Origin: Leuconostoc inhae
GTDB lineage: Bacteria > Bacillota > Bacilli > Lactobacillales > Lactobacillaceae
Direction: 5' to 3'
NCBI RefSeq assembly: GCF_019656015.1
Contig: NZ_BPKW01000008.1
Location: 1 to 64,000, forward strand
Length of the DNA stretch: 64,000 nt
The notes below the pieces were generated by a model. That model made no database searches and was not told the origin of the DNA. It saw only the letters and a program-made list of their open reading frames with translations. The position numbers were made by a program, and so were the translations under genes. The first letter of the stretch is position 1; every line of letters begins with the position of its first letter. Of the stretch, positions 1 through 64,000 are shown in pieces.

Positions 1-11
1 TTTTGCGTCAT
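1..11 (-). CDS. 5' end of a gene running off the left edge
   Basis: Read leftward, an ATG at 11-9 opens a frame (Met-Thr-Gln...) that leaves the window after three codons. An AGGAG ribosome-binding motif (complement of 20-24) sits at normal spacing, and a TATAAT-like box (complement of 31-36) lies just upstream. The product cannot be identified from three residues. It is divergent from the Rgg-like regulator, so the two probably share a control region. Confidence 0.5.
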
Positions 12-138
12 GGGTTATTCTCCTACGTCTATTATATCGTAGTAGAAACCGTGTCCATGTTTTTAGACTAACACCATATTGGTATCAAAATGGTAAGATA
101 ATAGTAACGAGATACTGTATTTGAAGGTGGGTTTATAT

Positions 139-969
139 ATGCAAGATGTACTTAACGAGGCAACCAAACGCATTGGCGAACTGGTTAAATCAAATAGAAA
201 AAAGAAGCGATGGACGCAATCCGATTTAGCAGATGGAATTTGTTCTCAGGCTATGATTAGTAGTATTGAAAGTGGGCGTGACATGCCTAATGTTTTTTTG
301 TTTTATAAATTATGCGAAAAACTAGATGTCACGCTAACAAGTTCATTTTTAAAAGAAATATTGAACTTTGAAACTTCATCGAATTTTTCTGAGTAAGTTT
401 TTCATTTGTGTAAAAATCATCAATATAAAGAAATGATAGAGTATATGGATTCGAGTAAGATTTTGGATAAGCTTGAGTCTAACAGAGACTTTCAAACTTA
501 TTATTACTACTATGCTTGTGCCCTCTATCAGACAAAAGGAAGCTTGCATGAAGTAGAAAGATATCTAAAAATTGCTGTAGCTTGTACGCTTAAAAAACCG
601 TATACTCCTAAAAATCAAATCGAAATATTGTTGGTTAACGCACTGGGTGTTGTGAATGTAGACTTTGGTTTTTTTGAAAAAAGTTTTGATCTTTTCGATA
701 TAGCCTATAATGCCTTCTTAGAGTGTAAAGAAAACAGTGAAAATTTAAATGTGATTTCTTACCAGTATGGTGTTTTCTTGTACAAACAAGAAAGGTATTT
801 GGAGTCTCTCTCTGTTCTCTTAAAGGGTTTTGACGATGTTGTCAAAAAAGAGACGTTTTTTATGCTGGCTGAATACTCATTATTAATTTCTAAGTGTTAT
901 AAACACATTGGTAATAATCTGGATGCAAAACGATATTATGATAAATACGGCGTTTTTTTAGATATGTGA
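139..969 (+). pseudogene. Rgg/PlcR-like HTH-TPR regulator, split by an in-frame TAA
   Basis: The N-terminal part is an XRE-type helix-turn-helix (about residues 5-65, with the 'TQSDLADGICSQAMISSIESG' recognition region). After an in-frame TAA at 394-396 the same frame continues with a C-terminal helical repeat domain of the TPR type used by Rgg, PlcR and PrgX to bind peptide pheromones. I chose ATG 139 because AAGGTGG (124-130) lies 8 bases upstream; a TTG at 121 is also possible. The stop falls in the linker between HTH and TPR, where family members are continuous, and no frame change is needed to join the halves. This is therefore most simply a nonsense mutation. The likely ancestral role is peptide-responsive control of the two dehydrogenase genes downstream. 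If the HTH half alone is made, it could bind DNA without sensing peptide. Confidence 0.75.
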
Positions 970-989
970 GTAGTTAGGAAAGGAAAATT

Positions 990-1913
990 ATGAGACACTT
1001 TTCCTTGCATGAACCAAGACCTAAAGTAATACTTGGTGAAATATGTTTGGTGTTTCTAGAGTATTATCAGGAAACAAACTATTTTTATGCAGTAATAAAT
1101 GTTTTAGAAGGGCGATTACACATTAACAGTAAAACACTTGGATCATTTGTAAAGGATGTAAAAAATATGTCAAGAAGAACAACCAGTGATAAAAAAACTG
1201 TTTTTATTACTGGATCTAACAGAGGGATCGGTTACGGGATAGCTAAGTATTGCGATTCACAGGGTTATAATATAATTTTACATGCTAGACATGAATTTTC
1301 TGAAAAGATTTTGAGTCAATTTAATAATGTATTAGATATTGCAATTTTTGATATTACGGATAGTAAAACAATGTCCAAAGAAATAAAAAGAATTTTGTCC
1401 ACAAATGTAGCTATAGATATTTTAATAAATTGCGCTGGTATCACCAATGATTCTATTTTGGTGAACATGACTCATCCTGATTTTACTAATGTTTTAAACA
1501 CAAATTTTTTGGGAACCGTCAATATCATGAATCAATTAATTCCAAAAATGGTTGAACAAAGGGGGGGATCGATTATAAACATTAGTTCAGCAATTGCTGA
1601 GAGTGGAAACGTTGGTCAAGCAAACTATGCTGCTTCAAAATCGGCAATTATTGATTTTACACACATTTACGCACATGAGTATGCATCTGAAGGAATCAGA
1701 ATTAATGCAATTTGCCCTGGTATGATAGTTAGTTCAATGACCGATAAGTTATCAGAGAAGATGAAAAAATATGCCTTATCCAAAATTCCACTGAAAAGAT
1801 TCGGAAATGCATCCGAGGTAGCTCAAATTGTTATGGCAGTAGCGCTTAATACATATATGACAGGATCAGTGGTGGATGTTAATGGTGGTTTACGCATGGG
1901 AAACAACAGTTAA
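990..1913 (+). CDS. Short-chain dehydrogenase, FabG-like, with an unusual N-terminal extension
   Basis: From residue 60 (Met at 1167) the protein is a classical SDR. It has a TGSNRGIG cofactor loop, an NCAG motif, the catalytic Ser in NISSA, a YAASK Tyr/Lys pair and a C-terminal GGLRMG as in 3-oxoacyl-ACP reductases. It probably reduces a keto or ketoacyl substrate with NAD(P)H; the substrate is unknown. The first 59 residues do not look like any SDR part. Both ATG 990 (AGGAAAGGA just upstream) and ATG 1167 (AAAGGA 10 bases upstream) have good ribosome-binding sites, so the extension may be a fused small gene or may be skipped. It starts 20 bases after the regulator and probably forms an operon with the next SDR. 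Confidence 0.8.
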   Translation: MRHFSLHEPRPKVILGEICLVFLEYYQETNYFYAVINVLEGRLHINSKTLGSFVKDVKNMSRRTTSDKKTVFITGSNRGIGYGIAKYCDSQGYNIILHARHEFSEKILSQFNNVLDIAIFDITDSKTMSKEIKRILSTNVAIDILINCAGITNDSILVNMTHPDFTNVLNTNFLGTVNIMNQLIPKMVEQRGGSIINISSAIAESGNVGQANYAASKSAIIDFTHIYAHEYASEGIRINAICPGMIVSSMTDKLSEKMKKYALSKIPLKRFGNASEVAQIVMAVALNTYMTGSVVDVNGGLRMGNNS

Positions 1914-1934
1914 TTATGAAAGGTAATAAATAAC

Positions 1935-2663
1935 ATGAAAAAAATTGTGATAACTGGTGGCGGGTCTGGGGTAGGATTTGCCATAGCGAGAGATTTATCA
2001 GAAAACAATAGTGTAATTCTGGTTGGTCGTAATGAAAATAAATTACAAGTAGCGAAACGAATGCTTGGAGACAATGTAAATTATGTAACTGGAGACTTGT
2101 CAACAACTTTTGGACGCAAAAAAGTTGTTGATTATATTTTACAAAATACAAATAAAATTGATGTTTTGATTCATAGTGCGGGAATTTATCCAGTTAATAG
2201 TCGGGATAATATAGACAATAACTTGTTAGCACATTATTATTTGACAGTGGACCTTTTAAATGTTCTAAATGGCAGTCGTGTGTTGATTACTACGGGTAAT
2301 CCGCAAGCTGTTAATATGGCTCCAATTTGTGAGCAACAATCTAATCAAATGATGCGTGCTGCATGGGTTGTCACTCATAAAACTTTGTTAGTCCAATTGC
2401 TTGTCGACAAATTGAGAAATAACAAAACTACTATAAACAGTTTTTTTCCTGGAGATGTTAGAAGTGACTTGATGGATTATACAAAGTCCTTGACAAATAC
2501 ATCAGTGCCAGTAGGTAAATTACTGGCTTTAGGTAAAGAATTTGAGAAGATTAGTGGTCAGTTTTTTGATGAAAAAGGCAATATGGTTGATCTAAATTTG
2601 GATAAGTACAATAAGGTTAGTGCAGTGAAATTTTTATCGAACTATATTCCAAATATTAACTAG
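1935..2663 (+). CDS. Short-chain dehydrogenase-like protein lacking the catalytic Tyr
   Basis: The Rossmann start is intact (ITGGGSGVG at residues 6-14), and a HSAG motif corresponds to the NNAG of the family. The region that should read YxxxK reads AAWVVTHK: the Lys is present but Val or Trp stands where Tyr is expected, and the catalytic Ser region is ITTGNP. It may therefore be a non-catalytic or altered member, perhaps a partner of the SDR 22 bases upstream. Length (242 aa) is normal for the family. A short start-codon leader with AAAGGTAA lies upstream. Confidence 0.7.
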   Translation: MKKIVITGGGSGVGFAIARDLSENNSVILVGRNENKLQVAKRMLGDNVNYVTGDLSTTFGRKKVVDYILQNTNKIDVLIHSAGIYPVNSRDNIDNNLLAHYYLTVDLLNVLNGSRVLITTGNPQAVNMAPICEQQSNQMMRAAWVVTHKTLLVQLLVDKLRNNKTTINSFFPGDVRSDLMDYTKSLTNTSVPVGKLLALGKEFEKISGQFFDEKGNMVDLNLDKYNKVSAVKFLSNYIPNIN

Positions 2664-2972
2664 CAAGACTGATTTCAGATTAGTAGACTTTCTTTGACAG
2701 TAATTTTAAAGGCAAAATTAACCTGACAAAATATATTTTATATTCATTTTTTGCTAACCGTTTGTTGCTATATTGAAAGCACAGACGGTTTTCTTACTAA
2801 AAAATAGTCTAAAACAATTAAGGTTAATATAGGTCGATACCAAATTATCCACAACCACCCCCAAAGCTAATTCATGTAACTTCACCCAAAGCGGTTTATA
2901 CTATAGGTAACGTGATCGCTAAACAAGTTGATGTTTAGCGCGATTTCCTAGTACGCCATTGGAGGTTAATGA
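2664..2972 (+). promoter_or_regulatory. Intergenic control region with TATACT box and 5'-UTR inverted repeat
   Basis: This gap carries a TATACT -10 box (2897-2902) without a convincing -35. Downstream is a perfect 9-base inverted repeat CGCTAAACA/TGTTTAGCG (2917-2925 and 2932-2940) with a 6-base loop. The repeat would be in the leader RNA or act as an operator about 30 bases before the reductase start. A weaker 7-base inverted repeat (2701-2707/2714-2720) with few GC pairs lies near the end of the SDR operon. Confidence 0.45.
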
Positions 2973-4304
2973 ATGACAAAGCAATATGATTATGATGTGT
3001 TATATCTTGGTAGTGGGCATGGTACCTTTGATGGCGCCATTCCGTTGGCACAATCAGGTGTCAAGGTTGGCATCATTGAGGCTGATATGATTGGTGGTAC
3101 GTGTCCTAATTATGGCTGCAATGCTAAAATCACACTTGATGCACCTGTAACACTAACGCGAGCAGCCGAGCGACTATCTGGTATTGTTCAGGGGAAGCTG
3201 ACAATTGATTGGACGCAGAATGAGGCCCATAAAGAAGCCGTTATTAATGGCTTGCCGGATATGATTGGTGGGTTATTAGATCAGTCTGGTATCGACGTGA
3301 TTCACGGACGTGGCGTGTTTGAAGATAATCATACAATCATTGTTGATGGTAAGGCAGTAACTGCTGACAAGATTGTCATTTCAACTGGGTTACGCCCACA
3401 TCGTCTGGATATTCCTGGTACGGAATTGGCACATGAAAGTCGTGATTTTATGGCATTGAAGACTTTGCCACAAAAGATAGCCATTATTGGATCGGGTTAT
3501 ATTAGCATGGAATTTGCGACTATTGCGAATGCAGCTGGTGCCGACATTACTGTGCTTATGCATGGTGATCGTGTGTTACGACAATTTCACGCCCCTTATG
3601 TTGACAAAGTCGTGACCGACTTAGAACAACGCGGTGTCACGTTTATTCCAAATGCTGATGTTACTGCCTTTGAAAAACATGGCAATCAAACGCAAGTGGC
3701 ATATAGTAATGGTCAGTCTTTGTTAGTTGACTGGGTCTTGGATGCTTCAGGGCGAATTCCTAATGTAGAAAACATTGGTTTAGAAACAATTGGCGTCACT
3801 TATAATCAATCAGGTATTCCTGTTAATGATTATCTGCAAACAAACGTTGAGAACATTTATGCATCAGGGGATGTACTTGATAAAAAGCAACCCAAGTTAA
3901 CACCAACAGCTATTTTTGAATCAACGTATCTTTTCAAACAATTCTCTGGTCAAACAAAATCGCCAATTCAGTATCCTGTTGTACCATCAGTTGTCTTTAC
4001 ATCACCAAGAATTGCACAAGCAGGTGTTTTGGTAGAAGATTCTGAAAAAGGCGATTATGATGTGCAACAAACTGACCTCACCAAAGATTGGTATCGCCAA
4101 GTTGACAACGAAACAATCGCTGATAACATCTTGATTTTTGACAAGCAACATCATTTGGTGGGTGTGACTGAAGTCAGTGAACAAGCTGAAAATGTCGTTA
4201 ATACATTATTACCAGCCATTGAATTTGAATTTGGACCAGATAAAATTGGTCGATTAATTCATTTATTCCCATCGATTGGCATGGCAACTTGGGGACAATT
4301 ATAA
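2973..4304 (+). CDS. FAD-dependent pyridine nucleotide-disulfide oxidoreductase
   Basis: Glutathione reductase/mercuric reductase/dihydrolipoamide dehydrogenase superfamily. An FAD-binding GxGxG-like start (GSGHGT) comes first, then a redox-active pair Cys44 and Cys49 in GGTCPNYGCNAK. A second nucleotide site (IIGSGYISMEFA, about residue 168) and an ASGDV FAD motif follow. The C-terminal interface domain ends in HLFPSIGMATWGQL instead of the usual HPTxxE, so the disulfide substrate is uncertain. A cytosolic NAD(P)H-linked reductase is likely. ATG 2973 is 7 bases after GGAGG. The gene is monocistronic with its own terminator. Confidence 0.82.
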   Translation: MTKQYDYDVLYLGSGHGTFDGAIPLAQSGVKVGIIEADMIGGTCPNYGCNAKITLDAPVTLTRAAERLSGIVQGKLTIDWTQNEAHKEAVINGLPDMIGGLLDQSGIDVIHGRGVFEDNHTIIVDGKAVTADKIVISTGLRPHRLDIPGTELAHESRDFMALKTLPQKIAIIGSGYISMEFATIANAAGADITVLMHGDRVLRQFHAPYVDKVVTDLEQRGVTFIPNADVTAFEKHGNQTQVAYSNGQSLLVDWVLDASGRIPNVENIGLETIGVTYNQSGIPVNDYLQTNVENIYASGDVLDKKQPKLTPTAIFESTYLFKQFSGQTKSPIQYPVVPSVVFTSPRIAQAGVLVEDSEKGDYDVQQTDLTKDWYRQVDNETIADNILIFDKQHHLVGVTEVSEQAENVVNTLLPAIEFEFGPDKIGRLIHLFPSIGMATWGQL

Positions 4305-4362
4305 GATAAACTGACAGCGTGGCTTTTGTCACGTTTTTTATTAATTGTTATATATAATCATA

Positions 4363-4409
4363 AAAAGAACCCTTTCAGTTGGATTTCTCTAACTGAGGGG
4401 GTCCTTTTC
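4363..4409 (+). terminator. Rho-independent terminator after the disulfide reductase
   Basis: A stem with 14-base arms (GAACCCTTTCAGTT with AACTGAGGGGGTCC, two G-U pairs) and a 10-base loop is followed by TTTT. Confidence 0.8.
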
Positions 4410-4529
4410 ATCTAGGCATATATTGTGCCTAGAAAAGCATGTTTATTTATTCAAATAAATAAGAATATTAACGAAGACTATGTTAATGGCGTGTATAATA
4501 AAGATAGCAAACAAGTGGAGGATATGTTG

Positions 4530-5051
4530 ATGGCAATGAAGGGTAGAGAGATAATTTTAGGTATTTTACAGAGTGGACCGCATACTGGTTATGAAATTAA
4601 TGACATTTTACAGACACGATTAAGTCATTTTTTTGATGCCACTTTTGGCATGATTTATCCGACTTTAAAAAAGTTGGAAGCCGAAAAATTAGTGACTAAG
4701 CAACAAATATCACAAACTGATCGACCAAATAAGAATATTTATACAATTACAGAAGTAGGGCAAGCAGAATTTTCAAAAGCCATCGGTGCACCGACTTCGG
4801 ATGAAATTCTTAAATCTGATTTTTTGATGCATCTTTATTTTAGTCAAGATTTGCCAAAGGATCAGGTAACCGTATTTTTTCAAGAAGAAATTGCACGTAA
4901 GGAAGTTAAGCTGGTGACGTTACAAGCACAATTGGCAACATGGATCGAAAATGGCATGACCGAGCGACAAAAGGTAACGTTTGATTATGGGATTGCTTAT
5001 TACACAGCGACATTAGCCGTTTTAAAAAAAGCAGTGAAATCAAATCAATAG
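4530..5051 (+). CDS. PadR-family transcriptional regulator
   Basis: Winged-helix PadR fold: ILGILQSGPHTGYEIND followed by FGMIYPTLKKLEAEKLV is the typical N-terminal DNA-binding half. A C-terminal helical Vir_act_alpha_C-type dimerisation region follows. ATG 4530 (MAMKGREII) is chosen because AGTGGAGG ends 8 bases before it; the longer upstream frame has no ribosome-binding site. A TATAAT box lies at about 4494-4499 and an A/T inverted repeat (TTTATTT/AAATAAA, 4442-4459) upstream may be its own operator. The OsmC gene follows after 66 bases and is a plausible target. Confidence 0.85.
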   Translation: MAMKGREIILGILQSGPHTGYEINDILQTRLSHFFDATFGMIYPTLKKLEAEKLVTKQQISQTDRPNKNIYTITEVGQAEFSKAIGAPTSDEILKSDFLMHLYFSQDLPKDQVTVFFQEEIARKEVKLVTLQAQLATWIENGMTERQKVTFDYGIAYYTATLAVLKKAVKSNQ

Positions 5052-5117
5052 TCAGCAAATAGTATGCTAACCTGCTACAATAATCTTGTAAAAGTATATT
5101 GTCAGTCAGGAGATATT

Positions 5118-5555
5118 ATGATAAATGGCAGCTTGTATCATACTGAAATTGAAAATACAGCTGGTCTAGTTGGTCGCGTCAAAACGGTTACAACCAGTGA
5201 TTTAAGTGTTCAGACCAGTGGCCCATTAAGTGACGAACCGGGCACTAATCCAGAGCAATTGTTGGGGGCATCACTAGCGACTTGTTTGAATGCGACAATC
5301 GAAGCTGAAGAAAAGCGACGACAATTAGCGCATAAAAGCGTTGTGCGTGTTGGCATTGACATGGCACGGGATCAGAAAGGCTTTCAATTTTTTGTAACAG
5401 CACAAGTGAAAATGCCACATGTCAATCGTCAAGAGGCGGTAGATATGTTAGCAATTGTTGCGCAGCGCTGTCCAGTATCTAAATTGTTATCGGGCAGTTC
5501 GAATGTTCATATTGTATTAGTCGATGAATTTGATTTTAATCAGGCAATAAATTAA
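5118..5555 (+). CDS. OsmC/Ohr-family peroxiredoxin
   Basis: Organic hydroperoxide-detoxifying family. Two conserved cysteines appear in the ASLATCLNATI and RCPVSKLL contexts, and the NPEQLLGAS motif supplies the active-site Glu/Gln region. ATG 5118 follows AGGAG by 5 bases. About 145 residues, normal for the family. It probably reduces organic peroxides with thiol recycling by dihydrolipoyl- or other dithiol-type donors. It is cotranscribed with or regulated by the PadR gene upstream. Confidence 0.88.
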   Translation: MINGSLYHTEIENTAGLVGRVKTVTTSDLSVQTSGPLSDEPGTNPEQLLGASLATCLNATIEAEEKRRQLAHKSVVRVGIDMARDQKGFQFFVTAQVKMPHVNRQEAVDMLAIVAQRCPVSKLLSGSSNVHIVLVDEFDFNQAIN

Positions 5556-5585
5556 AGCAACTAGTCAAAAAGTAGTTGCTTTTTA
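5556..5585 (+). terminator. Terminator after osmC-like gene
   Basis: AGCAACTA and TAGTTGCT arms enclose a 9-base loop and are followed by TTTT. Confidence 0.8.
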
Positions 5586-5672
5586 CTTACTTAAAATTAG
5601 TTAACATCAATTTAATATGACGCGTGTATAATTTAGTTGCTGATTAACATTTAAATTGGCGGAGGATATCAC

Positions 5673-6362
5673 GTGAAAATTTCTAGAATAATTAAACTAA
5701 TAATCATAGTCTTTGCGGGGACCTATCTTTTTCAAAATCCTGACAAAGTCACACAGGGGCGCGAATGGGTTGGTCAAAAAGTGCAACAGTGGGCATTTTT
5801 ACTTGATGAAAAGAGTGATCAGTATAGATCACCAGAACAAACAGCTACGGCAACTAGTGGTGGCACAGTACAAGAATCTGGTAGCCATGATGCGACGCAT
5901 TTAAATGGGGCAATTTGGGCTAAAAAAACGCTTAATGTTTATTTTGACGTGTCGGCGAATACTATGCCAGAGTATTCTGAAGCATGGCATCGTGCATTTG
6001 ATCGTTGGAATGCTGTTGGTGTATTAACTTTAGTGGCTGTTACTGATCAATCTAAAGCAGACATTGTTTTGACGACGGAAGATCGTAGTGACACGCAACA
6101 GGCAGGGGTCGCGGAAACACAATTCTTAGTTAACCCAATAACTGGTAAAAGAGTGATGACACATGTCGTAGCAAAATTAAATAAGCATTATTTGAATTAT
6201 TATTCTGCTACGCGTAAAGTCAATACGGCCGAACACGAACTGGGACACGCGCTTGGTTTGGATCATACAGATGATCGTGAATCTGTCATGCAATCTCAAG
6301 GATCTGAATATGGTATTCAAACGGTGGATGTTAATCGCTTAAAGGTCTTATATCAAAATTAA
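5673..6362 (+). CDS. Membrane-anchored matrixin-like zinc metalloprotease
   Basis: The GTG start at 5673 has GGAGG upstream. Residues 4-20 form a hydrophobic signal-anchor with no clear cleavage site. A variable Ser/Thr/Gln-rich linker (about 50-75) leads to a catalytic domain with HELGHALGLDH (His188, Glu189, His192, His198) and a Met-turn Met206 in ESVM, i.e. the peptidase M10/matrixin zinc site. It probably faces the outside of the cell. Matrixin-like proteins of this size are common in lactobacilli; the substrate is unknown. Confidence 0.85.
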   Translation: MKISRIIKLIIIVFAGTYLFQNPDKVTQGREWVGQKVQQWAFLLDEKSDQYRSPEQTATATSGGTVQESGSHDATHLNGAIWAKKTLNVYFDVSANTMPEYSEAWHRAFDRWNAVGVLTLVAVTDQSKADIVLTTEDRSDTQQAGVAETQFLVNPITGKRVMTHVVAKLNKHYLNYYSATRKVNTAEHELGHALGLDHTDDRESVMQSQGSEYGIQTVDVNRLKVLYQN

Positions 6363-6492
6363 AAATTTGTGCTACCATTCACAAAATGATAAAATATCTA
6401 CTTAAAATTGCAATTCATGTCATAAAAGTGCCCTAAGTCTTTTAAAATCGACTTTTTTAAAATTAAAGTGGTATAGTGTAAATATACTATGC

Positions 6493-6509
6493 TTTGAAAA
6501 TTTTTCAAA
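6493..6509 (+). promoter_or_regulatory. 17-base palindrome in the dld leader
   Basis: TTTGAAAA-T-TTTTCAAA is perfect. It lies just downstream of candidate -10 boxes (TATAGT 6472-6477, TATACT 6483-6488) and 25 bases before the dld start. This is a plausible operator; the regulator is unknown. Confidence 0.35.
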
Positions 6510-6533
6510 ACATAAATTTTATGGGGGTTTATT

Positions 6534-8219
6534 ATGACAACTGTTCAAGAATTGACAGAAATTGTTGGTAACAATCACATCATCACTTCAGCTGCAAAAT
6601 CATTACGCTATCGCAGTGGATACCGTAGTGGGCAGGGGGATGCATTGGCGGTTGTACTGCCTGGTAATATGATGGAGTTATGGCAAGTATTGAAAGTACT
6701 GCATGCTCATAACATAATTATTATTATGCAAGCTTCTAATACCAGCTTAACTGAAGGTTCAATTCCGGCACCGGGTTACGATCGTGACTGTGTTGTGGTT
6801 AATGGGACACGAATTAAAGGGGTACAATTGATTAACCATGGCGAAGAAGCATTGGCTTTTCCAGGGACGACACTATTTAAACTCGAAAACGCATTAAAGG
6901 CGATTAATCGAGAACCACACTCAGTTATTGGCTCATCAAATTTGGGTGCGTCTGTTATTGGCGGCATTAACAATAATTCTGGTGGTGCATTGATCCAACG
7001 TGGGCCAGCATATACAGAATTATCATTGTACGCCCAAATTGATGCCAATGACGAATTACATCTTGTGAATCATTTGGGTATTGACTTAGGAGATACACCT
7101 GAGGAAATGATTAATAACCTTGAAAATCGAAATTTTGATATTGACAAGGTTCAGAAAGATGACAAACGTGTCGGACATAATCGTGATTATGAGGCGCGTG
7201 TTCGTAATATTGGTTCACATACACCAACACGTTATAATGCTGATCCCAATGAACTATATGAAGTTTCAGGTTCATCAGGTAAATTAGCAGCGTTTGCTGT
7301 TCGCTTAGATACTTTCCCAAAAGAGGGTGCATCACAAGTATTTTATATCGGTACGAATGAGCCAGCGGTGTTAGAAAGATTGCGCCGCCATATTCTATCT
7401 GAATTTAAGAATTTACCCGTATCTGGGGAATATATGCATAAAGAGGCCTACGATTTGGCCAAAAAGTATGGGAAAGATTCACTGCTCGTCATTGATACAA
7501 TTGGTACGAACATGTTACCTTATCTGTTTGGCTTGAAATCAACAGCTGAGCGTATATTAGCTCATATTCCGACCTTTAAACCATACTTCCCTGATCGCAT
7601 GTTGCAACATGTAGGTCAAGTATTTCCCAATCAATTACCTAAAAGAATTGAAGCTTATAGCGATAAATATGAACATTATCTGCAATTAAAGATGGTGGGT
7701 GAAGGCATTGATGAAGCACGTCAATACTTGAAAGAATTTTTCAAAACGGAGTCAGGCGACTATTTGGAATGCACGCCTTCAGAAGCAGACAGAGCGGCAA
7801 CGCATCGTTATGTTACAGCTGGTGTTGCTATTAGATATCAAGAAGTTTTCCAAAGTAAAAAGTTGGATATTTTACCATTAGATATCGCTTTACCTCGTAA
7901 TGAGTTTGATTGGTTTGAACATCTGCCAAAGGAAATCGAGGATAAAATTGAACATAAGTTATATTATGGTCATTTTCTTGATCATGTGATGCATCAGGAT
8001 TATATTTTGAAGCCAGGTGTAGATCCACATGAGTTGAAATTAGAAATGTTGAAATTGCTTGATAAACGTGGGGCTATTTACCCTGCCGAACATAACGTTG
8101 GCCATTTATATCATGCTGCTTCAACGTTAGTGAACCATTATAAGCGCAATGATCCAACCAATAGTTTCAATCCAGGTGTTGGTTTGACAACCATGGAAAA
8201 ATATTGGGGTAATTATTAA
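6534..8219 (+). CDS. dld: Quinone-dependent D-lactate dehydrogenase
   Basis: Respiratory D-lactate dehydrogenase: membrane-associated, FAD-linked, oxidises D-lactate to pyruvate and passes electrons to quinone. The N-terminal PCMH-type FAD domain shows the QASNTSLTEGSIP, GSSNLGASVIGGINNNSGGAL and ELYEVSGSSGKLAAFAVRLDTFP stretches characteristic of Dld. The C-terminal half is the membrane-binding and substrate domain with the HNVGHLYHA end. At 561 aa it is full length. It is single-gene, with a strong bidirectional terminator. The heterofermentative lifestyle makes D-lactate abundant, which fits this gene. Confidence 0.93.
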   Translation: MTTVQELTEIVGNNHIITSAAKSLRYRSGYRSGQGDALAVVLPGNMMELWQVLKVLHAHNIIIIMQASNTSLTEGSIPAPGYDRDCVVVNGTRIKGVQLINHGEEALAFPGTTLFKLENALKAINREPHSVIGSSNLGASVIGGINNNSGGALIQRGPAYTELSLYAQIDANDELHLVNHLGIDLGDTPEEMINNLENRNFDIDKVQKDDKRVGHNRDYEARVRNIGSHTPTRYNADPNELYEVSGSSGKLAAFAVRLDTFPKEGASQVFYIGTNEPAVLERLRRHILSEFKNLPVSGEYMHKEAYDLAKKYGKDSLLVIDTIGTNMLPYLFGLKSTAERILAHIPTFKPYFPDRMLQHVGQVFPNQLPKRIEAYSDKYEHYLQLKMVGEGIDEARQYLKEFFKTESGDYLECTPSEADRAATHRYVTAGVAIRYQEVFQSKKLDILPLDIALPRNEFDWFEHLPKEIEDKIEHKLYYGHFLDHVMHQDYILKPGVDPHELKLEMLKLLDKRGAIYPAEHNVGHLYHAASTLVNHYKRNDPTNSFNPGVGLTTMEKYWGNY

Positions 8220-8230
8220 TTAAAAGTCAT

Positions 8231-8276
8231 AAAAAATACGCGACACATGTTTTAAAACATGTGTCGCGTATTTTTT
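8231..8276. terminator. Bidirectional terminator between dld and ktrA
   Basis: A 46-base perfect palindrome starts with A6 and ends with T6, so it can stop transcription from both convergent genes. Confidence 0.92.
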
Positions 8277-8937
8277 ATTTATTAGTCATTTGATCAAAAT
8301 CATCAACCATATCTTTTGGCCCAACAACGGATAAAATATCTTTATGGTGTATCTCATATTTCGAATCTGGCGCAACAATCACTTCACCGTCATGGCGTAC
8401 GGCAATGACATTTAGACCGAATTTTTTGTGAATATTCAATTCGGAAATAGTTTTTCCAGTAAAGGTAGGATTGACAATTTGTACCTCGGCCATTGAGTAA
8501 TCATCAGATAATTCGATGAAATTTAACATGTTTGGTGCTAGAAGTTTACGTCCAATACGTTCACCCATTTCGCGTTCGGGTTGCACAACCAAATCAGCAC
8601 CAATTTTTGTTAAGACGCGTAAATGGGTACGATTTTCGGCCTTAGCAATAACATTTTTAGCACCGAGGTCTTTTGCATTGATGGTAGCTAAAATACTGGC
8701 CTGCATATTATGTCCAATAGCAATCACAACGTGATCAAAACTTGCAATGTCGAGTTTTCGCAAAACATCATCTTCTTGTGCATCAGCGATGACCACTTGA
8801 GTCGCAATATCACGATATTCGTTAACGTGCTCTTCACTGATATCAATGCCAAGCACGTCTTGACCATTAGCAATAAGGGTTTCGAGTAGCGCACCGCCAA
8901 AACGGCCGAGTCCAATGATAGCATATGTTTGACGCAT
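8275..8937 (-). CDS. ktrA: KtrA potassium-uptake regulatory subunit (RCK)
   Basis: Cytosolic gating ring of a Ktr K+ channel. TrkA-N Rossmann domain with GLGRFGG (residues 9-15), the acidic end IDIS and a helix typical of NAD(H)/ATP/ADP binding. The TrkA-C/RCK-C domain lies at about 135-220, where related proteins bind c-di-AMP. The start codon follows AGGAG. It lies 40 bases downstream of ktrB in the same operon. 220 aa is the usual length. Confidence 0.93.
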   Translation of the reverse strand: MRQTYAIIGLGRFGGALLETLIANGQDVLGIDISEEHVNEYRDIATQVVIADAQEDDVLRKLDIASFDHVVIAIGHNMQASILATINAKDLGAKNVIAKAENRTHLRVLTKIGADLVVQPEREMGERIGRKLLAPNMLNFIELSDDYSMAEVQIVNPTFTGKTISELNIHKKFGLNVIAVRHDGEVIVAPDSKYEIHHKDILSVVGPKDMVDDFDQMTNK

Positions 8938-8977
8938 AATGAATTTCTCCTAAATTTTGTATGATATAGTGATTAAG

Positions 8978-10381
8978 CTAACCGATAATAACTGTTTCTT
9001 CTGGGTATTGATAAGGTGCGTGATCGGCATGTACGTTTAGAATTGAAAACATGACAGTATAGACACCCACACGACCAATGAACATCGTTAACATGATAAC
9101 ACATTGTCCAAAAACATTTAAATGTGGCGTGAGACCGAGTGTCAATCCGGCTGTTGCGAAGGCACTGACAACTTCAAAAACAATATATTCTAACCCGTAT
9201 TTGGAATCAGTGCCTTGTGTCAGCATCAGTAAAAATGACAGAACACCTAAGAAAAGTAAGGATACAAAAACAAGTAAGAGCGATCGTGAAATGTTTTCGT
9301 TTGTTAATCGACGATGAGCAAAAGTCACGTCTTTTTTACCACGTAAAGCAGCATGCGTCTTGAGTAATAAAACACCTAATGTTGTTGTTTTGATACCACC
9401 AGCCGTTGACCCTGGTGTACCGCCGATATACATCATCATAATGGTTAACAGAATTGTAGCGGGGGCCATTTGACTGAAACTAAATTGCGAAAAACCGGCT
9501 GTTCGATATGAGATTGACATAAATAAAGTGTTGGCAACGCGATTAAAGCCAGATAAATGTGATGCAATTGCTAAATTACTTTCAGTTAATTCAAATAATA
9601 ACCAACCGCCAACAATTAGTGCTCCAGTCATCATAAGCGCGAGCTTTGAATGTAAGGTCAATTTATGTGAATGATGATACAGTAGGACATCACGCCAGAC
9701 TAGAAATCCCAAGGAGCCAGCAATAATCAAAGCGGCAATGATTAATAAAATCCAAGGCTGATTGGCATAAGCCATATCACCAGCTGGCAGTATGGAAAAA
9801 CCAGCATTTCCAAAAGCAGAAACAGCGTGAAAAACAGCATAGAATAGGCCACGTTTGATACCAAAATCATGAATGAAAAATGGCGTTAATAGTGCGGCGC
9901 CAACAAGTTGAATAATAACCGATAATTTAATGACATAACCAAAGACAGCTCGTGTATCATAAAGGCTCTCTAAACTATAGACTTCTTGTACCAACATTTT
10001 ATCGCGCAGATTCATTTTTTTACGTGTTGCCGTGAACAGAAGTACGGAAAATGACATAAATCCGAGGGCACCAATTTCAATTAAAAACATAATCACAATT
10101 TGGCCAAAAGTCGTCCAATGTGTTGCGGTGTTAACAACGGTCAAGCCAGTAACAGAGGCTGCTGACGTAGCTGTGAACAAGGCATCCATGAACGAATGGC
10201 CCATATCGCCATTATAGCTAAAAGGCAGCATGAGTAATAATGCGCCGACCGTAATGACAGATAAAAAACCTAACGTCAAACGTTGTGGCATAGAGAGTCG
10301 GGACAGAAATGTGCGTCGTTGAGATTGGTTATGAAATTTTTTCATCTCTGCTTCAGTAGGGAGTTCTATTTTCCGTGACAT
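8978..10381 (-). CDS. ktrB: KtrB potassium-uptake channel subunit
   Basis: A Trk/Ktr/HKT membrane pore of four M1-P-M2 repeats. Selectivity-filter-like glycines appear in TAASVTGLTV, FGNAGFS, RTAGFS and ATAGLTLG contexts. Na+-dependent K+ uptake together with KtrA is expected. About 467 aa, normal. The ribosome-binding site is weak: AAAGGAAG sits too far (about 17 bases) from the ATG. No c-di-AMP riboswitch was recognised in the 134 bases upstream. Confidence 0.92.
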   Translation of the reverse strand: MSRKIELPTEAEMKKFHNQSQRRTFLSRLSMPQRLTLGFLSVITVGALLLMLPFSYNGDMGHSFMDALFTATSAASVTGLTVVNTATHWTTFGQIVIMFLIEIGALGFMSFSVLLFTATRKKMNLRDKMLVQEVYSLESLYDTRAVFGYVIKLSVIIQLVGAALLTPFFIHDFGIKRGLFYAVFHAVSAFGNAGFSILPAGDMAYANQPWILLIIAALIIAGSLGFLVWRDVLLYHHSHKLTLHSKLALMMTGALIVGGWLLFELTESNLAIASHLSGFNRVANTLFMSISYRTAGFSQFSFSQMAPATILLTIMMMYIGGTPGSTAGGIKTTTLGVLLLKTHAALRGKKDVTFAHRRLTNENISRSLLLVFVSLLFLGVLSFLLMLTQGTDSKYGLEYIVFEVVSAFATAGLTLGLTPHLNVFGQCVIMLTMFIGRVGVYTVMFSILNVHADHAPYQYPEETVIIG

Positions 10382-10515
10382 ATTTTGTGTAATTTAACTT
10401 CCTTTATATCAAAAGTGGGGATTTAACCATTCTAACATGCTTTATTTCATTATACACGTTATAGAACTGTTGATTGATCTCACGGCACATCGTTTTTAAA
10501 TTTAAATCTTGATTA

Positions 10516-11115
10516 TCAAGTGAGTTGATGCATAAATATCTGAAATTGGTCGTCAATTTGTTGCTCTTTTAGTGTGCCAGTCAATGCCATGATACTCATA
10601 CCTTCAATGAGCAGCATGAAACTATCAGCAAGTGTTTTGGTATTGTGATTTGTTATTTTATGTTGTTTAACACCAAGATCTAAAATGGATCTCACTGTCG
10701 CCTTTGTGGCATTCATTTGTTTTTGTTTTAAATGGCTATCACGAGCATCATGATGAGTAAAAGAATACTCATACATGGCGCGGAGTAGCGATGGGGCACC
10801 CTGTATATGATTGATTAGTCGACTTTTGTGTTCACTGAGGTAGGCGTCGAGTAGGTCATCGAAAAGTGGTTCATTTTTAACAGCTTCACGAATATCATCA
10901 AATTGGCGCACAGAACGTTGCGTTATTGTTTCAAAAAAAATGTCGTCAGGTGTATGAAAATATAGATAAATACCACCCCGACTAATATCGCAGGCATCAA
11001 TAATATCTTGCATGGTCACATTCAGAAAGCCTTTTTTTGAAAATACTTTTTGAGCGCCGACTAAAATCGCTGCTTTTTTTGTTTCACTTCGTTTGTTGGA
11101 AACATTTTTATTCAT
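10516..11115 (-). CDS. TetR-family regulator
   Basis: N-terminal TetR HTH (GAQKVFSKKGFLNVTMQDIIDACDISRG...YLYF, residues about 15-60) and a variable ligand domain. ATG 11115 is taken as start; a GTG two codons earlier is possible. It is divergent from the ECF S-component gene. Two similar inverted repeats in the shared region make it the likely repressor of both. Confidence 0.85.
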   Translation of the reverse strand: MNKNVSNKRSETKKAAILVGAQKVFSKKGFLNVTMQDIIDACDISRGGIYLYFHTPDDIFFETITQRSVRQFDDIREAVKNEPLFDDLLDAYLSEHKSRLINHIQGAPSLLRAMYEYSFTHHDARDSHLKQKQMNATKATVRSILDLGVKQHKITNHNTKTLADSFMLLIEGMSIMALTGTLKEQQIDDQFQIFMHQLT

Positions 11116-11139
11116 ACACACACGCTTTCTAAATTTAAT

Positions 11140-11197
11140 ATGACACAGATGTCATTATGTAGTATAATTCATTTTATGAAATGACACAAGCGTCATT
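11140..11197 (+). promoter_or_regulatory. Divergent promoter with two TetR-type operators
   Basis: Two related inverted repeats are seen: ATGACA-caga-TGTCAT (11140-11155) and AATGAC-acaagc-GTCATT (11180-11197). The first overlaps an ATGACA -35 and the second follows a TATAAT -10 (11163-11168), with a 17-base spacer. Binding would cover the promoter of the S-component gene. Confidence 0.65.
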
Positions 11198-11220
11198 TTA
11201 AAGAAAGAGGGTTTAACTTC

Positions 11221-11715
11221 ATGAATTTATCGATTCAAAAAGTAACAGGGGTTGCAATGCTAATTGCAATCAACATCATATTGGGAAAAATTAGTATTGG
11301 TCCAGCGTTTGCTGCTGTTAATTTTGGTTTTGTTGCGTTAGTGTTAGCTGGCTATTTATATGGTGTCAAACTAACAATGCTGGCTGCAATTTTAGCTAAT
11401 CTGCTGGCTTTTACGATTATGGGTAGTGGTGCTTTTTCATTTTGGTTTGTCATACCGGCAGCCTTGGCAGGGGCAACGTACGGTTTATTGTACCAACCAT
11501 CTTTACTTCGTATTTTTATGGTTAATATTGTTGTTGTCATAGGTGTCAGTTTTTTGTTGAATACGAGCTTAATTGCCTATGTTTACCATTTGAATTATGA
11601 GTTGTTATTGACAACAAGAATATTTAAAATGATTGCTAGCCTTATTGTGCAAACGATAGTTACTTATGTATTATTGAAACACACGGCTATTATTAACTTA
11701 AAAAAACAACGATAG
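11221..11715 (+). CDS. ECF transporter S component, folate-like family
   Basis: A small integral membrane protein of 164 aa with about five to six hydrophobic segments and the alanine/glycine-rich first helix of ECF substrate-binding S components. The pattern (AMLIAINIILGKISIG... GFVALVLAGYLYG) is closest to the FolT-type group. Substrate cannot be read from sequence. It must use an energising EcfA-A'-T module encoded elsewhere. Control by the divergent TetR is unusual for vitamin uptake and may mean another substrate. Confidence 0.65.
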   Translation: MNLSIQKVTGVAMLIAINIILGKISIGPAFAAVNFGFVALVLAGYLYGVKLTMLAAILANLLAFTIMGSGAFSFWFVIPAALAGATYGLLYQPSLLRIFMVNIVVVIGVSFLLNTSLIAYVYHLNYELLLTTRIFKMIASLIVQTIVTYVLLKHTAIINLKKQR

Positions 11716-11737
11716 TAGAGATATTGTAAGATACAAC

Positions 11738-11797
11738 TAAAAACTGCAGAAGTTCTAAGGTTATTGTCAACAATAACCCCGAGTTTCTGCAGTTTTT
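11738..11797. terminator. Bidirectional terminator, compound hairpin
   Basis: AAACTGCAGAA (11741-11751) pairs with TTCTGCAGTTT (11785-11795). An inner perfect 8-base stem GGTTATTG/CAATAACC lies between. A- and T-runs flank it, serving the S-component gene and the convergent Rrf2 gene. Confidence 0.8.
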
Positions 11798-12209
11798 ATT
11801 TTAAAATATCTTGAATCACGTTAGCCAGTGAAATTGTTTTCATTTGGTTATACGCAGCGGATTCAATGTCACTATAAAAGTGATTTAATGTTTCTTGAAT
11901 ATGGCCACCAACTAAACAGTTTGGGTTTGTTTTGGGATCAATATTGAGTAGATTATGTGTCATGTTAATCGCGCAATAAACATCATAAATGCTAATATCA
12001 TCTGGTGATTTTGCTAGTTGTGGTGTAGCGACACCTTGATGCGTTGAGAGTAGATTGGCCGACCGGAGGTCAAGCATTAAATTACGCACAACACTAGCGT
12101 TTGCACCAATGCTAGCTGCAATCGATTTACTGGATAAATCCTGTTGCTTCAATATTTCAATGTAAGCTAAAATGTGTATCGCATCGCTTAATTTATATGA
12201 AAGTCCCAT
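11796..12209 (-). CDS. Rrf2-family regulator
   Basis: A 137-aa winged-helix Rrf2 protein (LSDAIHILAYIEILKQQDLSSKSIAASIGANASVVRNLMLDLRSANLL). The CxxxCx5-6C iron-sulfur cluster of IscR/NsrR is absent; only an isolated Cys remains, so it is of the YwnA-like, clusterless type. It lies downstream of, and on the same strand as, the quinone-reductase-like gene, whose promoter carries a perfect palindrome that could be its operator. Confidence 0.8.
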   Translation of the reverse strand: MGLSYKLSDAIHILAYIEILKQQDLSSKSIAASIGANASVVRNLMLDLRSANLLSTHQGVATPQLAKSPDDISIYDVYCAINMTHNLLNIDPKTNPNCLVGGHIQETLNHFYSDIESAAYNQMKTISLANVIQDILK

Positions 12210-12269
12210 ATTAGTCGTATCCTCGATTCTATCAGGTAGTCATTCAAGCATTATAGCATAGTTATCACA

Positions 12270-12301
12270 TAAAAAAGGCATCTTATTGGGGATGCCTTTT
12301 A
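12270..12301 (-). terminator. Terminator of the quinone-reductase-like gene
   Basis: AAAAGGCATC / GATGCCTTTT arms with an 8-base loop and T/A-rich flank. Confidence 0.75.
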
Positions 12302-12307
12302 TCCGGT

Positions 12308-13162
12308 TTAGTTGCGAGCTAAAATTTCTTTGAGTGCTTCAGGTAGTGGTGTTAATTCGCGACCTAAAACATCAGGTAAGTCATGTGAAGGCACATCTAA
12401 TGAGCCTTCGTCAATTGGTGACTGGAATGAGGCAAACAAAGTTGCTAAATCCTGAGACAAACCACTTTTTTCAAGTGTGGCAATATAGTCATCTAGTGTT
12501 TCTTTTGTTACTGTAATTTTTTCTTCTGTGGCCTGAGCTAAAGCTAAACCAAGTGATTCATAATCATTGATAGATCCAGAGAATTCGTAAATGGCTTTTG
12601 GTGCATCGCTGACAAGCACTTTGACAGCAGCTTCGGCATATTCACGTTCCAAAGCCCATCCAGCACGACCGGTTGCCCAATAAGATGTAGCATGTTGACT
12701 GGCACCAGCGGTGATAAAGCCCATCTCATTTTCGAGATACCAATTATTTCTTAGTAGTGAATGTGAGAGACCTGATTTTGATAAGGCTTTTTCAGTCGCT
12801 AAGTGATCACTTGCTAGAGCACTAACGGACTGATCTGCATGAATGAAACTTGTATAGGCTGCAAAAGAGACTTTACTAGCGACTAGAGCATCAACGACAT
12901 GTTGATGCTGTGTTTCACGTGGTACTGGGCCACCTGGTTGAGAGGAAATAAACAAGACGCGATCGACACCAGCTAAGGCGTGTGTCATTGCGTCGGTGTC
13001 GTCATAATCAGCTTGGCGGACATCAGCACCGGCAAATAATTCTTGCGCTTTTTCCAAGTTTCTAGCAATGACAACAATATCTTTAACGTCGACTAATTCT
13101 TGTAGATAATGGTAAGCTAATTGGCCAAAGTGACCTGTTGCAGCAGTAATTGCATATTTCAT
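12308..13162 (-). CDS. NAD(P)-binding protein, NmrA/QorB-like
   Basis: Atypical extended SDR. The N-terminal ITAATGHFGQLAYHYL motif replaces the strict GxxGxxG, and the body has the SSQPGG and HQHVVDAL features of NAD(P)H:quinone oxidoreductase type 2-like proteins. ATG 13162 is used because AAAGGAAA precedes it; the longer frame has no site. About 284 aa. A redox-stress role is likely, given the palindromic operator candidate upstream and the nearby Rrf2 regulator. Confidence 0.75.
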   Translation of the reverse strand: MKYAITAATGHFGQLAYHYLQELVDVKDIVVIARNLEKAQELFAGADVRQADYDDTDAMTHALAGVDRVLFISSQPGGPVPRETQHQHVVDALVASKVSFAAYTSFIHADQSVSALASDHLATEKALSKSGLSHSLLRNNWYLENEMGFITAGASQHATSYWATGRAGWALEREYAEAAVKVLVSDAPKAIYEFSGSINDYESLGLALAQATEEKITVTKETLDDYIATLEKSGLSQDLATLFASFQSPIDEGSLDVPSHDLPDVLGRELTPLPEALKEILARN

Positions 13163-13205
13163 GGTGTTTTTTCCTTTTCTGTTTTCTATACAAGTATTAT
13201 AGCAC

Positions 13206-13232
13206 AACTTGTTGTTTATAAAACAACAAGTT
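13206..13232 (-). promoter_or_regulatory. Perfect 12-base inverted repeat over the promoter
   Basis: AACTTGTTGTTT and AAACAACAAGTT are separated by ATA. On the minus strand a TATAAT box follows the repeat, so the palindrome covers the -35/spacer region. It is probably a repressor operator. Confidence 0.6.
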
Positions 13233-13408
13233 ACCAAAAAATTAAATGTGATTCAGGTAAAATGATGAATGGCTTGTTTTATTATTGACTTTCATGCCAA
13301 TTCATCTATAGTTGATATTGGACTAAATAATGATTATAGCCTGTATCAAAGCTGAACGACCAAATTAGGGAGAGCAGTTTTTATTTTTTGAATAGAGGAA
13401 CTCATTTT

Positions 13409-14767
13409 ATGAAAGAAAATACGTCGTTAAAAACAACTTTAAATATTGTGTCAGTAGCCCTCGTGGCATTCTCAGGAATCATGGCAGAAACAGCAATGAA
13501 TGTTACTTTTCCAGTCTTATCAAAAGAATTTCATACTGACTTGAATGCCATCCAGTGGGTGACCACTGCTTATTTACTTGCTGTGACGATCATGGTAACA
13601 ACAAGTTCTTATCTTATTAAACGTTATAGTAGCCGTCATCTCTGGTTGGTTAGTATCGCTTTTTTCGTAATTGGCACATTAATTTGTGGATTTTCATCCA
13701 ATTTGACGTTCTTAATTTTAGGGCGCGTATTAGAAGGTATTGCTGCTGGTATTGCCATGCCACTAGTCTTTAATATTGTTGTGGCAACAGTACCAGCTGC
13801 AAAAATTGGCGCTTGGATGGGTCTAGCCTCGATGATAATTAGCTTGGCCCCCTCTTTTGGACCAACGTACGGTGGTGCCTTAGCCGATACATTTGGTTGG
13901 CGGTCGATCTTTTTTATTTTGTTGATTGCGCCAACAATATCTTTGTTGTTAGGTTGGAAAACAGTGCATGAAATAAAGCGCCATCAAGTACAAGGCGCCT
14001 TTGATGGATTGGCTTTCTTAGCATTAGCCCTATTTTTAGCAAGTGCCTTACTGTTAGTCAATAAACTAGAGGGTGGGCGCGTTGATTGGACATGGTTCAT
14101 TATAGCGATTGTCACACTAATTATATTTGTTATTCGGGGGATGACTTCCAAAGCTAATTTCTTAAACCTCAAGCTATTTGTACAGCCAAAGTTCATCGCG
14201 TTGTTAATACCTATTTCCTTGTATATGTTCATTTTACTAGGTTTAAATCTTATTATTCCGACTTATTTACAGTACTTTTTACACGCTTCAAGTTTTTGGG
14301 CAGGATTTTCTTTGCTCCCAGGTGCATTGATTGGCGCGCTCTTAGCACCACTATTTGGTCGTTTATATGATCTAAGAGGTCCTAAATTACCATTATATTT
14401 AGGAAATGGTATTTTTACAGTTGTCATCGTTATCATGACTTTATGGATTCCAAAATTATCGTTACCTTTAATTATTATCCTTTACATTCTTTTTATTATT
14501 GGCCGCAACATGGCATATACAAGCGCCCAAACTGCTGTTATTGTAGATGAAGATGCCCTTCAAAAGGCTGACGCGACGGCTATTGTGCAGACCTTACAAA
14601 TGTTTATGGGGGCACTCGGAACAACTGTCGGTGCACTTTTCCAAGCAAAATATGGTGCTGTTAATGGTTTACAGCATTTTTCTTGGTTATCAGTGGTCTT
14701 GTCCATACTAATTTTTGGATTGTTTGCTGTTTATTTTTCTAGAAAACTTCAAGTGAAACGTGCTTAA
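13409..14767 (+). CDS. MFS drug exporter, DHA2-like
   Basis: A polytopic membrane protein (about 452 aa) with the DHA2/EmrB-QacA N-terminal motifs (ETAMNVTFPVLSKEF, QWVTTAYLLAVT) and motif C-like LAPSFGPTYGGAL. Proton-driven multidrug export is the family role. ATG 13409 follows AGAGGAA. Transcribed alone, divergent from the quinone-reductase-like gene. No terminator of note before the toxin locus. Confidence 0.85.
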   Translation: MKENTSLKTTLNIVSVALVAFSGIMAETAMNVTFPVLSKEFHTDLNAIQWVTTAYLLAVTIMVTTSSYLIKRYSSRHLWLVSIAFFVIGTLICGFSSNLTFLILGRVLEGIAAGIAMPLVFNIVVATVPAAKIGAWMGLASMIISLAPSFGPTYGGALADTFGWRSIFFILLIAPTISLLLGWKTVHEIKRHQVQGAFDGLAFLALALFLASALLLVNKLEGGRVDWTWFIIAIVTLIIFVIRGMTSKANFLNLKLFVQPKFIALLIPISLYMFILLGLNLIIPTYLQYFLHASSFWAGFSLLPGALIGALLAPLFGRLYDLRGPKLPLYLGNGIFTVVIVIMTLWIPKLSLPLIIILYILFIIGRNMAYTSAQTAVIVDEDALQKADATAIVQTLQMFMGALGTTVGALFQAKYGAVNGLQHFSWLSVVLSILIFGLFAVYFSRKLQVKRA

Positions 14768-14910
14768 AAGGGACTAAATTGTATCATAGCTCTTATATTT
14801 AAGTTAATGGTAATATCGAATGCACATCAAATTAAATAATATTCAAAGCCAAATATTTGTTATGATAGTATAAGCGTTGAGATTAAGCGCTAGAAGGGAG
14901 GTGGACTCCT

Positions 14911-15021
14911 TTGGAACCTATATATTCTTCACTGCAACAGCTCCAAGCCTCGTTATGGCAGATATTCGTGGCTATAACGGTAATCTGGTTGCAGAAGTTA
15001 TTTAACGATCACGATCGTTAA
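14911..15021 (+). CDS. Fst/Lpt-like type I toxin peptide, 36 aa
   Basis: TTG start at 14911 with GGGAGGTGG 6 bases upstream. The peptide has one hydrophobic helix (about residues 13-30, LWQIFVAITVIWLQKLF) and a short charged tail NDHDR, which is the layout of Fst, Lpt and related plasmid/chromosomal type I toxins acting at the membrane. A TATGAT box (14861-14866) is the probable -10. The start region carries one of two 13-base direct repeats that also lie in the convergent antisense RNA, as in the par_pAD1 system. Too short for routine gene calling. Confidence 0.75.
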   Translation: MEPIYSSLQQLQASLWQIFVAITVIWLQKLFNDHDR

Positions 15022-15029
15022 ATACATGT

Positions 15030-15056
15030 GCCTCGTCTGGCAGGACGGGGCTTTTC
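15030..15056 (+). terminator. Toxin mRNA terminator
   Basis: GCCTCGTC pairs with GACGGGGC (one G-U pair) followed by TTTT. Confidence 0.75.
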
Positions 15057-15063
15057 ATTTCAC

Positions 15064-15131
15064 AAAAAAAGTTCATCGCTGGCAGGCGACGAACTCGAGG
15101 GCTAGTGAACTCCTAGACCTATATATTCTAT
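15064..15131 (-). ncRNA. Candidate antisense antitoxin RNA (RNAII-like)
   Basis: On the minus strand a TTGTTT -35 (complement of 15160-15165), a 16-base spacer and a TATAAT -10 (complement of 15138-15143) predict a start near 15131. A stem GTTCGTCGC/GCGATGAAC (15071-15094) followed by seven U residues predicts the end near 15064. The RNA would be about 65-70 nt, convergent with the toxin mRNA. It includes the complement of the second direct repeat. The sequence shows the elements; the function is inferred from Fst-family loci. Confidence 0.65.
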
Positions 15132-15401
15132 AATCAAATTATATCATTATACGAGACAAAAACAAAATAATTTGCGTTGCTTTTAAAGGATAAAGATAGT
15201 TAAGCATTCGAGTAAGTATGATTCCTACAGTGTCATTAATTAAAATGACTGATAAACTAATGCGTAGACATGATTATTCAGAGCGTGCTCTTTTATGAGG
15301 GTAAATGGCGACACAATTATGAGATTAAAAAATGATTTTGATATTAATATCAAGATATATGAGCAAGGTAAAATTAAGAAAAATGGGTGGATTGAGTTAA
15401 T
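15132..15401 (+). other. Gap with antisense promoter and short reading frames
   Basis: Apart from the antisense promoter, the stretch holds only two short frames: 15245-15298 (17 aa) and 15319-15405 (28 aa, ending NGWIELM and overlapping the next start). Neither is recognisable. They may be remnants of a larger gene or a coupled leader peptide. Confidence 0.3.
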
Positions 15402-15695
15402 GTGATTGATTTATTGGGAATGATTGTCATATTTGCTGATGAGCTATTTGATGTGGACGATAAAAAACCTTTTGGCTTTAAATTTTGGTTATCTGTGATT
15501 GTGTGGCTCGCTTCTTTGGGCTTTTTAATGACAGCCATTATTTTTGCGTTGTCTTTATTACCCATGCTAAAATCAGACATATGGTGGGTCATTGCAATCG
15601 TAGATAGTCTACTGATCATGTTTTCTTTTTACACTGGCAAAAGAGTGATCTTATGGGCTCATGCCATCATCAACAATATCAAAGCACATACTTAA
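15402..15695 (+). CDS. Small membrane protein of unknown function
   Basis: A 97-aa frame with two long hydrophobic helices (about residues 28-52 and 57-76) and short charged ends. The GTG start at 15402 is tentative; GGGTGG lies 11 bases upstream and the start overlaps the stop of a 28-codon frame. I do not recognise it. Placed between the toxin locus and a drug exporter, and ended by a strong bidirectional terminator. Confidence 0.5.
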   Translation: MIDLLGMIVIFADELFDVDDKKPFGFKFWLSVIVWLASLGFLMTAIIFALSLLPMLKSDIWWVIAIVDSLLIMFSFYTGKRVILWAHAIINNIKAHT

Positions 15696-15701
15696 AACAA
15701 T

Positions 15702-15748
15702 AAAACCCGATAACTTAGACATCTACGTAGTCTAAGTTATCGGGTTTT
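15702..15748. terminator. Bidirectional terminator
   Basis: AAAACCCGATAACTTAGAC and its perfect complement flank a 9-base loop, between convergent genes. Confidence 0.9.
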
Positions 15749-15765
15749 ATGTCATGTTCATGCGA

Positions 15766-17586
15766 TTAATCCGTCACACGCCTATCTGAAAATAAAGCAA
15801 TAGGCGAACAAATCACTAATATTATGGCACAGATGAGATAGGTCTTACTAAAGGCTTGGCTCATTTGTGTATTTTTGTGTACTTTAATTTGATGTAATGC
15901 GTCTTGCAATTCATCTTTCTGTGCTAAAAGTTGAACTGCGGTTGACGTTTTGTTTTGACCCTTTTCAAGCGTGGTGCTACCGCTCATTAGCGAGTTAATA
16001 ATTGTCGTTGCTTGTGCATTTGAAGCTGTTAAATGACTCGTTTTTTGAAGTGCTTCGGTTAATTGATTTGTGCCTACGCTTAGTTTTTGTGTGGCGTCGT
16101 AGAGTGTTCTATAATCTGTATTTGCTGCAGGGATAGGTAGATGACTTTGATCTGAAGCAGCTGTTTTAAGTTTATGAGTGAGCTGTTTTTGTTTTGCGGC
16201 ATAATCCGTATTTTTACTGTCATCTTTTGAAAAGAGCGTTTTAATTTCAGTGGTTGCGACATGACGCGTGTGGTCAGAAATGTTTTTGCTGTTAACAGTT
16301 GCAATCGCGGTGTCGCTAATATCATTTTTAGCAGTCGCAACATTGGCATTAAGTATGGTCACCAATACGGCAATCCCTAAACACATGCCAATTTGACGTG
16401 CAGAATTGGCAATACCAGATCCGGTACCGGTTTTCGCTTGTGGTAGATGCTTAACTGAGGATACGTAAGACACGGTGGAAAAACCAAATCCGGCACCACT
16501 AATAATTAAGAATACGATCATCACGGTTCGAGAAGTCTCTGTGGTGATTAATGATAGTGTCAGAAAACTCGCTGATATGAGTAATATACCAATAAAATTG
16601 ACGGGATTAGCGCCAACTTTATCGGATAATTTTGTACCTAACGGCATGGCGACAACGATTGCTAGAGATACAGGAATAATTGTTAATGCGGCATGCAAGG
16701 CCGTATAATTTAAAACGTTTTGCAAATAATAATTGAAAATAACACTAGGAACAACTAAAGCAAAACCAGTGATTAAATAGACAATGCTTGAGGCCGTGAA
16801 TGTTTTTTCACGGAAAAGATTGAATTCAACGATAGGGGATGATACTTTTAGTTCCACAAAGATAAATAGGATGAGACCAACGATACCAGCACCAAAACTT
16901 GATAAAATTAGGGTTGAAGTCCAACCATATTCTCTGCCCTCTAGTAGACCAAATGTCAAACCGCCTAACGTCAGTGTTAACATGAGCATACCTAGTATGT
17001 CGAATTTTCCGACTAAGGTGTCGTCATAAGATTCCCTTGTAAAGATGAGTACAAGTAGGAAAGCAATCACACCAATTGGGACATTTAATCCAAAAATCCA
17101 ATGCCATGAGGTGTATTCAAGAATGATACCGCCGGCAGCAGGCCCACTAGCAGCAGATAGCGCCGTAAACGCACCCACCACCGCAGCAATCTTAGAGATG
17201 TTTTGTTTTCCTAAAAGATTAATCCCTATGGGTAGAACAAGTGGTGTGATAATTGCCCCGCCAATGCCTTTGAAAAATCTAAACACGAGTAACATGGACA
17301 ACGAATTGGCGTACATACAAGCTGCAGAAAAGAGGGTAAAGAAAGCCAACCCTAATAACATGACCTTTTTACGACCAAATTTGTCAGCGAGTTTAGTTGC
17401 TGAAATCATAAATACAGCCAACGCCAAGGCATAAATTGTTGCCACCCAACTCGCACCAGATAAATTAGTGTTAAACTCTGTCATGAGTTTCGGCAAGGCA
17501 ATGTTGACAATTGTGCTATCAAGCGTGCCCATAAACGTGGCAATAATCAGACCTGCAAAACCCAATATTTTTCCTGTTTTACTCAT
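15766..17586 (-). CDS. MFS exporter, DHA2 (14-TM) with large external loop
   Basis: N-terminal DHA2 signatures (DSTIVNIALPKLMTEF, SWVATIYALALAVFMI, GRKKVMLLGLAFF) and motif C-like AASGPAAGGIILEYTSWHWIFGLNVPIG. Unusual is a hydrophilic, helix-forming segment of about 150 residues (roughly 425-575) before the last membrane helix, probably outside the cell. This architecture occurs in some lactobacilli exporters. Multidrug or lipid-related export is likely. Control by the divergent TetR is suggested by an inverted repeat at 17660. Confidence 0.85.
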   Translation of the reverse strand: MSKTGKILGFAGLIIATFMGTLDSTIVNIALPKLMTEFNTNLSGASWVATIYALALAVFMISATKLADKFGRKKVMLLGLAFFTLFSAACMYANSLSMLLVFRFFKGIGGAIITPLVLPIGINLLGKQNISKIAAVVGAFTALSAASGPAAGGIILEYTSWHWIFGLNVPIGVIAFLLVLIFTRESYDDTLVGKFDILGMLMLTLTLGGLTFGLLEGREYGWTSTLILSSFGAGIVGLILFIFVELKVSSPIVEFNLFREKTFTASSIVYLITGFALVVPSVIFNYYLQNVLNYTALHAALTIIPVSLAIVVAMPLGTKLSDKVGANPVNFIGILLISASFLTLSLITTETSRTVMIVFLIISGAGFGFSTVSYVSSVKHLPQAKTGTGSGIANSARQIGMCLGIAVLVTILNANVATAKNDISDTAIATVNSKNISDHTRHVATTEIKTLFSKDDSKNTDYAAKQKQLTHKLKTAASDQSHLPIPAANTDYRTLYDATQKLSVGTNQLTEALQKTSHLTASNAQATTIINSLMSGSTTLEKGQNKTSTAVQLLAQKDELQDALHQIKVHKNTQMSQAFSKTYLICAIILVICSPIALFSDRRVTD

Positions 17587-17659
17587 GAAAAATCCCTGCC
17601 TTTTTGAATAACATTGTTTATTTCCTCCTTTTTGACAACCTCATAGGTGTCATAATTTT

Positions 17660-17675
17660 TGTCACTTGTGTGACA
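17660..17675. promoter_or_regulatory. TetR-type operator candidate
   Basis: TGTCAC-ttgt-GTGACA lies between the divergent exporter and TetR genes, with promoter-like sequence around it. Confidence 0.6.
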
Positions 17676-17792
17676 TCAGTGTATAGTGTACGCTAAATAT
17701 AGTGAAGAAAACGTTATGTGAATACTATTTTAACTAGTGACGCATTTTTAAAAATGTGTGTCTCACGGTGTGGATAGTCAAAGGAGAGTAAC

Positions 17793-18347
17793 ATGAAAAA
17801 TAGAATAGCGGTACAGACTAAGCGTAGAATTAGGGATGCTTTGTTGACATTATTAAAAGAAGAACAGAACCTAGGGATGATAACCATAGCAACATTGAGT
17901 GATGAGGCAGGTATTTCTCGTAGAACTTTTTATCGCTATTATGCATCTAAAGAAGAAATCTTGACAACCTATATCACCAGTTTGATCAATGAATACATTG
18001 TAGAATTAAAGCAAAGTCATCCAGAAAAATTTGAAGATTTGGTCGTTTTTTTCTTCAACTTTTGGACGCAGTATGCGGACGAATTATCGATTTTTCAAAA
18101 AGCAGGACTATTTTCAATTATTGTGGAAACAAGTAACAAGGTACTGCCTGATCTATATCCGACTGTTGGTGCACCGTGGCAGATCGCATCAAAAAATCAG
18201 CAAGATATTGTGTATGCAATAAGATACGGTATTGGTGGTTTTTGGAATGTGCTGAGTCAATGGTTAGCATTTGATAGAGAAAATGTGAGTGTGCCAGAAT
18301 TATCACATATGTTGTTAAATGCCATGAATTCAGCAAGAGAGAAATAA
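17793..18347 (+). CDS. TetR-family regulator
   Basis: 184 aa. HTH in ITIATLSDEAGISRRTFYRYYASKEEIL (about residues 28-56); the C-terminal part resembles the TetR_C group seen with efflux pumps (DhaS-like length). AAAGGAGAG precedes ATG. Divergent from the DHA2 exporter, which it probably represses. Confidence 0.88.
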   Translation: MKNRIAVQTKRRIRDALLTLLKEEQNLGMITIATLSDEAGISRRTFYRYYASKEEILTTYITSLINEYIVELKQSHPEKFEDLVVFFFNFWTQYADELSIFQKAGLFSIIVETSNKVLPDLYPTVGAPWQIASKNQQDIVYAIRYGIGGFWNVLSQWLAFDRENVSVPELSHMLLNAMNSAREK

Positions 18348-18446
18348 AAAATTCCTGATACAAAACGTGTTAACTATTTGATTTAATAATAGGGACAACA
18401 ACTGTCCGGTAAATTAATTGAAACAATTGGACCGCAACAAACATGA

Positions 18447-18501
18447 TATAATATTCTTTAACGAAAAAGCCACGAACAATGTGTGTTCGTGGCTTTTTTA
18501 A
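18447..18501 (+). terminator. Terminator with a promoter-like box just upstream
   Basis: AAAAAGCCACGAACA and TGTTCGTGGCTTTTT form a near-perfect hairpin with a 5-base loop (18464-18500). TATAAT lies at 18447-18452, only about 12 bases before the stem. The hairpin may simply end the tetR transcript. If the box is used, it would make a very short RNA or an early-terminated leader for the transporter. The CGAACA...TGTTCG core could also bind a protein. Confidence 0.6.
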
Positions 18502-18523
18502 AAATATTTTAGAAAGTGGAATT

Positions 18524-18548
18524 GCGTGAGTCGTCTCACGACTCATGC
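18524..18548 (+). promoter_or_regulatory. Hairpin directly before the transporter start
   Basis: GCGTGAGTCGT pairs with ACGACTCATGC (one G-U) around CTC. It ends 14 bases before ATG 18563, which has no recognisable Shine-Dalgarno sequence. Possible translational control element. Confidence 0.35.
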
Positions 18549-18562
18549 TTTGGTAAAATATA

Positions 18563-20119
18563 ATGACCGAATTAACACCAGTCATTGAGATGCGACATAT
18601 TATCAAAAAATTTGGTAATTTTGCAGCCAATGATGACATTAACCTACAAGTCCAACAAGGTGAAATTCACGCGTTACTTGGTGAGAACGGTGCTGGAAAA
18701 TCAACATTAATGAACATTCTAACAGGCTTGTTGCAGCCCACGTCAGGAAAAATTCTGATTAATGGTAAACAAGTGACAGTTGATTCACCATCAAAATCTG
18801 ATGCGCTCGGGATTGGTATGGTACACCAACACTTTATGTTGATTGATGCTTTTACCGTAACAGAAAATATTATGTTAGGGTCAGAAATTACTAAGGGTTT
18901 CTCGCTTGATACTAAAACGGCAGCCCAAAAAATCAAACAATTGTCTGAACAGTATGGGTTACAAGTCGACCCTTATGCTAAAATTTCAGATATTTCAGTT
19001 GGTCAACAACAGCGTGTTGAGATCTTAAAAACACTATATCGTGGCGCTGATATTTTGATATTTGATGAACCAACTGCTGTGCTAACGCCACAGGAAATTG
19101 ATGAATTAATTACAATTTTCCATAACTTAGCCAAAGAAGGTAAGTCAATTATCTTAATTACACATAAACTCGATGAAATTCGTGCTGCTGCGGATACGGT
19201 GACGGTTATTCGTGCAGGCAAGTCAATTGAGACCTTCCCAGTTGCTGGTGTATCGTCACAGGAGTTAGCTGACCTCATGGTCGGTCGCGAAGTGCATTTT
19301 AAAACGGTTAAAGAGACAGTCGAAGTTGGGGAAACAATCCTTAAAATTGATAAAATTGAAGTCCAAAATGCGCGTGGTGTTGCGGCTGTTAAAGATTTCT
19401 CATTAGCAGTTAAGGCGGGCGAGATCGTTGGTATTGCCGGCATTGATGGCAACGGTCAAACTGAATTAGTCCAAGGTATTACTGGACTAACGAAAGTGCA
19501 ATCCGGTGCTGTGCTGTTACATGGTAAAGATATGACGAATAAAACACCACGTCAAATTACTGAAACGGGTGTTGGGCATATCCCAGAAGATCGCTTACGT
19601 TTTGGTATGGAAGTTGATATGACTTTATCCGAAAACTTAGCATTGCAAACGTACTACAAATCACCACTTTCAAAAGCTGGGGTGCTACAACCAGCTGAAA
19701 TGGATAAATTAGCTCAAAAGTTAGTTAAAGAATTTGATGTGCGTTCAGCTGGTATCCAAGTGACTGCGGGCTCAATGTCTGGTGGTAATCAGCAAAAAGC
19801 AGTTATTGCACGTGAGTTAAATCGTGACAATGACCTTATCATTGCTGCCCAACCCACACGTGGATTAGATGTTGGTGCTGTTGAGTATATACATCAACGT
19901 CTTATTGCGCAACGAAATGCAGGCAAAGCAGTCTTGGTTGTCAGCTTTGAGTTAGATGAAATATTGAACTTATCAGATCGTATTGCTGTGATTAATGCCG
20001 GTCAAATTGTTGGTATTGTTAATGCAAAAGATACAAATAAACAAGAATTAGGGTTGTTAATGACGGGAATGAGTTTAACAGATGCACGTGCAGCACTTAA
20101 AGAAAAGGTGAATGCCTAA
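18563..20119 (+). CDS. Nucleoside/sugar-type ABC transporter ATPase (NupA/YufO-like)
   Basis: A fused double ATPase (518 aa). Domain 1 has Walker A GENGAGKST (about residue 38), signature SVGQQQRVEILK and Walker B ILIFDEPT. Domain 2 has a degenerate Walker A (GIDGNGQTEL), signature SGGNQQKAVIARE and IIAAQPTRGLDV. This is the RbsA/YufO layout of nucleoside importers with two permeases. The ATG overlaps no good ribosome-binding site. The next gene starts at its stop (TAATG). Confidence 0.9.
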   Translation: MTELTPVIEMRHIIKKFGNFAANDDINLQVQQGEIHALLGENGAGKSTLMNILTGLLQPTSGKILINGKQVTVDSPSKSDALGIGMVHQHFMLIDAFTVTENIMLGSEITKGFSLDTKTAAQKIKQLSEQYGLQVDPYAKISDISVGQQQRVEILKTLYRGADILIFDEPTAVLTPQEIDELITIFHNLAKEGKSIILITHKLDEIRAAADTVTVIRAGKSIETFPVAGVSSQELADLMVGREVHFKTVKETVEVGETILKIDKIEVQNARGVAAVKDFSLAVKAGEIVGIAGIDGNGQTELVQGITGLTKVQSGAVLLHGKDMTNKTPRQITETGVGHIPEDRLRFGMEVDMTLSENLALQTYYKSPLSKAGVLQPAEMDKLAQKLVKEFDVRSAGIQVTAGSMSGGNQQKAVIARELNRDNDLIIAAQPTRGLDVGAVEYIHQRLIAQRNAGKAVLVVSFELDEILNLSDRIAVINAGQIVGIVNAKDTNKQELGLLMTGMSLTDARAALKEKVNA

Positions 20120-21255
20120 TGACAACACAAAAAAATTCGCTTTCAGTTGCCCTATTTTCTGTTCTTTTTGGCCTCATTATCGGGGCTATCATTATGCTAG
20201 TGTTTGGTTATAATCCAATCGCCGGTTATATGGCATTACTTGGTTCTGCTTTTGGATCGATGCAAGATATTGGTGGTGTTTTAACACAAATGACGCCATT
20301 AATATTAACGGCGTTAGGTTTCACAGTGGCTCAAACAGCTGGCTTCTTTAATATCGGCTTATCTGGTCAAGCATTAGCTGGTTGGGTTGGCGCTGTTTGG
20401 TACAGTCTTAGTTTTCCAGATATGCCAGTTTACCTGATGATTCCTAGTGCCTTGATTATAGGTGCTGGTTTAGGTGCCCTAGCAGGGGCTATTCCAGGTT
20501 GGCTACGGGCACAATTTGGTGCCAGTGAAGTGATTGTTACTATTATGATGAATTATATTCTATTATTTTTAGGTAATAACATTTTACAAAATACGATGTC
20601 TAAAGGCATTAAAGAATCTGCTGAGACCACAAAACAAGTTGGGGCAAATGCTTCTTTGCAAATGAAATGGTTAACTGATTTAACCCAAGGTTCTAGTATT
20701 TCAGCGGGTATCTTCATTTCATTAATTATGATTGTTGTGGTGTGGTTTATCATGACAAAAACGACACTTGGCTTTGAAATTCGTGCAGTTGGTTTGAACC
20801 CAGATGCAGCAAAGTACGCAGGTATGTCAGCTAAACGCAATGCAGTTGTCGCCATGGCTATTTCTGGTGGTTTGGCTGGCTTAGCCGGCACAATTGAAGG
20901 TCTAGGTAATTATCTGAACTTCTTTACACAAAATGGGTCGCCAGCTATTGGATTTGATGGTATGGCGGTTGCCTTATTAGGTGGCGGCTCATACCTCGGT
21001 ATTCTTGGCGCTGCGGCTATCTTATCCATATTAAAAATTGGTGGTTTGGGTATGCCAATGTCTTCTGGGGTACCATTTGAATTAGTTGATATTGTGACGG
21101 CATCGATTATTTTCTTCGTGGGTGCCAGTTATTTGATTAAGCTCATGCAAGCACGTATTAAAGCCATGGATGAAAAAGCCGCCCAAACAACTAAAGCTAA
21201 AAAATTAGCAACTGTTGGTTCGACAAACGACAGTAATCAGAAGGACGGTGAATAA
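20119..21255 (+). CDS. Nucleoside ABC transporter permease 1 (NupB/YufP-like)
   Basis: 378-aa BPD_transp_2 permease with about ten hydrophobic segments and the conserved GLNPDAAKYAGMS and GGLAGLAGTIEG cytoplasmic stretches. The hydrophilic C-terminal tail is rich in Lys/Thr/Asn. Heterodimer with the next permease is expected. No BMP-type lipoprotein is next to this operon, so the substrate-binding protein must be elsewhere. Confidence 0.9.
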   Translation: MTTQKNSLSVALFSVLFGLIIGAIIMLVFGYNPIAGYMALLGSAFGSMQDIGGVLTQMTPLILTALGFTVAQTAGFFNIGLSGQALAGWVGAVWYSLSFPDMPVYLMIPSALIIGAGLGALAGAIPGWLRAQFGASEVIVTIMMNYILLFLGNNILQNTMSKGIKESAETTKQVGANASLQMKWLTDLTQGSSISAGIFISLIMIVVVWFIMTKTTLGFEIRAVGLNPDAAKYAGMSAKRNAVVAMAISGGLAGLAGTIEGLGNYLNFFTQNGSPAIGFDGMAVALLGGGSYLGILGAAAILSILKIGGLGMPMSSGVPFELVDIVTASIIFFVGASYLIKLMQARIKAMDEKAAQTTKAKKLATVGSTNDSNQKDGE

Positions 21256-21257
21256 AT

Positions 21258-22214
21258 ATGACATTAATGGCGATGTTAGCACTTATTATTTCTAGTACAT
21301 TAGTTTATTCTGCACCGTTAATTTTCACGTCAATTGGGGGTACTTTTTCCGAACGCGCTGGTGTTGTTAACGTGGGTTTGGAAGGTATCATGGGGATGGG
21401 CGCATTTGCCGCCGTGGTCTTTAACCTGACATTTGCAGGTACTTTAGGCGCTGCAACACCTTGGTTAGGGTTACTAGCTGGTGCAGTTGTCGGACTATTG
21501 TTTTCGTTACTGCACGCAGTTGCGACAGTCACATTACGTGCTGATCATGTTATTTCCGGAACAGTGATTAACTTGATGGCACCAGCGTTGGGTGTGTTCT
21601 TAATTAAAGTACTTTACGGAAAAGGCCAAACGGCACCCATTGCACAAGATTTTGGTTATGCGTCGGTACCAGGTTTGTCAAAAATCCCTTTCTTGGGACA
21701 ATTGTTTTTTGAAAAGACGTCTGGACCCGCATGGTTAGCAATACTTGTTGCGGTCATTTCTTGGTATATTATTTTCAAAACAAAATTTGGGTTGCGTTTA
21801 CGATCAGTTGGTGAAAATCCACAAGCAGCTGATACACTTGGATTAAGCGTGGCACGGTTACGTTATTCAGGTGTGATGATTTCTGGGCTACTTGGCGGTG
21901 TTGGTGGTGCCGTTGTGGCGCAATCAATCTCATTAAATTATTCAGCCAGCACCATTGTTGGTCAAGGGTTTATGGCAATGGCGGCCATGATATTTGGTCG
22001 TTGGAATCCGATCGGGGCGCTATTTGCTTCACTTTTCTTCGGGTTGTCACAATCATTAGCAGTGGTTGGTGCACAATTACCAGGATTGAACACTATTCCA
22101 TCTATATGGCTACAAATTGCACCTTATATCCTAACAATTATTGTGCTTGTGTTCTTCTTTGGAAAGACACGGGCACCTAAGGCGGATGGTGTGAATTATA
22201 TTAAGGCAGCTTAG
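21258..22214 (+). CDS. Nucleoside ABC transporter permease 2 (NupC/YufQ-like)
   Basis: 318-aa permease, shorter than permease 1. Conserved FTSIGGTFSERAGVVNVGLEGIMGMGA at the N terminus and RSVGENPQAADTLGLSV in the middle are the typical marks of YufQ-type subunits. Last gene of the operon and followed by a strong terminator. Confidence 0.9.
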   Translation: MTLMAMLALIISSTLVYSAPLIFTSIGGTFSERAGVVNVGLEGIMGMGAFAAVVFNLTFAGTLGAATPWLGLLAGAVVGLLFSLLHAVATVTLRADHVISGTVINLMAPALGVFLIKVLYGKGQTAPIAQDFGYASVPGLSKIPFLGQLFFEKTSGPAWLAILVAVISWYIIFKTKFGLRLRSVGENPQAADTLGLSVARLRYSGVMISGLLGGVGGAVVAQSISLNYSASTIVGQGFMAMAAMIFGRWNPIGALFASLFFGLSQSLAVVGAQLPGLNTIPSIWLQIAPYILTIIVLVFFFGKTRAPKADGVNYIKAA

Positions 22215-22262
22215 TTGTTGGTATGTGAGTTAAAAGACGTTATACTTTTTAACAAAAAATTG

Positions 22263-22318
22263 CAATAAGGCACAATAGTTTTGATCAGTAAATCAAAACT
22301 ATTGTGCCTTATTTTTTA
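22263..22318 (+). terminator. Terminator of the nucleoside transporter operon
   Basis: A perfect stem of about 22 bases, AATAAGGCACAATAG... with its complement, ends in T6. Confidence 0.92.
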
Positions 22319-22594
22319 TATGTATTACACTAAGTTAATATTATTAAAATTATATATAATTTATCACATTTATATAGACGCTGTACGCGGATTTCTGAGT
22401 AAAATCAAATACTGCACGTTTTAAATAACGTAGTTATTTACGAAGAAGTGAGTGGTAAAAATTATAATTGTAAATATTTTCACGAAGCTCAAAATTGAAT
22501 TATTTATTAATAATTTAATTAAAAATTTAATTTTCATTGACAAGTTTTATATTAACCTGTAATATTATATTTCTATTGAAAAGGAGGATTTTTA
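22319..22594 (+). promoter_or_regulatory. AT-rich promoter region of the secreted-protein operon
   Basis: TTGACA (22537-22542), 17-base spacer and TAATAT (22560-22565) form a good promoter. AAAGGAGG lies 7 bases before the ATG. The preceding 200 bases are AT-rich without genes. Confidence 0.7.
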
Positions 22595-23023
22595 ATGAAT
22601 AGAGTGAAACAACTTTGTTTAACTACGCTGGGAGCTGCAATACTGACTACGGGATTTCTAGTAACATCACCAAATGTTAATGTATCAGCAGAGAATATTT
22701 ATACTGGTCATCAAGAATTTAGATGGAATAGCCCGACAGATTGGAGTTATAACCAGCAAAAATGGACGACATCAGCATATAAATTATATGCGACAAAAAT
22801 GTCTGTGCCATCTTATAGAGCCACAGCTTGGGGACATTCTTATCTAGCTGGTCGTACTGGGAACGCTGATGTTTCTGAAGGACGAAGCTATGTTGTTAGG
22901 CCATATAGCAATATATATCTTTATAATAAGTTAGTGGAGTGGTATGGTACTGGGAATAACGCATTTATTAATGCGTATTCCCAAAATAACGGCAGTGCTG
23001 ATGGTAGTTGGTACGCGGATTGA
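22595..23023 (+). CDS. Small Sec-secreted protein, bacteriocin-like candidate
   Basis: A 142-aa protein with a classical signal peptide (positive start, hydrophobic core, likely cleavage after NVSA near residue 32). The mature part of about 110 residues is rich in aromatic residues, Ser, Asn and Gly, lacks Cys, and ends GSWYAD. The pattern resembles the small secreted proteins found with ABC transporters in Firmicutes (DUF2712/lactococcin 972-like associations), but I cannot assign a family firmly. The operon downstream encodes only membrane and ABC proteins, which fits a secreted toxin with self-protection. Confidence 0.6.
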   Translation: MNRVKQLCLTTLGAAILTTGFLVTSPNVNVSAENIYTGHQEFRWNSPTDWSYNQQKWTTSAYKLYATKMSVPSYRATAWGHSYLAGRTGNADVSEGRSYVVRPYSNIYLYNKLVEWYGTGNNAFINAYSQNNGSADGSWYAD

Positions 23024-23032
23024 TGCAAAAAT

Positions 23033-23062
23033 ATCTGTGAATTCTATTCATGGATTTTTTTT
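23033..23062 (+). terminator. Intra-operon (leaky) terminator
   Basis: ATCTGTGAAT pairs with ATTCATGGAT (two G-U pairs), loop TCT, followed by a T-run. It lies between the secreted-protein gene and the transporter genes, so it would lower expression of the latter. Confidence 0.6.
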
Positions 23063-23094
23063 ATGATTAATAATGATATACATGGGGAAGTAAA

Positions 23095-23892
23095 ATGAAT
23101 TTTTGGATGCATCGATTCAAATTAAAACAATATTTTATAGGCATAACAATTGCTATAGCTATTGTTATTTTTCACGCTGGTTCAACAATTTTAAACATTT
23201 GGTCATTTTTCGATCAATCACCTTTTTTATTTACACCATTTACAAAATGGATTTCAATTGATTCTGGACCAATAACATTACTTTTATTTTTGAGTTTACC
23301 ACTTTTGTGTTGTTTATCAGGTAGTCAAATATATATTGATGATATTGAATCTGGTTTCGTTTGGCATGTTGTTCAAAAAAGACCGTTAAAAAAATATATA
23401 TTAAGTATTGAAGTCATTTCTTTTTTGAGTGGTTTTATAACTGTCTTTATCCCACTGTTAATAGATTTTGTTATTTTATGGTTTTTTCTACCGTATTTAT
23501 TGCCGAATTTAGTTGTTAACGAAAATTTAACCGTATTAAATGCAACAACTTTTTTTGCTAATACATATTACACCAAGCCAGTATTATTTGTAATTTTTTA
23601 TATTTTACTGCCGTCATTTTTTGGCGGTATGTATGCTTTATTTTCGACTATGATTGCAAGTTTTACAGGAAAAAAATTCCTAAGTGTCACAGCTAGTTTT
23701 CTAGTTATATCTGTACTATCTGTCATATCGGGAATTTTACCCGATATATTTTATGCGCCAAACCTAATTTCCATAGCTTCCAGTCCTGTTTACTTACCAA
23801 ACTTTCTGCGGGTTATTTCTAGCTATCTGATTACAATGTTATTTATCTCTATAGCAATCATATTTGGAGTCAGACGTCATGTTAATCAATAA
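23095..23892 (+). CDS. Six-helix ABC-2-like membrane protein
   Basis: 265 aa with about six hydrophobic segments. The motif IYIDDIESGFVWHVVQKRP after helix 2 resembles the cytoplasmic loop of ABC-2 permeases. First of three consecutive membrane genes that precede an ATPase gene. Export or self-immunity is inferred from context. It overlaps the next gene by 14 bases. Confidence 0.6.
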   Translation: MNFWMHRFKLKQYFIGITIAIAIVIFHAGSTILNIWSFFDQSPFLFTPFTKWISIDSGPITLLLFLSLPLLCCLSGSQIYIDDIESGFVWHVVQKRPLKKYILSIEVISFLSGFITVFIPLLIDFVILWFFLPYLLPNLVVNENLTVLNATTFFANTYYTKPVLFVIFYILLPSFFGGMYALFSTMIASFTGKKFLSVTASFLVISVLSVISGILPDIFYAPNLISIASSPVYLPNFLRVISSYLITMLFISIAIIFGVRRHVNQ

Positions 23893-24589
23893 ATTTATTG
23901 CTAGAAAAAAAACGAGCATACAACGAATAGCGGGATTGTTAATTTTTATGACGTGGACTGTTTTATGTCTTTTGGGTATTTTGAGTGCAACTAGTCATTT
24001 AAAATCTGAACATAATTTATTCGAACTTTTTTTTACTGCGATTCAAAACCCTAGAAATCAATTGCAGTATGGCATACCTTTAATGATTGTGATGGCTTTA
24101 ATCATGTTCATTAAGCCTACGGCACATGAGATTTATAGTTTAGTTAATAATAAGTCTTTGGGAAAATTTATATGGCGCTATTCTTTTAAAATAGCTTTAC
24201 TGTTTTTATGGGGATCAATGACAGCCTTACTTATTTTTTATGTACTGATTCAAGATCATGACTATGTTATCAAGCAGAGTACAATTATTTTCAGTTTGAT
24301 ACTTTTAGTATTATATTTTCTGAGTATATTCACTTTAGTATTATTGTTAAATTTTATAACTGTTCTATTCAGTAAATTAATTGGGCTAACGTTCGGATTC
24401 ATATTACTTTTTTTTGAAAATTTTTTATTCACAAATCTGCATGTCACGTTATTTTTTTCTCGTGGTTTGTGGATAGATCCTAAAAGTTATAATAGCTTAC
24501 TAATCTTTAATTTTCTTATTTTTTCAGTATATTTATATTGTATCTACCATTCAAATAAGCTGATTGAAAAAGTGGGTATAAAATTATGA
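23879..24589 (+). CDS. Membrane protein of the secreted-protein/ABC operon
   Basis: About 236 aa, six predicted hydrophobic segments and no recognised motif. ATG 23879 is used (GGAG 10 bases upstream); a TTG further upstream also exists. It overlaps both neighbours, showing translational coupling. It is probably a permease subunit of the same transporter. Confidence 0.55.
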   Translation: MLINKFIARKKTSIQRIAGLLIFMTWTVLCLLGILSATSHLKSEHNLFELFFTAIQNPRNQLQYGIPLMIVMALIMFIKPTAHEIYSLVNNKSLGKFIWRYSFKIALLFLWGSMTALLIFYVLIQDHDYVIKQSTIIFSLILLVLYFLSIFTLVLLLNFITVLFSKLIGLTFGFILLFFENFLFTNLHVTLFFSRGLWIDPKSYNSLLIFNFLIFSVYLYCIYHSNKLIEKVGIKL

Positions 24590-25248
24590 AGCTACAGCAC
24601 TATTATTTATTATTAAAAAGAAATCGTATTTTGTATTGGGAGCAAATACGCCTCAAGTTTGTAATTGTCACGCTTGTTTACGTGATGCTTTTGCTACAAG
24701 GAAGGTATCAGCAGCAATTTTATGGCATTTTTTATGGTGTCGTACAAGCACCAAATGATTTCGTCATGCCAGTTCAATGGTTTTTAATGATGTTATTGCC
24801 GAGTATTGTTGTTGGTGACAGTTTCAATCAATTAGTGAAAATAGAATATCCCTTATTGAATGGTGTGGGATTGGGCATGTATGTTTTCAGTATATTTCAA
24901 ATCATAGCTGAAATGTTGTTTATGTTTTGGCTATTATGGATTCTAATACCTGGAAGTAATCATTATTATTGGTTTAGTTTGATTTTGTTTTTAAATGTCA
25001 ATTTGGGCACATTCATTTTCTCATTAATCAGTTTGTTTTTACCACCAGCTATTGTATATTTTATAGCTATACTGTTAACAATGATGACAATTGCCGATAA
25101 TAATTTGCCAATACTATCTCAATTTATGCTTAGCCGGTTTGATTCAAATTTAATGGTTAACTTGATTAACACAGTTATTTTGATTTTAATCGTGATTATA
25201 CTGTTTAGTTGCATTCGATTGATAGAATTTACACAGATAAGGAAATAA
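24586..25248 (+). CDS. Membrane protein of the secreted-protein/ABC operon
   Basis: 220 aa, about six hydrophobic segments. The start overlaps the previous stop (ATGA-type). Its central DSFNQLVKIEYPLLNGVGL loop resembles the elbow region of ABC-2-type permeases. Two bases separate its stop from the ATPase start. Confidence 0.55.
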   Translation: MKLQHYYLLLKRNRILYWEQIRLKFVIVTLVYVMLLLQGRYQQQFYGIFYGVVQAPNDFVMPVQWFLMMLLPSIVVGDSFNQLVKIEYPLLNGVGLGMYVFSIFQIIAEMLFMFWLLWILIPGSNHYYWFSLILFLNVNLGTFIFSLISLFLPPAIVYFIAILLTMMTIADNNLPILSQFMLSRFDSNLMVNLINTVILILIVIILFSCIRLIEFTQIRK

Positions 25249-25250
25249 AA

Positions 25251-25907
25251 ATGACACAACTTGTTGTTGAACTACGCAATGTTAATAAAAAATTTAGAGG
25301 GAAACATGTGCTTCATAACATAAATTTAAAGGTTTATGAGAATAAGGTCTATGGGTTTAGTGGTCCCAATGGTGCTGGAAAAACGCTGACATTCAAAACA
25401 ATATTAGGGTTTATCAAACCATCCAATGGTGAAGTAATTGTTGAAGGTAAACGAATAAGAAAAGATACGATGTTTGCTGAAAATATTGGTTTTTCAATGC
25501 AAGAATATGGCGTATTAGGAGATAAAACAGCGACAGAAAATCTAATTTTGCTCAATATGTTGAATAATAATGCAGAGACATCTGATATGAGTATGCAACA
25601 ATTATTGTCATATGTTGGTTTGGACCATCACAATAACGATAAGATTAAGAACTATTCACTTGGTATGAAGCAAAGATTATCAATAGCGGTTGCGCTTTTA
25701 AATGATAATGATATTTTAATATTTGATGAACCGACTAACGCATTAGATGATTCGGGACAAGAATTTCTTGTTGCGCTGGTTAACGATTTAAAGTTAAAGG
25801 GTAAGACGATTTTGATATCCAGCCATGATAAAACTTTTTTGAATCAAGTTTCTGATCATATTTTTAAGTTTAATGAAGGCACTATTGTCGGTGAACAAGT
25901 ACTATGA
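25251..25907 (+). CDS. ABC transporter ATPase
   Basis: 218 aa from ATG 25251 (AAGGAAAT upstream). Walker A GPNGAGKT, signature YSLGMKQRLSIAVALL, Walker B ILIFDEPTNALD and H-loop SSHD are all present. It resembles the bacitracin/lantibiotic-immunity type of export ATPase (BcrA/LanF group). It would power the three membrane proteins upstream. Confidence 0.88.
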   Translation: MTQLVVELRNVNKKFRGKHVLHNINLKVYENKVYGFSGPNGAGKTLTFKTILGFIKPSNGEVIVEGKRIRKDTMFAENIGFSMQEYGVLGDKTATENLILLNMLNNNAETSDMSMQQLLSYVGLDHHNNDKIKNYSLGMKQRLSIAVALLNDNDILIFDEPTNALDDSGQEFLVALVNDLKLKGKTILISSHDKTFLNQVSDHIFKFNEGTIVGEQVL

Positions 25908-26383
25908 AAAAGTATGTATTAATAGTTATCATTTGTTTATTAGTGCTATTGCTTATGGTTAGGTCGCAAATGCAAAAAAAATATGTTGGATTTGGGATTA
26001 ATCAAACCAGTGTCAATCTAGAAAAATCTGATTTTGTGTTAAATAAAAACATTATTTTATTACAGAACCAACAAAAAATAATCAAGCACGGCGTTGATGA
26101 AAATGCTGATTTATATATGGCAAATTTAACAGTCAATGTTACAAATCCCAATATGACATTCCCAGTTGAGTCTTTTCGATTATATTCTGAAAAAAGCGGG
26201 CAACCATATGCGCCAAATAGTTTTCTGAAATTTAAAATTAATGGTAGGGAAGATAGTAAAAAATTGACTTTAGGTCGCAATAAAATCGAAATGACAACAC
26301 CGATTTTGAATAAGGCAACGCGATACTATCTTGTTTTTGTTAGACATAGTCACGAAACATTCGATTTAACTCAGATCAATTAA
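25904..26383 (+). CDS. Membrane-anchored extracellular protein of the ABC operon
   Basis: 159 aa. Residues 4-20 form one membrane helix; the rest is a predicted outside beta-rich domain with regular NxT/NPN stretches. It is not a lipoprotein because there is no lipobox Cys. It overlaps the ATPase stop by four bases. Perhaps an immunity or accessory factor; function unknown. Confidence 0.5.
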   Translation: MKKYVLIVIICLLVLLLMVRSQMQKKYVGFGINQTSVNLEKSDFVLNKNIILLQNQQKIIKHGVDENADLYMANLTVNVTNPNMTFPVESFRLYSEKSGQPYAPNSFLKFKINGREDSKKLTLGRNKIEMTTPILNKATRYYLVFVRHSHETFDLTQIN

Positions 26384-26431
26384 TACATTAGTGCGTGCAA
26401 TAATTTATAATTTTAAAGCCAAAAAGTATAT

Positions 26432-26440
26432 ATGGTATAC
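26432..26440 (+). promoter_or_regulatory. Extended -10 promoter of the holin-like toxin
   Basis: TGGTATACT is an extended -10 box. The toxin frame begins about 100 bases downstream, leaving a long structured 5' leader typical of type I toxins. Confidence 0.5.
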
Positions 26441-26543
26441 TAGTAACACAGCGTTATAAGTTAAGTGGTGGCTATCCTGAAATGGCGGTGGTGCGTATGG
26501 TGTTAAAACCGGTGTATCAGATTCTAGGAAAGGAAAAGCCCTT

Positions 26544-26645
26544 GTGTCTATTGCTTCAGCTATAGGACTTATGTTCAGTTTTGGTATGTTTATCATTGCT
26601 TTGCTAAGCCTTATAATATTGATAATTAACAGCACAAAAAAATAA
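26544..26645 (+). CDS. Holin-like type I toxin peptide, 33 aa
   Basis: GTG 26544 has AAAGGAAAAG upstream. The peptide VSIASAIGLMFSFGMFIIA... has the LMxxFGMFIIALLSLI core and a Lys-Lys end. That is the pattern of the short 'putative holin-like toxin' family of Gram-positive bacteria (Hol_Tox; TxpA/BsrG-like). It has one membrane helix. The 3' end is overlapped by a convergent antisense RNA candidate. Confidence 0.8.
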   Translation: MSIASAIGLMFSFGMFIIALLSLIILIINSTKK

Positions 26646-26698
26646 CCGCTTAACTTTGACGAATAACGGTTATTAATTAACAGTTATGATAGTCACTA
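26636..26698 (-). ncRNA. Candidate antisense RNA antitoxin
   Basis: On the minus strand a TTGTAA -35 (complement of 26727-26732), 16-base spacer and TACTAT -10 (complement of 26705-26710) predict a start near 26698. The stem AATAACCG/CGGTTATT (26641-26674), followed by a U-run within the toxin's last codons, predicts termination at about 26636. The RNA would overlap the toxin mRNA 3' part, as in BsrG/SR4-type systems. Confidence 0.6.
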
Positions 26699-26718
26699 TT
26701 TGATATAGTAACGTTGTG

Positions 26719-26746
26719 GGCACCTATTACAAGTAGGTGCCTTTTC
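26719..26746 (+). terminator. Terminator of the holin-like toxin mRNA
   Basis: GGCACCTA/TAGGTGCC stem, 7-base loop, then TTTT. The antisense -35 lies in its loop. Confidence 0.8.
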
Positions 26747-26837
26747 TTATGCCTTAATTATACCAGACCTAGAATAAATATCAATAAATTGATTTGAACG
26801 CTTAAAAAATGACATTAACTTTTCTGATCAAAAATAC

Positions 26838-27170
26838 TTACTTAACCATTTGATTATAGTGAGCACCCCATATTTCCATCGCTTCAATAACAGGATAGAG
26901 GCTACTGCCTAATTTAGTAACCCGATACTCTGTTTTAACCGGAATGACTGGATAAACGTGTTTATCTAATATGCCATCTGCTTCCAATTCTGATAATTGC
27001 TTTGCAAGCATTCTTTTCGAAACATAAGGTAGCTTTGCTTGTAATTCTGAAAATCTCAAAACATCATTTTTAAAAATATGATAAAGTATAACACTTTTCC
27101 ATTTGCCAGATATGAATTTCAGTGTGTTCTGAACGGGGCAGCCTAAGTCACAATCATAAATTTCTTTCAT
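26838..27170 (-). CDS. HxlR-family redox-type regulator
   Basis: 110 aa from ATG 27170 (AGGTGAT upstream). The winged-helix HxlR pattern CPVQNTLKFISGKWKSVILYHIF... is present, with Cys near residues 7 and 11; the Cys before Pro is the redox-sensing residue in YodB/QorR relatives. Divergent from a quinone-oxidoreductase-like gene, its probable target. Confidence 0.88.
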   Translation of the reverse strand: MKEIYDCDLGCPVQNTLKFISGKWKSVILYHIFKNDVLRFSELQAKLPYVSKRMLAKQLSELEADGILDKHVYPVIPVKTEYRVTKLGSSLYPVIEAMEIWGAHYNQMVK

Positions 27171-27213
27171 TTTCAGATCACCTTTAATTTTTACTGACTT
27201 TATCATAGCATGT

Positions 27214-27274
27214 ATCAGGTAGAAAAATCAGGTGAATTAAAAGGCACCTAGTCTATATTCAGGCACTTAGTGCC
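27214..27274. promoter_or_regulatory. Divergent control region with two repeat sets
   Basis: ATCAGGT occurs at 27214-27220 and 27227-27233 near the hxlR promoter (TATGAT box on the minus strand). GGCACCTAGT (27243-27252) and GGCACTTAGT (27262-27271) flank a TATATT box on the plus side, the second being part of a GGCAC-tta-GTGCC palindrome. These are candidate HxlR sites. Confidence 0.5.
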
Positions 27275-27339
27275 ATTAAATTCACGTCTTAACAATTTTT
27301 TTAAAAGGGCTATCATTAGTCTTGTCAGGAGGCAAGAAA

Positions 27340-28377
27340 ATGATAAAACAAGTAAAGGCGGTTGGTTTTTATCGCCACTTACCAATTACCGATAACAATA
27401 GTTTTGAAGACGTGTCAATTGATACACCAAATGCTAGTGGGCATGACATTCTCGTTAAAGTTGAGGGTGTCTCAGTTAATCCTGTTGACACATTTGTGCG
27501 TAAAGGTGGCCGAAAAAATAAGTTAATCAAACCAAAAATTATTGGTTGGGATGCTGTCGGGACAGTTATTGCAAAAGGTGATAACGTATCACTTTTTAAT
27601 ATCGGTGATCGCGTGTGGTACGCAGGGGATTTCACAAAGTCAGGTAGTAACGCACAACAGCAATTGGTAGACGAAAGAATTGCCAGTTTAGCCCCTCATA
27701 ATTTAGACGACTCACAGGCAGCAGCGATACCGCTAGTAGGGTTAACTGCCTACGAATCTTTATTTGAAAAGCTTAATATGAGTTGGTCTGGGAACAATAC
27801 TAAAAAAACCATTTTAATTATCAATGGTTCTGGTGGTGTGGGTTCTATAGCCATTCAGCTTGCAAAATTAGCTGGTTTAACTGTCATAGCCACTGCTTCA
27901 AAACCAGAATCAGTGGCATGGGTTAAAAAGTTAGGTGCAAGTGATGTTGTTGATCATCATGAAGACTTAATCACGCAAGTTCACAAAACTGGTCATCAAT
28001 ATGTTGACTATATTTTAAATTTGAACAATTTAGATGCACACTGGCATGAGATTGCTGAATTAATCAAGCCAAATGGGCAGGTTGTTGCTACGACAGAAAA
28101 CCACAGATTAATTGATCTTCAAAAATTGACCAAAAAGCGGGTGACTTTCAGTTGGGAATGGATGTACAGCAAATCATACTATCAGACTGAAGATATGATT
28201 AGTCAGCACGACATTTTAAGGCATTTGGCAAAGTTGTATGAGGAAGACAAGTTACAACCCATTGCAACAAAAACTTACCATCCAATTAATGCTGAAAATA
28301 TGGAAAAAGCGCACGCTGATGTCGAGTCAGGGCATATGATCGGCAAAGTAACGTTAGTTAGTTGGGAGGGGAAATAG
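27340..28377 (+). CDS. Zinc-free MDR quinone oxidoreductase-like enzyme
   Basis: 345 aa from ATG 27340 (AGGAGG 6 bases upstream). It has a GroES-like N-terminal domain, then a Rossmann motif GSGGVGSIAIQLAKLAG (about residue 160). It lacks the structural and catalytic zinc Cys/His set, as do quinone oxidoreductases of the zinc-binding-alcohol-dehydrogenase-like family. NADPH-dependent reduction of quinones or enones is likely. HxlR control fits electrophile stress. Confidence 0.82.
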   Translation: MIKQVKAVGFYRHLPITDNNSFEDVSIDTPNASGHDILVKVEGVSVNPVDTFVRKGGRKNKLIKPKIIGWDAVGTVIAKGDNVSLFNIGDRVWYAGDFTKSGSNAQQQLVDERIASLAPHNLDDSQAAAIPLVGLTAYESLFEKLNMSWSGNNTKKTILIINGSGGVGSIAIQLAKLAGLTVIATASKPESVAWVKKLGASDVVDHHEDLITQVHKTGHQYVDYILNLNNLDAHWHEIAELIKPNGQVVATTENHRLIDLQKLTKKRVTFSWEWMYSKSYYQTEDMISQHDILRHLAKLYEEDKLQPIATKTYHPINAENMEKAHADVESGHMIGKVTLVSWEGK

Positions 28378-28401
28378 GAAAGTCATTATATTAGGGCATA
28401 A

Positions 28402-28458
28402 AAACAATGCCATACACTTCGTAAGTTAACGTTACTTTTGACGTATATGGCATTGTTT
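28402..28458. terminator. Bidirectional terminator
   Basis: AAACAATGCCATA and TATGGCATTGTTT arms flank a long inner loop with a smaller inverted repeat. Confidence 0.7.
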
Positions 28459-28526
28459 ATTTTAATGAGTCATGTGATGGTTGTTGAAAGTAGTGGGAGA
28501 CATATATTGAGTAACTTAGATAATAA

Positions 28527-29441
28527 TTACAAATAATCCGCTGTTTTTTCAGCAATAGCATTAGCAGATTGTTGTAACGCGATTTCTTCATCTGGTGTCA
28601 GAGGCAAGTCAAATGTCTGCACAACGCCACCGCGACCAATGATAGCTGGTGTTGAGATATAACTTTTGAACTTGTCATCATAGTGAGACACAATGGCTTC
28701 ATTACGTGCATCAGATAAGACAAGTTGAGCTAATGAGACGGCAGCATGTGCAATGGCAAAATTAGTATATTTTTTACCATTAAAAACAGTAAAACCACCA
28801 ACTCTGGCATCGTTAGCAATTTTATCAAGGTCTAAATGGTGTTGCGCAATTAAGGATTGAATGTCTTGACCTAGAATCTTTACGGTTGACCAAGCGGCAA
28901 ATTGTGAGTCACCGTGTTCACCTAACATATAACCTTGCACACTACGAGGATCAACGTGTAATGTTTCTCCCAAAACACGCTTGAGACGTGCTGTGTCAAG
29001 ATAAGTGCCAGTACCAAATACCTGATTGGTAGGCAATCCGGTTGCTTTTTGATAAATACCTGTAATAACATCAACGGGATTTGAAATCACAATCAGTACA
29101 CCATTGAAGCCTGCTTTTTTCAAATCAGCGCCAACTTGTTGTACTTCAGGTGTGTTTGCTTTGAGCTCAGTGAAACGATCACCACCTGGTTTGATTAAAT
29201 CAATATGGCCAAGAGCCGAAATAACAATATCTGCGTCTGTTAAGTCATCGGCTGTGCCTGCATGAACAGTCACGTGTGTGCTAAGCAAACTAGCAGCGTC
29301 ACGAAAGTCTAAGGTGTCTGCTGCTACTTTATCTGGATTTTTATCTACTAAAACTAATTCATCAGCTAAACCTTGCGCAATAATAATATGGGCAACCGTT
29401 GCGCCAACATGTCCAATACCTACAACACCAATTTTCCTCAT
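28527..29441 (-). CDS. hicD: L-2-hydroxyisocaproate/L-lactate dehydrogenase
   Basis: LDH/MDH superfamily, 304 aa. NAD site GIGHVGATVAH (residues 8-18), ISNPVDVIT, GTGTYLDTARL and the catalytic His176 in GEHGDSQ. GTGTYLDTAR and the GHIDLIKPGGDR loop match L-HicDH of Weissella rather than strict L-LDH, so a 2-oxo acid of branched-chain type is a likely substrate. Cytosolic NADH-dependent reduction. TATAAT (complement of 29479-29484) is its -10. Confidence 0.85.
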   Translation of the reverse strand: MRKIGVVGIGHVGATVAHIIIAQGLADELVLVDKNPDKVAADTLDFRDAASLLSTHVTVHAGTADDLTDADIVISALGHIDLIKPGGDRFTELKANTPEVQQVGADLKKAGFNGVLIVISNPVDVITGIYQKATGLPTNQVFGTGTYLDTARLKRVLGETLHVDPRSVQGYMLGEHGDSQFAAWSTVKILGQDIQSLIAQHHLDLDKIANDARVGGFTVFNGKKYTNFAIAHAAVSLAQLVLSDARNEAIVSHYDDKFKSYISTPAIIGRGGVVQTFDLPLTPDEEIALQQSANAIAEKTADYL

Positions 29442-29501
29442 GTTTTACCTCGTTAGTATAAAATGTGTCTTTAATTAGATTATACACATATTGAAAATAA
29501 A

Positions 29502-29549
29502 ATAAAGGGCATCGTAATGTTTCACGTGAAACATTACGATGCCCTTTAT
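29502..29549. terminator. 48-base perfect palindrome; trp operon terminator carrying parS
   Basis: Positions 29502-29549 read the same on both strands. After the stem the minus strand is TTATTTTATTTT, so it can end the ABC operon. Its centre is the parS motif. Confidence 0.85.
29518..29533. other. parS chromosome-partition site
   Basis: TGTTTCACGTGAAACA is a full 16/16 match to the consensus bound by ParB/Spo0J. It forms the tip of the long palindrome. Established knowledge: parS sites cluster around oriC and nucleate ParB spreading. Use here is inferred. Confidence 0.8.
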
Positions 29550-29554
29550 GAAGA

Positions 29555-30310
29555 TTAAGCAATAAAATATTTGAGAATGTCTGCTTCATTTAAGGCTGAT
29601 TTATCCTGACCACGTACATCAAGCACAATATCACCAGCATTGAGAATAATGAGGCGGTTACCATATTTCAACGCGTCGGCTAAATTATGTGTAATCATTA
29701 GAGCTGTTAATTGATTTTTAGTTACTTGCTCGTTAGTTGCTAGCATCAATTGTTCAGAAGTTTTGGGATCCAGTGCCGCTGTGTGTTCATCTAACAGTAG
29801 CAGTTCAGGCTTTACGCGGGTTGCCATGAGAAAACTAAGTGCTTGACGTTGACCACCGGACAAATTACCAGTGGCCGTATTCAGACGTGTATCTAAATTA
29901 TTGCCCATCACTTGTGTGATTTTAGCATATTCGCTGATTTTTTCTTTAGTCAAACCACGGCTACGTAATGTACGTTTTTGACCACGTTTTTCAGCAAGCA
30001 ACAGGTTTTCAGCAACAGTCATACGTGGTGCGGTCCCCATTTTGGGGTCTTGGAAAACACGCGCGATATAATTTGTACGCGTCACAGCAGATTCATGCGC
30101 AATACTATGACCGTGGTGTAGCAATTTCCCAGAATCAATGGCTAAATTACCAGCAATCGTATTAAACAAAGTTGATTTACCAGCACCATTTGTACCAAGA
30201 ACGGTAATAAAGTCACCTTCATAAATATCGAGATTAAGTGATTTTAAGATTTGTACGTTGTCACCAACAGTGACAATAATATCTTTAAGTGAGAAAACAG
30301 GTTCAGTCAT
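29555..30310 (-). CDS. ABC transporter ATPase, TrpZ-like
   Basis: 251 aa from ATG 30310, overlapping the permease stop. Walker A GTNGAGKST, signature LSGGQRQALSFLMA, Walker B LLLLDEHTAAL (Glu then His where most have Glu-Pro), H-loop ITHN. The ATPase of a three-gene importer with a PF04392-type binding protein, whose relatives import tryptophan in streptococci. Last gene of the operon. Confidence 0.88.
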   Translation of the reverse strand: MTEPVFSLKDIIVTVGDNVQILKSLNLDIYEGDFITVLGTNGAGKSTLFNTIAGNLAIDSGKLLHHGHSIAHESAVTRTNYIARVFQDPKMGTAPRMTVAENLLLAEKRGQKRTLRSRGLTKEKISEYAKITQVMGNNLDTRLNTATGNLSGGQRQALSFLMATRVKPELLLLDEHTAALDPKTSEQLMLATNEQVTKNQLTALMITHNLADALKYGNRLIILNAGDIVLDVRGQDKSALNEADILKYFIA

Positions 30311-31202
30311 GTGTAGCCACACCTTTCTTGATTACTGTATCGAGCTTCAGTGCTTTACGTAATTGTGGGAGCATCATAGCAACAGCTAGCACAATTGCTG
30401 AAATCAAATTCAAATCGTTTGTTGAAAAACCAAGACTGAGTACGGCTAACAACACAAGACGGTATAGAATTGAACCAACAATGACGGCAACCAAACGACC
30501 ATTAAGTGACAAGTCGCCAAAAGCGACTTCACCAATAATAATTGATGCTAGCGCGATAACAATAATGCCAATACCCATGTTAATGTCGGCGTAACCATTA
30601 TTTTGGGCAATGACTGCGCCACCAAATGCAATTAAGCCGTTAGATAACATTAAGCCCATGATTGTCATACGATCTGTTTTTATCCCAATTGATTGGGCCA
30701 TATTCGCATTATCACCAGTAGCAATGAACGATTGACCTAGTTCTGTTTGTAAGAAAAATATGAGTGCCAATGTGATGATTGTGATGATGATAAAGCCAAC
30801 AAAGACAGAATCAAAGTTTTTGGGTAAATGCTGTAGCAATGGGGATGAAAAAATTGATTTTTGATTAAGTAATGAGATGTTGGCTGAACCCATAATACGC
30901 AGGTTAATCGAGAGTGCAGCTGTCATGACGAGTATACCAGCCAATAGGATTGGAATCTTGCCTTTCGTGTAGAGCAAGCCGGTTGCTAGACCAGCAATCG
31001 CACCAACAACAAAAGCTGCGAGTGTTGCTAAATAGGGATTAATACCATGAGAAATCATGGCAACTGCGGTGGCGGCACCTAAGGGGAAAGAACCTTCAAC
31101 AGTCATATCAGGAAAATTTAAAATTCTAAATGTGAGAAATAAGGCGACCCCAAGTACAGCCCACAGAAGCCCTTGTCCGATACTAGATACAATAATACTC
31201 AT
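30303..31202 (-). CDS. ABC transporter permease, TrpY-like
   Basis: 299 aa, eight to nine hydrophobic segments, BPD_transp_2 type, with GGTVEGSFPLGAA-like substrate path residues (FPDMTVEGSFPLGAATAV). It overlaps both neighbours by a few bases, so translation is coupled. Expected to form the membrane dimer of the tryptophan importer. Confidence 0.85.
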   Translation of the reverse strand: MSIIVSSIGQGLLWAVLGVALFLTFRILNFPDMTVEGSFPLGAATAVAMISHGINPYLATLAAFVVGAIAGLATGLLYTKGKIPILLAGILVMTAALSINLRIMGSANISLLNQKSIFSSPLLQHLPKNFDSVFVGFIIITIITLALIFFLQTELGQSFIATGDNANMAQSIGIKTDRMTIMGLMLSNGLIAFGGAVIAQNNGYADINMGIGIIVIALASIIIGEVAFGDLSLNGRLVAVIVGSILYRLVLLAVLSLGFSTNDLNLISAIVLAVAMMLPQLRKALKLDTVIKKGVATHD

Positions 31203-32203
31203 TTGAACACCTCGCCTTTAGTTTCTGCTGTTTTTATCATGTCTGCTGGTAATCGCAAACCAAGTAGTTTAGCTTGTTTTAAATTAATTACCATGTCACC
31301 CTTGGTAATTGTTTTGACGGGATAAGTTGCAGTGTCTTTGCCTTTTAACACTTGCCCTGCCATAATGCCTGCTTGATAACCAATATCATATTGACTAACT
31401 GAAATTGTTGCCACACCGCCATCTTTTACCATTGTATCAACAGCTGGAATGACTGGGATATTGTCTTTATTAGTGATATTAATGAGTGTCTTCATGGCAC
31501 TGGCCACACCATTATCTTGTGGCGCGTACACGACATCCACCTGACTGGACATTGTTTCGGCCACTTGTTGCATATCATTTGTTGTCGAGATCGTATACAT
31601 ATGCACATCGTAGCCAGCTGTTTTGGCAAGTTGTGCCATTTTCTTAGCATTGTATTCGCCACCATGATCAGATGTGGTATAGATGATACCTAATTTTTTA
31701 GCCTTAGGGACAACTTTTTTGATGACGCTAAGATGTTGCTCTAGGGGAGAATCACCAGATGTACCAGTAATATTTGCACCCGGCCGTTGGGCGGTTTTAA
31801 CTAATCCAGAACCGGCTGGATCAGTGATACCAGCTAAAATAACTGGGCTGTTACCATCAGCGGTTTTAGCCAAAGATAAGGCTGCCGGTGTTGCGATACC
31901 AAGTGTCAAATCAGCATTCTCGTTAGCAAATTTTTGCGACATTGTTTTGAGGTTAGCCTGATTAGCTTGGGCATTTTGATAATCAATTTTAATTTTTTTA
32001 CCCGAATAGCCCTGTGTTTTCAACCCAGCCACGATACCGCGATGGATTTCATCAAGGGCAGGGTGCGTCACGAGTTGTAGTATACCAACTGTTGGCACGT
32101 AATCTTTGTTTTTGGTTTGTTGGGCAGGTTTACCTGTTACAATAAAGGCAACTGCTAGAAAGCCAACAATAATGGCGATGGTAGATATAAGACGTTTGTT
32201 CAT
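31199..32203 (-). CDS. Tryptophan-type ABC substrate-binding protein, TrpX-like
   Basis: About 334 aa from the second of two adjacent ATGs (32203; GGAG 7 bases upstream). Residues 5-23 are a hydrophobic signal/anchor and there is no lipobox Cys, so it may be membrane-anchored by an uncleaved helix. The mature part is a two-lobed PF04392 fold (PTVGILQLVTHPALDEIHRGI..., VDVVYAPQDNGVASA). Its leader region contains a Trp-codon attenuator, strong support for tryptophan as substrate. Confidence 0.88.
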   Translation of the reverse strand: MNKRLISTIAIIVGFLAVAFIVTGKPAQQTKNKDYVPTVGILQLVTHPALDEIHRGIVAGLKTQGYSGKKIKIDYQNAQANQANLKTMSQKFANENADLTLGIATPAALSLAKTADGNSPVILAGITDPAGSGLVKTAQRPGANITGTSGDSPLEQHLSVIKKVVPKAKKLGIIYTTSDHGGEYNAKKMAQLAKTAGYDVHMYTISTTNDMQQVAETMSSQVDVVYAPQDNGVASAMKTLINITNKDNIPVIPAVDTMVKDGGVATISVSQYDIGYQAGIMAGQVLKGKDTATYPVKTITKGDMVINLKQAKLLGLRLPADMIKTAETKGEVFK

Positions 32204-32225
32204 CATTTTTCTCCGAAATTTCCCT

Positions 32226-32272
32226 AAAATAAAATTGACCTTGGACGGCCATACAAGGCTTTCCAAGGTCAA
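32226..32272 (-). terminator. Second leader terminator (T2)
   Basis: TTGACCTTGGA and TCCAAGGTCAA (32235-32245, 32262-32272) form an 11-base stem; the minus-strand continuation is TTTTATTTTA. Confidence 0.75.
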
Positions 32273-32306
32273 AAGAAAAGTCTGCATGGCATATTCCCAT
32301 ACAGAC
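32271..32306 (-). terminator. First leader terminator (T1)
   Basis: GTCTGTATGG pairs with CCATGCAGAC (one wobble) on the minus strand (32280-32289/32297-32306), followed by TTTTCTTTT. Its 5' arm GUAUGG can instead pair with CCAUAC upstream (complement of 32331-32336). Confidence 0.75.
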
Positions 32307-32324
32307 TCGATTGCTACACAAAAT

Positions 32325-32397
32325 GCGTCGGTATGGATAAAACAAATGTTTTAAACATCAGCTTTATCCGTTACCGAAAAGCCGACTTTACCGACGC
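32325..32397 (-). promoter_or_regulatory. Competing leader hairpins of the attenuator
   Basis: Minus-strand segment A GCGTCGGTA (32389-32397, overlapping the last Trp/Arg/Arg/stop codons) is exactly complementary to segment C TACCGACGC (32325-32333). Segment B (TCGGTA near 32372-32377 and GGATAAA/TTTATCC 32335-32369) can also pair with C. C in turn can pair with the T1 arm. Mutually exclusive folds are what an attenuator needs. Confidence 0.7.
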
Positions 32398-32435
32398 CAC
32401 CAGGCATTGTTAAGTTGTGCTACTACTTTTTGCAT
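32388..32435 (-). CDS. Trp leader peptide, 15 aa, tandem Trp codons
   Basis: ATG at 32435 with a CGGAGA ribosome-binding site 7 bases upstream encodes MQKVVAQLNNAWWRR. Two adjacent TGG codons precede two Arg codons and the stop. Tandem Trp codons in a 15-codon frame are very unlikely by chance in this AT-rich DNA. Ribosome stalling here would alter the pairing of the overlapping hairpin segment and so control T1/T2 read-through into the TrpXYZ-like operon. It is the E. coli trpL principle, seen here on a transporter gene. Confidence 0.8.
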   Translation of the reverse strand: MQKVVAQLNNAWWRR

Positions 32436-32463
32436 GTGTTATCTCCGAGTTATTTATAGGTTA

Positions 32464-32492
32464 AGGATACTAAGAATTTGATGAGTTGTCAA
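32464..32492 (-). promoter_or_regulatory. Promoter of the Trp-transporter leader
   Basis: TTGACA (complement of 32487-32492), 17-base spacer, TATCCT (complement of 32464-32469). Confidence 0.75.
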
Positions 32493-32512
32493 TAGGTTTT
32501 TTGAAATTAACA

Positions 32513-33400
32513 CTAATCGTTCACGTTTAAATTATTTAAAAATTTAGAAACTATGTGAGAATTATTTCCTTTTTTCCAAATAACAGCCTCTTTAACTGTA
32601 ACTTCTGGCTTTTTGAGAGGATAATAATTAATTGCGCTACTTAAAGTATCCATAAAACTTCCTGGTACAATTGCAATTCCTAAGCCACTAGCAACCAATC
32701 CCAATAAAGCTAAATCGGTATCTGCTTCTTGAATAATGTTAGGTGTAAACCCACTGTTATGACAGACAGTAATTAGCTGATCATATGAGTAAGGACGTCT
32801 TTCTCGAGAGTAAGTGATAAATGGCATATTACTTAGAGCTACAAGATTGATATCATTATTACCTGTTACAGGTAATAATGAACCTTTAGCGACAGCAATC
32901 ATGGCTGAGTCAGTGTAAATTGTACGGTAATCTAATTTGTCGAATGACTTATCATAATAAGCAACAATTCCTACATCCACTTGATTATTTATTACCGCTT
33001 TTTCCAGTGAAGGTGAGTCCTTTTCAATTAGTTCAACTTTAATTTTAGAAAACTCAGACCGAAAAGAATGAACAATGGTTGGCATCACATTATGCAAGCC
33101 CATGCTATTATATGCAATACGCAAAACACCTACCTGACCGTTAGCAATTGCTTTTGCTTCATGAACACCTTGCTCAATAATATTTAGCGCGCTTGTAACT
33201 TTATTCCTAAATGCTATTCCAGCAGGTGTCAGTTTGACTGAACGTGTCGTTCGTTCAAATAGTTTAAATCCTAATTCATTCTCTAATTTTCTTATTTGGT
33301 AGCTTAATGGTTGTTCTGAAATATGTAAGTCTTCGGCGGCTTTGCGAAAGTGTAGAAAGCGAGCTACTGTTAAAAAATAGTTTAATTGCCTTAATTCCAT
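32513..33400 (-). CDS. LysR-family regulator
   Basis: 295 aa. Typical N-terminal HTH (MELRQLNYFLTVARFLHFRKAAEDLHISEQPLSYQIRKLENELGFKLFER) and a periplasmic-binding-like effector domain. AAGGAATGG precedes ATG. Divergent from the unknown gene at 33736, which it probably activates. Confidence 0.9.
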   Translation of the reverse strand: MELRQLNYFLTVARFLHFRKAAEDLHISEQPLSYQIRKLENELGFKLFERTTRSVKLTPAGIAFRNKVTSALNIIEQGVHEAKAIANGQVGVLRIAYNSMGLHNVMPTIVHSFRSEFSKIKVELIEKDSPSLEKAVINNQVDVGIVAYYDKSFDKLDYRTIYTDSAMIAVAKGSLLPVTGNNDINLVALSNMPFITYSRERRPYSYDQLITVCHNSGFTPNIIQEADTDLALLGLVASGLGIAIVPGSFMDTLSSAINYYPLKKPEVTVKEAVIWKKGNNSHIVSKFLNNLNVND

Positions 33401-33735
33401 AACGACACCATTCCTTTTTTAATTAATAATGATTTAAGGTAGTAATTGACACAGTTAAAGTGTTTTATTAATTATAATGATACAGCTATATTAAAAATGT
33501 ACAATCATTAATTATTATTTTTTGGTTAATCGTTTGAGCAAATTTTTGTTTTTTACTGAACATAATTTTCGATTGTTAGCGTAAAGTTTGAATTCATACG
33601 AGTGCCAATAACTTTTTTAATTATGTATGTATTGAGTGTTAAACTGAATCGATTAAGTGATTTTATTTTTATAAAGTTCATTGTATACTTTATGCATAAG
33701 CCAAAGCTTAACAAATCCAAGGAGGAAATAAAACT
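33401..33735. promoter_or_regulatory. Divergent LysR/unknown-gene control region
   Basis: TATACT (33684-33689) with a TTTTAT -35 at 17 bases is the nearest promoter to the plus-strand gene. A TTGACA (33446-33451) with a TATAAT (33473-33478) has a 21-base spacer and would need an activator. Imperfect inverted repeats rich in ATTAAT surround it. Confidence 0.45.
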
Positions 33736-34866
33736 ATGGCAAATGAAAATAATTACAATGAAAAGTATAATAGCATTAAGGCTTCTCATGAGGATATCAC
33801 ATTAGAAGACGAAACGACGCATTTCGAATCGCTTTCAGTCCCCTCATCAAAAACTGACATCTGGGAAGAAACTGCTGCAGGAGTTGTTGCAGAGGCAGGA
33901 GATTATGATGTTTTGCTATGGGCAGCAGGGTATGCGCTTTTTGGAAATGGGGAAGGCATCTGGGGGCCCGGTCAGTCAGCAGAAAGAGAAATCCAATTAA
34001 TTGTTGTGCCCAAATCTCAACGTGGTACGATGAAAGACAATAATTTTATACGTGTTGGATGGACACCTAAGGAGCGGTTGCATGGTGATAAATTTAAGGT
34101 TACAAAAGCCGCGGATAAAGTTACTTGGGATTTTAACGGACTTAAATTTGTAGCAACGCCACCAACATGGAATATTTCAGGTAAAGCTGGAGCTGCTGAA
34201 TTGGATCTTGTGTACGAACAAATTGGTACAGCTCTTTGGAACTGGGGGCCATTCGCAAAGGCGAATGAAAGTGACCGTGCTGGATATGATGCATTTGTTA
34301 ATGTAAACGGCACAATTCGTACAGCGGAACATGATTTAAAAATTGAGAACGGATATGGTGTTCGTGAACACATTATTACAGGGCAATCAAATGATCCAGT
34401 AAAAAATCTTCCTGTACCTAACTGGATGTGGTGGCTTTACACAATTAAAGAAGACGTAAAAGTAAACTTTTTCCAACCAGGTCCTAACAAAATTGGTTTC
34501 GTAAAATATGGTGATAAGCAAGTTGATTTTGGACCCAATAATGGTTTAATTGAGTATGAAACACTTGAAAAGTGGGAAGATCCCAAAAGCGGTGTATATA
34601 TGCCTGTTAAGTGGCGATTGAAGATGGAAAAGGATGATTGCGTTGTGGATGTCAAAATCGCTGCGCATGGTCGTTCATACAGTCACTGGCCAGTTGCGAC
34701 AGGAACACGGATGTATTGCTATCTCCTTTCAACAATGACGGGAACGATTTCTCTTCCAGATGGTCGTGTTGTGACACTTGACAATCACTTGACGGTAAAC
34801 TCTTTCTGTAAGACTATTCTTACTGCAGGGGAGAACTTATCTGGTTCTAAACCAGAACTTGATTAA
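33736..34866 (+). CDS. Unknown beta-rich protein, possibly CrtC/AttH-like
   Basis: 376 aa, no signal peptide, cytosolic. Rich in Trp and predicted beta strands. Motifs such as GYGVREHIITGQ and NFFQPGPNKIGFVKYGDKQVDFG recall the double-lipocalin CrtC/AttH-type proteins and their DUF7064/7065-like relatives, but I do not recognise it firmly. GGAGGAAAT precedes ATG. Divergent LysR suggests inducible control by a small molecule. Single gene with its own terminator. Codon use is like its neighbours. Confidence 0.45.
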   Translation: MANENNYNEKYNSIKASHEDITLEDETTHFESLSVPSSKTDIWEETAAGVVAEAGDYDVLLWAAGYALFGNGEGIWGPGQSAEREIQLIVVPKSQRGTMKDNNFIRVGWTPKERLHGDKFKVTKAADKVTWDFNGLKFVATPPTWNISGKAGAAELDLVYEQIGTALWNWGPFAKANESDRAGYDAFVNVNGTIRTAEHDLKIENGYGVREHIITGQSNDPVKNLPVPNWMWWLYTIKEDVKVNFFQPGPNKIGFVKYGDKQVDFGPNNGLIEYETLEKWEDPKSGVYMPVKWRLKMEKDDCVVDVKIAAHGRSYSHWPVATGTRMYCYLLSTMTGTISLPDGRVVTLDNHLTVNSFCKTILTAGENLSGSKPELD

Positions 34867-34894
34867 AATGAATACAAGATAAAATAGAAGACAT

Positions 34895-34956
34895 AAGCTG
34901 CAGATCCTTTATGGTTGATTTTAGTCAATTACCAATAAAGCGTCTGCAGCTTTTTT
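34895..34956 (+). terminator. Terminator after the unknown gene
   Basis: AAGCTGCAGA/TCTGCAGCTT outer stem with an inner ATGGT/ACCAAT-like stem and T6. Confidence 0.8.
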
Positions 34957-35126
34957 ATGCAAGTGTTCAGTCTTTTTTACAGTCTCCCATTAGTTATAAT
35001 ATGAATCTGTTAATGTCAGTTTGAGGGTGTTTGTTATACGAAAAATAAAGCGTCAATTTTGGGGTTTTATTTCAGTAAAGAGTTTATAAAAGGCAGGGGT
35101 TGATGTGAAACTATGACACTAGTTAT

Positions 35127-35696
35127 TCAAACTAAGTTGAAAAGAAACTGAATAAGCCCTGTATCGAACATCACAAAAAGTCCGATTATAATATAAATGA
35201 TGCGACTTATTGGTGATCCCCAACGTTCAAAAACGTCCTTTATAATTGGAATTTGCCCAAAGAGATAAGCTAATATTAACGATATAGCAGTCAAAATAAT
35301 AAAATAGATCATTGTTATTAAAATAGCAGTTGTCGTCATTGTGGCTAAAACAGGGACGTAGACAGCAATATTATCAGCGCCACAACTGACCAAGTACATG
35401 AGCAACACTGCGATCATTCCTTTTTTTGACGTAGACTTTGAATTATCATCATCATCTTCACCTTTGATGCCCATATAAATTGGTAGTAAACCAAGAAAGC
35501 CGATAGCCCATGTAGGAATCATAGTCTGAATTAACTGACCAGCGAGGGCACTGATAGCAAAAACAATGAGCATGCCTAATTCATAGCCGATGAAGTTGTC
35601 TCTGAAACGATATTTCTGTAATAAAAATAATAAAATAACAAAAAAATCTAAATTAACGCCAATAAATAACATTGTTACGAGTGATAGGTCTGGCAT
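35127..35696 (-). CDS. CadD-family cation efflux membrane protein
   Basis: 189 aa from ATG 35696 (AGGAGAAAG upstream). Five hydrophobic segments, with GVNLDFFVILLFLL and VSCGADNIAVYVPVLATM characteristic of the CadD cadmium-resistance family. Confers or modulates divalent-metal resistance. Divergent ArsR regulator. Confidence 0.85.
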   Translation of the reverse strand: MPDLSLVTMLFIGVNLDFFVILLFLLQKYRFRDNFIGYELGMLIVFAISALAGQLIQTMIPTWAIGFLGLLPIYMGIKGEDDDDNSKSTSKKGMIAVLLMYLVSCGADNIAVYVPVLATMTTTAILITMIYFIILTAISLILAYLFGQIPIIKDVFERWGSPISRIIYIIIGLFVMFDTGLIQFLFNLV

Positions 35697-35741
35697 ATTC
35701 TTTCTCCTGTTCATGATATACTTAAGATATATCAGTATAAA

Positions 35742-35763
35742 CATATGTTATCATTAACATATG
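35742..35763. promoter_or_regulatory. ArsR/SmtB operator
   Basis: CATATGTTA-tcat-TAACATATG is a perfect inverted repeat between the cadD-like and arsR genes, of the 12-2-12 type. It ends 16 bases before the arsR ATG and covers promoter sequence. Confidence 0.75.
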
Positions 35764-35779
35764 AAGGAGTCAACATATA

Positions 35780-36103
35780 ATGAAAAAAAATAACGATGCA
35801 CGTTATCAAAGTGAAATGGAACGTATTTTCAAATTATTGAGTAATCCAACCCGGTTGAATATTTTAGTGTTACTCGAAAATCAGCAACTAAGTGTCAATG
35901 ACATTGTGGAGCAACTTCAAATTACACAACCACAAGTGTCTCATCAATTAGCTATTTTAAAAGCACATCAATTAGTGAGTTCAGAAAAAGTCGGCAAAAA
36001 AAGTTTATATCAATTAAACGATCCACATATTTTGAATGTGATTGATTCTACCAAGCAACATGTGGCACATGTACTTGTTGGAAAGCAGCACGGGGAGTTA
36101 TAG
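35780..36103 (+). CDS. ArsR/SmtB metal-sensing repressor with alpha-5 site
   Basis: 107 aa. No Cys. Helix alpha-5 carries Asp81, His83, His94 and His97, exactly the DxH...HxxH spacing of the CzrA/SmtB alpha-5 zinc/cobalt site. It is thus expected to sense Zn/Co (or related ions) and release the operator upstream. Controls the CadD-like exporter divergently. Confidence 0.88.
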   Translation: MKKNNDARYQSEMERIFKLLSNPTRLNILVLLENQQLSVNDIVEQLQITQPQVSHQLAILKAHQLVSSEKVGKKSLYQLNDPHILNVIDSTKQHVAHVLVGKQHGEL

Positions 36104-36210
36104 TAAAGCAAGCATGAATTGTCATCATGTTTTTTAAAAAGCAGATTGGGACAACATATAACTGCTCTTACGGTAGTGTTTAATTTTTTATCTAAAGGAT
36201 TAAAGTTAAT

Positions 36211-36284
36211 AAAAAGTAAAATGTAAGCGCTTGCATTTTACTTTTTATTGTTTTATACTTGCTGTATAGAAATGGAACGTTCCA
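36211..36284 (+). promoter_or_regulatory. Promoter with cre and LacI operator
   Basis: TGTAAGCGCTTGCA (36222-36235) is a cre site. Its TTGCAT (36231-36236) doubles as -35, 17 bases before TATACT (36254-36259). The cre is the centre of a 36-base palindrome with one mismatch ending in T5. TGGAACGTTCCA (36273-36284), a perfect palindrome just downstream, is a LacI-family operator, most likely for the regulator at 39768. Confidence 0.75.
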
Positions 36285-36304
36285 AATATAAAAGAGGAGA
36301 AATT

Positions 36305-38014
36305 ATGGCAGAAGCAATGTGGTGGCAAAATGCGGTTGTTTATCAAGTATATCCCAAAAGTTTTCAAGATAGTGACAATGACGGCGTGGGTGACTTACGT
36401 GGGATTATCAATCGGTTAGATTATATTAAACAATTAGGCGTTGATGTTATTTGGTTAAACCCAATTTATAAAACATCCAACATTGATGGTGGATATGACA
36501 TTTCAGATTATCAGAAAATTAATCCTACCTTTGGTAATATGGCAGATTTTGAAGAACTGCTTGGTAAAGCGCATCAAAAGGGTTTAAAAATCATGATGGA
36601 TCTTGTGGTTAATCATAGCTCGTTTGAACATGAATGGTTCCAAAAAAGTGTGCAAGATGACAGTAAAGATAACAAGTATCGTGATTATTACATTTGGCGT
36701 GACCCTGTTGATGGGCATGAGCCAAACAATTGGGGCTCATTTTTCTCAGGTCCAGCATGGACATATGACGAAAAATCAGGGCAATACTATTTGCATTTAT
36801 TTGCTAAGGAGCAACCCGATTTAAATTGGGATAATCAAGCGGTGAGAAATTCTATTTTTGACATGATGAATTGGTGGGCTGCTAAAGGTATTGATGGCTT
36901 TAGAATGGATGTCATTTCGTTAATTTCAAAACCTGAGGGCTTGCCAAACGCACCAATTCCAGAAGGTGCGTTATATGGTAATTCTGGGGATGCATCTGCT
37001 AATGGACCGCATGTACATGACTATTTGAGTGAAATGAACAAACAAGTTTTGAAAAAGCATGATTGGATTACTGTGGGAGAAACAGCTGGTGTGACAACAA
37101 CTGAAGCCGAAAAATATGCTAATTTGGATGGGACAGAACTCAATATGGTTTTCCAATTTGAACATGTAAGTTTAGATGGTAATCATAATCCAACGCTTGG
37201 AAAATGGTCGGATGAGCATGTGTCATTAATGGCACTGCGCAGCAATTTGGTCAAGTGGCAAAAAGCATTAGCTGGCAAGGCGTGGAACAGTTTATATTGG
37301 AACAACCATGATCAACCGCGTGCCATATCACGATTTGGAAACGATTCGCCTGAGTATAGAGTAGTGTCTGGTAAAATGCTTGCGGCATTATTGCATTTTA
37401 TGCAAGGCACACCATATATCTATCAAGGTGAAGAGATTGGGATGACAAATGCAAACTTCCAGGAAATGGCTCAGTATAAAGATCTTGAGTCAATCAATGC
37501 CTATCATGAACTCGTTGAACAAGAGCATTTAATTCCGGCTGACGTGATGATGAATTATCTGCGAGCACGCTCAAGAGATAATTCACGTACGCCAATGCAG
37601 TGGAATAGCACAACGTATGCAGGGTTTAGTGATGTCACGCCTTGGTTAGAGGTTAATGCTAACCATGAATCGATTAATGTTGACGAAACGTTAAGAGATA
37701 AAACATCATTATTTTACTTTTATCAAAAATTAATTAGGTTACGTCATGAACTACCTGTTATTACTGATGGTGTTTTTGATCTCATCACAGACAATGAAAA
37801 AGATGAATCCGTATTTGCATACACAAGAAAAAATGACACAGAAGCACTATTGGTGATAGCCAATTTTACTGCGCAATCTGTCAGTCGAGACTATAATATA
37901 CCGCACAATAGTGAACTTTTGATTCAAAATTATCCAGATGTGACAAGTTCATCACTTAGGCCATATGAAGTCAGGGCTTATCTGTTTCCTAATCAAAAAG
38001 ATGAATCTGTATAA
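36305..38014 (+). CDS. Oligo-1,6-glucosidase, GH13
   Basis: 569 aa. QVYPKSFQDSDNDGVGDLRGI start, catalytic nucleophile Asp near residue 200 in DGFRMDV (Val after it marks alpha-1,6 activity), acid/base Glu near 257 in VGETAG, and NNHDQPR near 334. Cytosolic; cleaves isomaltose, panose or similar glucosides. AGAGGAGA precedes ATG 36305. First of three genes with a sugar transporter. Confidence 0.88.
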   Translation: MAEAMWWQNAVVYQVYPKSFQDSDNDGVGDLRGIINRLDYIKQLGVDVIWLNPIYKTSNIDGGYDISDYQKINPTFGNMADFEELLGKAHQKGLKIMMDLVVNHSSFEHEWFQKSVQDDSKDNKYRDYYIWRDPVDGHEPNNWGSFFSGPAWTYDEKSGQYYLHLFAKEQPDLNWDNQAVRNSIFDMMNWWAAKGIDGFRMDVISLISKPEGLPNAPIPEGALYGNSGDASANGPHVHDYLSEMNKQVLKKHDWITVGETAGVTTTEAEKYANLDGTELNMVFQFEHVSLDGNHNPTLGKWSDEHVSLMALRSNLVKWQKALAGKAWNSLYWNNHDQPRAISRFGNDSPEYRVVSGKMLAALLHFMQGTPYIYQGEEIGMTNANFQEMAQYKDLESINAYHELVEQEHLIPADVMMNYLRARSRDNSRTPMQWNSTTYAGFSDVTPWLEVNANHESINVDETLRDKTSLFYFYQKLIRLRHELPVITDGVFDLITDNEKDESVFAYTRKNDTEALLVIANFTAQSVSRDYNIPHNSELLIQNYPDVTSSSLRPYEVRAYLFPNQKDESV

Positions 38015-38031
38015 AGAAGGGAGTTAGTAAG

Positions 38032-39456
38032 ATGGTTGATAATGCAGGAATGACAATAAAAACAGGCCAGGGTAAGTTACCTTGGAATGAGCGATTAAGC
38101 TATGGTGCCAGTGATTTCGCATGTAGTTTTACGTTTAGTTTGATTGGTACTTATCTGATGTACTTTTATACCGATGTTTTTGGTATTACAGCAGCAGCTG
38201 TTGGTACATTGATGTTGGTTGCCCGTGTGATTGATGCTCTTGATGGCCCATTTTGGGGCATCATGATCGATCATACCCACACAAAATGGGGACGTAGTCG
38301 GCCCTACTTATTGTGGTTTAATGCACCATTTACAATATTTACAGTGCTGTGTTTTACAACACCGGATTTACCTATGAATTGGAAAATTGTGTGGGCATAC
38401 GTCACCTATATCGGCATAGATGTTTTGTATTCCGCAGTCAATATTCCTTTGACATCAATTTTACCAAGTATGACAACGGATCCAGATGAACGTGTCTTAC
38501 TATCAACAATTCGTTCTCTATTTTCTAATTTTGGTGGCACATTAATCTCTGTGATAGCACTACCATTGGTAGCCCTATTTGGTGGTACTGATAATCCTCG
38601 GCGTGGTTTCTTCTGGTTAGCTGTCATGGCTGCGTTGGTATTTTTCGTTATATATTTGGTTGTTTTTGCTAATTTACGTGAGCATGTGCAAACACGACAG
38701 TCTCAAAAAGCATTGCCGATTAAAACGTCTCTAAAAGCGCTCAAAAATAATTGGCCTTGGGTTATCGTTGTTGGTTTGAATTTTATTTACTGGCTAGGTA
38801 TGCAAACAAAAGGTCAGGTGACAATATACTTTTTCAAATATAATTTGGACAAGCCAGGTCTTGCGTCACTTGCGTTATTCTTTAATGCTGTAGGATTAAT
38901 ATCTGTCTTTTTGACACCAAAACTTGTTATGAAGATTGGTAAAAAGCGGACAATATTATCGGGATTGGCATTAAGTATTTTCGGACAACTCATTTTAGGT
39001 GTTGGCGCACAAATGTTGAGTATTCCGCTCGTTATTATTGGCACAATTGTTGGTAATTTTGGTAATGGCTTTGTCGGAGCATTAATTGCTGTTTTGTTAG
39101 CTGACTCTGTAGATTACGGTGAATGGAAAAACGGTGTTCGTGCGGAAGGAATTGTGACTTCTGCGTCTAGTTTCACTGCGAAGTTTGGTATGGGTATTGG
39201 CGGTGCGATAACGGGTATGCTACTATCGATAGGACATTACACACCTAATAAAATGCAATCAGCCGCAGCATTATTTAGTATTGAAGCAAATTATGTCTGG
39301 GTGCCATTGATTGCGTTAGTTCTATCATTTATCTTAATATTATTTTATCGTTTAACGCCCGAAAAAGAAGTAGAAATGACACGTTATATTAATGCAAAGC
39401 ATGCTCGAGAAGATTCAGAAGATAAGCTAGCAGCTGCAAATAGTATAGAGGGGTAA
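38032..39456 (+). CDS. GPH-family sugar:cation symporter
   Basis: 474 aa, twelve hydrophobic segments. Family pattern (ERLSYGASDFACSFTFSLIGTYLMYFYTDVFGI, GRSRPYLLW, EWKNGVRAEG). Likely takes up isomalto-oligosaccharides or isomaltose as H+ or Na+ symport; a PTS-type IIA domain is not fused. 17 bases after the glucosidase. Confidence 0.87.
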   Translation: MVDNAGMTIKTGQGKLPWNERLSYGASDFACSFTFSLIGTYLMYFYTDVFGITAAAVGTLMLVARVIDALDGPFWGIMIDHTHTKWGRSRPYLLWFNAPFTIFTVLCFTTPDLPMNWKIVWAYVTYIGIDVLYSAVNIPLTSILPSMTTDPDERVLLSTIRSLFSNFGGTLISVIALPLVALFGGTDNPRRGFFWLAVMAALVFFVIYLVVFANLREHVQTRQSQKALPIKTSLKALKNNWPWVIVVGLNFIYWLGMQTKGQVTIYFFKYNLDKPGLASLALFFNAVGLISVFLTPKLVMKIGKKRTILSGLALSIFGQLILGVGAQMLSIPLVIIGTIVGNFGNGFVGALIAVLLADSVDYGEWKNGVRAEGIVTSASSFTAKFGMGIGGAITGMLLSIGHYTPNKMQSAAALFSIEANYVWVPLIALVLSFILILFYRLTPEKEVEMTRYINAKHAREDSEDKLAAANSIEG

Positions 39457-39459
39457 GAG

Positions 39460-39702
39460 ATGATTGATAAAAAAATAAGGATTGATCCTAATGAATTTGC
39501 AATGGGATTAATCAAAGACGCCAAAAAAACTGATAATATGACTAATCAAACGTTTATTAAAAAACAGCTAACGCTGTATCTTGAGGCATATTTTTTGATA
39601 GAAGACTTTAACAATTTGGAAGTTGACCAACTTGGTAAGATGAAACAACAGCAAATGTTAGATTTATTTGATAAAATGTTATCAGGAAGATTTACACCAT
39701 AA
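39460..39702 (+). CDS. Small unknown protein of the isomaltose operon
   Basis: 80 aa, starting four bases after the transporter stop. Acidic-basic, no membrane helix, mainly helical with FIKKQLTLYLEAYFLIEDFNNLE in the middle. I do not recognise it. Its place suggests a regulatory or sugar-handling helper. Confidence 0.6.
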   Translation: MIDKKIRIDPNEFAMGLIKDAKKTDNMTNQTFIKKQLTLYLEAYFLIEDFNNLEVDQLGKMKQQQMLDLFDKMLSGRFTP

Positions 39703-39710
39703 TTATTGTA

Positions 39711-39736
39711 AAAATGCCGATTAGGCATTTTTTTAT
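39711..39736 (+). terminator. Terminator of the isomaltose operon
   Basis: AAAAATGCC/GGCATTTTTTT stem with a 5-base loop. Confidence 0.8.
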
Positions 39737-39767
39737 TAAATCATTAATTTAGAGAAGGTCACTGAAA

Positions 39768-40754
39768 TTGGTAAATATGAATGATGTCGCTAGTTTAGCT
39801 GGTGTTTCAAGAGGATCAGTATCTAATTACATTAACGGTCAAAAGACTAAAGCAAGTACACAGGCTAAAATAAAATCAGCTATTGATACCTTGGAGTATG
39901 TTCCAAACGCAATGGCACGCGCCTTAAAAACAAGTAAGTCAAATTTCGTTGTATTTATTGTTCCAACAGTGAATTCACCTTTTTTCTCGGAATTAAGTTA
40001 TCATATGCAACAAGAGTTACAACGCCACGGCTATAAAATGATTTTATGTAATTCTAACAATAGCTCGGAAGAAGAAATTGAGTATATACAGATGGCTAAC
40101 GCACAAAAAGTTGCTGGGTTAATTACGATGTCTTATGCTAATGCCGCTAACTTAGTTGATACTAATATTCCATTGGTTTCTATAGAAAAGCGTGTATCTC
40201 AAAATGTACCGCTAATTATATCAGATAATTATATGGGCGGTAGACTTGCTGGCGAAACATTAACAAAATTGGGGGCAAAACGATTGCTATTTGTTTCTAA
40301 AAAGCCAGTGAGGAACATTTCTGCAGTAAGAGAAAAAGGGTTTTTAGATTACTGCCAAGAAAATAACATTTCTGCTGAAGTTTTTCTAGCTAGAAAGAAA
40401 ATAAATTTTATTAGTGATTTTAAACGATTTGTTAAGGATAATTTAGTCGATCACCAGTTTCCTTATGATGGGATCTTTTCTGATTCTGATGAATATGCAA
40501 GTGATTTCTACAATATACTCATTCAGGCAGGTATTCAGGTTCCCAACCAAGTACAAATTATTGGCTTTGATGGGTCACGCGTGTATGCTAGACAAAGAAT
40601 TACACTATCATCAATCAAACAGTCAACTGCTCATATTGCAAAATATGCAGTTGAAAAACTATTATCACAAATCGAATCACAAAATAAAGAGACTTTGTTG
40701 GGGGAGGCAACTGTTGTACCAGTATCATTTGAAAAGGGCATAACCACTAAGTAA
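39768..40754 (+). CDS. LacI-family repressor of the isomaltose operon
   Basis: 328 aa. TTG start (39768) with GAAGGT 8 bases upstream; it gives the usual DVA spacing. HTH MNDVASLAGVSRGSVSNYINGQ and a sugar-binding core with SDNYMGGRLAGE and GFDGSRVYAR. Operators TGGAACGTTCCA upstream of the glucosidase are the expected target. Confidence 0.88.
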   Translation: MVNMNDVASLAGVSRGSVSNYINGQKTKASTQAKIKSAIDTLEYVPNAMARALKTSKSNFVVFIVPTVNSPFFSELSYHMQQELQRHGYKMILCNSNNSSEEEIEYIQMANAQKVAGLITMSYANAANLVDTNIPLVSIEKRVSQNVPLIISDNYMGGRLAGETLTKLGAKRLLFVSKKPVRNISAVREKGFLDYCQENNISAEVFLARKKINFISDFKRFVKDNLVDHQFPYDGIFSDSDEYASDFYNILIQAGIQVPNQVQIIGFDGSRVYARQRITLSSIKQSTAHIAKYAVEKLLSQIESQNKETLLGEATVVPVSFEKGITTK

Positions 40755-40790
40755 CATCATGTGAAAATTTAAAAAATGGCGGTTGTATAT

Positions 40791-40834
40791 AAAAATGCGT
40801 AGCCTTCCTCACTGAGGAAGGCTACGCATTTTTT
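40791..40834. terminator. Bidirectional terminator
   Basis: AATGCGTAGCCTTCCTC and its perfect complement, loop ACT, A5 before and T6 after. Confidence 0.92.
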
Positions 40835-40843
40835 AATGGTTTG

Positions 40844-42133
40844 TTATTTTAATATGGGACCCGCGCTGTTAGAGACAGCTGTTTTTGCCACAGAGGGATC
40901 TTGTAATGTCGTTTGATACTTTGGCGTCCAAGATGCAGGACTTAATTTATTACTTGTTGCTATTCCTGTTACTTTTTGACTGTTTAGCAATGTCCCACTA
41001 TCAGTTAGATTTGATCCACCGAATATTTTAGCAATATTTTTTGTCGCAAGATTTGGTATATCAAAAATGTTATTTTGTGCGTAAATTTGAGATTGCTTAC
41101 CAACGCCAAAAGCGTACATAAACTTGTAGACAGATGAGTTGGTTGCTGAATAGTAGTTATTATACATGTGAACTTGGCCAAATCTGACGCGCGGTTGGCG
41201 TTGAACAAGGTTATCAAAACGATTATGATGCATGGTTACATGTAATTTACCAGCATCACTTGTTTTGCTATCGCTATTACCAATGTTCATTGATTTGTCA
41301 TGATTTTGAAGCATATTGTATGAAAGTGTAACGTTATTAGCACCATTAACAATATCTACTAAACCATCATGATGTTGGTACTCTCGGCCATAGTATGAAC
41401 CATTTTGATTATCTGTTTGTGTACCATCAGAAAAACGATTATGATCTAGCCAAACCTTTGATCCACCAGTGACCGTTAGATTATCATACTGGGAATTCCA
41501 GTTGCCACTAGTGCCATCTGTTGGATCCCACTGTGGGAAAAAATCATAAGCGTTTTCAAATATGATGTTACGGACAATCACATTTTGACTGTTAATAATC
41601 ATGTTACCACCGGTAATTTTAGCATTGTTAGTGCCAATAATCGTTGTGTTAGATGGTACTTTGTATTGAACTTGTTTAGCCTGATTTTTTTGGGCTTTGT
41701 TACGTGCTGTTTCCTGCGAGCCAGTAGGTAATTTTTTACCATAAGTACTGGGATCATAAGCTTTCAAATAAGTAGTGAGATTATAACCCGTCCCATCAGC
41801 ATAATTATTAGCAGTTAAGGTTTTGCCATTACCATCAGTATTCATGTCTATCGTACCAGTAACATAAATAATTTTGTTCGTTTGGTTTGTTTCGTTTCCT
41901 AAAGCGCTGAGTAGCTGTGTGCGGTTACTAACTTGATAAGTGTGTGAACTATCAGCTTTACTACCGCCCGTTGTGCCAGCAGCAAAGCCTTGTGAAGCGT
42001 CTGCTGATTCTCGTGAAACTTTTTGCAAATTGTCAGAAATTGTTGCTGCGTTAATGCAAGGTGTTAGGCCAAGTGTTGCGATACATATGGTAAGTGCAAC
42101 AATAATATGTTGCTTATGTCGTGTTTTTGTCAT
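40844..42133 (-). CDS. Secreted pectate lyase, PL1
   Basis: 429 aa with signal peptide (cleavage near residue 29-30, after INAA). PL1 parallel beta-helix features: YVPSN-like VPSNTTIIGTNN, WLDHNRFSDG, HDGLVDIVNGANNVTLSYN (Ca2+-binding Asp) and QRQPRVRFG with the catalytic Arg. It depolymerises polygalacturonate by beta-elimination outside the cell. It is rare among lactic acid bacteria and marks a plant-associated source. AGGGGAAAATC precedes ATG. Confidence 0.88.
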   Translation of the reverse strand: MTKTRHKQHIIVALTICIATLGLTPCINAATISDNLQKVSRESADASQGFAAGTTGGSKADSSHTYQVSNRTQLLSALGNETNQTNKIIYVTGTIDMNTDGNGKTLTANNYADGTGYNLTTYLKAYDPSTYGKKLPTGSQETARNKAQKNQAKQVQYKVPSNTTIIGTNNAKITGGNMIINSQNVIVRNIIFENAYDFFPQWDPTDGTSGNWNSQYDNLTVTGGSKVWLDHNRFSDGTQTDNQNGSYYGREYQHHDGLVDIVNGANNVTLSYNMLQNHDKSMNIGNSDSKTSDAGKLHVTMHHNRFDNLVQRQPRVRFGQVHMYNNYYSATNSSVYKFMYAFGVGKQSQIYAQNNIFDIPNLATKNIAKIFGGSNLTDSGTLLNSQKVTGIATSNKLSPASWTPKYQTTLQDPSVAKTAVSNSAGPILK

Positions 42134-42400
42134 GATTTTCCCCTAATAATTTTGTTTTTTTAATCACAAATTATTATTATACAAGATAAAAACAGAAAAG
42201 TAAAATATTCACAAAGATGGGCTATGACAAATAAATTAATCAGTTAAATAACTTTTAAGTTGTGGATTACTCGACAAAAGTACCTGCTTTTAAACAGTGA
42301 TCAGCAGTTCAGTTTTTGACCATTCAAAGCAAAATAATGACCAGTTAGGGCATTTTGGTAGACAGGGTATGCTATAAAATACGATGGTATTTTACAAGCA

Positions 42401-43213
42401 TTAAAAATAGTTTTCCAAAAACACGGCGACACCATCTTGCTGATTACTTTTAGTCGTATGGTTTGCAACTTGTTTAATACTTGGGATAGCATTGTCCATA
42501 GCGACACTAACTTTTGCTAATTTAAGCATGGTGAGGTCATTTTCCTCATCACCAAATGCCATCAAATTGTCTGATGTTAACGAAAAATGGGTCAGTAACT
42601 TTGATAAAGCAGTGCCTTTATTAACGCCATGAGGGATAAACTCTAATAAGATACGCCTTGAACGAACAAAAGATAAGTTTTGCGTGAGACGTGGTGTGTG
42701 TTGCAGAACGGTTTCTAAATAATCTAATTGGGATTCCGTCGCACAAACCACGAATTTATTGAATGTTATTGCTTGTGGTAATTGGTCTAATGTTGATTCG
42801 AAATAAGGAATTAATTGGCCTACCAAATCAACATAATGTGATTTGCCAAAATCTTTAATCGAAAAAACGCTATCGTGGCTCACAATATCAATAGATAAAT
42901 TCAAATTAGCAATGACATTAAATATATCAGTCACATCTTCGAGAATAAAGTGTTTATCTAAAATATTTTGGTCAGTGTAGATATTTTTAATTAAACCGCC
43001 ATTAAACAAAATAACGTGATCGTCTGGTTGATTTAAACCTAATTGTGTAACAAAATTTTTGACATTAGGAAATGGTCGGCCGGTTGTTAAAACAATTTTT
43101 TTACCATTTTGATGTAATTTTCTGAGCACGTGAGTGCTTTTTTCAGAGAGTGTTTTGTTTGGCAATAGCAGGGTATTATCCATATCTAAAGCAATCATTT
43201 GAATAGTTGTCAT
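42401..43213 (-). CDS. HAD phosphatase, Cof type
   Basis: 270 aa. DMDNTLLLPN with Asp10 nucleophile and Asp12, TTGRPF (motif II), GDEENDLTML (motif IV). Cytosolic sugar-phosphate or nucleotide phosphatase. It lies 16 bases downstream of the PRD regulator and is probably cotranscribed with it, suggesting a link to the ascorbate genes. Confidence 0.88.
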   Translation of the reverse strand: MTTIQMIALDMDNTLLLPNKTLSEKSTHVLRKLHQNGKKIVLTTGRPFPNVKNFVTQLGLNQPDDHVILFNGGLIKNIYTDQNILDKHFILEDVTDIFNVIANLNLSIDIVSHDSVFSIKDFGKSHYVDLVGQLIPYFESTLDQLPQAITFNKFVVCATESQLDYLETVLQHTPRLTQNLSFVRSRRILLEFIPHGVNKGTALSKLLTHFSLTSDNLMAFGDEENDLTMLKLAKVSVAMDNAIPSIKQVANHTTKSNQQDGVAVFLENYF

Positions 43214-43229
43214 TTGTAACCTCCATAAG

Positions 43230-44714
43230 TTAAAGTTGGGCTAAGACTGTTTTTAGACGATCAAACTCATTATTTGTCAATTCTCTATCAATTAAAAAAG
43301 TGGGTAATTTCGTATCGATATCCGTTGATTCAGTGATAATTAAATCAAAATTATCACGATCAATTGAAGATTTGTCAGTATTGGTTAATTGCTTAATCGT
43401 TAAGTCACAAGGTGTCACATTATTTTTTTCAATGAATGTTTGAAATAAATTTTGACTGTATATTGGTAATGAAGTAAGCATGAGAATATGCAATCGTGGC
43501 ACTTCTTGATGTTGTAAATTGAAATTATAAAAAATCATGGCAAGAATTGTAATTTGGTCTGGCAATAAGCCAAAGGGAAATAGACGATTATACAATGCTT
43601 GGTCGGGTAAGCTATTTAATGATTTTTCAACGTCATTTTCTAATATTGGATCGTGATAGAGATAATCATATACTGTAATACTTTGGTATCGAACTGAATA
43701 CCAAAAGGGTTTGAGTTGTGTTTGAATGTCTCGCGTAAGCGCCTTTTTTTCAGAAGGCGTGCTATCAATATGAGTAATGACCATAAATGAGTTCACAATG
43801 TGCTCACTAAGTATTAGTAAACTTTGAAAAGAGTGTGAACTAAAATGTTCATCCTGTTCTTTGGTCACACTAAGGAGTTGTAACGTTAAAAATAATTTGA
43901 CAAATGTTGGTATCGTAATAGCAAAATTGGTTGTAATCACGCATGCAAAGTCTTTGATGACAAGGTGTTCTTGACGTTTCTTAAAGGAGTCAATATCTGT
44001 TTTATTAAAAAGTGCTGAAACAGACGCCTTGGGATGATAATTACTGTATAAGGATGCGACGACGCTGAAAATCGTTAGTGTCATAGCATTGGAAGCTGAT
44101 ATTTGTTTTTTTAGCGTACTTTTGTACATGTTTTTCAATTTATCGCTGACTAATAAAACTTTGGAATAAGAAAGTTGGCAATCTAACGTGTGAATGAAAT
44201 GTTCCAAAGCACTAGCATGGTACTGTAATAAGGTTAAATTATTATACACGTTAACTAACAAATCAAATAGCGATTCTTTAAATTCAAAACCATTTTTTTT
44301 AGAAAATTCAGGTTTAAATTTGTTTCTCTTTTTTAATTCTGATATATCACGTAAAACAGTATTACGAGACACATCAAACAACAATTGAAATTCAGATAAC
44401 GTCCATTTTTTTAAAGGTAATGCGATGCAAAGAGACATAATGAGTTGGCGATCATAAGAATTGATATATTCATTAGTAGTAGCAATTGATAATTGAGTGG
44501 TTAATACAGACACTTGCTGCGCCGTGATTTCGAAATTGGGAACTAAAAAAGGCTGGTGCACGGAGCGCAATTCAGAATTAGCTGCTTGTAATAAATAGTA
44601 AATTTTACGATTTGATAAGTTGAGATGATTTGCAATTGTTTGCACATTTGGCAATAGCTGTTGTGTAGAAATGTAATTGATAAATTTTGTATAGTTCATA
44701 CCAGATACTTGCAT
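43230..44714 (-). CDS. PRD-type transcription regulator (BglG/UlaR-like)
   Basis: 494 aa from ATG 44714 (AAGGGA 9 bases upstream). Two N-terminal HTH domains (LPNVQTIANHLNLSNRKIYYLLQ and WTLSEFQLLFDVSRNTVLRDI), a PRD-like helical region, and a C-terminal IIB-like part (HILMLTSLPIYSQNLFQTF). Divergent from the ula operon, so it is probably its regulator. PTS-dependent phosphorylation of His is assumed from the family. Confidence 0.75.
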   Translation of the reverse strand: MQVSGMNYTKFINYISTQQLLPNVQTIANHLNLSNRKIYYLLQAANSELRSVHQPFLVPNFEITAQQVSVLTTQLSIATTNEYINSYDRQLIMSLCIALPLKKWTLSEFQLLFDVSRNTVLRDISELKKRNKFKPEFSKKNGFEFKESLFDLLVNVYNNLTLLQYHASALEHFIHTLDCQLSYSKVLLVSDKLKNMYKSTLKKQISASNAMTLTIFSVVASLYSNYHPKASVSALFNKTDIDSFKKRQEHLVIKDFACVITTNFAITIPTFVKLFLTLQLLSVTKEQDEHFSSHSFQSLLILSEHIVNSFMVITHIDSTPSEKKALTRDIQTQLKPFWYSVRYQSITVYDYLYHDPILENDVEKSLNSLPDQALYNRLFPFGLLPDQITILAMIFYNFNLQHQEVPRLHILMLTSLPIYSQNLFQTFIEKNNVTPCDLTIKQLTNTDKSSIDRDNFDLIITESTDIDTKLPTFLIDRELTNNEFDRLKTVLAQL

Positions 44715-44792
44715 AGCAGTATTCCCTTCTTTTATGAACGCAACTAATGTTGTTTGGTGTTCATCATTATTGTACAACGTAGAGTATGCGCA

Positions 44793-44843
44793 AAACAGTC
44801 TCATTGGGGCAACTTTATTGTGGCACAATGAGACTGTTTTTTT
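44793..44843. terminator. Hairpin in the ula divergent region
   Basis: CAGTCTCATTG and CAATGAGACTG flank a roughly 20-base loop, followed by T7 on the plus strand and T4 on the minus strand. It lies before the ula promoter-like box and behind the regulator promoter, so it may insulate the two. An antiterminator role is possible. Confidence 0.5.
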
Positions 44844-44862
44844 AGATCTTGATAACAGATAA

Positions 44863-44894
44863 TATAATTGTACCAAAAAATGTAAGCGCATACA
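44863..44894 (+). promoter_or_regulatory. ula promoter box and cre site
   Basis: TATAAT (44863-44868) is followed by TGTAAGCGCATACA (44881-44894), a cre site downstream of the -10, placed for CcpA road-block repression. No good -35 is visible, suggesting activator dependence. Confidence 0.65.
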
Positions 44895-44933
44895 TTTTAA
44901 AACAACAATTTAGAATTGGAAAGGGATAGCATC

Positions 44934-46007
44934 ATGGCAAAAGCAACAAATATTGAAGAAGCAACACGTGAAAATTGGATTGAGAACACATTTCCAGAGT
45001 GGGGAACTTGGTTGAACGAAGAAATTGAGCAGGCAAATGTGCCTGATAAAAATTTCAAAATGTGGTGGTTAGCCAATAATGGTGTTTGGTTAAAAACACA
45101 CGAAAATACAAACATTTTAGTAGACTTATGGAATGGGACAGGAAAGCAGACCCATGGCTCAGGATTAATGAAAAAAGGACATCAAATGATGCGAATGAGT
45201 GGTGTCCAAAAAATGCAACCTAACTTAAGGTTACAACCGTTTGTTATTGATCCTTATGCCGTCAAAAACGTTGATGCTTTACTTGTAACGCATATTCATT
45301 CCGATCATTTAGATATTAATACAGCTGCTGCTGTTTTACAAAATAGTGGTCCAGAAACAAAGTTTATTGGGCCACAGGCTGTGGTTGATATTTGGGAAAG
45401 CTGGGGTGTACCGTCAGAACGCACAGTGGTTGTGCATCCCGGTGACGAAGTCACAGTTAAGTCAGTAACCATTAAAGCATTGGAAGCATTTGATCGTACG
45501 GCGCTTTTGACAGTAGATTCAGAGGTTAAAATTAAAGATTCATTGCCTCAAGATATGAATGAAATTGCGGTCAACTACCTATTCAAAACTTCAGGCGGTA
45601 ATTTGTATCATGCGGCTGACTCGCATATGTCAAACATGTTTGCCAAACATGGTAATGAAAATGATGTTGATGTTGAAATCATTAACTATGGTGAAAATCC
45701 CCGTGGTATTACTGACAAAGTCACATCATTAGATGTCTTGCGTTCGGCAGAAGACTTGAAAACAAAAGTTGTTATTCCAGTGCATTACGATATTTGGTCT
45801 AATTTTGATGCTGATCCTCAAGAAATTGTAAAAATTTGGGAAATGAAAAAGGATACACTGGACTATAAATTCCATCCATTTATTTGGAAGGTTGGCGGTA
45901 GTTATACTTTTCCACAAGATAAAGATCGCGTCCAATATCACTATGACCGAGGCTTCTCAGATGTCTTTTCAACAGACAATGACGTGCCATTCCCTTCATT
46001 TCTATAA
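44934..46007 (+). CDS. ulaG: L-ascorbate-6-phosphate lactonase UlaG
   Basis: 357 aa from ATG 44934. Metallo-beta-lactamase fold with [11 protein letters not shown] (HxHxDH metal motif) and later conserved His/Asp. Hydrolyses L-ascorbate 6-phosphate to 3-keto-L-gulonate 6-phosphate, the first step after PTS uptake. First gene of the ula operon. Confidence 0.93.
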
Positions 46008-46017
46008 GGAGTAGAAA

Positions 46018-46497
46018 ATGACAATGCTTAAGTATTTTTATGATAATGATTTAGTACGTATTTATGATGAAACGCCTAAACAGTGGCAAGTAGCGTTACG
46101 TGTTGCTAGTGAAAACTTGAAAGAAAAAGGCATCATCACCGATGATTATGTTAATGAAATCATCAAAAATGTCGACACAAATGGTGCCTACATTGTCATA
46201 ACGCCAGGAGTTGTCATGCCACACGCATTGGCGACGGGACCAGGTGTATTAGGAACAGGTATTGGTTTTGCTAAATTTAGTGAACCAGTGTCATTTGAAG
46301 AGGGCAATCCAGATAAAGAAGGCAAATTATTCTTTACGTTGGCGGCTAAGGATGAAACCCAACATTTGGAAAATATTCAAAATTTAATGACGTTACTCAT
46401 GACTGATGGCATGATTGAAGCGTTGTCAGATATTGAAACGATGGCAGATTTTGTTCAAGTGATGGGTCAATTTGAAAATACCCCTGCAGAGCAGTGA
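46018..46497 (+). CDS. ulaC: Ascorbate PTS EIIA UlaC
   Basis: 159 aa, PTS EIIA type-2 fold with the phosphorylated His69 in VVMPHALA. Accepts phosphate from HPr and passes it to UlaB. Eleven bases separate it from ulaG; ulaA starts 10 bases after its stop. Confidence 0.92.
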   Translation: MTMLKYFYDNDLVRIYDETPKQWQVALRVASENLKEKGIITDDYVNEIIKNVDTNGAYIVITPGVVMPHALATGPGVLGTGIGFAKFSEPVSFEEGNPDKEGKLFFTLAAKDETQHLENIQNLMTLLMTDGMIEALSDIETMADFVQVMGQFENTPAEQ

Positions 46498-46507
46498 GGA
46501 GAGAATA

Positions 46508-48019
46508 ATGAGTAATATATTTGCAGGAATATTGAACATTTGGGAATTTTTTGCCAACAATATTTTGACACAACCAGCCTATATGATTGGGTTCATTGTG
46601 TTGATTGGTTATATGTTAGAAAAGAAACCTTGGTATGAAAGTTTAGCTGGTTTTTTGAAAGCAACGATTGGTTATATGATTTTGATGGTTGGTTCCACTG
46701 GACTTGTTACAAGTTTCCGACCAATATTAACTGGCTTGAAGGACCGATTTCATTTAACAGCAACAGTGATTGATCCGTACTTTGGTCAAAATGCTGTGAC
46801 AGATGGTCTAGAGAAAACATTTGGTCGCTCATTTGGGGATGTCATGATCCTATTATTGATTGCCTTTGTTTTCAACATTTTATTGGTTCGTTTTTCAAAA
46901 TACACGAAGTTGCGTGCCGTCTTCACAACTGGAAATGTCCAAGTACAACAAGCAGCAACTGCATTTTGGATTTTATTGTTTGCCATTCCGAGCTTAGGAC
47001 GCATTGAAGTATTGTTAGTTATGGGTGTTATCCTCGGTTTGTACTGGGCTGTTGGGTCAAACATGACGATTAAACCAATACAGCAATTAACTGATGGTGG
47101 TGGATTCGCTATTGCCCATCAGTAAATGTTTGGTATAGCGTTGGTGGCTTGGATTTCTGACAAAATGAAAAAATCATCCGATAAAAAGGATCATAAGCCA
47201 TCAAAACGTTTGGAAGATGTTACTTTACCAGGATTTTTGAGAATATTTAATGAAAATATGGTCGCAACTGCTATTTTGATGTTTTTGTTTTTCGGAATTA
47301 TCATGGTTGTCTTAGGACCAAGTTATTTCCATCAAGTATTTATTACCAGTAATGGGGCATCTGGATTGGCTAGTGGTGCAAGCTTTTTCTTCTATATTTT
47401 GACGACATCATTGGGATTTGCGGTTAATTTAGCTATTTTGCAACTAGGTGTGCGAACATTCGTTGGTGAGCTAACAGAAAGTTTCACTGGTATCAGTGAT
47501 ACAATCTTACCCAATTCAGTTCCCGGTATTGATGTTGCAGCCACATTTGCGTTTGGTGAGCAAAATGCTGTAACAATCGGCTTTTTATTTGGTGCATTAG
47601 GACAATTCTTAGCGATCGGTGCATTGATGGTCTTCCACTCACCGACGATTATTATTGCTGGCTTTATTCCCTTATTCTTTGATAACGCTGTCTTCGGTGT
47701 TATTGCCAATAATCGTGCAGGTGCCAAAGCTGCTATGATTTTGCCATTTTTCTCGGGGATCATCCAAGTGTTTGGCGCTGCGTTAATCTCAACATGGATT
47801 GGCATGTCAAAATTTGGTGGTTACTTAGGCATGTTCGATTGGGACACTGTTTGGCCAGGATTTGCAGTTATTTTGAAATATTTAGGTTACTTTGGGGTTG
47901 TTGTTATAGCTGCATTGTTATTGATTATTCCACAACTTGAATACCGTAAAGACCCTAAAAACTACTTTTTGATGGTTGAAGATTATGAAGCGTATAAAAA
48001 AAATAAAGGTATTGATTAA
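46508..48019 (+). pseudogene. ulaA: Ascorbate PTS EIIC UlaA, interrupted by TAA at 47123
   Basis: GAGGAGA precedes ATG 46508. Residues 1-205 and, after TAA 47123-47125, the following 297 residues are both UlaA sequence in one unbroken frame. At the break the product should read GHQQ-type (HQ, stop, MFGIALVAW), where UlaA proteins have a conserved extra Gln. A CAA to TAA change of one base explains it. The ORF from ATG 47126 has no ribosome-binding site nearby. Unless read through or edited by a suppressor, the ascorbate permease is truncated in this strain. Confidence 0.9.
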
Positions 48020-48055
48020 GCATACTTTTTACACAAATAGAAATGGAGAAATATA

Positions 48056-48361
48056 ATGAATATTTTAGTATCTTGTGCTAACGGTTCTGGTACCAGTTTA
48101 ATGATGATGAAGAGTGTCGAAAAGTCAATGAAAAAATTAGGCATTCCAGTCACAAAGATTAATCACACGAGTATTGCTGAGGGTAAGTCAACGGCTGCCC
48201 AATATGACGCAGTTTTTACGCCACTAAACTTTGTCGACATGTTTGCAGATGTTGCTAAAAAAGGGGTGACAGTTGTTGGTGTGAAAAACGTTATGAGTGA
48301 TAAAGAAATTACACAACGTATTATTGATGAAACTAATTTTGAAGAAAAATATAAAAAGTGA
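48056..48361 (+). CDS. ulaB: Ascorbate PTS EIIB UlaB
   Basis: 101 aa. P-loop-like SCANGSGTS with the phosphocysteine Cys7. Transfers phosphate to ascorbate in the UlaA channel. Intact although ulaA is broken. Confidence 0.93.
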   Translation: MNILVSCANGSGTSLMMMKSVEKSMKKLGIPVTKINHTSIAEGKSTAAQYDAVFTPLNFVDMFADVAKKGVTVVGVKNVMSDKEITQRIIDETNFEEKYKK

Positions 48362-48371
48362 GGATAGAAAA

Positions 48372-49010
48372 ATGACAAAACCTAATTTACAAATTGCTTT
48401 AGACCAAAATACCTTAGCAGACGCAGTTAAAATAGCACATTTAGCAGGAGCCATTGTTGACATTGTTGAAGTAGGAACGATTTTAGAACTACAAGCAGGG
48501 CAAGATGCAATCCGCGTGCTGCGAGCCATGTTTCCGGATAAAATCATTGCTTCTGACACAAAATGTGCCGATGCTGGCTCAACAGTTGCACAAAATTCTA
48601 AAGATGCTGGTGCTGATTTGATGACGGTGATTGATTCTGCAACGATTGCGACGATGAAGTCGGCAAAATCAGTGTTAGATGGGATTCAAGTCGAGTTATA
48701 CTCAGCATGGAATTGGGATTTAGCAGCAAAGTGGCAAGCAATTGGCATTGAACAAGTTATTTATCATCAAAGTCGCGATGCGTTGCTTGCTGGAGAAGTA
48801 TGGGGTAAAAAAGATTTAGATATTGTTAAGAAATTTATTAAAATGGGATTTAAAGTCTCTGTAACAGGGGGCTTAAATTTAGACACAATCAAACTATTTA
48901 AAGACGTGCCGGTTTATACATTTATTGCTGGTCGCGCGATTACTGGTCAAGCAGATCCCGCTGCAGCTGCGCAAGACTTCCAAGATGAAATTAAAAAGTA
49001 CTGGTCATAA
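48372..49010 (+). CDS. ulaD: 3-keto-L-gulonate-6-phosphate decarboxylase UlaD
   Basis: 212 aa from ATG 48372 (GAGGATAG upstream). OMP decarboxylase superfamily; LQIALDQ, ASDTKCADAGSTVAQ and VTGGL...AGRAIT phosphate loop. Converts 3-keto-L-gulonate 6-phosphate to L-xylulose 5-phosphate. Confidence 0.93.
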   Translation: MTKPNLQIALDQNTLADAVKIAHLAGAIVDIVEVGTILELQAGQDAIRVLRAMFPDKIIASDTKCADAGSTVAQNSKDAGADLMTVIDSATIATMKSAKSVLDGIQVELYSAWNWDLAAKWQAIGIEQVIYHQSRDALLAGEVWGKKDLDIVKKFIKMGFKVSVTGGLNLDTIKLFKDVPVYTFIAGRAITGQADPAAAAQDFQDEIKKYWS

Positions 49011-49012
49011 TA

Positions 49013-49876
49013 ATGGTGAAACTTGGAGTTAATGAAAAATCATTGCCAGCCACGATGTCATGGTTGGACAAATTAAAGTTTGCTAAAAAGCGAGGTTTTT
49101 CATTTGTAGAGCTGTCAATTGATGAAACTGATGCGCGTATAGCGCGCTTAAATTGGAATAGAGAACAGCGATTTAGTTTAGTCAAAGATATTTATGAATC
49201 TGGTGTCTCCATTGATACGATGATGTTATCAGCACTTAGAAAGTTTCCACTTGGTTCAGAAAACAAGGATATTTATGACCAATCGTTCGACATGTGTCAA
49301 AAAGCGATTGTCTTAGCTAAAGATCTCGGTATACGTAATATTCAAATTGCAGGTTATGATGAGTATTATGGCTCAAAAACACCATTGACTCACGAAAATT
49401 TTATTGAAAATTTGCAACGCGTCGTGAATTTTGCAGCCCAACATCAAGTCATGATTTCTATTGAAACAATGGATGATTGTTTCATTAATTCAATTGCTAA
49501 AATAAAAAATGTTAAAAAAGCGATTGTATCACCTTGGTTACAAGCTTATCCTGATCTAGGAAATATTTCAGCTTGGCCAGATAATAAACCAATAGAAGAT
49601 TTGACACAAGGTTTGGATAACATTATTGCTATTCATGTAAAAGATGTGTTAGCTGTAACTGAACAGACGTCTGGAAAATTCAAAGATGTACCATTTGGTA
49701 AAGGGGATGTTAATTTTCTCGGTTTGTTTAAAGCATTAAAGCGTGTTGGGTACCAAGGGACTTTCACCATTGAAATGTGGTCAGAAAATGATATTGATGC
49801 CGATAGCAAAGTTATTTTTGCCCATGATTTCATTGTTGATTTGTTAACGCAAGCTGGTTTATTAGTGGAAGGATAA
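49013..49876 (+). CDS. ulaE: L-xylulose-5-phosphate 3-epimerase UlaE
   Basis: 287 aa. AP-endonuclease-2-like TIM barrel (FVELSIDETDARIARL, IQIAGYDEYYG, IHVKDV, FTIEMWSEN with metal Glu/His). Interconverts L-xylulose and L-ribulose 5-phosphate. Two bases after ulaD. Confidence 0.93.
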   Translation: MVKLGVNEKSLPATMSWLDKLKFAKKRGFSFVELSIDETDARIARLNWNREQRFSLVKDIYESGVSIDTMMLSALRKFPLGSENKDIYDQSFDMCQKAIVLAKDLGIRNIQIAGYDEYYGSKTPLTHENFIENLQRVVNFAAQHQVMISIETMDDCFINSIAKIKNVKKAIVSPWLQAYPDLGNISAWPDNKPIEDLTQGLDNIIAIHVKDVLAVTEQTSGKFKDVPFGKGDVNFLGLFKALKRVGYQGTFTIEMWSENDIDADSKVIFAHDFIVDLLTQAGLLVEG

Positions 49877-49878
49877 TG

Positions 49879-50607
49879 ATGTTAGAAAAACTAAAACAAG
49901 AAGTATACAATGCCAATATGTCATTGCCTAAATTAGGGCTTGTCACTTTTACATGGGGCAACGTATCTGGTATTGATCGTGAAAAGGGATTGTTTGTTAT
50001 TAAACCATCTGGTGTGGCGTATGAGGCGTTAAAACCTGCTGATATGGTTGTGATTAATTTAGATGGCGAGGTTGTTGAAGGTGATTTAAATCCATCAAGT
50101 GATACACCAACACATGCCTATTTGTATCGTCATTTTGAAAATATTGGTGGCATTACGCATACGCATTCGCCTTGGGGGGTATCCTTTGCAGCAGCGAAAA
50201 TGGATATTCCAGCGGTGAGTACAACACATGCTGACACGTTCTATGGTGATATTCCATGTGTACCGGCACTTAATGAAGAACAAATTCGCTCAGCCTATGA
50301 GATGAATACAGGGGCCGTCATTGTGTCAGAATTTGAACGGCGAGGCATAGATCCAGATGCGACACCAGCGGCATTAGTTAGTCAGCATGGGCCATTTTCC
50401 TGGGGACCAACACCTGAAAAATCAGTTTATAACGCTAAAGTATTAGAAGTATCAGCTGAAATTAGTTATCATGCACTACAGTCAACACGATCAGATATCC
50501 ACGTGCCACAGTATTTATTAGATAAACATTACTATCGTAAACATGGTGCTAATGCTTATTATGGACAAGGGTCTGCGCAATCGAGGACTCATATATCACA
50601 TGTATAA
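49879..50607 (+). CDS. ulaF: L-ribulose-5-phosphate 4-epimerase UlaF/AraD
   Basis: 242 aa. Class II aldolase fold with zinc His in HTHSPWGVSFAAA and HADTFYG, plus TWGNVSG at the N terminus. Forms D-xylulose 5-phosphate, which enters phosphoketolase metabolism. A second ATG 3 bases earlier overlaps the ulaE stop. End of the operon. Confidence 0.93.
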   Translation: MLEKLKQEVYNANMSLPKLGLVTFTWGNVSGIDREKGLFVIKPSGVAYEALKPADMVVINLDGEVVEGDLNPSSDTPTHAYLYRHFENIGGITHTHSPWGVSFAAAKMDIPAVSTTHADTFYGDIPCVPALNEEQIRSAYEMNTGAVIVSEFERRGIDPDATPAALVSQHGPFSWGPTPEKSVYNAKVLEVSAEISYHALQSTRSDIHVPQYLLDKHYYRKHGANAYYGQGSAQSRTHISHV

Positions 50608-50650
50608 TGGTATGATGTGATATATAGTATTTAGGATCATAAGCAAACGT

Positions 50651-50696
50651 ATACTAAAATACCGGACAGATTTTCTTCTGTCCGGTATTTTAGTAT
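50651..50696. terminator. Bidirectional terminator after ulaF
   Basis: Perfect 20-base arms from ATACTAAAATACC onward, loop TTTTCT, with A/T flanks. Confidence 0.92.
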
Positions 50697-50702
50697 GTCT
50701 GG

Positions 50703-52301
50703 TTATTTTTTAACTTTTGCGTTAACACGCTGTGCTTGTTTAAAGTATTTTGTCATAACCGAGCTAACAGTTCCCCAATAGAAAAAAATTAGAGAGCCAA
50801 CAATAATGAAAATAAAATCAAAAGGATAGTGAATCCAATTTTGACCATTAAATTCTTTTGATCCGATGTAAGACATGATAGAAATAAAAATCAAGTAACC
50901 AATCATCCAAAAGCTACCTTTGAAAGCACGTTTCGTTTTGTTAAAACCGTTACGCCATTCGTAGTAAAAATAAAAAGGTAAGCCTAGTAGAATGACTAGG
51001 ATGACTTCTATCGTTGTTGGCCACATCGCCCAGTAAGTAGCCAGGGATGCAAGAACAAAAGATAAAGGTGCCATGTAATTGAGTAGCTTGCCGCGGAAAG
51101 GGCGTGTAAATTCAGGCGCCATTTGCCGCAATGAGACGGCAGTTACCGGGCCAGTTAAGTAAGCAATTAGTGTAGACGTTGAAATCACACTGGCAAGAGT
51201 GCCCCAAGACCTGAAGATAGATACCATGAGCATACTCAAAATTGCGTTGACAACCATAGCAATGCGGGGTGTACCATACTTTTGGTTTATTTTACCTACA
51301 AATTTTGGAATGTGATTGTTTGACACCATTGCTGCCAAAGTTCGACTCGAAGATGCTACAAACGATACGCCAGTACCAAATGGTGAGATGAAAGCGTCCA
51401 TGTAGAGTAACACTGATAACCAATGAATACCCAGTAAAATAGCTAAATCAGCAAAAGGAGAAGCAAAGTTAATACCATGCCACCCGCTCTTAGCAATCAT
51501 AGCTGGATTAAGTGATGTAATGAAAGTACTTTGCAGTAAGACATATATAATGCCACTGATAATAAGAGAATAGGCGATACCACGTCCAATATTACGTTTT
51601 GGGTTTTCTATTTCACTCCCCATATTAATCACTGTCTGGAAGGCGTTAAATGAAAAGATAATACCTGATACGGTTGTTGCAGCAAATATAGGTGCTGTGC
51701 CATAGGGCATAAATTCGTGCAGGTTGGTCCCGTAATTTTCTGGGTGAAATCCTGATAATGTCAGCATGACAATCGTCAAAATAGGAACACCAATTTTGAA
51801 AATGGAAATCACACTTGTGAAGTTAGTTAATAGTGCGACAGACCAATAATTGAGTAACGTGAAAACAACAATAAAAGCAAAGACAACGAGTAAACCAGTT
51901 GTTGTAATTGAACCGTTTGAAATGAAATTTCGTGTCCAATTAGCCCACGCCCAAGGCCATGAGCTCATATATTGTACAGCAGCAACTGATTCGATAGGAA
52001 TTAATGTAATTAATGATATCCAATTAGCCCAAGAGGCAATAAAGCCAAGCAGCGAGCCATGCGTATATTGCGCATATTTACTCATCCCACCTGATTGTGG
52101 GAACATTGTTCCGAGTTCAATATAATTGTAAGCAATTGTACCAATGATGATTCCGCCAATTACCCAAGAAATAATTGAAGCTGGGCCGGCAATCTTTGAG
52201 GCTTCCCAAGCGCCGAATAGCCAACCAGATCCGATAAGTGATCCTAGACCTAGCATGATGAGCTGAAACAGACCGATCTTTTTATTATGATGTGTGTCCA
52301 T
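50703..52301 (-). CDS. APC amino-acid permease, aspartate/glutamate-type
   Basis: 532 aa from ATG 52301 (GGAGG upstream), 12-14 hydrophobic segments. LGLGSLIGSGWLFGAW and IIGGIIIGTIAYNYIELGTMFPQSGG resemble the YveA/AspT-type aspartate-proton symporter group. Extended C-terminal membrane region. Substrate is a guess. Confidence 0.75.
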   Translation of the reverse strand: MDTHHNKKIGLFQLIMLGLGSLIGSGWLFGAWEASKIAGPASIISWVIGGIIIGTIAYNYIELGTMFPQSGGMSKYAQYTHGSLLGFIASWANWISLITLIPIESVAAVQYMSSWPWAWANWTRNFISNGSITTTGLLVVFAFIVVFTLLNYWSVALLTNFTSVISIFKIGVPILTIVMLTLSGFHPENYGTNLHEFMPYGTAPIFAATTVSGIIFSFNAFQTVINMGSEIENPKRNIGRGIAYSLIISGIIYVLLQSTFITSLNPAMIAKSGWHGINFASPFADLAILLGIHWLSVLLYMDAFISPFGTGVSFVASSSRTLAAMVSNNHIPKFVGKINQKYGTPRIAMVVNAILSMLMVSIFRSWGTLASVISTSTLIAYLTGPVTAVSLRQMAPEFTRPFRGKLLNYMAPLSFVLASLATYWAMWPTTIEVILVILLGLPFYFYYEWRNGFNKTKRAFKGSFWMIGYLIFISIMSYIGSKEFNGQNWIHYPFDFIFIIVGSLIFFYWGTVSSVMTKYFKQAQRVNAKVKK

Positions 52302-52538
52302 GTGTCCTCCGTGACATATGCTTAAAAGCATACCACTTTTTGCGATAAGAATAAAATTCATGCCGCCAAATACTGTGATTTTTGAGGTGAGGTTTAAGAA
52401 TTTGTTAAAATAAAGGGACAAATTTGACGATAGTGGCACATTAAAAAATTCAATAATTAGTTACTTTTTGAATTAAAGTAACATCATATTGAATTTTTTA
52501 TCAATTTAGTGGGTAATATTATTGGGGCATGTCTGTGA

Positions 52539-52868
52539 TCAAGATTCACTGACATTTTTCTTATATAGTGTGATAAATTCTTTTATAAGATCTTGATAGG
52601 TAATAGCGGTCATCAAGTGATCTTGTGCATGGACCATATACAAATTAACCTCGGTATGTTCGCCTTGCGCCTCTTTCGTTAACATATCACTTTGAATATG
52701 ATGGGCTTCGCTCAATGCTTGGTTGGATTGTGTCATGAACTGATCAGCTTTTTCAAAATCATCTTTTTTCGCCGCTTCAAGCGCTTCATGAGCTAGTCCT
52801 TTAGCATTGCCGGCGTTCATAATGATACCCATAACGACGTTCATATACTGATCGTCCATATTACTCAA
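52539..52868 (-). CDS. PTS EIIA, lactose/cellobiose type
   Basis: 109 aa; the phospho-His site HAQDHLM lies near residue 80. All-helical trimer type. Overlaps the EIIB gene by 8 bases. Confidence 0.9.
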   Translation of the reverse strand: MSNMDDQYMNVVMGIIMNAGNAKGLAHEALEAAKKDDFEKADQFMTQSNQALSEAHHIQSDMLTKEAQGEHTEVNLYMVHAQDHLMTAITYQDLIKEFITLYKKNVSES

Positions 52869-53187
52869 CTCCCATCAAATTTTCTGCAAGTTCAAGTACT
52901 TTTTCGCCGTTCATCATGCCGTAGTCGACCATAGGTATAACTGCCATTGGAATATTTTTGGCATCGGTTTTAGACTGCACTTCTGCTTTTAAATAGGATA
53001 CTTGTGGACCTAAAAGTACCACATTAGGTATGTTGTCAGAATTTAATTGTGTATCAATGTCAGAGGTGGATTTTGCAAAAATTGTGTAATTTTTATTTTG
53101 TTTTTCGGCAACTTGTTGGATTTTTTGTACCAGCAATGAAGTTGACATACCAGCAGCACAGGCCAACATGATAATTTTTTCAGACAT
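52861..53187 (-). CDS. PTS EIIB, lactose/cellobiose type
   Basis: 108 aa; phospho-Cys in MLACAAGMSTSLLV near residue 10. Takes phosphate from the EIIA and gives it to the sugar. Third gene of the cre-controlled operon. Confidence 0.92.
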   Translation of the reverse strand: MSEKIIMLACAAGMSTSLLVQKIQQVAEKQNKNYTIFAKSTSDIDTQLNSDNIPNVVLLGPQVSYLKAEVQSKTDAKNIPMAVIPMVDYGMMNGEKVLELAENLMGVE

Positions 53188-53203
53188 AATATTTCTCCTT
53201 TAT

Positions 53204-54295
53204 TCAGTTACTAGTTACTAATTTAAATGTTTGCCAAGGTTTAATTGTGTTGAGAATAGCCAAATTAGTACTGTCTACTTGACCAATAACATTATAATGC
53301 CCATCATTTTCCCAAGGTTGTAAGGCAATTTGTAATTCGCCTTTGTATTGTCCAAAGCTGTCATTACCAATAATAATATCACCTAAAACAATGTCAGATA
53401 AATTATTCGGTGTCATGTCAGCATGACTATATTTGATACGTGATTGGCTAGATCTAATCATGTATCCCGAATAATCACCTCTATACAATTGTAATTCATC
53501 TAATGTGATGTGTTTTTCAACATCAGATATATTCGAATTCAAATTTACTTCTAATACAGGATAAGGACTTAGAAATGCGTCTCTAATAGCTGTTAATTCT
53601 GATACATCAAGCATAGAACTACTTGTATAGATGTTATCTATCAAATTAGTTTGTTTGATTAGTTGTACTTGACTCGCAGCTGACATATTGCGTTGTGCTT
53701 CCATTGACACCATTTTATTAGCAATCGGCCATGGACCAATTTTGCCAGTGGTGCCATCAATAAATGCTGATGTTTCAAGATTATGGTCTTTATATTTTTT
53801 TGCGGTTGCCATGAAGTAATCCGCTTGAAGACCTGTACGTAGCTGAGGGTAAAAATTATGAGAGCCAGTCAGATTATTAGTATTGGCACCGAAATCACAA
53901 ATCATGTCAATATAGTGTTGGCCACGCGAAATGTTGGTTTCTATTTTTAAATTCCAAGGATTAAAAGTCATTTTGGTTTCTTCGTATCCTGTGAAGCCTT
54001 CATCTAAACGGATAGTCGTGACACCTAATTCTTTAAAAAAGCTTAGATCAGAATAATCAATATTAAGCTGTTTAAATAATTTAGGATTAATATCGATGCA
54101 GGTTTGCATATCCAGTTGATTGCCATATTGAATGATTTGTTTAAATTGACTAATGACAGTAGACGAATCTTTTGCGACTTCTAACAAAGATGTAAAAATT
54201 TTTTTATATCCTAATTGATGAGCTTGATCAAGGTAAGCTTGCATGTCCTTAAAGGAACTTTTAGATGGATAAATTGAAATGCCTAATTCACTCAT
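53204..54295 (-). CDS. MupG-like 6-phospho-glycosidase (DUF871)
   Basis: 363 aa from ATG 54295 (AAGGAG). GISIYPSKSSFKDMQAYLDQAHQLGYKKIFTS and TTIRLDEGFTGYEE are the DUF871/MupG signature: TIM barrel plus a C-terminal cyclophilin-like domain. B. subtilis MupG cleaves MurNAc-6P-GlcNAc. Here it sits in a PTS operon in place of a GH1 or GH4 enzyme, so it probably hydrolyses the phosphorylated sugar imported by that PTS. Confidence 0.82.
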   Translation of the reverse strand: MSELGISIYPSKSSFKDMQAYLDQAHQLGYKKIFTSLLEVAKDSSTVISQFKQIIQYGNQLDMQTCIDINPKLFKQLNIDYSDLSFFKELGVTTIRLDEGFTGYEETKMTFNPWNLKIETNISRGQHYIDMICDFGANTNNLTGSHNFYPQLRTGLQADYFMATAKKYKDHNLETSAFIDGTTGKIGPWPIANKMVSMEAQRNMSAASQVQLIKQTNLIDNIYTSSSMLDVSELTAIRDAFLSPYPVLEVNLNSNISDVEKHITLDELQLYRGDYSGYMIRSSQSRIKYSHADMTPNNLSDIVLGDIIIGNDSFGQYKGELQIALQPWENDGHYNVIGQVDSTNLAILNTIKPWQTFKLVTSN

Positions 54296-54314
54296 GATTA
54301 ACTCCTTATTTAAT

Positions 54315-55601
54315 TTATCGTTCGTTTTTGAGTTCGATTTTATCAATATTCTTGACGAAAGGTAGATAAATGATAATATCTAGCACGATTAAGATTATTT
54401 GCAATATTGATCCCGATATGTGCGAACCTGTTGCTAAGAATCCGGAAATGATGGGTGGTGTCACCCAAGGAACAACGACACCAACTGTGGCATGAACAAT
54501 ACCTGTGGTCATCGCCACATATGTGATGATGGCATTTAAAACAGGTGCTAAGATAAACGGAATAAACAAACTAACATTTAAAACGACGGGCGTACCAAAC
54601 ATTGTGGGTTCATTAATGTTAAATAAACCAGGTGGCGTAATTAACGTTTTTAACGTGGTATACCGTTTTGATTTAGCGATTAACCAAATAGCTAAGACCA
54701 AGCCAAGTGTTGCACCGCCACCACCCATGTAAACAAAGAAATCCATGAATGGTTGTGTCACAATATGAGGCATAGTTGCATTAGGATTGTTTTGATAAAT
54801 TTTTAAATTTTCACCCATCAGTGCTAACCAGATTGGGCTCATAATTGCACCAGTGATATTACCACCATGAATACCAATGAACCATAGTAACGAGGTAATA
54901 ATACTAACAATAATTGCACCTGCTAACGAACCACCAAAAGCACCTAAGGGTCGTCCAAGTAGTACTTGAAGTACTTGATGTATATTTTCAAATGACGTCA
55001 TTTTGAAGCCAGCGTATATGAGTCCCCAAAATATTAAGATGACAGCGCCGGGAATTAAAGCTGCGAAGGAATTAGCTACAGCTGGTGGTACACCGTCAGG
55101 CATTTTGATTTGAATGTTTCTTTTGACAAACCAGTTAAAAATAGCTGTGCTAATTAAAGCAACAAGAATTGCACCAAATAGTCCAGATGCGCCTAAGTAG
55201 GCATATGAAATTCCTGTTTGAGGCGTGCTACCTGCGCTCATTAAATCAGGGGTCACCAAGAAAAAGCTAGCTAGTGATAAAATACCAGCCGATAAAGCGT
55301 CGGTGCCATGTGATTCAGCATAACGATAGGCAATACCGAAAGCCGCTACTAATCCCATTAATCCAAAACTAGAATTAATGATTTTCACTAGCCAATCGAA
55401 CACGCCGGTCGTTACCAACCAGTTTTTAAAAGGTTCAATAGAAAAGCCATTGGCAATCAGTAAAGCCATTGATCCGACAATAACTAGTGGCATGCTCAGT
55501 GCGATACCATCACGTATAGAATTAAGTGGTTTGTTGGCAGCTAATTTGGCACCAACCGGCTGTAAATACTTTTCCAGCCAAAATGATATTTTATTGTTCA
55601 T
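54315..55601 (-). CDS. PTS EIIC, cellobiose/chitobiose type
   Basis: 428 aa, ten hydrophobic segments, CelB family (GSMALLIANGF, HGGNITGAIMSP, NINEPTMFGTPVVLN sugar-binding loop). First gene of the EIIC-mupG-EIIB-EIIA operon. Substrate could be a beta-disaccharide or a muropeptide sugar. Confidence 0.9.
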   Translation of the reverse strand: MNNKISFWLEKYLQPVGAKLAANKPLNSIRDGIALSMPLVIVGSMALLIANGFSIEPFKNWLVTTGVFDWLVKIINSSFGLMGLVAAFGIAYRYAESHGTDALSAGILSLASFFLVTPDLMSAGSTPQTGISYAYLGASGLFGAILVALISTAIFNWFVKRNIQIKMPDGVPPAVANSFAALIPGAVILIFWGLIYAGFKMTSFENIHQVLQVLLGRPLGAFGGSLAGAIIVSIITSLLWFIGIHGGNITGAIMSPIWLALMGENLKIYQNNPNATMPHIVTQPFMDFFVYMGGGGATLGLVLAIWLIAKSKRYTTLKTLITPPGLFNINEPTMFGTPVVLNVSLFIPFILAPVLNAIITYVAMTTGIVHATVGVVVPWVTPPIISGFLATGSHISGSILQIILIVLDIIIYLPFVKNIDKIELKNER

Positions 55602-55633
55602 ACGACGATCCTCCTAAGTTCTTGTAGCTATAA

Positions 55634-55647
55634 TGTAAGCGTTTACA
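55634..55647 (-). promoter_or_regulatory. cre site of the PTS/MupG operon
   Basis: TGTAAGCGTTTACA, a strong cre match, 33 bases before the EIIC start. Confidence 0.8.
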
Positions 55648-55800
55648 ACGCTATTGTCTAGGATTTTTTTAATAGGACATAAAAGGTCTAAGTATACCAA
55701 ATATGATAATAATGAAGGATTATGAATAAAATATCAATTAAGTGGTATAGACCAATTAAAATAAAAAAATTGTTCGATAATTATTTTAATAAAAAATTAA

Positions 55801-55841
55801 TAAATGACAAAAAATCGTATGATACGATTTTTTGTCATTTA
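55801..55841. terminator. 41-base perfect palindrome
   Basis: 20-base arms around a single G, containing ATCGTAT and T6/A6 runs. It marks the left border of the bacteriocin island. Confidence 0.8.
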
Positions 55842-55897
55842 TAGTGTTTGATATGTTCATAATTCGTTGAATAGTTACCGCTTTAATATAGTTGATA

Positions 55898-55927
55898 ACC
55901 ATTCAACGTCAAAAAGTGACCGTTCAT
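55898..55927 (+). promoter_or_regulatory. Direct repeats with 21-base phasing
   Basis: ACCATTCA (55898-55905) and ACCGTTCA (55919-55926) start 21 bases apart. Nine-base repeats with a 12-base gap are the layout bound by AgrA/ComE/PlnC-type regulators, as encoded at 59608. A TATATT (55951-55956) follows. Confidence 0.5.
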
Positions 55928-56014
55928 GTTGTTTTTATGGGAAGTAAGAATATATTTGTGTATATTGAGTAGTGAATAATTTGCGGTCACAATCACCGCG
56001 TTAAAGGAATCAAT

Positions 56015-56308
56015 ATGATAAAGAAAATACTACTTTTTGTACAATTCAGAATAGTTGTTGCTTTATGTTTATTGTTGGTATTAATTGGGCTGAGTGATCA
56101 GCAGCGGTTCGATATGTTGTCACAACAATTTATGCTTGCGATGTTAAATATTTTGCTGACGTTAGAATTTTGTTTACTGCTGATATTTGCGTATTTGTCT
56201 GATAAAGTGTCAACTGTTTGGGCGCAGTACTTGGCACGAAAATCTTGGCAATACGTATTTTTATGGACAGGTATCGTTGGTGTATTCCTATTTAAACGGA
56301 AAAAGTAA
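56015..56308 (+). CDS. Small membrane protein, immunity-like
   Basis: 97 aa. Two hydrophobic helices (about 8-28 and 40-62), then a basic end FKRKK. AAAGGAAT precedes ATG. First gene after the phased repeats. Possibly bacteriocin immunity; no family recognised. Confidence 0.5.
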   Translation: MIKKILLFVQFRIVVALCLLLVLIGLSDQQRFDMLSQQFMLAMLNILLTLEFCLLLIFAYLSDKVSTVWAQYLARKSWQYVFLWTGIVGVFLFKRKK

Positions 56309-56358
56309 CTTAAGCCTTTGTACTGCTGATAGTGACAATAGATGAAAGGAATTATCAT

Positions 56359-56562
56359 ATGAAAATTAAACATCAAAATTCAACACAGCCAGTCAAGATG
56401 ATTATCACGTCAGATACGGTTATGAAGTTCAGCCTAAAAGTGAGTATCGTTTTTTATGCTTGTTATCTTATAGCGTCATTAGTGGGATGGGTTAAAAATG
56501 ATGACACAGTGACAATAGCGATACTGTTATGTTTGTCGACTTCGTTTTTAACTTCACAGTAG
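56359..56562 (+). CDS. Small membrane protein, immunity-like
   Basis: 67 aa from ATG 56359 (AAAGGAATTATC upstream). Hydrophilic N terminus, then two hydrophobic helices. Weakly similar in layout to the next gene. Unknown. Confidence 0.45.
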   Translation: MKIKHQNSTQPVKMIITSDTVMKFSLKVSIVFYACYLIASLVGWVKNDDTVTIAILLCLSTSFLTSQ

Positions 56563-56597
56563 GCGTTAAATAAAGCATAAGTCAGGAATTTTATATT

Positions 56598-56813
56598 ATG
56601 AAACGTCATTTTTTAGCATTCACAGCACCAATTAAAAAACTAGTAATAAACACAAAGTTAAATATTGTTGTGCATGCAGCATTTATCATATTAACCGTTA
56701 TCTTAATATTGGGTGATACAGGTATTGTGGGAAAAATTAGGGTAGTCGAACAAAATTATACGATTGCCCTCGTTTTTTATGCTTTATTTATTAGTTTACA
56801 AGATAAATCTTAA
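56598..56813 (+). CDS. Small membrane protein, immunity-like
   Basis: 71 aa with two membrane helices. Its layout (PIKKLV...NYTIALVFYALFIS) weakly matches the previous protein (PVKMII...DTVTIAILLCLSTS), so both may derive from one immunity gene. Confidence 0.45.
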   Translation: MKRHFLAFTAPIKKLVINTKLNIVVHAAFIILTVILILGDTGIVGKIRVVEQNYTIALVFYALFISLQDKS

Positions 56814-56930
56814 GTGCTCATCAATTAAAATGGTTATTTTTTCAATAATTGATGTTGAATATAACAAAGTTAATTGAAAAATGAATACATTGCTGGTATT
56901 TATACAATCTGTTTTGAATTATGTCTTATC

Positions 56931-56956
56931 AATAAAGCGGTTCGGAATTTCAGTAT
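56931..56956 (+). repeat. 26-base repeat, copy 1
   Basis: Starts AATAAAG and contains CGGAATTTCAGTAT; 24 of 26 bases equal copy 2 at 58374. It precedes a small-membrane-protein gene in both places. Confidence 0.7.
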
Positions 56957-57043
56957 AGAGGGCAATGAAGCATAATGAAATTAAGATGTATTATTGTATA
57001 TCATGTCAGTAAAAGTGAGCGATCACTTTCTAAGGAGTTGTTG

Positions 57044-57271
57044 ATGGTTATGGGCAAAAGTATGATTTTTAAAATCGCTGTAAAAGATGCTGGTATGACA
57101 CTAGCAGCTATACTTCCAATTATGGTTTTTGCATATTCTGTTAAAACGTTTCTGCTATTGGCTGGTCTCATTATTATCAGTATTTTTATTTTTTATATGG
57201 TGGACATACTCTTTTTATCCTATACGCATATTGGAAAAAACAGGGTTGCTAAATATGCTAAAAAATTATAA
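57044..57271 (+). CDS. Small two-helix membrane protein
   Basis: 75 aa from ATG 57044 (AAGGAG 6 bases upstream). Two helices (about 14-32, 34-55) and a basic tail. Immunity or accessory protein by context. Confidence 0.45.
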   Translation: MVMGKSMIFKIAVKDAGMTLAAILPIMVFAYSVKTFLLLAGLIIISIFIFYMVDILFLSYTHIGKNRVAKYAKKL

Positions 57272-57400
57272 CAATTAATTTCAACAGTTTTATTTGAAAT
57301 TATAGCCGCAGAAATTGGAGTATATGATTGATAACTTATTATTTATTGTAGTTGATGATTTAATTGTGGTTAGTTTAAGTAAAAGAAAAGAGGAAAAAAT

Positions 57401-57565
57401 TTGAATTATCAAAACTATAAAAAATTATCTGATAGTGAATTAAGTGAAGTTAATGGTGGTTTGGTACCGGTCATTATTGGCGGGGCTGTAGGCCTGTATC
57501 TTTTGAAAGATGGATGGACACATTCAGATCAAATTGCCAAGGGGATTAAAAAAGGATGGGGATAA
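57401..57565 (+). CDS. Double-glycine bacteriocin prepeptide 1
   Basis: TTG start with GAGGAA upstream. 54 aa: leader MNYQNYKKLSDSELSEVNGG, then a 34-residue mature part starting LVPVIIGGAVGLYLL and ending IKKGWG. Contains two GxxxG-type spacings (GGAVG, GIKKG), the helix-pairing motif of class IIb bacteriocins, and is cationic at the end. The next gene is a likely immunity protein. Confidence 0.78.
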   Translation: MNYQNYKKLSDSELSEVNGGLVPVIIGGAVGLYLLKDGWTHSDQIAKGIKKGWG

Positions 57566-57583
57566 AAATTAGAGGAAATTTAT

Positions 57584-57802
57584 ATGGAGAAGACAGTCCG
57601 CGTTTTTTTTGAAAATGTGCATCCGATTTATGTTGTGATAGTTATTTTAATTGGCATCAGCATTGGAGATTTTTTAAATAGTTTAATTATCAAAATTATT
57701 GACAGTTTCATCATAAATACAATTGTTGGTGGATTGTCAGTATATTTCACCTTGATTATAGCCAGTTACATATGCTATTTAAAAATGAAGCAGGGAAAAT
57801 AA
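57584..57802 (+). CDS. Probable bacteriocin immunity membrane protein
   Basis: 72 aa, 18 bases after prepeptide 1. Two hydrophobic helices, basic end KMKQGK. Role assigned by position only. Confidence 0.55.
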   Translation: MEKTVRVFFENVHPIYVVIVILIGISIGDFLNSLIIKIIDSFIINTIVGGLSVYFTLIIASYICYLKMKQGK

Positions 57803-57894
57803 TCAGATTTTAGTATATGTGAAACAGTAATCAAGGGTTAACATATGATGTTATCATTTTTGACTAATGAAAATACAGAAGGATAAATAGAAAA

Positions 57895-58086
57895 ATGAAA
57901 AAATATGAATTAAATGAAATGGTTCAAAAATATAAATTAACGACAATTAGCAATGAAGAGTTAATGATTACGGTAGGTGGTTCGAATGACGGATTTTGGA
58001 CGGGATTTGGATATGTTGTTGGAAAAACAGCAAGAGGTGGATCTAATGCAGCAGTTTATACATATAAACATCTTTTAGTTTTATAA
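57895..58086 (+). CDS. Double-glycine bacteriocin prepeptide 2
   Basis: 63 aa: leader ending TISNEELMITVGG, mature part starting SNDGFWTGFGYVVG, 34 residues. GxxxG spacings (GFWTG, GYVVG) like prepeptide 1, so both could form a two-peptide bacteriocin. No Cys. Confidence 0.72.
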   Translation: MKKYELNEMVQKYKLTTISNEELMITVGGSNDGFWTGFGYVVGKTARGGSNAAVYTYKHLLVL

Positions 58087-58128
58087 GAACAGAATTGTCA
58101 TTGGTGAGTACAACATTTTAACTAAAAA

Positions 58129-58295
58129 TCGATGGCTACGGAATAAACGGCTGTCCATGGGCTCAATGTTTTGTAGATATTTTGACGTGAATGGCTGATT
58201 TAAACCTTTCAGTGCAGTAAACAGACCATTGAGGTTATTGATGTATCAAACGTTACTTTATCAGCGTATATTGAATGTATTCGTTGCGCAACGAT
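58129..58295 (-). pseudogene. Remnant of a LytTR response regulator gene
   Basis: The minus strand around 58130-58175 matches the C-terminal part of the intact regulator gene (plus-strand counterpart about 59735-59781), at roughly 80% of bases. It encodes LQNIEPMDSRLFRSHRFL where the intact protein has LQDIAAMDSRLFRSHRAYL. A further short match, GTTGCGCAAC (58280-58290), lies beyond an unmatched segment. No start or full frame remains. It indicates that a second regulator, probably with its own bacteriocin unit, once lay here. Confidence 0.65.
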
Positions 58296-58373
58296 AAAAA
58301 AATATAGGACTGCTGTATTTTGAGATGATTATATAGTTAATGTTGTTCTGAGTATCGTGAACTGTAGATTGGA

Positions 58374-58399
58374 AATAAAGTGGTGCGGAATTTCAGTAT
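58374..58399 (+). repeat. 26-base repeat, copy 2
   Basis: See copy 1 (56931). The two differ at two positions only and are 1.44 kb apart. Confidence 0.7.
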
Positions 58400-58419
58400 G
58401 GGAATAAATAGGTATATTG

Positions 58420-58539
58420 ATGAAAAAGACGTTCGAAGAATTTTATAAATATCGTTATTGGATACTTTTTACAATTGTATTTTTTGTAGGACTTGAAATA
58501 GGCGTGGTTATTGGATTAAATGCTGTTAACCATGGTTAA
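58420..58539 (+). CDS. 39-aa single-helix protein
   Basis: ATG 58420 to TAA 58539, MKKTFEEFYKYRYWILFTIV... with one membrane helix. Weak ribosome-binding site (AGG). Similar short proteins occur in bacteriocin clusters; function unknown. Confidence 0.45.
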   Translation: MKKTFEEFYKYRYWILFTIVFFVGLEIGVVIGLNAVNHG

Positions 58540-58584
58540 CGAAAGTCATTGAAAAATATTGTAATATACAGAGAGAAATCAACT

Positions 58585-58764
58585 ATGACTCATCAAGACA
58601 AAACAAACAGTGTTAATGAATTTCAATCATTAACACATCAACAGTTAGCAGAAATCGAATTAAGCAAAGTGGCAGGTGAAAAAAACACATGGCAGGGTAA
58701 CGTTATAGGATCAGTAGGTCTAGTTAGAGCTGTTATTGATGTTCATTTCGGGGAGACTGTATAA
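58585..58764 (+). CDS. Bacteriocin-like prepeptide, lactacin F-like core
   Basis: 59 aa from ATG 58585. Leader to SKVAG, then EKNTWQGNVIGSVGLVRA... The NTWQxNV start resembles mature LafA (lactacin F), which starts RNNWQTNV. The mature part is only 28 aa, much shorter than LafA, so it may be degenerate. An immunity-like gene follows. Confidence 0.6.
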   Translation: MTHQDKTNSVNEFQSLTHQQLAEIELSKVAGEKNTWQGNVIGSVGLVRAVIDVHFGETV

Positions 58765-58770
58765 TTTAAT

Positions 58771-59004
58771 ATGATGATATTAGTAATTCAGGCATGCATA
58801 GGTGTTCTGACTATGGCATCGTTTATAGACGTTATCCTACATGGATTAAAGTCGAATCAAAAAAAGTTTAAATCAGCAGATATATCTTATCTTCTAGTTT
58901 TTTTGGGATTAGGATTAACGTTGAATCAGCTATCTTACGTTAACGTATTGCTTACGACCCTTGCAGCAGTTAGTCTGTGGATTAATAACAGGAAGTCAGA
59001 GTAA
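58771..59004 (+). CDS. Probable immunity protein, paralog of 59215
   Basis: 77 aa, three hydrophobic segments. FLGLGLTLNQLSYVNVLLTTLAAVSLWI aligns with FLGLSYSLWQLSYFSILIATIGALGVLV of the gene at 59215, so the peptide/immunity pair was duplicated. Confidence 0.6.
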   Translation: MMILVIQACIGVLTMASFIDVILHGLKSNQKKFKSADISYLLVFLGLGLTLNQLSYVNVLLTTLAAVSLWINNRKSE

Positions 59005-59098
59005 CATATCTGATAGCAGTGAGTGTGACTAGAAAGTCACTAACTAATATTTTGTTAATAGTTATTTTACTAAATTAAAACTAAGAACAGGTAACAGT

Positions 59099-59218
59099 AT
59101 GAAAAAGAGTATATTTTCGGAATTCGTGTCGCTCAATGAGAAACCGTTGGAAGCTTTTAGTGGTGGGCGAAATACTTGGCAACAAAACGTTAGTCAATCT
59201 TTGGGTACGCTGTATTGA
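59099..59218 (+). CDS. Double-glycine prepeptide, short
   Basis: 39 aa: leader ending LEAFSGG, mature RNTWQQNVSQSLGTLY (16 aa). Shares NTWQxNV with the peptide at 58585. Its end overlaps the following gene (TTG in TATTGA). May be a shortened bacteriocin or a signal. Confidence 0.6.
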   Translation: MKKSIFSEFVSLNEKPLEAFSGGRNTWQQNVSQSLGTLY

Positions 59219-59439
59219 TTAGAAACTTATTAATTATAGTAGTTGCAATTCTAACCATTTTCGGTTTTATTGCTAGTGCATTGAGAATATTTGGTAATAA
59301 GGAAAATAAGTCACTCACACTAGAACTTGTAATTTTGTTTTTAGGATTGTCTTATAGTTTATGGCAATTATCTTATTTTAGTATATTAATTGCTACCATA
59401 GGAGCATTAGGCGTTTTGGTGGAGACAAAAAATAAATAA
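59215..59439 (+). CDS. Probable immunity protein, paralog of 58771
   Basis: 74 aa, TTG start overlapping the previous stop, so translation is coupled. Three hydrophobic helices, Lys-rich end. Paralogous to 58771. Confidence 0.6.
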   Translation: MIRNLLIIVVAILTIFGFIASALRIFGNKENKSLTLELVILFLGLSYSLWQLSYFSILIATIGALGVLVETKNK

Positions 59440-59561
59440 TATGTTTAACAAATATTGAGCGTTGTTACTTATAAAAGCTATGTAGACAATATGTATGTGA
59501 TATCAGTTTACAACCTGCATCATTAATAATTATAGCTTGAGTTGCTTTGCTATACACAGCC

Positions 59562-59605
59562 AAAAACCGGTGACAATGCTACTAATAGCATTGTCACCGG
59601 TTTTT
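59562..59605. terminator. Bidirectional terminator
   Basis: Perfect 20-base arms, A5 to T5, loop CTAA, between the peptide genes and the convergent regulator. Confidence 0.92.
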
Positions 59606-59607
59606 AG

Positions 59608-60333
59608 TTATAAAATATTTATCAATGCTTTCACTTTTCGGCGTGAGATCAAGCAGGTTGATTGATTCTTAAAAATAATGATATTATTAGCTTTATCGAT
59701 CTGTTCAACATTATTAGTATTGACAAGATAAGCACGATGGCTACGAAATAGACGACTATCCATGGCTGCAATGTCTTGTAATTGGCCTGTAAATTCCATG
59801 CGTTGCGCAACACCAACGAGCACAATTTGACGCGTTCCGGGTTGTGTTTCAAAATACAGAATATCACTAAAAGGTATTTTAAAGTGAGCCTTTGGTGTGT
59901 TGAATTGGAATAAGTCGAGTGGCGTATCGATGTTGAATTGTTCAACGACATGTTGTAAATTATTTTCTAGTTGTTGCTTAAAATCTTTGGCATCTTGATC
60001 TTTTGCAATGAAATCTAGTGCGGATACGTGATATTTGAAAGTGAGCGATAAAAATTCAGAGTGTGTTGTTACAAAAATAATAGTGGCATATGGATCATGG
60101 TTTCTGATTGCTTTGGCAACCTCGAATCCTTTTTTATCGGAACCTTTGAGTTCAACATCGAGAAAATAGAGGTGATGTGTACCACGACTAGTTAAAGTAG
60201 TGAGTAACTGTTCCGGTCTAGAATAGGTATTGATTTGCTGATAAGACCAATCATTTTCTTGCAAAATTTCAACTAAATAGCGCTTTAATTTTTGTTGTTG
60301 TATAATGTCATCTTCTAAAATATTGATATGCAT
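59608..60333 (-). CDS. LytTR response regulator, ComE/AgrA type
   Basis: 241 aa. Receiver domain with acidic residues in ILEDD and the phospho-Asp in YFLDVELKGSDKKG. LytTR DNA-binding domain (DILYFETQPG... DSRLFRSHRAYLVN). Partner kinase is the next gene. Expected to bind phased 9-base direct repeats such as those at 55898. Confidence 0.9.
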   Translation of the reverse strand: MHINILEDDIIQQQKLKRYLVEILQENDWSYQQINTYSRPEQLLTTLTSRGTHHLYFLDVELKGSDKKGFEVAKAIRNHDPYATIIFVTTHSEFLSLTFKYHVSALDFIAKDQDAKDFKQQLENNLQHVVEQFNIDTPLDLFQFNTPKAHFKIPFSDILYFETQPGTRQIVLVGVAQRMEFTGQLQDIAAMDSRLFRSHRAYLVNTNNVEQIDKANNIIIFKNQSTCLISRRKVKALINIL

Positions 60334-60338
60334 AAAAA

Positions 60339-61649
60339 TTATCCTTGTGTAACCAATGTTTGGCTGAATTTTTGGTTGGCGTGTGCTGTTTCTAAGTGTG
60401 CTTGTTCATAATCGATTAAAATCTGTTGCACGCTGTGTAGGCCTGTGCCATGGTCGTTTCCTTTTGTTGTGACACCATGTTTAAAAAGTTGATGAATTGA
60501 ACTCGTTTCTTCGGTGGTGGCATTTTCAATGATGAAGCGATTTTCTTTTTGTACCGGATCGATAATCACGGCAATATGAATAAATGCGTTAGCAGTATTT
60601 TCGCTTGCTTCGATAGCATTATCAAGTAAGATGCCTAGAATTCGAATGTAGTCAAGCGTATCCATGTGGCAGCTTGTCCACTGTTGTTCAATTTCAATTT
60701 CGGTACGAATGCCCTTTTCCAAAGCATAGATAATTTTATGAGATAATAGGCTTTTAATAGCGGGGATCATAATTTTTGATAAGACGCCTAGAGAATGGTG
60801 ATCGTGATTCAGTATGTTAGGCGATTTTTGTAATACGTTATTATATATTTCGCGAATTTGTTTTATATCACCATTGTGGATACTTGTTTCCAGACTAATA
60901 ATTAAATTAATATAATCGTGACGAAAGCCATTAATGTTGTTGTAAAGTGTTTCAATTTCCGTTGTGTAATTTGTTAAGTTATTTAGTTGTTGTTGTCTTT
61001 GTTCTGCTAATTGTAAATTAAAGTAGTTTTGGGTAGTGTTTTTAAGATAAATTAATAGTGAAACAACGCTAATAGCAAAAAAAATATTAACAGTAGCTTT
61101 ATACTCGTTGTTTTTAAATAAGGGGATTAACAAGTAAGATAATAAACTTAGAGATAAAAGTAAGTTTACGAATTTGAATCGATTGCTTTTTTGGAAATAT
61201 TGATTTTTTCGAATAATTGTCAAGTTCGGGGAGATTAATTTAATAATGAAATATTGTAAAATGCCGATAATGACTGGTGATAAAATTGTTTCGTACATAG
61301 TTGTTGTATTATATGAAAGGAATCTTATCGGTAAAAAGATTGTACCAAGTGACTGAATAATCGTACCAAAAGCCGATACACTCAATACAGCGTATAGCCC
61401 GTAAAAGTATATGAGGTGAATGCTTTGGGTTCGCCGATTAAATTTGAATCCTAATGTAATCAGCAAGACTACTTGTACAATGTGACCAAATGTACCTAAA
61501 ATATATGCTGTCAATGTGGTCATTACTAGGAAGATTAGGTAATATTCTATGTGCCATTGAGTTTTACTTATTGCACAAAATACAGTGAATTTTATAATTG
61601 ATAACAATAAAAGGCCAAACACAAGATGAAGTAAAATTAATAAATTCAA
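60339..61649 (-). CDS. Peptide-sensing histidine kinase, ComD/AgrC (HPK10) type
   Basis: About 436 aa. The start is placed at TTG 61649 after GGGGGG; a TTG 15 bases earlier is the alternative. Six to seven hydrophobic segments, then a dimerisation helix with FRHDYINLI (His), N-box ILLDNAIEAS and G-box GTGLHSVQQIL. Typical partner of LytTR regulators that sense secreted peptides. Confidence 0.88.
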   Translation of the reverse strand: MNLLILLHLVFGLLLLSIIKFTVFCAISKTQWHIEYYLIFLVMTTLTAYILGTFGHIVQVVLLITLGFKFNRRTQSIHLIYFYGLYAVLSVSAFGTIIQSLGTIFLPIRFLSYNTTTMYETILSPVIIGILQYFIIKLISPNLTIIRKNQYFQKSNRFKFVNLLLSLSLLSYLLIPLFKNNEYKATVNIFFAISVVSLLIYLKNTTQNYFNLQLAEQRQQQLNNLTNYTTEIETLYNNINGFRHDYINLIISLETSIHNGDIKQIREIYNNVLQKSPNILNHDHHSLGVLSKIMIPAIKSLLSHKIIYALEKGIRTEIEIEQQWTSCHMDTLDYIRILGILLDNAIEASENTANAFIHIAVIIDPVQKENRFIIENATTEETSSIHQLFKHGVTTKGNDHGTGLHSVQQILIDYEQAHLETAHANQKFSQTLVTQG

Positions 61650-61689
61650 AGCAAGTCCCCCCAAGTATACTAATATTTTACACTAATAA

Positions 61690-61701
61690 GTAAACGTTTA
61701 C
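61690..61701 (-). promoter_or_regulatory. cre-like palindrome near the kinase promoter
   Basis: GTAAACGTTTAC, perfect palindrome with the CcpA core but lacking the outer TG/CA. It lies 41 bases before the kinase start. Confidence 0.45.
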
Positions 61702-61736
61702 CATTAAATATCCTTAATAATGATAAGACATGACAG

Positions 61737-61765
61737 TTGTAGTTCTATTTAATATTGCGTATAAT
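61737..61765 (+). promoter_or_regulatory. Promoter of the pheromone candidate
   Basis: TTGTAG (61737-61742), 17-base spacer, TATAAT (61760-61765). Confidence 0.6.
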
Positions 61766-61794
61766 TTATCAAATAAATGAAAAAGGAAAATTTT

Positions 61795-61908
61795 ATGGTA
61801 GAAATAGTAAATTTTGAAGAATTAAGTGAAGAAGCATTGATGCAAATTGAAGGTGCGGGCTTCTTAAGCAAGTTACAGATAATAGTTAGTAAATCACAGT
61901 TTTTTTGA
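61795..61908 (+). CDS. Induction-peptide candidate
   Basis: 37 aa: leader MVEIVNFEELSEEALMQIEGA, then GFLSKLQIIVSKSQFF (16 aa, amphipathic). It ends in a Gly-Ala leader site as in some double-glycine peptides. AAAAGGAA precedes ATG. Divergently next to the kinase gene, where class II inducing peptides usually lie. It is the likely pheromone. Confidence 0.65.
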   Translation: MVEIVNFEELSEEALMQIEGAGFLSKLQIIVSKSQFF

Positions 61909-61933
61909 AAATGATTACTAACAACAAAATAAA

Positions 61934-61974
61934 CTAAAAAGCATTGATTGAAATTTTCAATCAATGCTTTTTAG
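61934..61974. terminator. Bidirectional terminator
   Basis: 20-base arms around one T, from CTAAAAAGCATTG, between the pheromone gene and the next gene. Confidence 0.9.
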
Positions 61975-61983
61975 CAAGTACTG

Positions 61984-62235
61984 CTATTTTTTCTGCTGTC
62001 GTACGCGCATGACTACACGGATTAATGATAAAAATAATGTGATGTTAAACCAAAAGCCGTAGAATTGCGTGAGCGTACTCGTTGTAAGTGTGACTACTAA
62101 AATAGCGAGCAACACCGCCTTCATTGTAACGCGTTTAAATTCGGACGCTGTGATTGCAAAACGCGCAGGTTTGAGTAGTGAAAAAATAAAAAGTAATAGC
62201 ATATAGCTGGTCGGCAAAATATAATATGAAAACAT
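61984..62235 (-). CDS. Small membrane protein, unknown
   Basis: 83 aa. Three hydrophobic segments, basic end RVRQQKK. AAGGGG precedes ATG 62235. No family recognised. Confidence 0.6.
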   Translation of the reverse strand: MFSYYILPTSYMLLLFIFSLLKPARFAITASEFKRVTMKAVLLAILVVTLTTSTLTQFYGFWFNITLFLSLIRVVMRVRQQKK

Positions 62236-62364
62236 CGGAGCCCCTTCACTAGTTGGTATTGAATAAAAAAATCAACCTTTATATTGTGTCATGAACCTGA
62301 TAAAAAAGCAATGTGACAAGCGTTTTTTTTGCTCATTACACTTAAAATTGTTAAAATGGTACTT

Positions 62365-62763
62365 ATGCAAAAACAACGTCAATTTTTAAGTGAATTGCTG
62401 CTTGTTGGATTCGGTGGTGGCATTGGTGGCAGTTTACGCTATTCACTCAGCTTGATACCAATTATTGGGCACTTACCAGTTATAACAATGGGAATTAATT
62501 GGTTAGGCGCCTTATTACTTGCCATGCTTGGCGCATATTTAGCCAAAAATAGCAATCGATTAACGCGATGGCAACCAGTCATTGGAACAGGCATTATTGG
62601 TGGGTTCACGACATTTAGTACAATGATTTTACAGTTTAATCAATTACTTCGCCATGATGTTTTCGGCGCGTGGTTGTATATTTTATTGACTGTTTGTGGT
62701 GGTGTTGTCATGGTCACTATAGGACAATATATTGGTCGAATAATAGGTGAGGGTACGCGATGA
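62365..62763 (+). CDS. crcB: Fluoride channel subunit FluC/CrcB 1
   Basis: 132 aa from ATG 62365. GGGIGGSLRYSLSL, GINWLGALLLA and GTGIIGGFTTFSTM are the fluoride channel motifs. Fluoride export by double-barrelled channel, dual topology with the next gene. No fluoride riboswitch was recognised. Confidence 0.9.
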   Translation: MQKQRQFLSELLLVGFGGGIGGSLRYSLSLIPIIGHLPVITMGINWLGALLLAMLGAYLAKNSNRLTRWQPVIGTGIIGGFTTFSTMILQFNQLLRHDVFGAWLYILLTVCGGVVMVTIGQYIGRIIGEGTR

Positions 62764-63098
62764 CTTTATTATCGGTATTTATAGGTGCTGCACTAGGGAC
62801 AATGTTGCGATACTTAGTTATCATGTTTTGGCCATTTCATACACCTATTTTTACAGCTGTTTTCGCGATTAACTTAGTTGGGGCATTATTTATGGGCATG
62901 CTATTTGCAAGTCATCAAGTATCTGATATGCATAATTTTTTGTCTGTCGGTCTACTAGGCGGTTTGACAACATTTAGCACGATGATGGTTCAAAGCGCAC
63001 AACAACCACTGTACAAGCAATTAATTTATCTCGTGGTACAATTAATTGGCGGCATGCTATGTTTTATTGTGGGTGTCGCGTTAATCAGTATATTTTAA
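62760..63098 (+). CDS. crcB: Fluoride channel subunit FluC/CrcB 2
   Basis: 112 aa. GAALGTMLRY, NLVGALFMGM and GLLGGLTTFSTM. Start overlaps the previous stop (ATGA). Expected heterodimer with subunit 1, typical of lactobacilli. Confidence 0.92.
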   Translation: MTLLSVFIGAALGTMLRYLVIMFWPFHTPIFTAVFAINLVGALFMGMLFASHQVSDMHNFLSVGLLGGLTTFSTMMVQSAQQPLYKQLIYLVVQLIGGMLCFIVGVALISIF

Positions 63099-63155
63099 AA
63101 AACGATTAAGATAATGATGCACATTGTCAATTGGTGTATTCATTTTGGAGAAAAA

Positions 63156-64000
63156 ATGTCTAAAATAGCAATCATTAGTGATTCAGCTTCAGCAATACCA
63201 GCAGCAATTCGTAATCGTTATCACATTTTTCAAGTAAACGATCCGATTATTTTTGGTGAAGAAGTCTATAAAGAATCAGTGGATATTCATGATCTGGGCG
63301 AATTAGTTAAGATGATGAAGGATAAAAAAATGGTAGCGTCAACATCGCAACCGGCTCCGGGTGACTGGGAAGAAGTTTTAAATGTTGCTAAGTTATCTGG
63401 CTATGATCAAGCGTTGATTGTGCCTATTTCTTCAGGATTATCGGGTGCCTACCAGACAGCACGTCTAGTAGCAGAATCATGTCAAGATCTTTCAGATGTT
63501 CGGGTATGGGATTCGAAGTTTGCCGTAATGGGATCAGGCATGCAAGCCGTCATGGCAGCTTTTATGGCTGAAAAAGGGCACACGTTAGATGACATCATTG
63601 CTGCTCTACACACTTTACAACAGACCTTTGATGTGCGTTTTGTTGTCAATGATATTTCACACTTACAACGTACCGGTCGTTTATCGCGTGGTGCAGCCTT
63701 GGTGGGTGGCTTACTTAACATCAAACCAATTCTATCGATGGATATTCAAGATGAAGGTAAAATCGGTGCAGTCGGTAAGGCTCGTAAAATGAGTGGGGCG
63801 TTAAAAGAAATTAAGACAGCACTTAATCACTATTTAACACAAGTTGATTTTCCGGTTCGTGCAATTGTTGTGGATGGCAATGATCCCAAACTTGGCGATA
63901 AGTGGTTGAAAGACCTGCAACATGACTATCCAACAGTTAAATTTGAACGTGGTGTCATCGGTGCTTACATCGGTGTGCATACGGGTGACGGTGCAATGGG
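63156..64000 (+). CDS. DegV-family fatty-acid-binding protein, 3' end outside window
   Basis: Runs off the right edge after 281 codons. KIAIISDSASAIP, STSQPAPGDW, VPISSGLSGAYQTA and DISHLQRTGRLSRGAALVGGLLNIKPIL are DegV signatures. Binds a fatty acid (FakB type in staphylococci) for the FakA kinase. TTGGAG precedes ATG. Confidence 0.9.
   Translation, partial: MSKIAIISDSASAIPAAIRNRYHIFQVNDPIIFGEEVYKESVDIHDLGELVKMMKDKKMVASTSQPAPGDWEEVLNVAKLSGYDQALIVPISSGLSGAYQTARLVAESCQDLSDVRVWDSKFAVMGSGMQAVMAAFMAEKGHTLDDIIAALHTLQQTFDVRFVVNDISHLQRTGRLSRGAALVGGLLNIKPILSMDIQDEGKIGAVGKARKMSGALKEIKTALNHYLTQVDFPVRAIVVDGNDPKLGDKWLKDLQHDYPTVKFERGVIGAYIGVHTGDGAM

Follow-up and report, generated by a model that had tools for sequence, protein, structure and literature searches.

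In the E. coli trp attenuator (RF00513), a leader open reading frame (ORF) with Trp codons is followed by mutually exclusive pairings and an intrinsic terminator, and expression is turned on when charged tRNA-Trp is low. The Salmonella his attenuator, as set out in the excerpted part of the report, forms a series of alternating pairings with an extra competing hairpin, which was proposed to lower basal read-through (PMC1183508). Leader peptides are also known in Firmicutes: those for hisS/hisZ (PMC2965389) and his (PMC9413887) sense amino-acid supply and, in the portions of these reports at hand, show that peptide attenuators exist in this group. T-box RNAs likewise sense amino-acid supply with interchangeable specificity, binding tRNA without a ribosome, and trpX of Streptococcus suis is T-box regulated according to the available part of PMC9382623. 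Within the same partial texts, the T-box, hisS/hisZ and his papers describe no leader scaffold common to several amino acids. Another RNA, the "trpB motif" (RF04312), has more than 900 representatives and its most frequent downstream neighbor is an uncharacterized ABC transporter similar to those for amino acids; the excerpted account of Narunsky et al. (2024, PMC11109978) lists it as a strong riboswitch candidate and mentions no leader ORF. That paper was the only one listed from 2023 on in a search of the open-licence literature for the motif. Searches of the same literature for trpX/trpXYZ leader peptides and for Leuconostoc, Firmicutes or Enterococcus attenuators left the family reported below undescribed in the titles and abstract beginnings of the matches listed.

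We analyzed a 64,000-nt stretch of a Leuconostoc inhae contig, hereafter the window. From reading and modeling of the sequence, its minus strand between 32492 and 32206 is a predicted tryptophan leader-peptide transcription attenuator of trpXYZ. It is very probably ribosome mediated, with trpXYZ switched on by scarcity of charged tRNA-Trp, and would belong to a homologous Lactobacillales family with exchanged regulatory codons. The element shares with the E. coli trp attenuator the Trp-codon ORF, the exclusive pairings, the intrinsic terminator and the predicted response to low charged tRNA-Trp. It differs in sitting on an importer and in having an extra segment (B), an additional hairpin (P2) and two terminators; also unlike the E. 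coli leader, most relatives of the window element have a single Trp codon. The alternating pairings and the extra competing hairpin recall the Salmonella his attenuator, which responds to another amino acid; the likeness is one of description, and we do not claim homology.

Read from 32492 downward, the locus consists of a sigma-70-type promoter, a 15-codon ORF, competing RNA segments, two intrinsic terminators and trpXYZ. The promoter (32464 to 32492) comprises TTGACA at 32492-32487, a 17-nt spacer and TATCCT at 32469-32464; it scored 10/12 matches in a promoter scan and is nearly identical upstream of the leader in the genus loci compared. A Shine-Dalgarno sequence, CGGAGA (32442 to 32447), precedes the leader ORF MQKVVAQLNNAWWRR (32388 to 32435), which runs from ATG at 32435 through MQKVVAQLNNA and tandem Trp codons 12 and 13 (TGG at 32402-32400 and 32399-32397) to CGT, CGG and TAA (32390-32388). 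The leader thus contains codons of the regulated amino acid. Segment A (GCGTCGGTA, 32397-32389) spans the second Trp codon to the stop and is the exact complement of TACCGACGC (32333-32325) within segment C. Hairpin P2, seen by folding and by covariation in one group of relatives, starts 1 nt past the stop codon (5' strand 32378 to 32386, 3' strand 32357 to 32365) and sequesters part of segment B, GGATAAA (32369-32363), which would pair with TTTATCC (32341-32335) once P2 is open. Segment C (TTTATCCATACCGACGC, 32325 to 32341) is the common partner of A, B and D. Segment D (GTCTGTATGG, 32306-32297) forms the 5' arm of the first terminator, T1, and pairs either with the 3' arm E (32289-32280) or, as antiterminator, with CCATACCGAC of C at one mismatch. 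T1 extends over 32271 to 32308, its D:E stem being followed by TTTTCTTTT; the first terminator scan also found it, as 32308-32278. The second terminator, T2, with its U-run (32226 to 32272), has an 11-bp stem, TTGACCTTGGA/TCCAAGGTCAA, followed by TTTTATTTT; it came from sequence reading and the second terminator scan, the first scan having given only a shorter inner stem. Its loop holds segment F (CTTGTATGG, 32249 to 32257), which is complementary to E.

The original prediction had proposed this promoter, leader, start signal, set of competing segments and terminator pair in front of a TrpXYZ-like importer, and both the RNA features and the genes were confirmed. The trpX product (31199 to 32206), a tryptophan ABC transporter substrate-binding protein, reached 422.7 bits against the NCBIfam equivalog NF041285 (cut-off, 390) and also matched PF04392; its nearest named relatives are those of L. 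rapi (95% identity) and L. gelidum (91%). The permease gene trpY (30303 to 31202; PF02653) and the ATPase gene trpZ (29555 to 30322; PF00005) follow on the same strand. After trpXYZ, also on the minus strand, lies a gene of the L-lactate/malate dehydrogenase family (28527-29441); at 286.6 bits it falls under the L-LDH equivalog cut-off of 303.55 and is possibly another hydroxyacid dehydrogenase. Elsewhere in the window, a 376-codon ORF on the plus strand (33736-34866) had no Pfam or NCBIfam match at E 0.001.

Known RNA families did not account for the element. No Rfam family matched the window at gathering, and no related family matched the leader up to E 10; for the T-box (RF00230) specifically, there was no window match at gathering and none in the leader to E 10. 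The covariance model of the trp leader (RF00513) gave no match to the window, and the trpB motif (RF04312) gave none to E 10. The leader region is predicted to fold with -87.5 kcal/mol, compared with -56.3 (standard deviation, 4.5) for dinucleotide shuffles (z, -6.9; 0/200 as low). A short way upstream, at 32513, is the end of lysR, which has the same orientation, as might be expected if the hairpins were ordinary terminators accompanied by a constitutive promoter between lysR and trpX, and the peptide were there by chance. We give this account next to no credence: both hairpins sit between the promoter and trpX, and compensatory changes accompany the conservation of the ORF, the stems and the competing segments. 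The recurrence of the promoter, the leader and the stems within the genus shows that the leader is not a product of chance.

All 19 genomes sampled from the genus have a leader ending in AWWRR, with the tandem Trp codons kept, before trpX. TGGTGGCGNCGGTA has a single exact occurrence in the genome of the window, the one in the window itself, and four one-mismatch places compare with five in a backward control. TrpX relatives (E up to 1e-40) are present in 230/251 genomes of the family, and we examined 147 trpX upstream regions, 47 from the first searches and 100 fetched later. A pattern requiring Trp and then any of a small set of residue combinations close to the leader end picked out leaders with one or more Trp codons in 135 of them, or 134 without the doubtful L107. 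The 12 regions lacking a pick include two of the Streptococcus-type family f4 with an Rfam T-box above gathering (L074 and L075), two whose leaders were found through a covariance model (L060 and L138) and eight with neither. A peptide attenuator on trpX is the Lactobacillales norm, not an oddity. The original prediction had called such an attenuator on a transporter unusual for Firmicutes; this stands insofar as the two Streptococcus-type trpX regions examined have a T-box, but most of the other trpX regions have a peptide leader.

The 125 distinct leader ORFs divide into 82 with a single Trp codon and 43 with two, and three forms recur: WWRR, WQSR and WQxWRR. In DNA sequence, the WQS group hardly departs from TGG CAA AGC (CAA in 87/89, AGC in 77/89), as expected if these codons double as segment A. 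WW-group leaders retain the residues Q-L-N-N ahead of the Trp codons but vary their codons synonymously, L being TTG, CTT, CTC or CTG and N being AAC or AAT. A search of 395 Lactobacillales genomes with the WQS-type leader end TGGCAAARCCGGTAA matched 24 genomes. By coordinates, 16 of the 24 matches fall at known trpX places; L178 is also a trpX leader, L164 and L165 lie inside long open frames, L167 and L187 have no trpX alongside, and matches in genomes G142, G116 and G085 were left out of inspection. In these 395 genomes the pattern gave no new target gene, whereas covariance models did (see below).

The competing pairings were then assessed for covariation in 27 of the 31 distinct WW-type stretches (L005, L064, L068 and L081 left out) and 22 of the 26 WQS-type stretches (L105, L111, L125 and L152 left out), relative to shuffles that ignore the relatedness of the leaders. 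For A:C plus T1 in the WW type, 97.6% of cells were paired and five pairs had changed on both sides, a number reached by 3/500 shuffles; the covariation score was 0.249 versus 0.164 in shuffles, with 0/500 as high. B:C was 95.2% paired, with nine doubly changed cells against 3.0 in shuffles; cell count and score both exceeded those of every shuffle, but there was just one doubly changed pair, a number that shuffles also yield. C:D was 94.2% paired; its score was reached by 0/500 shuffles, and its three doubly changed pairs were matched by 185/500. In the WQS type, A:C plus P2 plus T1 was 88.8% paired with 10 doubly changed pairs (3/500 shuffles), B:C was 94.4% paired with five (5/500 shuffles), and C:D was 94.3% paired with covariation not beyond shuffles. 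When the partners were slid by one to three columns as a control, 13 to 67% of cells paired. The covariation argues that mutually exclusive pairings ending in a terminator or an antiterminator are conserved, as in a ribosome-mediated attenuator.

Ribosome position was modeled with a sliding mask: the RNA from the downstream edge of the mask as far as the end of D was folded, and the probability of the antiterminator, P(C:D), was read out; folding was at equilibrium, not cotranscriptional. We take a mask ending at +12/+15 of a codon to stand for a ribosome whose A site holds that codon, assuming a 13-nt footprint. Of the 133 leaders used in the terminator scan (L022, from a fragmented assembly, has a leader and was omitted from these later sets), 88 had a clear T1, and 85 remained after exclusion of three with a short C:D. 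Mean P(C:D) over the 85 was 0.16 to 0.29 for masks ending from -27 to +6 of the first Trp codon (0.16 at +3), peaked at 0.55 to 0.56 at +12/+15 and was 0.29 at +21 and +24. It climbed again past about +30, reaching 0.77 at +45, since masks that far along also cover B. In the six WQxW leaders, whose Trp codons lie two apart, the peak became a plateau from +12 to +21. Shuffling the stretch before C flattened the profile (contrast, 0.33 native versus 0.00 shuffled); the contrast exceeded 0.2 in 53/85 native leaders and was below -0.2 in none, compared with 20 and 22 of 255 shuffled sequences. P2 starts 15 to 17 nt past the first Trp codon in 23/32 WW and 26/47 WQS leaders. Over the 88 leaders, simulated stalling raised P(C:D) by more than 0.2 in 23/32, 36/49 and 6/7 and lowered it by more than 0.2 in one.

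The window's own leader switches weakly in silico, with P(C:D) at 0.00 when free, 0.17 when stalled and 0.03 with the ribosome at the stop, because its B:C pairing is very stable; its P2 has G where the other genus loci have A. The sister locus L003 gave 0.00, 0.53 and 0.03, respectively. L004, L005 (0.19), L017 and L018 (0.14) were as weak as the window and showed no fall at the stop, and P(C:D) stayed at 0.03 to 0.11 in L080, L081 and L091. At the family level, the modeling indicates that the RNA folds differently according to where the ribosome stands relative to the regulatory codons. The original reading that tandem Trp codons and complementary segments fit ribosome-mediated attenuation is borne out by conservation, covariation and the mask scan. 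Orthologues keep the Trp codons (all 19 in the genus) and show covariation in A:C, leaders with Trp codons and covarying stems recur across trpX regions, and the alternative states it anticipated from folding appear for the family, with C:D predicted to open when a ribosome sits on the Trp codons.

A covariance model, R1, was built from 22 WQS-type Trp leaders of genera other than the window's. In a locus search it recovered the window leader (42.8 bits; E, 1.1e-8) and missed those of L020, L057 and L073. In a whole-genome search with stricter filters it matched 108/246 Lactobacillales genomes at E 0.01; the window's own leader was not reported in this search or in that with R2, described below. 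Most of the 39 R1 matches inspected lie before trpX. The first non-Trp leaders were found by this model of Trp leaders alone. These comprise leaders ending in QLNNRYFSYFR or QLNNYYFSYFR before aroE (L225, L226 and L231), QLNNYFFSYFRSCL before a TrpX paralogue (L224), NLLISVIR before ilvB (L232) and AIIISIIIR before a branched-chain-type binding protein (L241). Another leader, QSWQSWHR, precedes trpB (L240), and one match (L227) lacked both a convincing leader and an ORF behind it.

A second model, R2, was made from 27 leaders, partly from loci that it later matched, and it matched 297/395 genomes and 68/80 genera. In 28 genomes chosen for several matches or for their family, not at random, it marked 103 places, of which 89 were read; of the other 14, two (L217 and L232) had been read earlier and 12 weak or antisense matches were left out. 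Leader ORFs were picked by start codon, Shine-Dalgarno sequence and stop position, with a tie-break of 0.1 for AGC, AGT, AAC, ACT, TTC and TTT, and 5/89 picks have weak start signals (L273, L282, L284, L287 and L311). Behind the 89 leaders are genes for 57 TrpX-like proteins, eight aroE, one aroC, one pheA, three trpB, two ilvE, one ilvB and three ilvA (threonine ammonia-lyase). Five branched-chain-type binding proteins (PF13458), five SBP_bac_3 proteins, one D-2-hydroxyacid dehydrogenase, one aminotransferase and one case with no ORF in the stretch make up the rest. These names rest on Pfam and NCBIfam matches of 224- to 230-residue fragments, mostly below whole-protein cut-offs because the proteins are fragments; four SBP_bac_3 assignments are by Pfam, and that of L286 is by likeness only, without an NCBIfam match. 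The codons agree with the gene in 19/19 of the R2 leaders that precede biosynthetic genes of known amino acid and in 24/24 when five further leaders are included: Trp for trpB; Tyr/Phe for aroE, aroC and pheA; Ile/Leu/Val for ilvA, ilvB and ilvE. The mask test, repeated on 81 of the 89 leaders (25 Trp, 45 Tyr/Phe and 11 Ile/Leu/Val), gave a local P(C:D) peak with the mask end at -9 to +3 of the stop codon and a flat profile in shuffles (contrast, 0.19 versus -0.02); the contrast exceeded 0.2 in 33/81 and was below -0.2 in four, compared with 3 and 12 of 162 shuffled sequences.

Codon class also follows importer phylogeny. In a tree of 87 TrpX-like proteins (48 behind Trp leaders, 38 behind Tyr/Phe leaders and one outgroup), which is quick, unrooted and has some long branches, one change separates the classes with support of 98; shuffled labels required 28.4 changes on average, and 0/500 were as low as one. 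Trp labels came from R1-match peptides for L203, L204, L206, L208-L212 and L217 and from trpX-region picks for L019, L020, L021, L023, L026, L028 and L032; leaders with Trp beside Tyr/Phe (L242, L268 and L269) were labeled as Trp. Some other genes behind these leaders invite comment. SBP_bac_3-type proteins of other families behind Tyr/Phe leaders (L313, L333, L342, L350 and L286) may import aromatic amino acids. The 2-hydroxyacid dehydrogenase behind a Phe-rich leader (MAQVKLHNAVFFNSNFR, L323) resembles D-lactate dehydrogenase and perhaps serves phenylpyruvate metabolism. The aminotransferase of L324 follows QLNNSQYWFSYFRESL, a leader that combines Tyr, Trp and Phe codons and might suit an aromatic aminotransferase.

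Two Rfam families touch this set. RF04312 matched 9 of the 48 loci scanned (L240, L209, L058, L062, L208, L067, L210, L065 and L293), on the same RNA as the R1 and R2 models. It represents that RNA in Enterococcus-like and related families, as a stem plus terminator before trpB or an amino-acid ABC transporter. Its model does not reach L116, L028 or L019, and R1 matches both the window and relatives, in other families, of the type matched by RF04312. This identity, together with the listing of the motif as a strong riboswitch candidate in the excerpted report (PMC11109978), would favor a metabolite riboswitch whose leader ORF is incidental. We regard that as very improbable, given that a Trp-codon ORF is present in 134/147 trpX regions, that Tyr/Phe or Ile/Leu/Val codons appear where the gene is of those pathways (24/24 biosynthetic genes), and that antiterminator opening is predicted to follow the mask position at the regulatory codons; the motif's own authors, in the same partial text, leave a classic attenuator open (PMC11109978). 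The second family, RF02863 (Enterococcus sRNA_2410), matched eight Tyr/Phe leaders (L225, L226, L231, L292, L294, L306, L313 and L340), which precede aroE, aroC, pheA and one amino-acid binding protein. It is listed as a small RNA gene; from these matches, sRNA_2410 may be the terminated leader RNA.

Attenuation by codon reading has also to be weighed against a TnaC-like arrest peptide, in which the nascent chain would sense free tryptophan rather than empty tRNA-Trp. The retention of Q-L-N-N through synonymous changes in the WW group and the single Trp codon in 82/125 distinct ORFs would suit such a peptide. The residue at the stall site varies, however, among W, Y/F and I/L/V, which a specific pocket for free Trp would not permit, and a peptide that stalled when Trp is abundant would let the antiterminator form and so increase uptake, the reverse of what an importer needs. 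We hold this explanation to be as improbable as the riboswitch. What appears to be new, from the sequence comparisons, is one homologous, re-coded attenuator family across the order Lactobacillales, the account it would give of an orphan riboswitch candidate and, possibly, a relay to the second terminator; its mechanism would be of a known kind.

The second terminator was considered separately. Of 133 leaders scanned, 81 gave two terminators and 52 a single one. WW-group leaders show complementarity between E, the 3' arm of T1, and F in the T2 loop, with a mean z of -2.7 over 24 leaders with T2; the signal is absent in the WQS and WQxW groups (z, -0.8 and -1.1), and E:F was rejected as a general feature of the family. 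Against the whole downstream stretch, E:F ranked within the best 1% of shuffles in 14/30 WW leaders and within the best 5% in 18/30; the window's own E:F is only within the best 8% (16/200 do as well). Native E:F averaged -12.3 kcal/mol, versus -8.3 for swaps between Leuconostoc and other genera, and 53/432 swaps reached the native mean (L064 and L068 were left out of the shuffle and swap comparisons). Through this pairing, a stall in Leuconostoc and its kin is possibly passed on to the second terminator. T2 may instead be a plain back-up terminator. The complementarity is also found in six of seven relatives with no T2 detected by the scan, and its role may therefore be another than a relay to T2. 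Loop lengths suggest that the full E:F helix and the full T2 would be hard to combine, so that E:F could be a second antiterminator freed by C:D. For L021 the scan gave no T2; on visual inspection of the sequence immediately before trpX, T1 is followed by a pyrimidine stretch able to pair with the trpX Shine-Dalgarno region, and it may be as if the second terminator had turned into a translational block.

The reading we favor, a ribosome-mediated attenuator, would operate as follows. While RNA polymerase makes the leader, a ribosome would translate the conserved 15-codon ORF. At low Trp, it would stop with UGG in its A site and cover A to about 13 nt downstream; P2 would still form and hold B, therefore leaving C free to pair with D, and T1 could not form. 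Folding predicts this state for the family and weakly for the window. With enough Trp, the ribosome at the stop codon would cover the 5' strand of P2 and free B, allowing B:C to form, and after ribosome release A too could pair with C. D:E would then form and transcription would end at T1, a proposed order of events built on covarying pairings. In Leuconostoc and the nearest genera, E freed by C:D could pair with F and might block T2, a relay suggested by the complementarity, by which one stall would reach two terminators. If WW were replaced by codons such as YYFSYF or IISII, the same scaffold would respond to Tyr/Phe or to Ile/Leu/Val.

Taken jointly, it is likely that one homologous scaffold, re-coded for Trp, Tyr/Phe, Phe or Ile/Leu/Val, extends over the Lactobacillales as a codon-programmable, ribosome-read counterpart of the T-box; that the trpB motif and sRNA_2410 are parts of this scaffold family; that the codons predict importer substrates, the TrpX sister clade and some SBP_bac_3 proteins being Tyr/Phe importers; and that in Leuconostoc and its kin E:F relays the stall to a second terminator. 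The window's genome also holds 27 T-box candidates, eight above gathering. One of these 27, with GGTGGCACCGCGG, lies directly before trpB (L188; contig C1, 314718-316232); it scored 68.9 bits, below gathering, with an E value of 5.5e-15. With trpB behind a T-box candidate and the importer behind a peptide leader, two putative Trp sensors could be compared in one cell.

For an RNA motif at present classed as an orphan riboswitch candidate, these results offer a concrete candidate mechanism that is open to testing. They suggest that Gram-positive ribosome-read attenuators can form one homologous family with exchangeable codons, and that leader codons may serve as a predictor of substrate for the amino-acid importers of food and gut bacteria.
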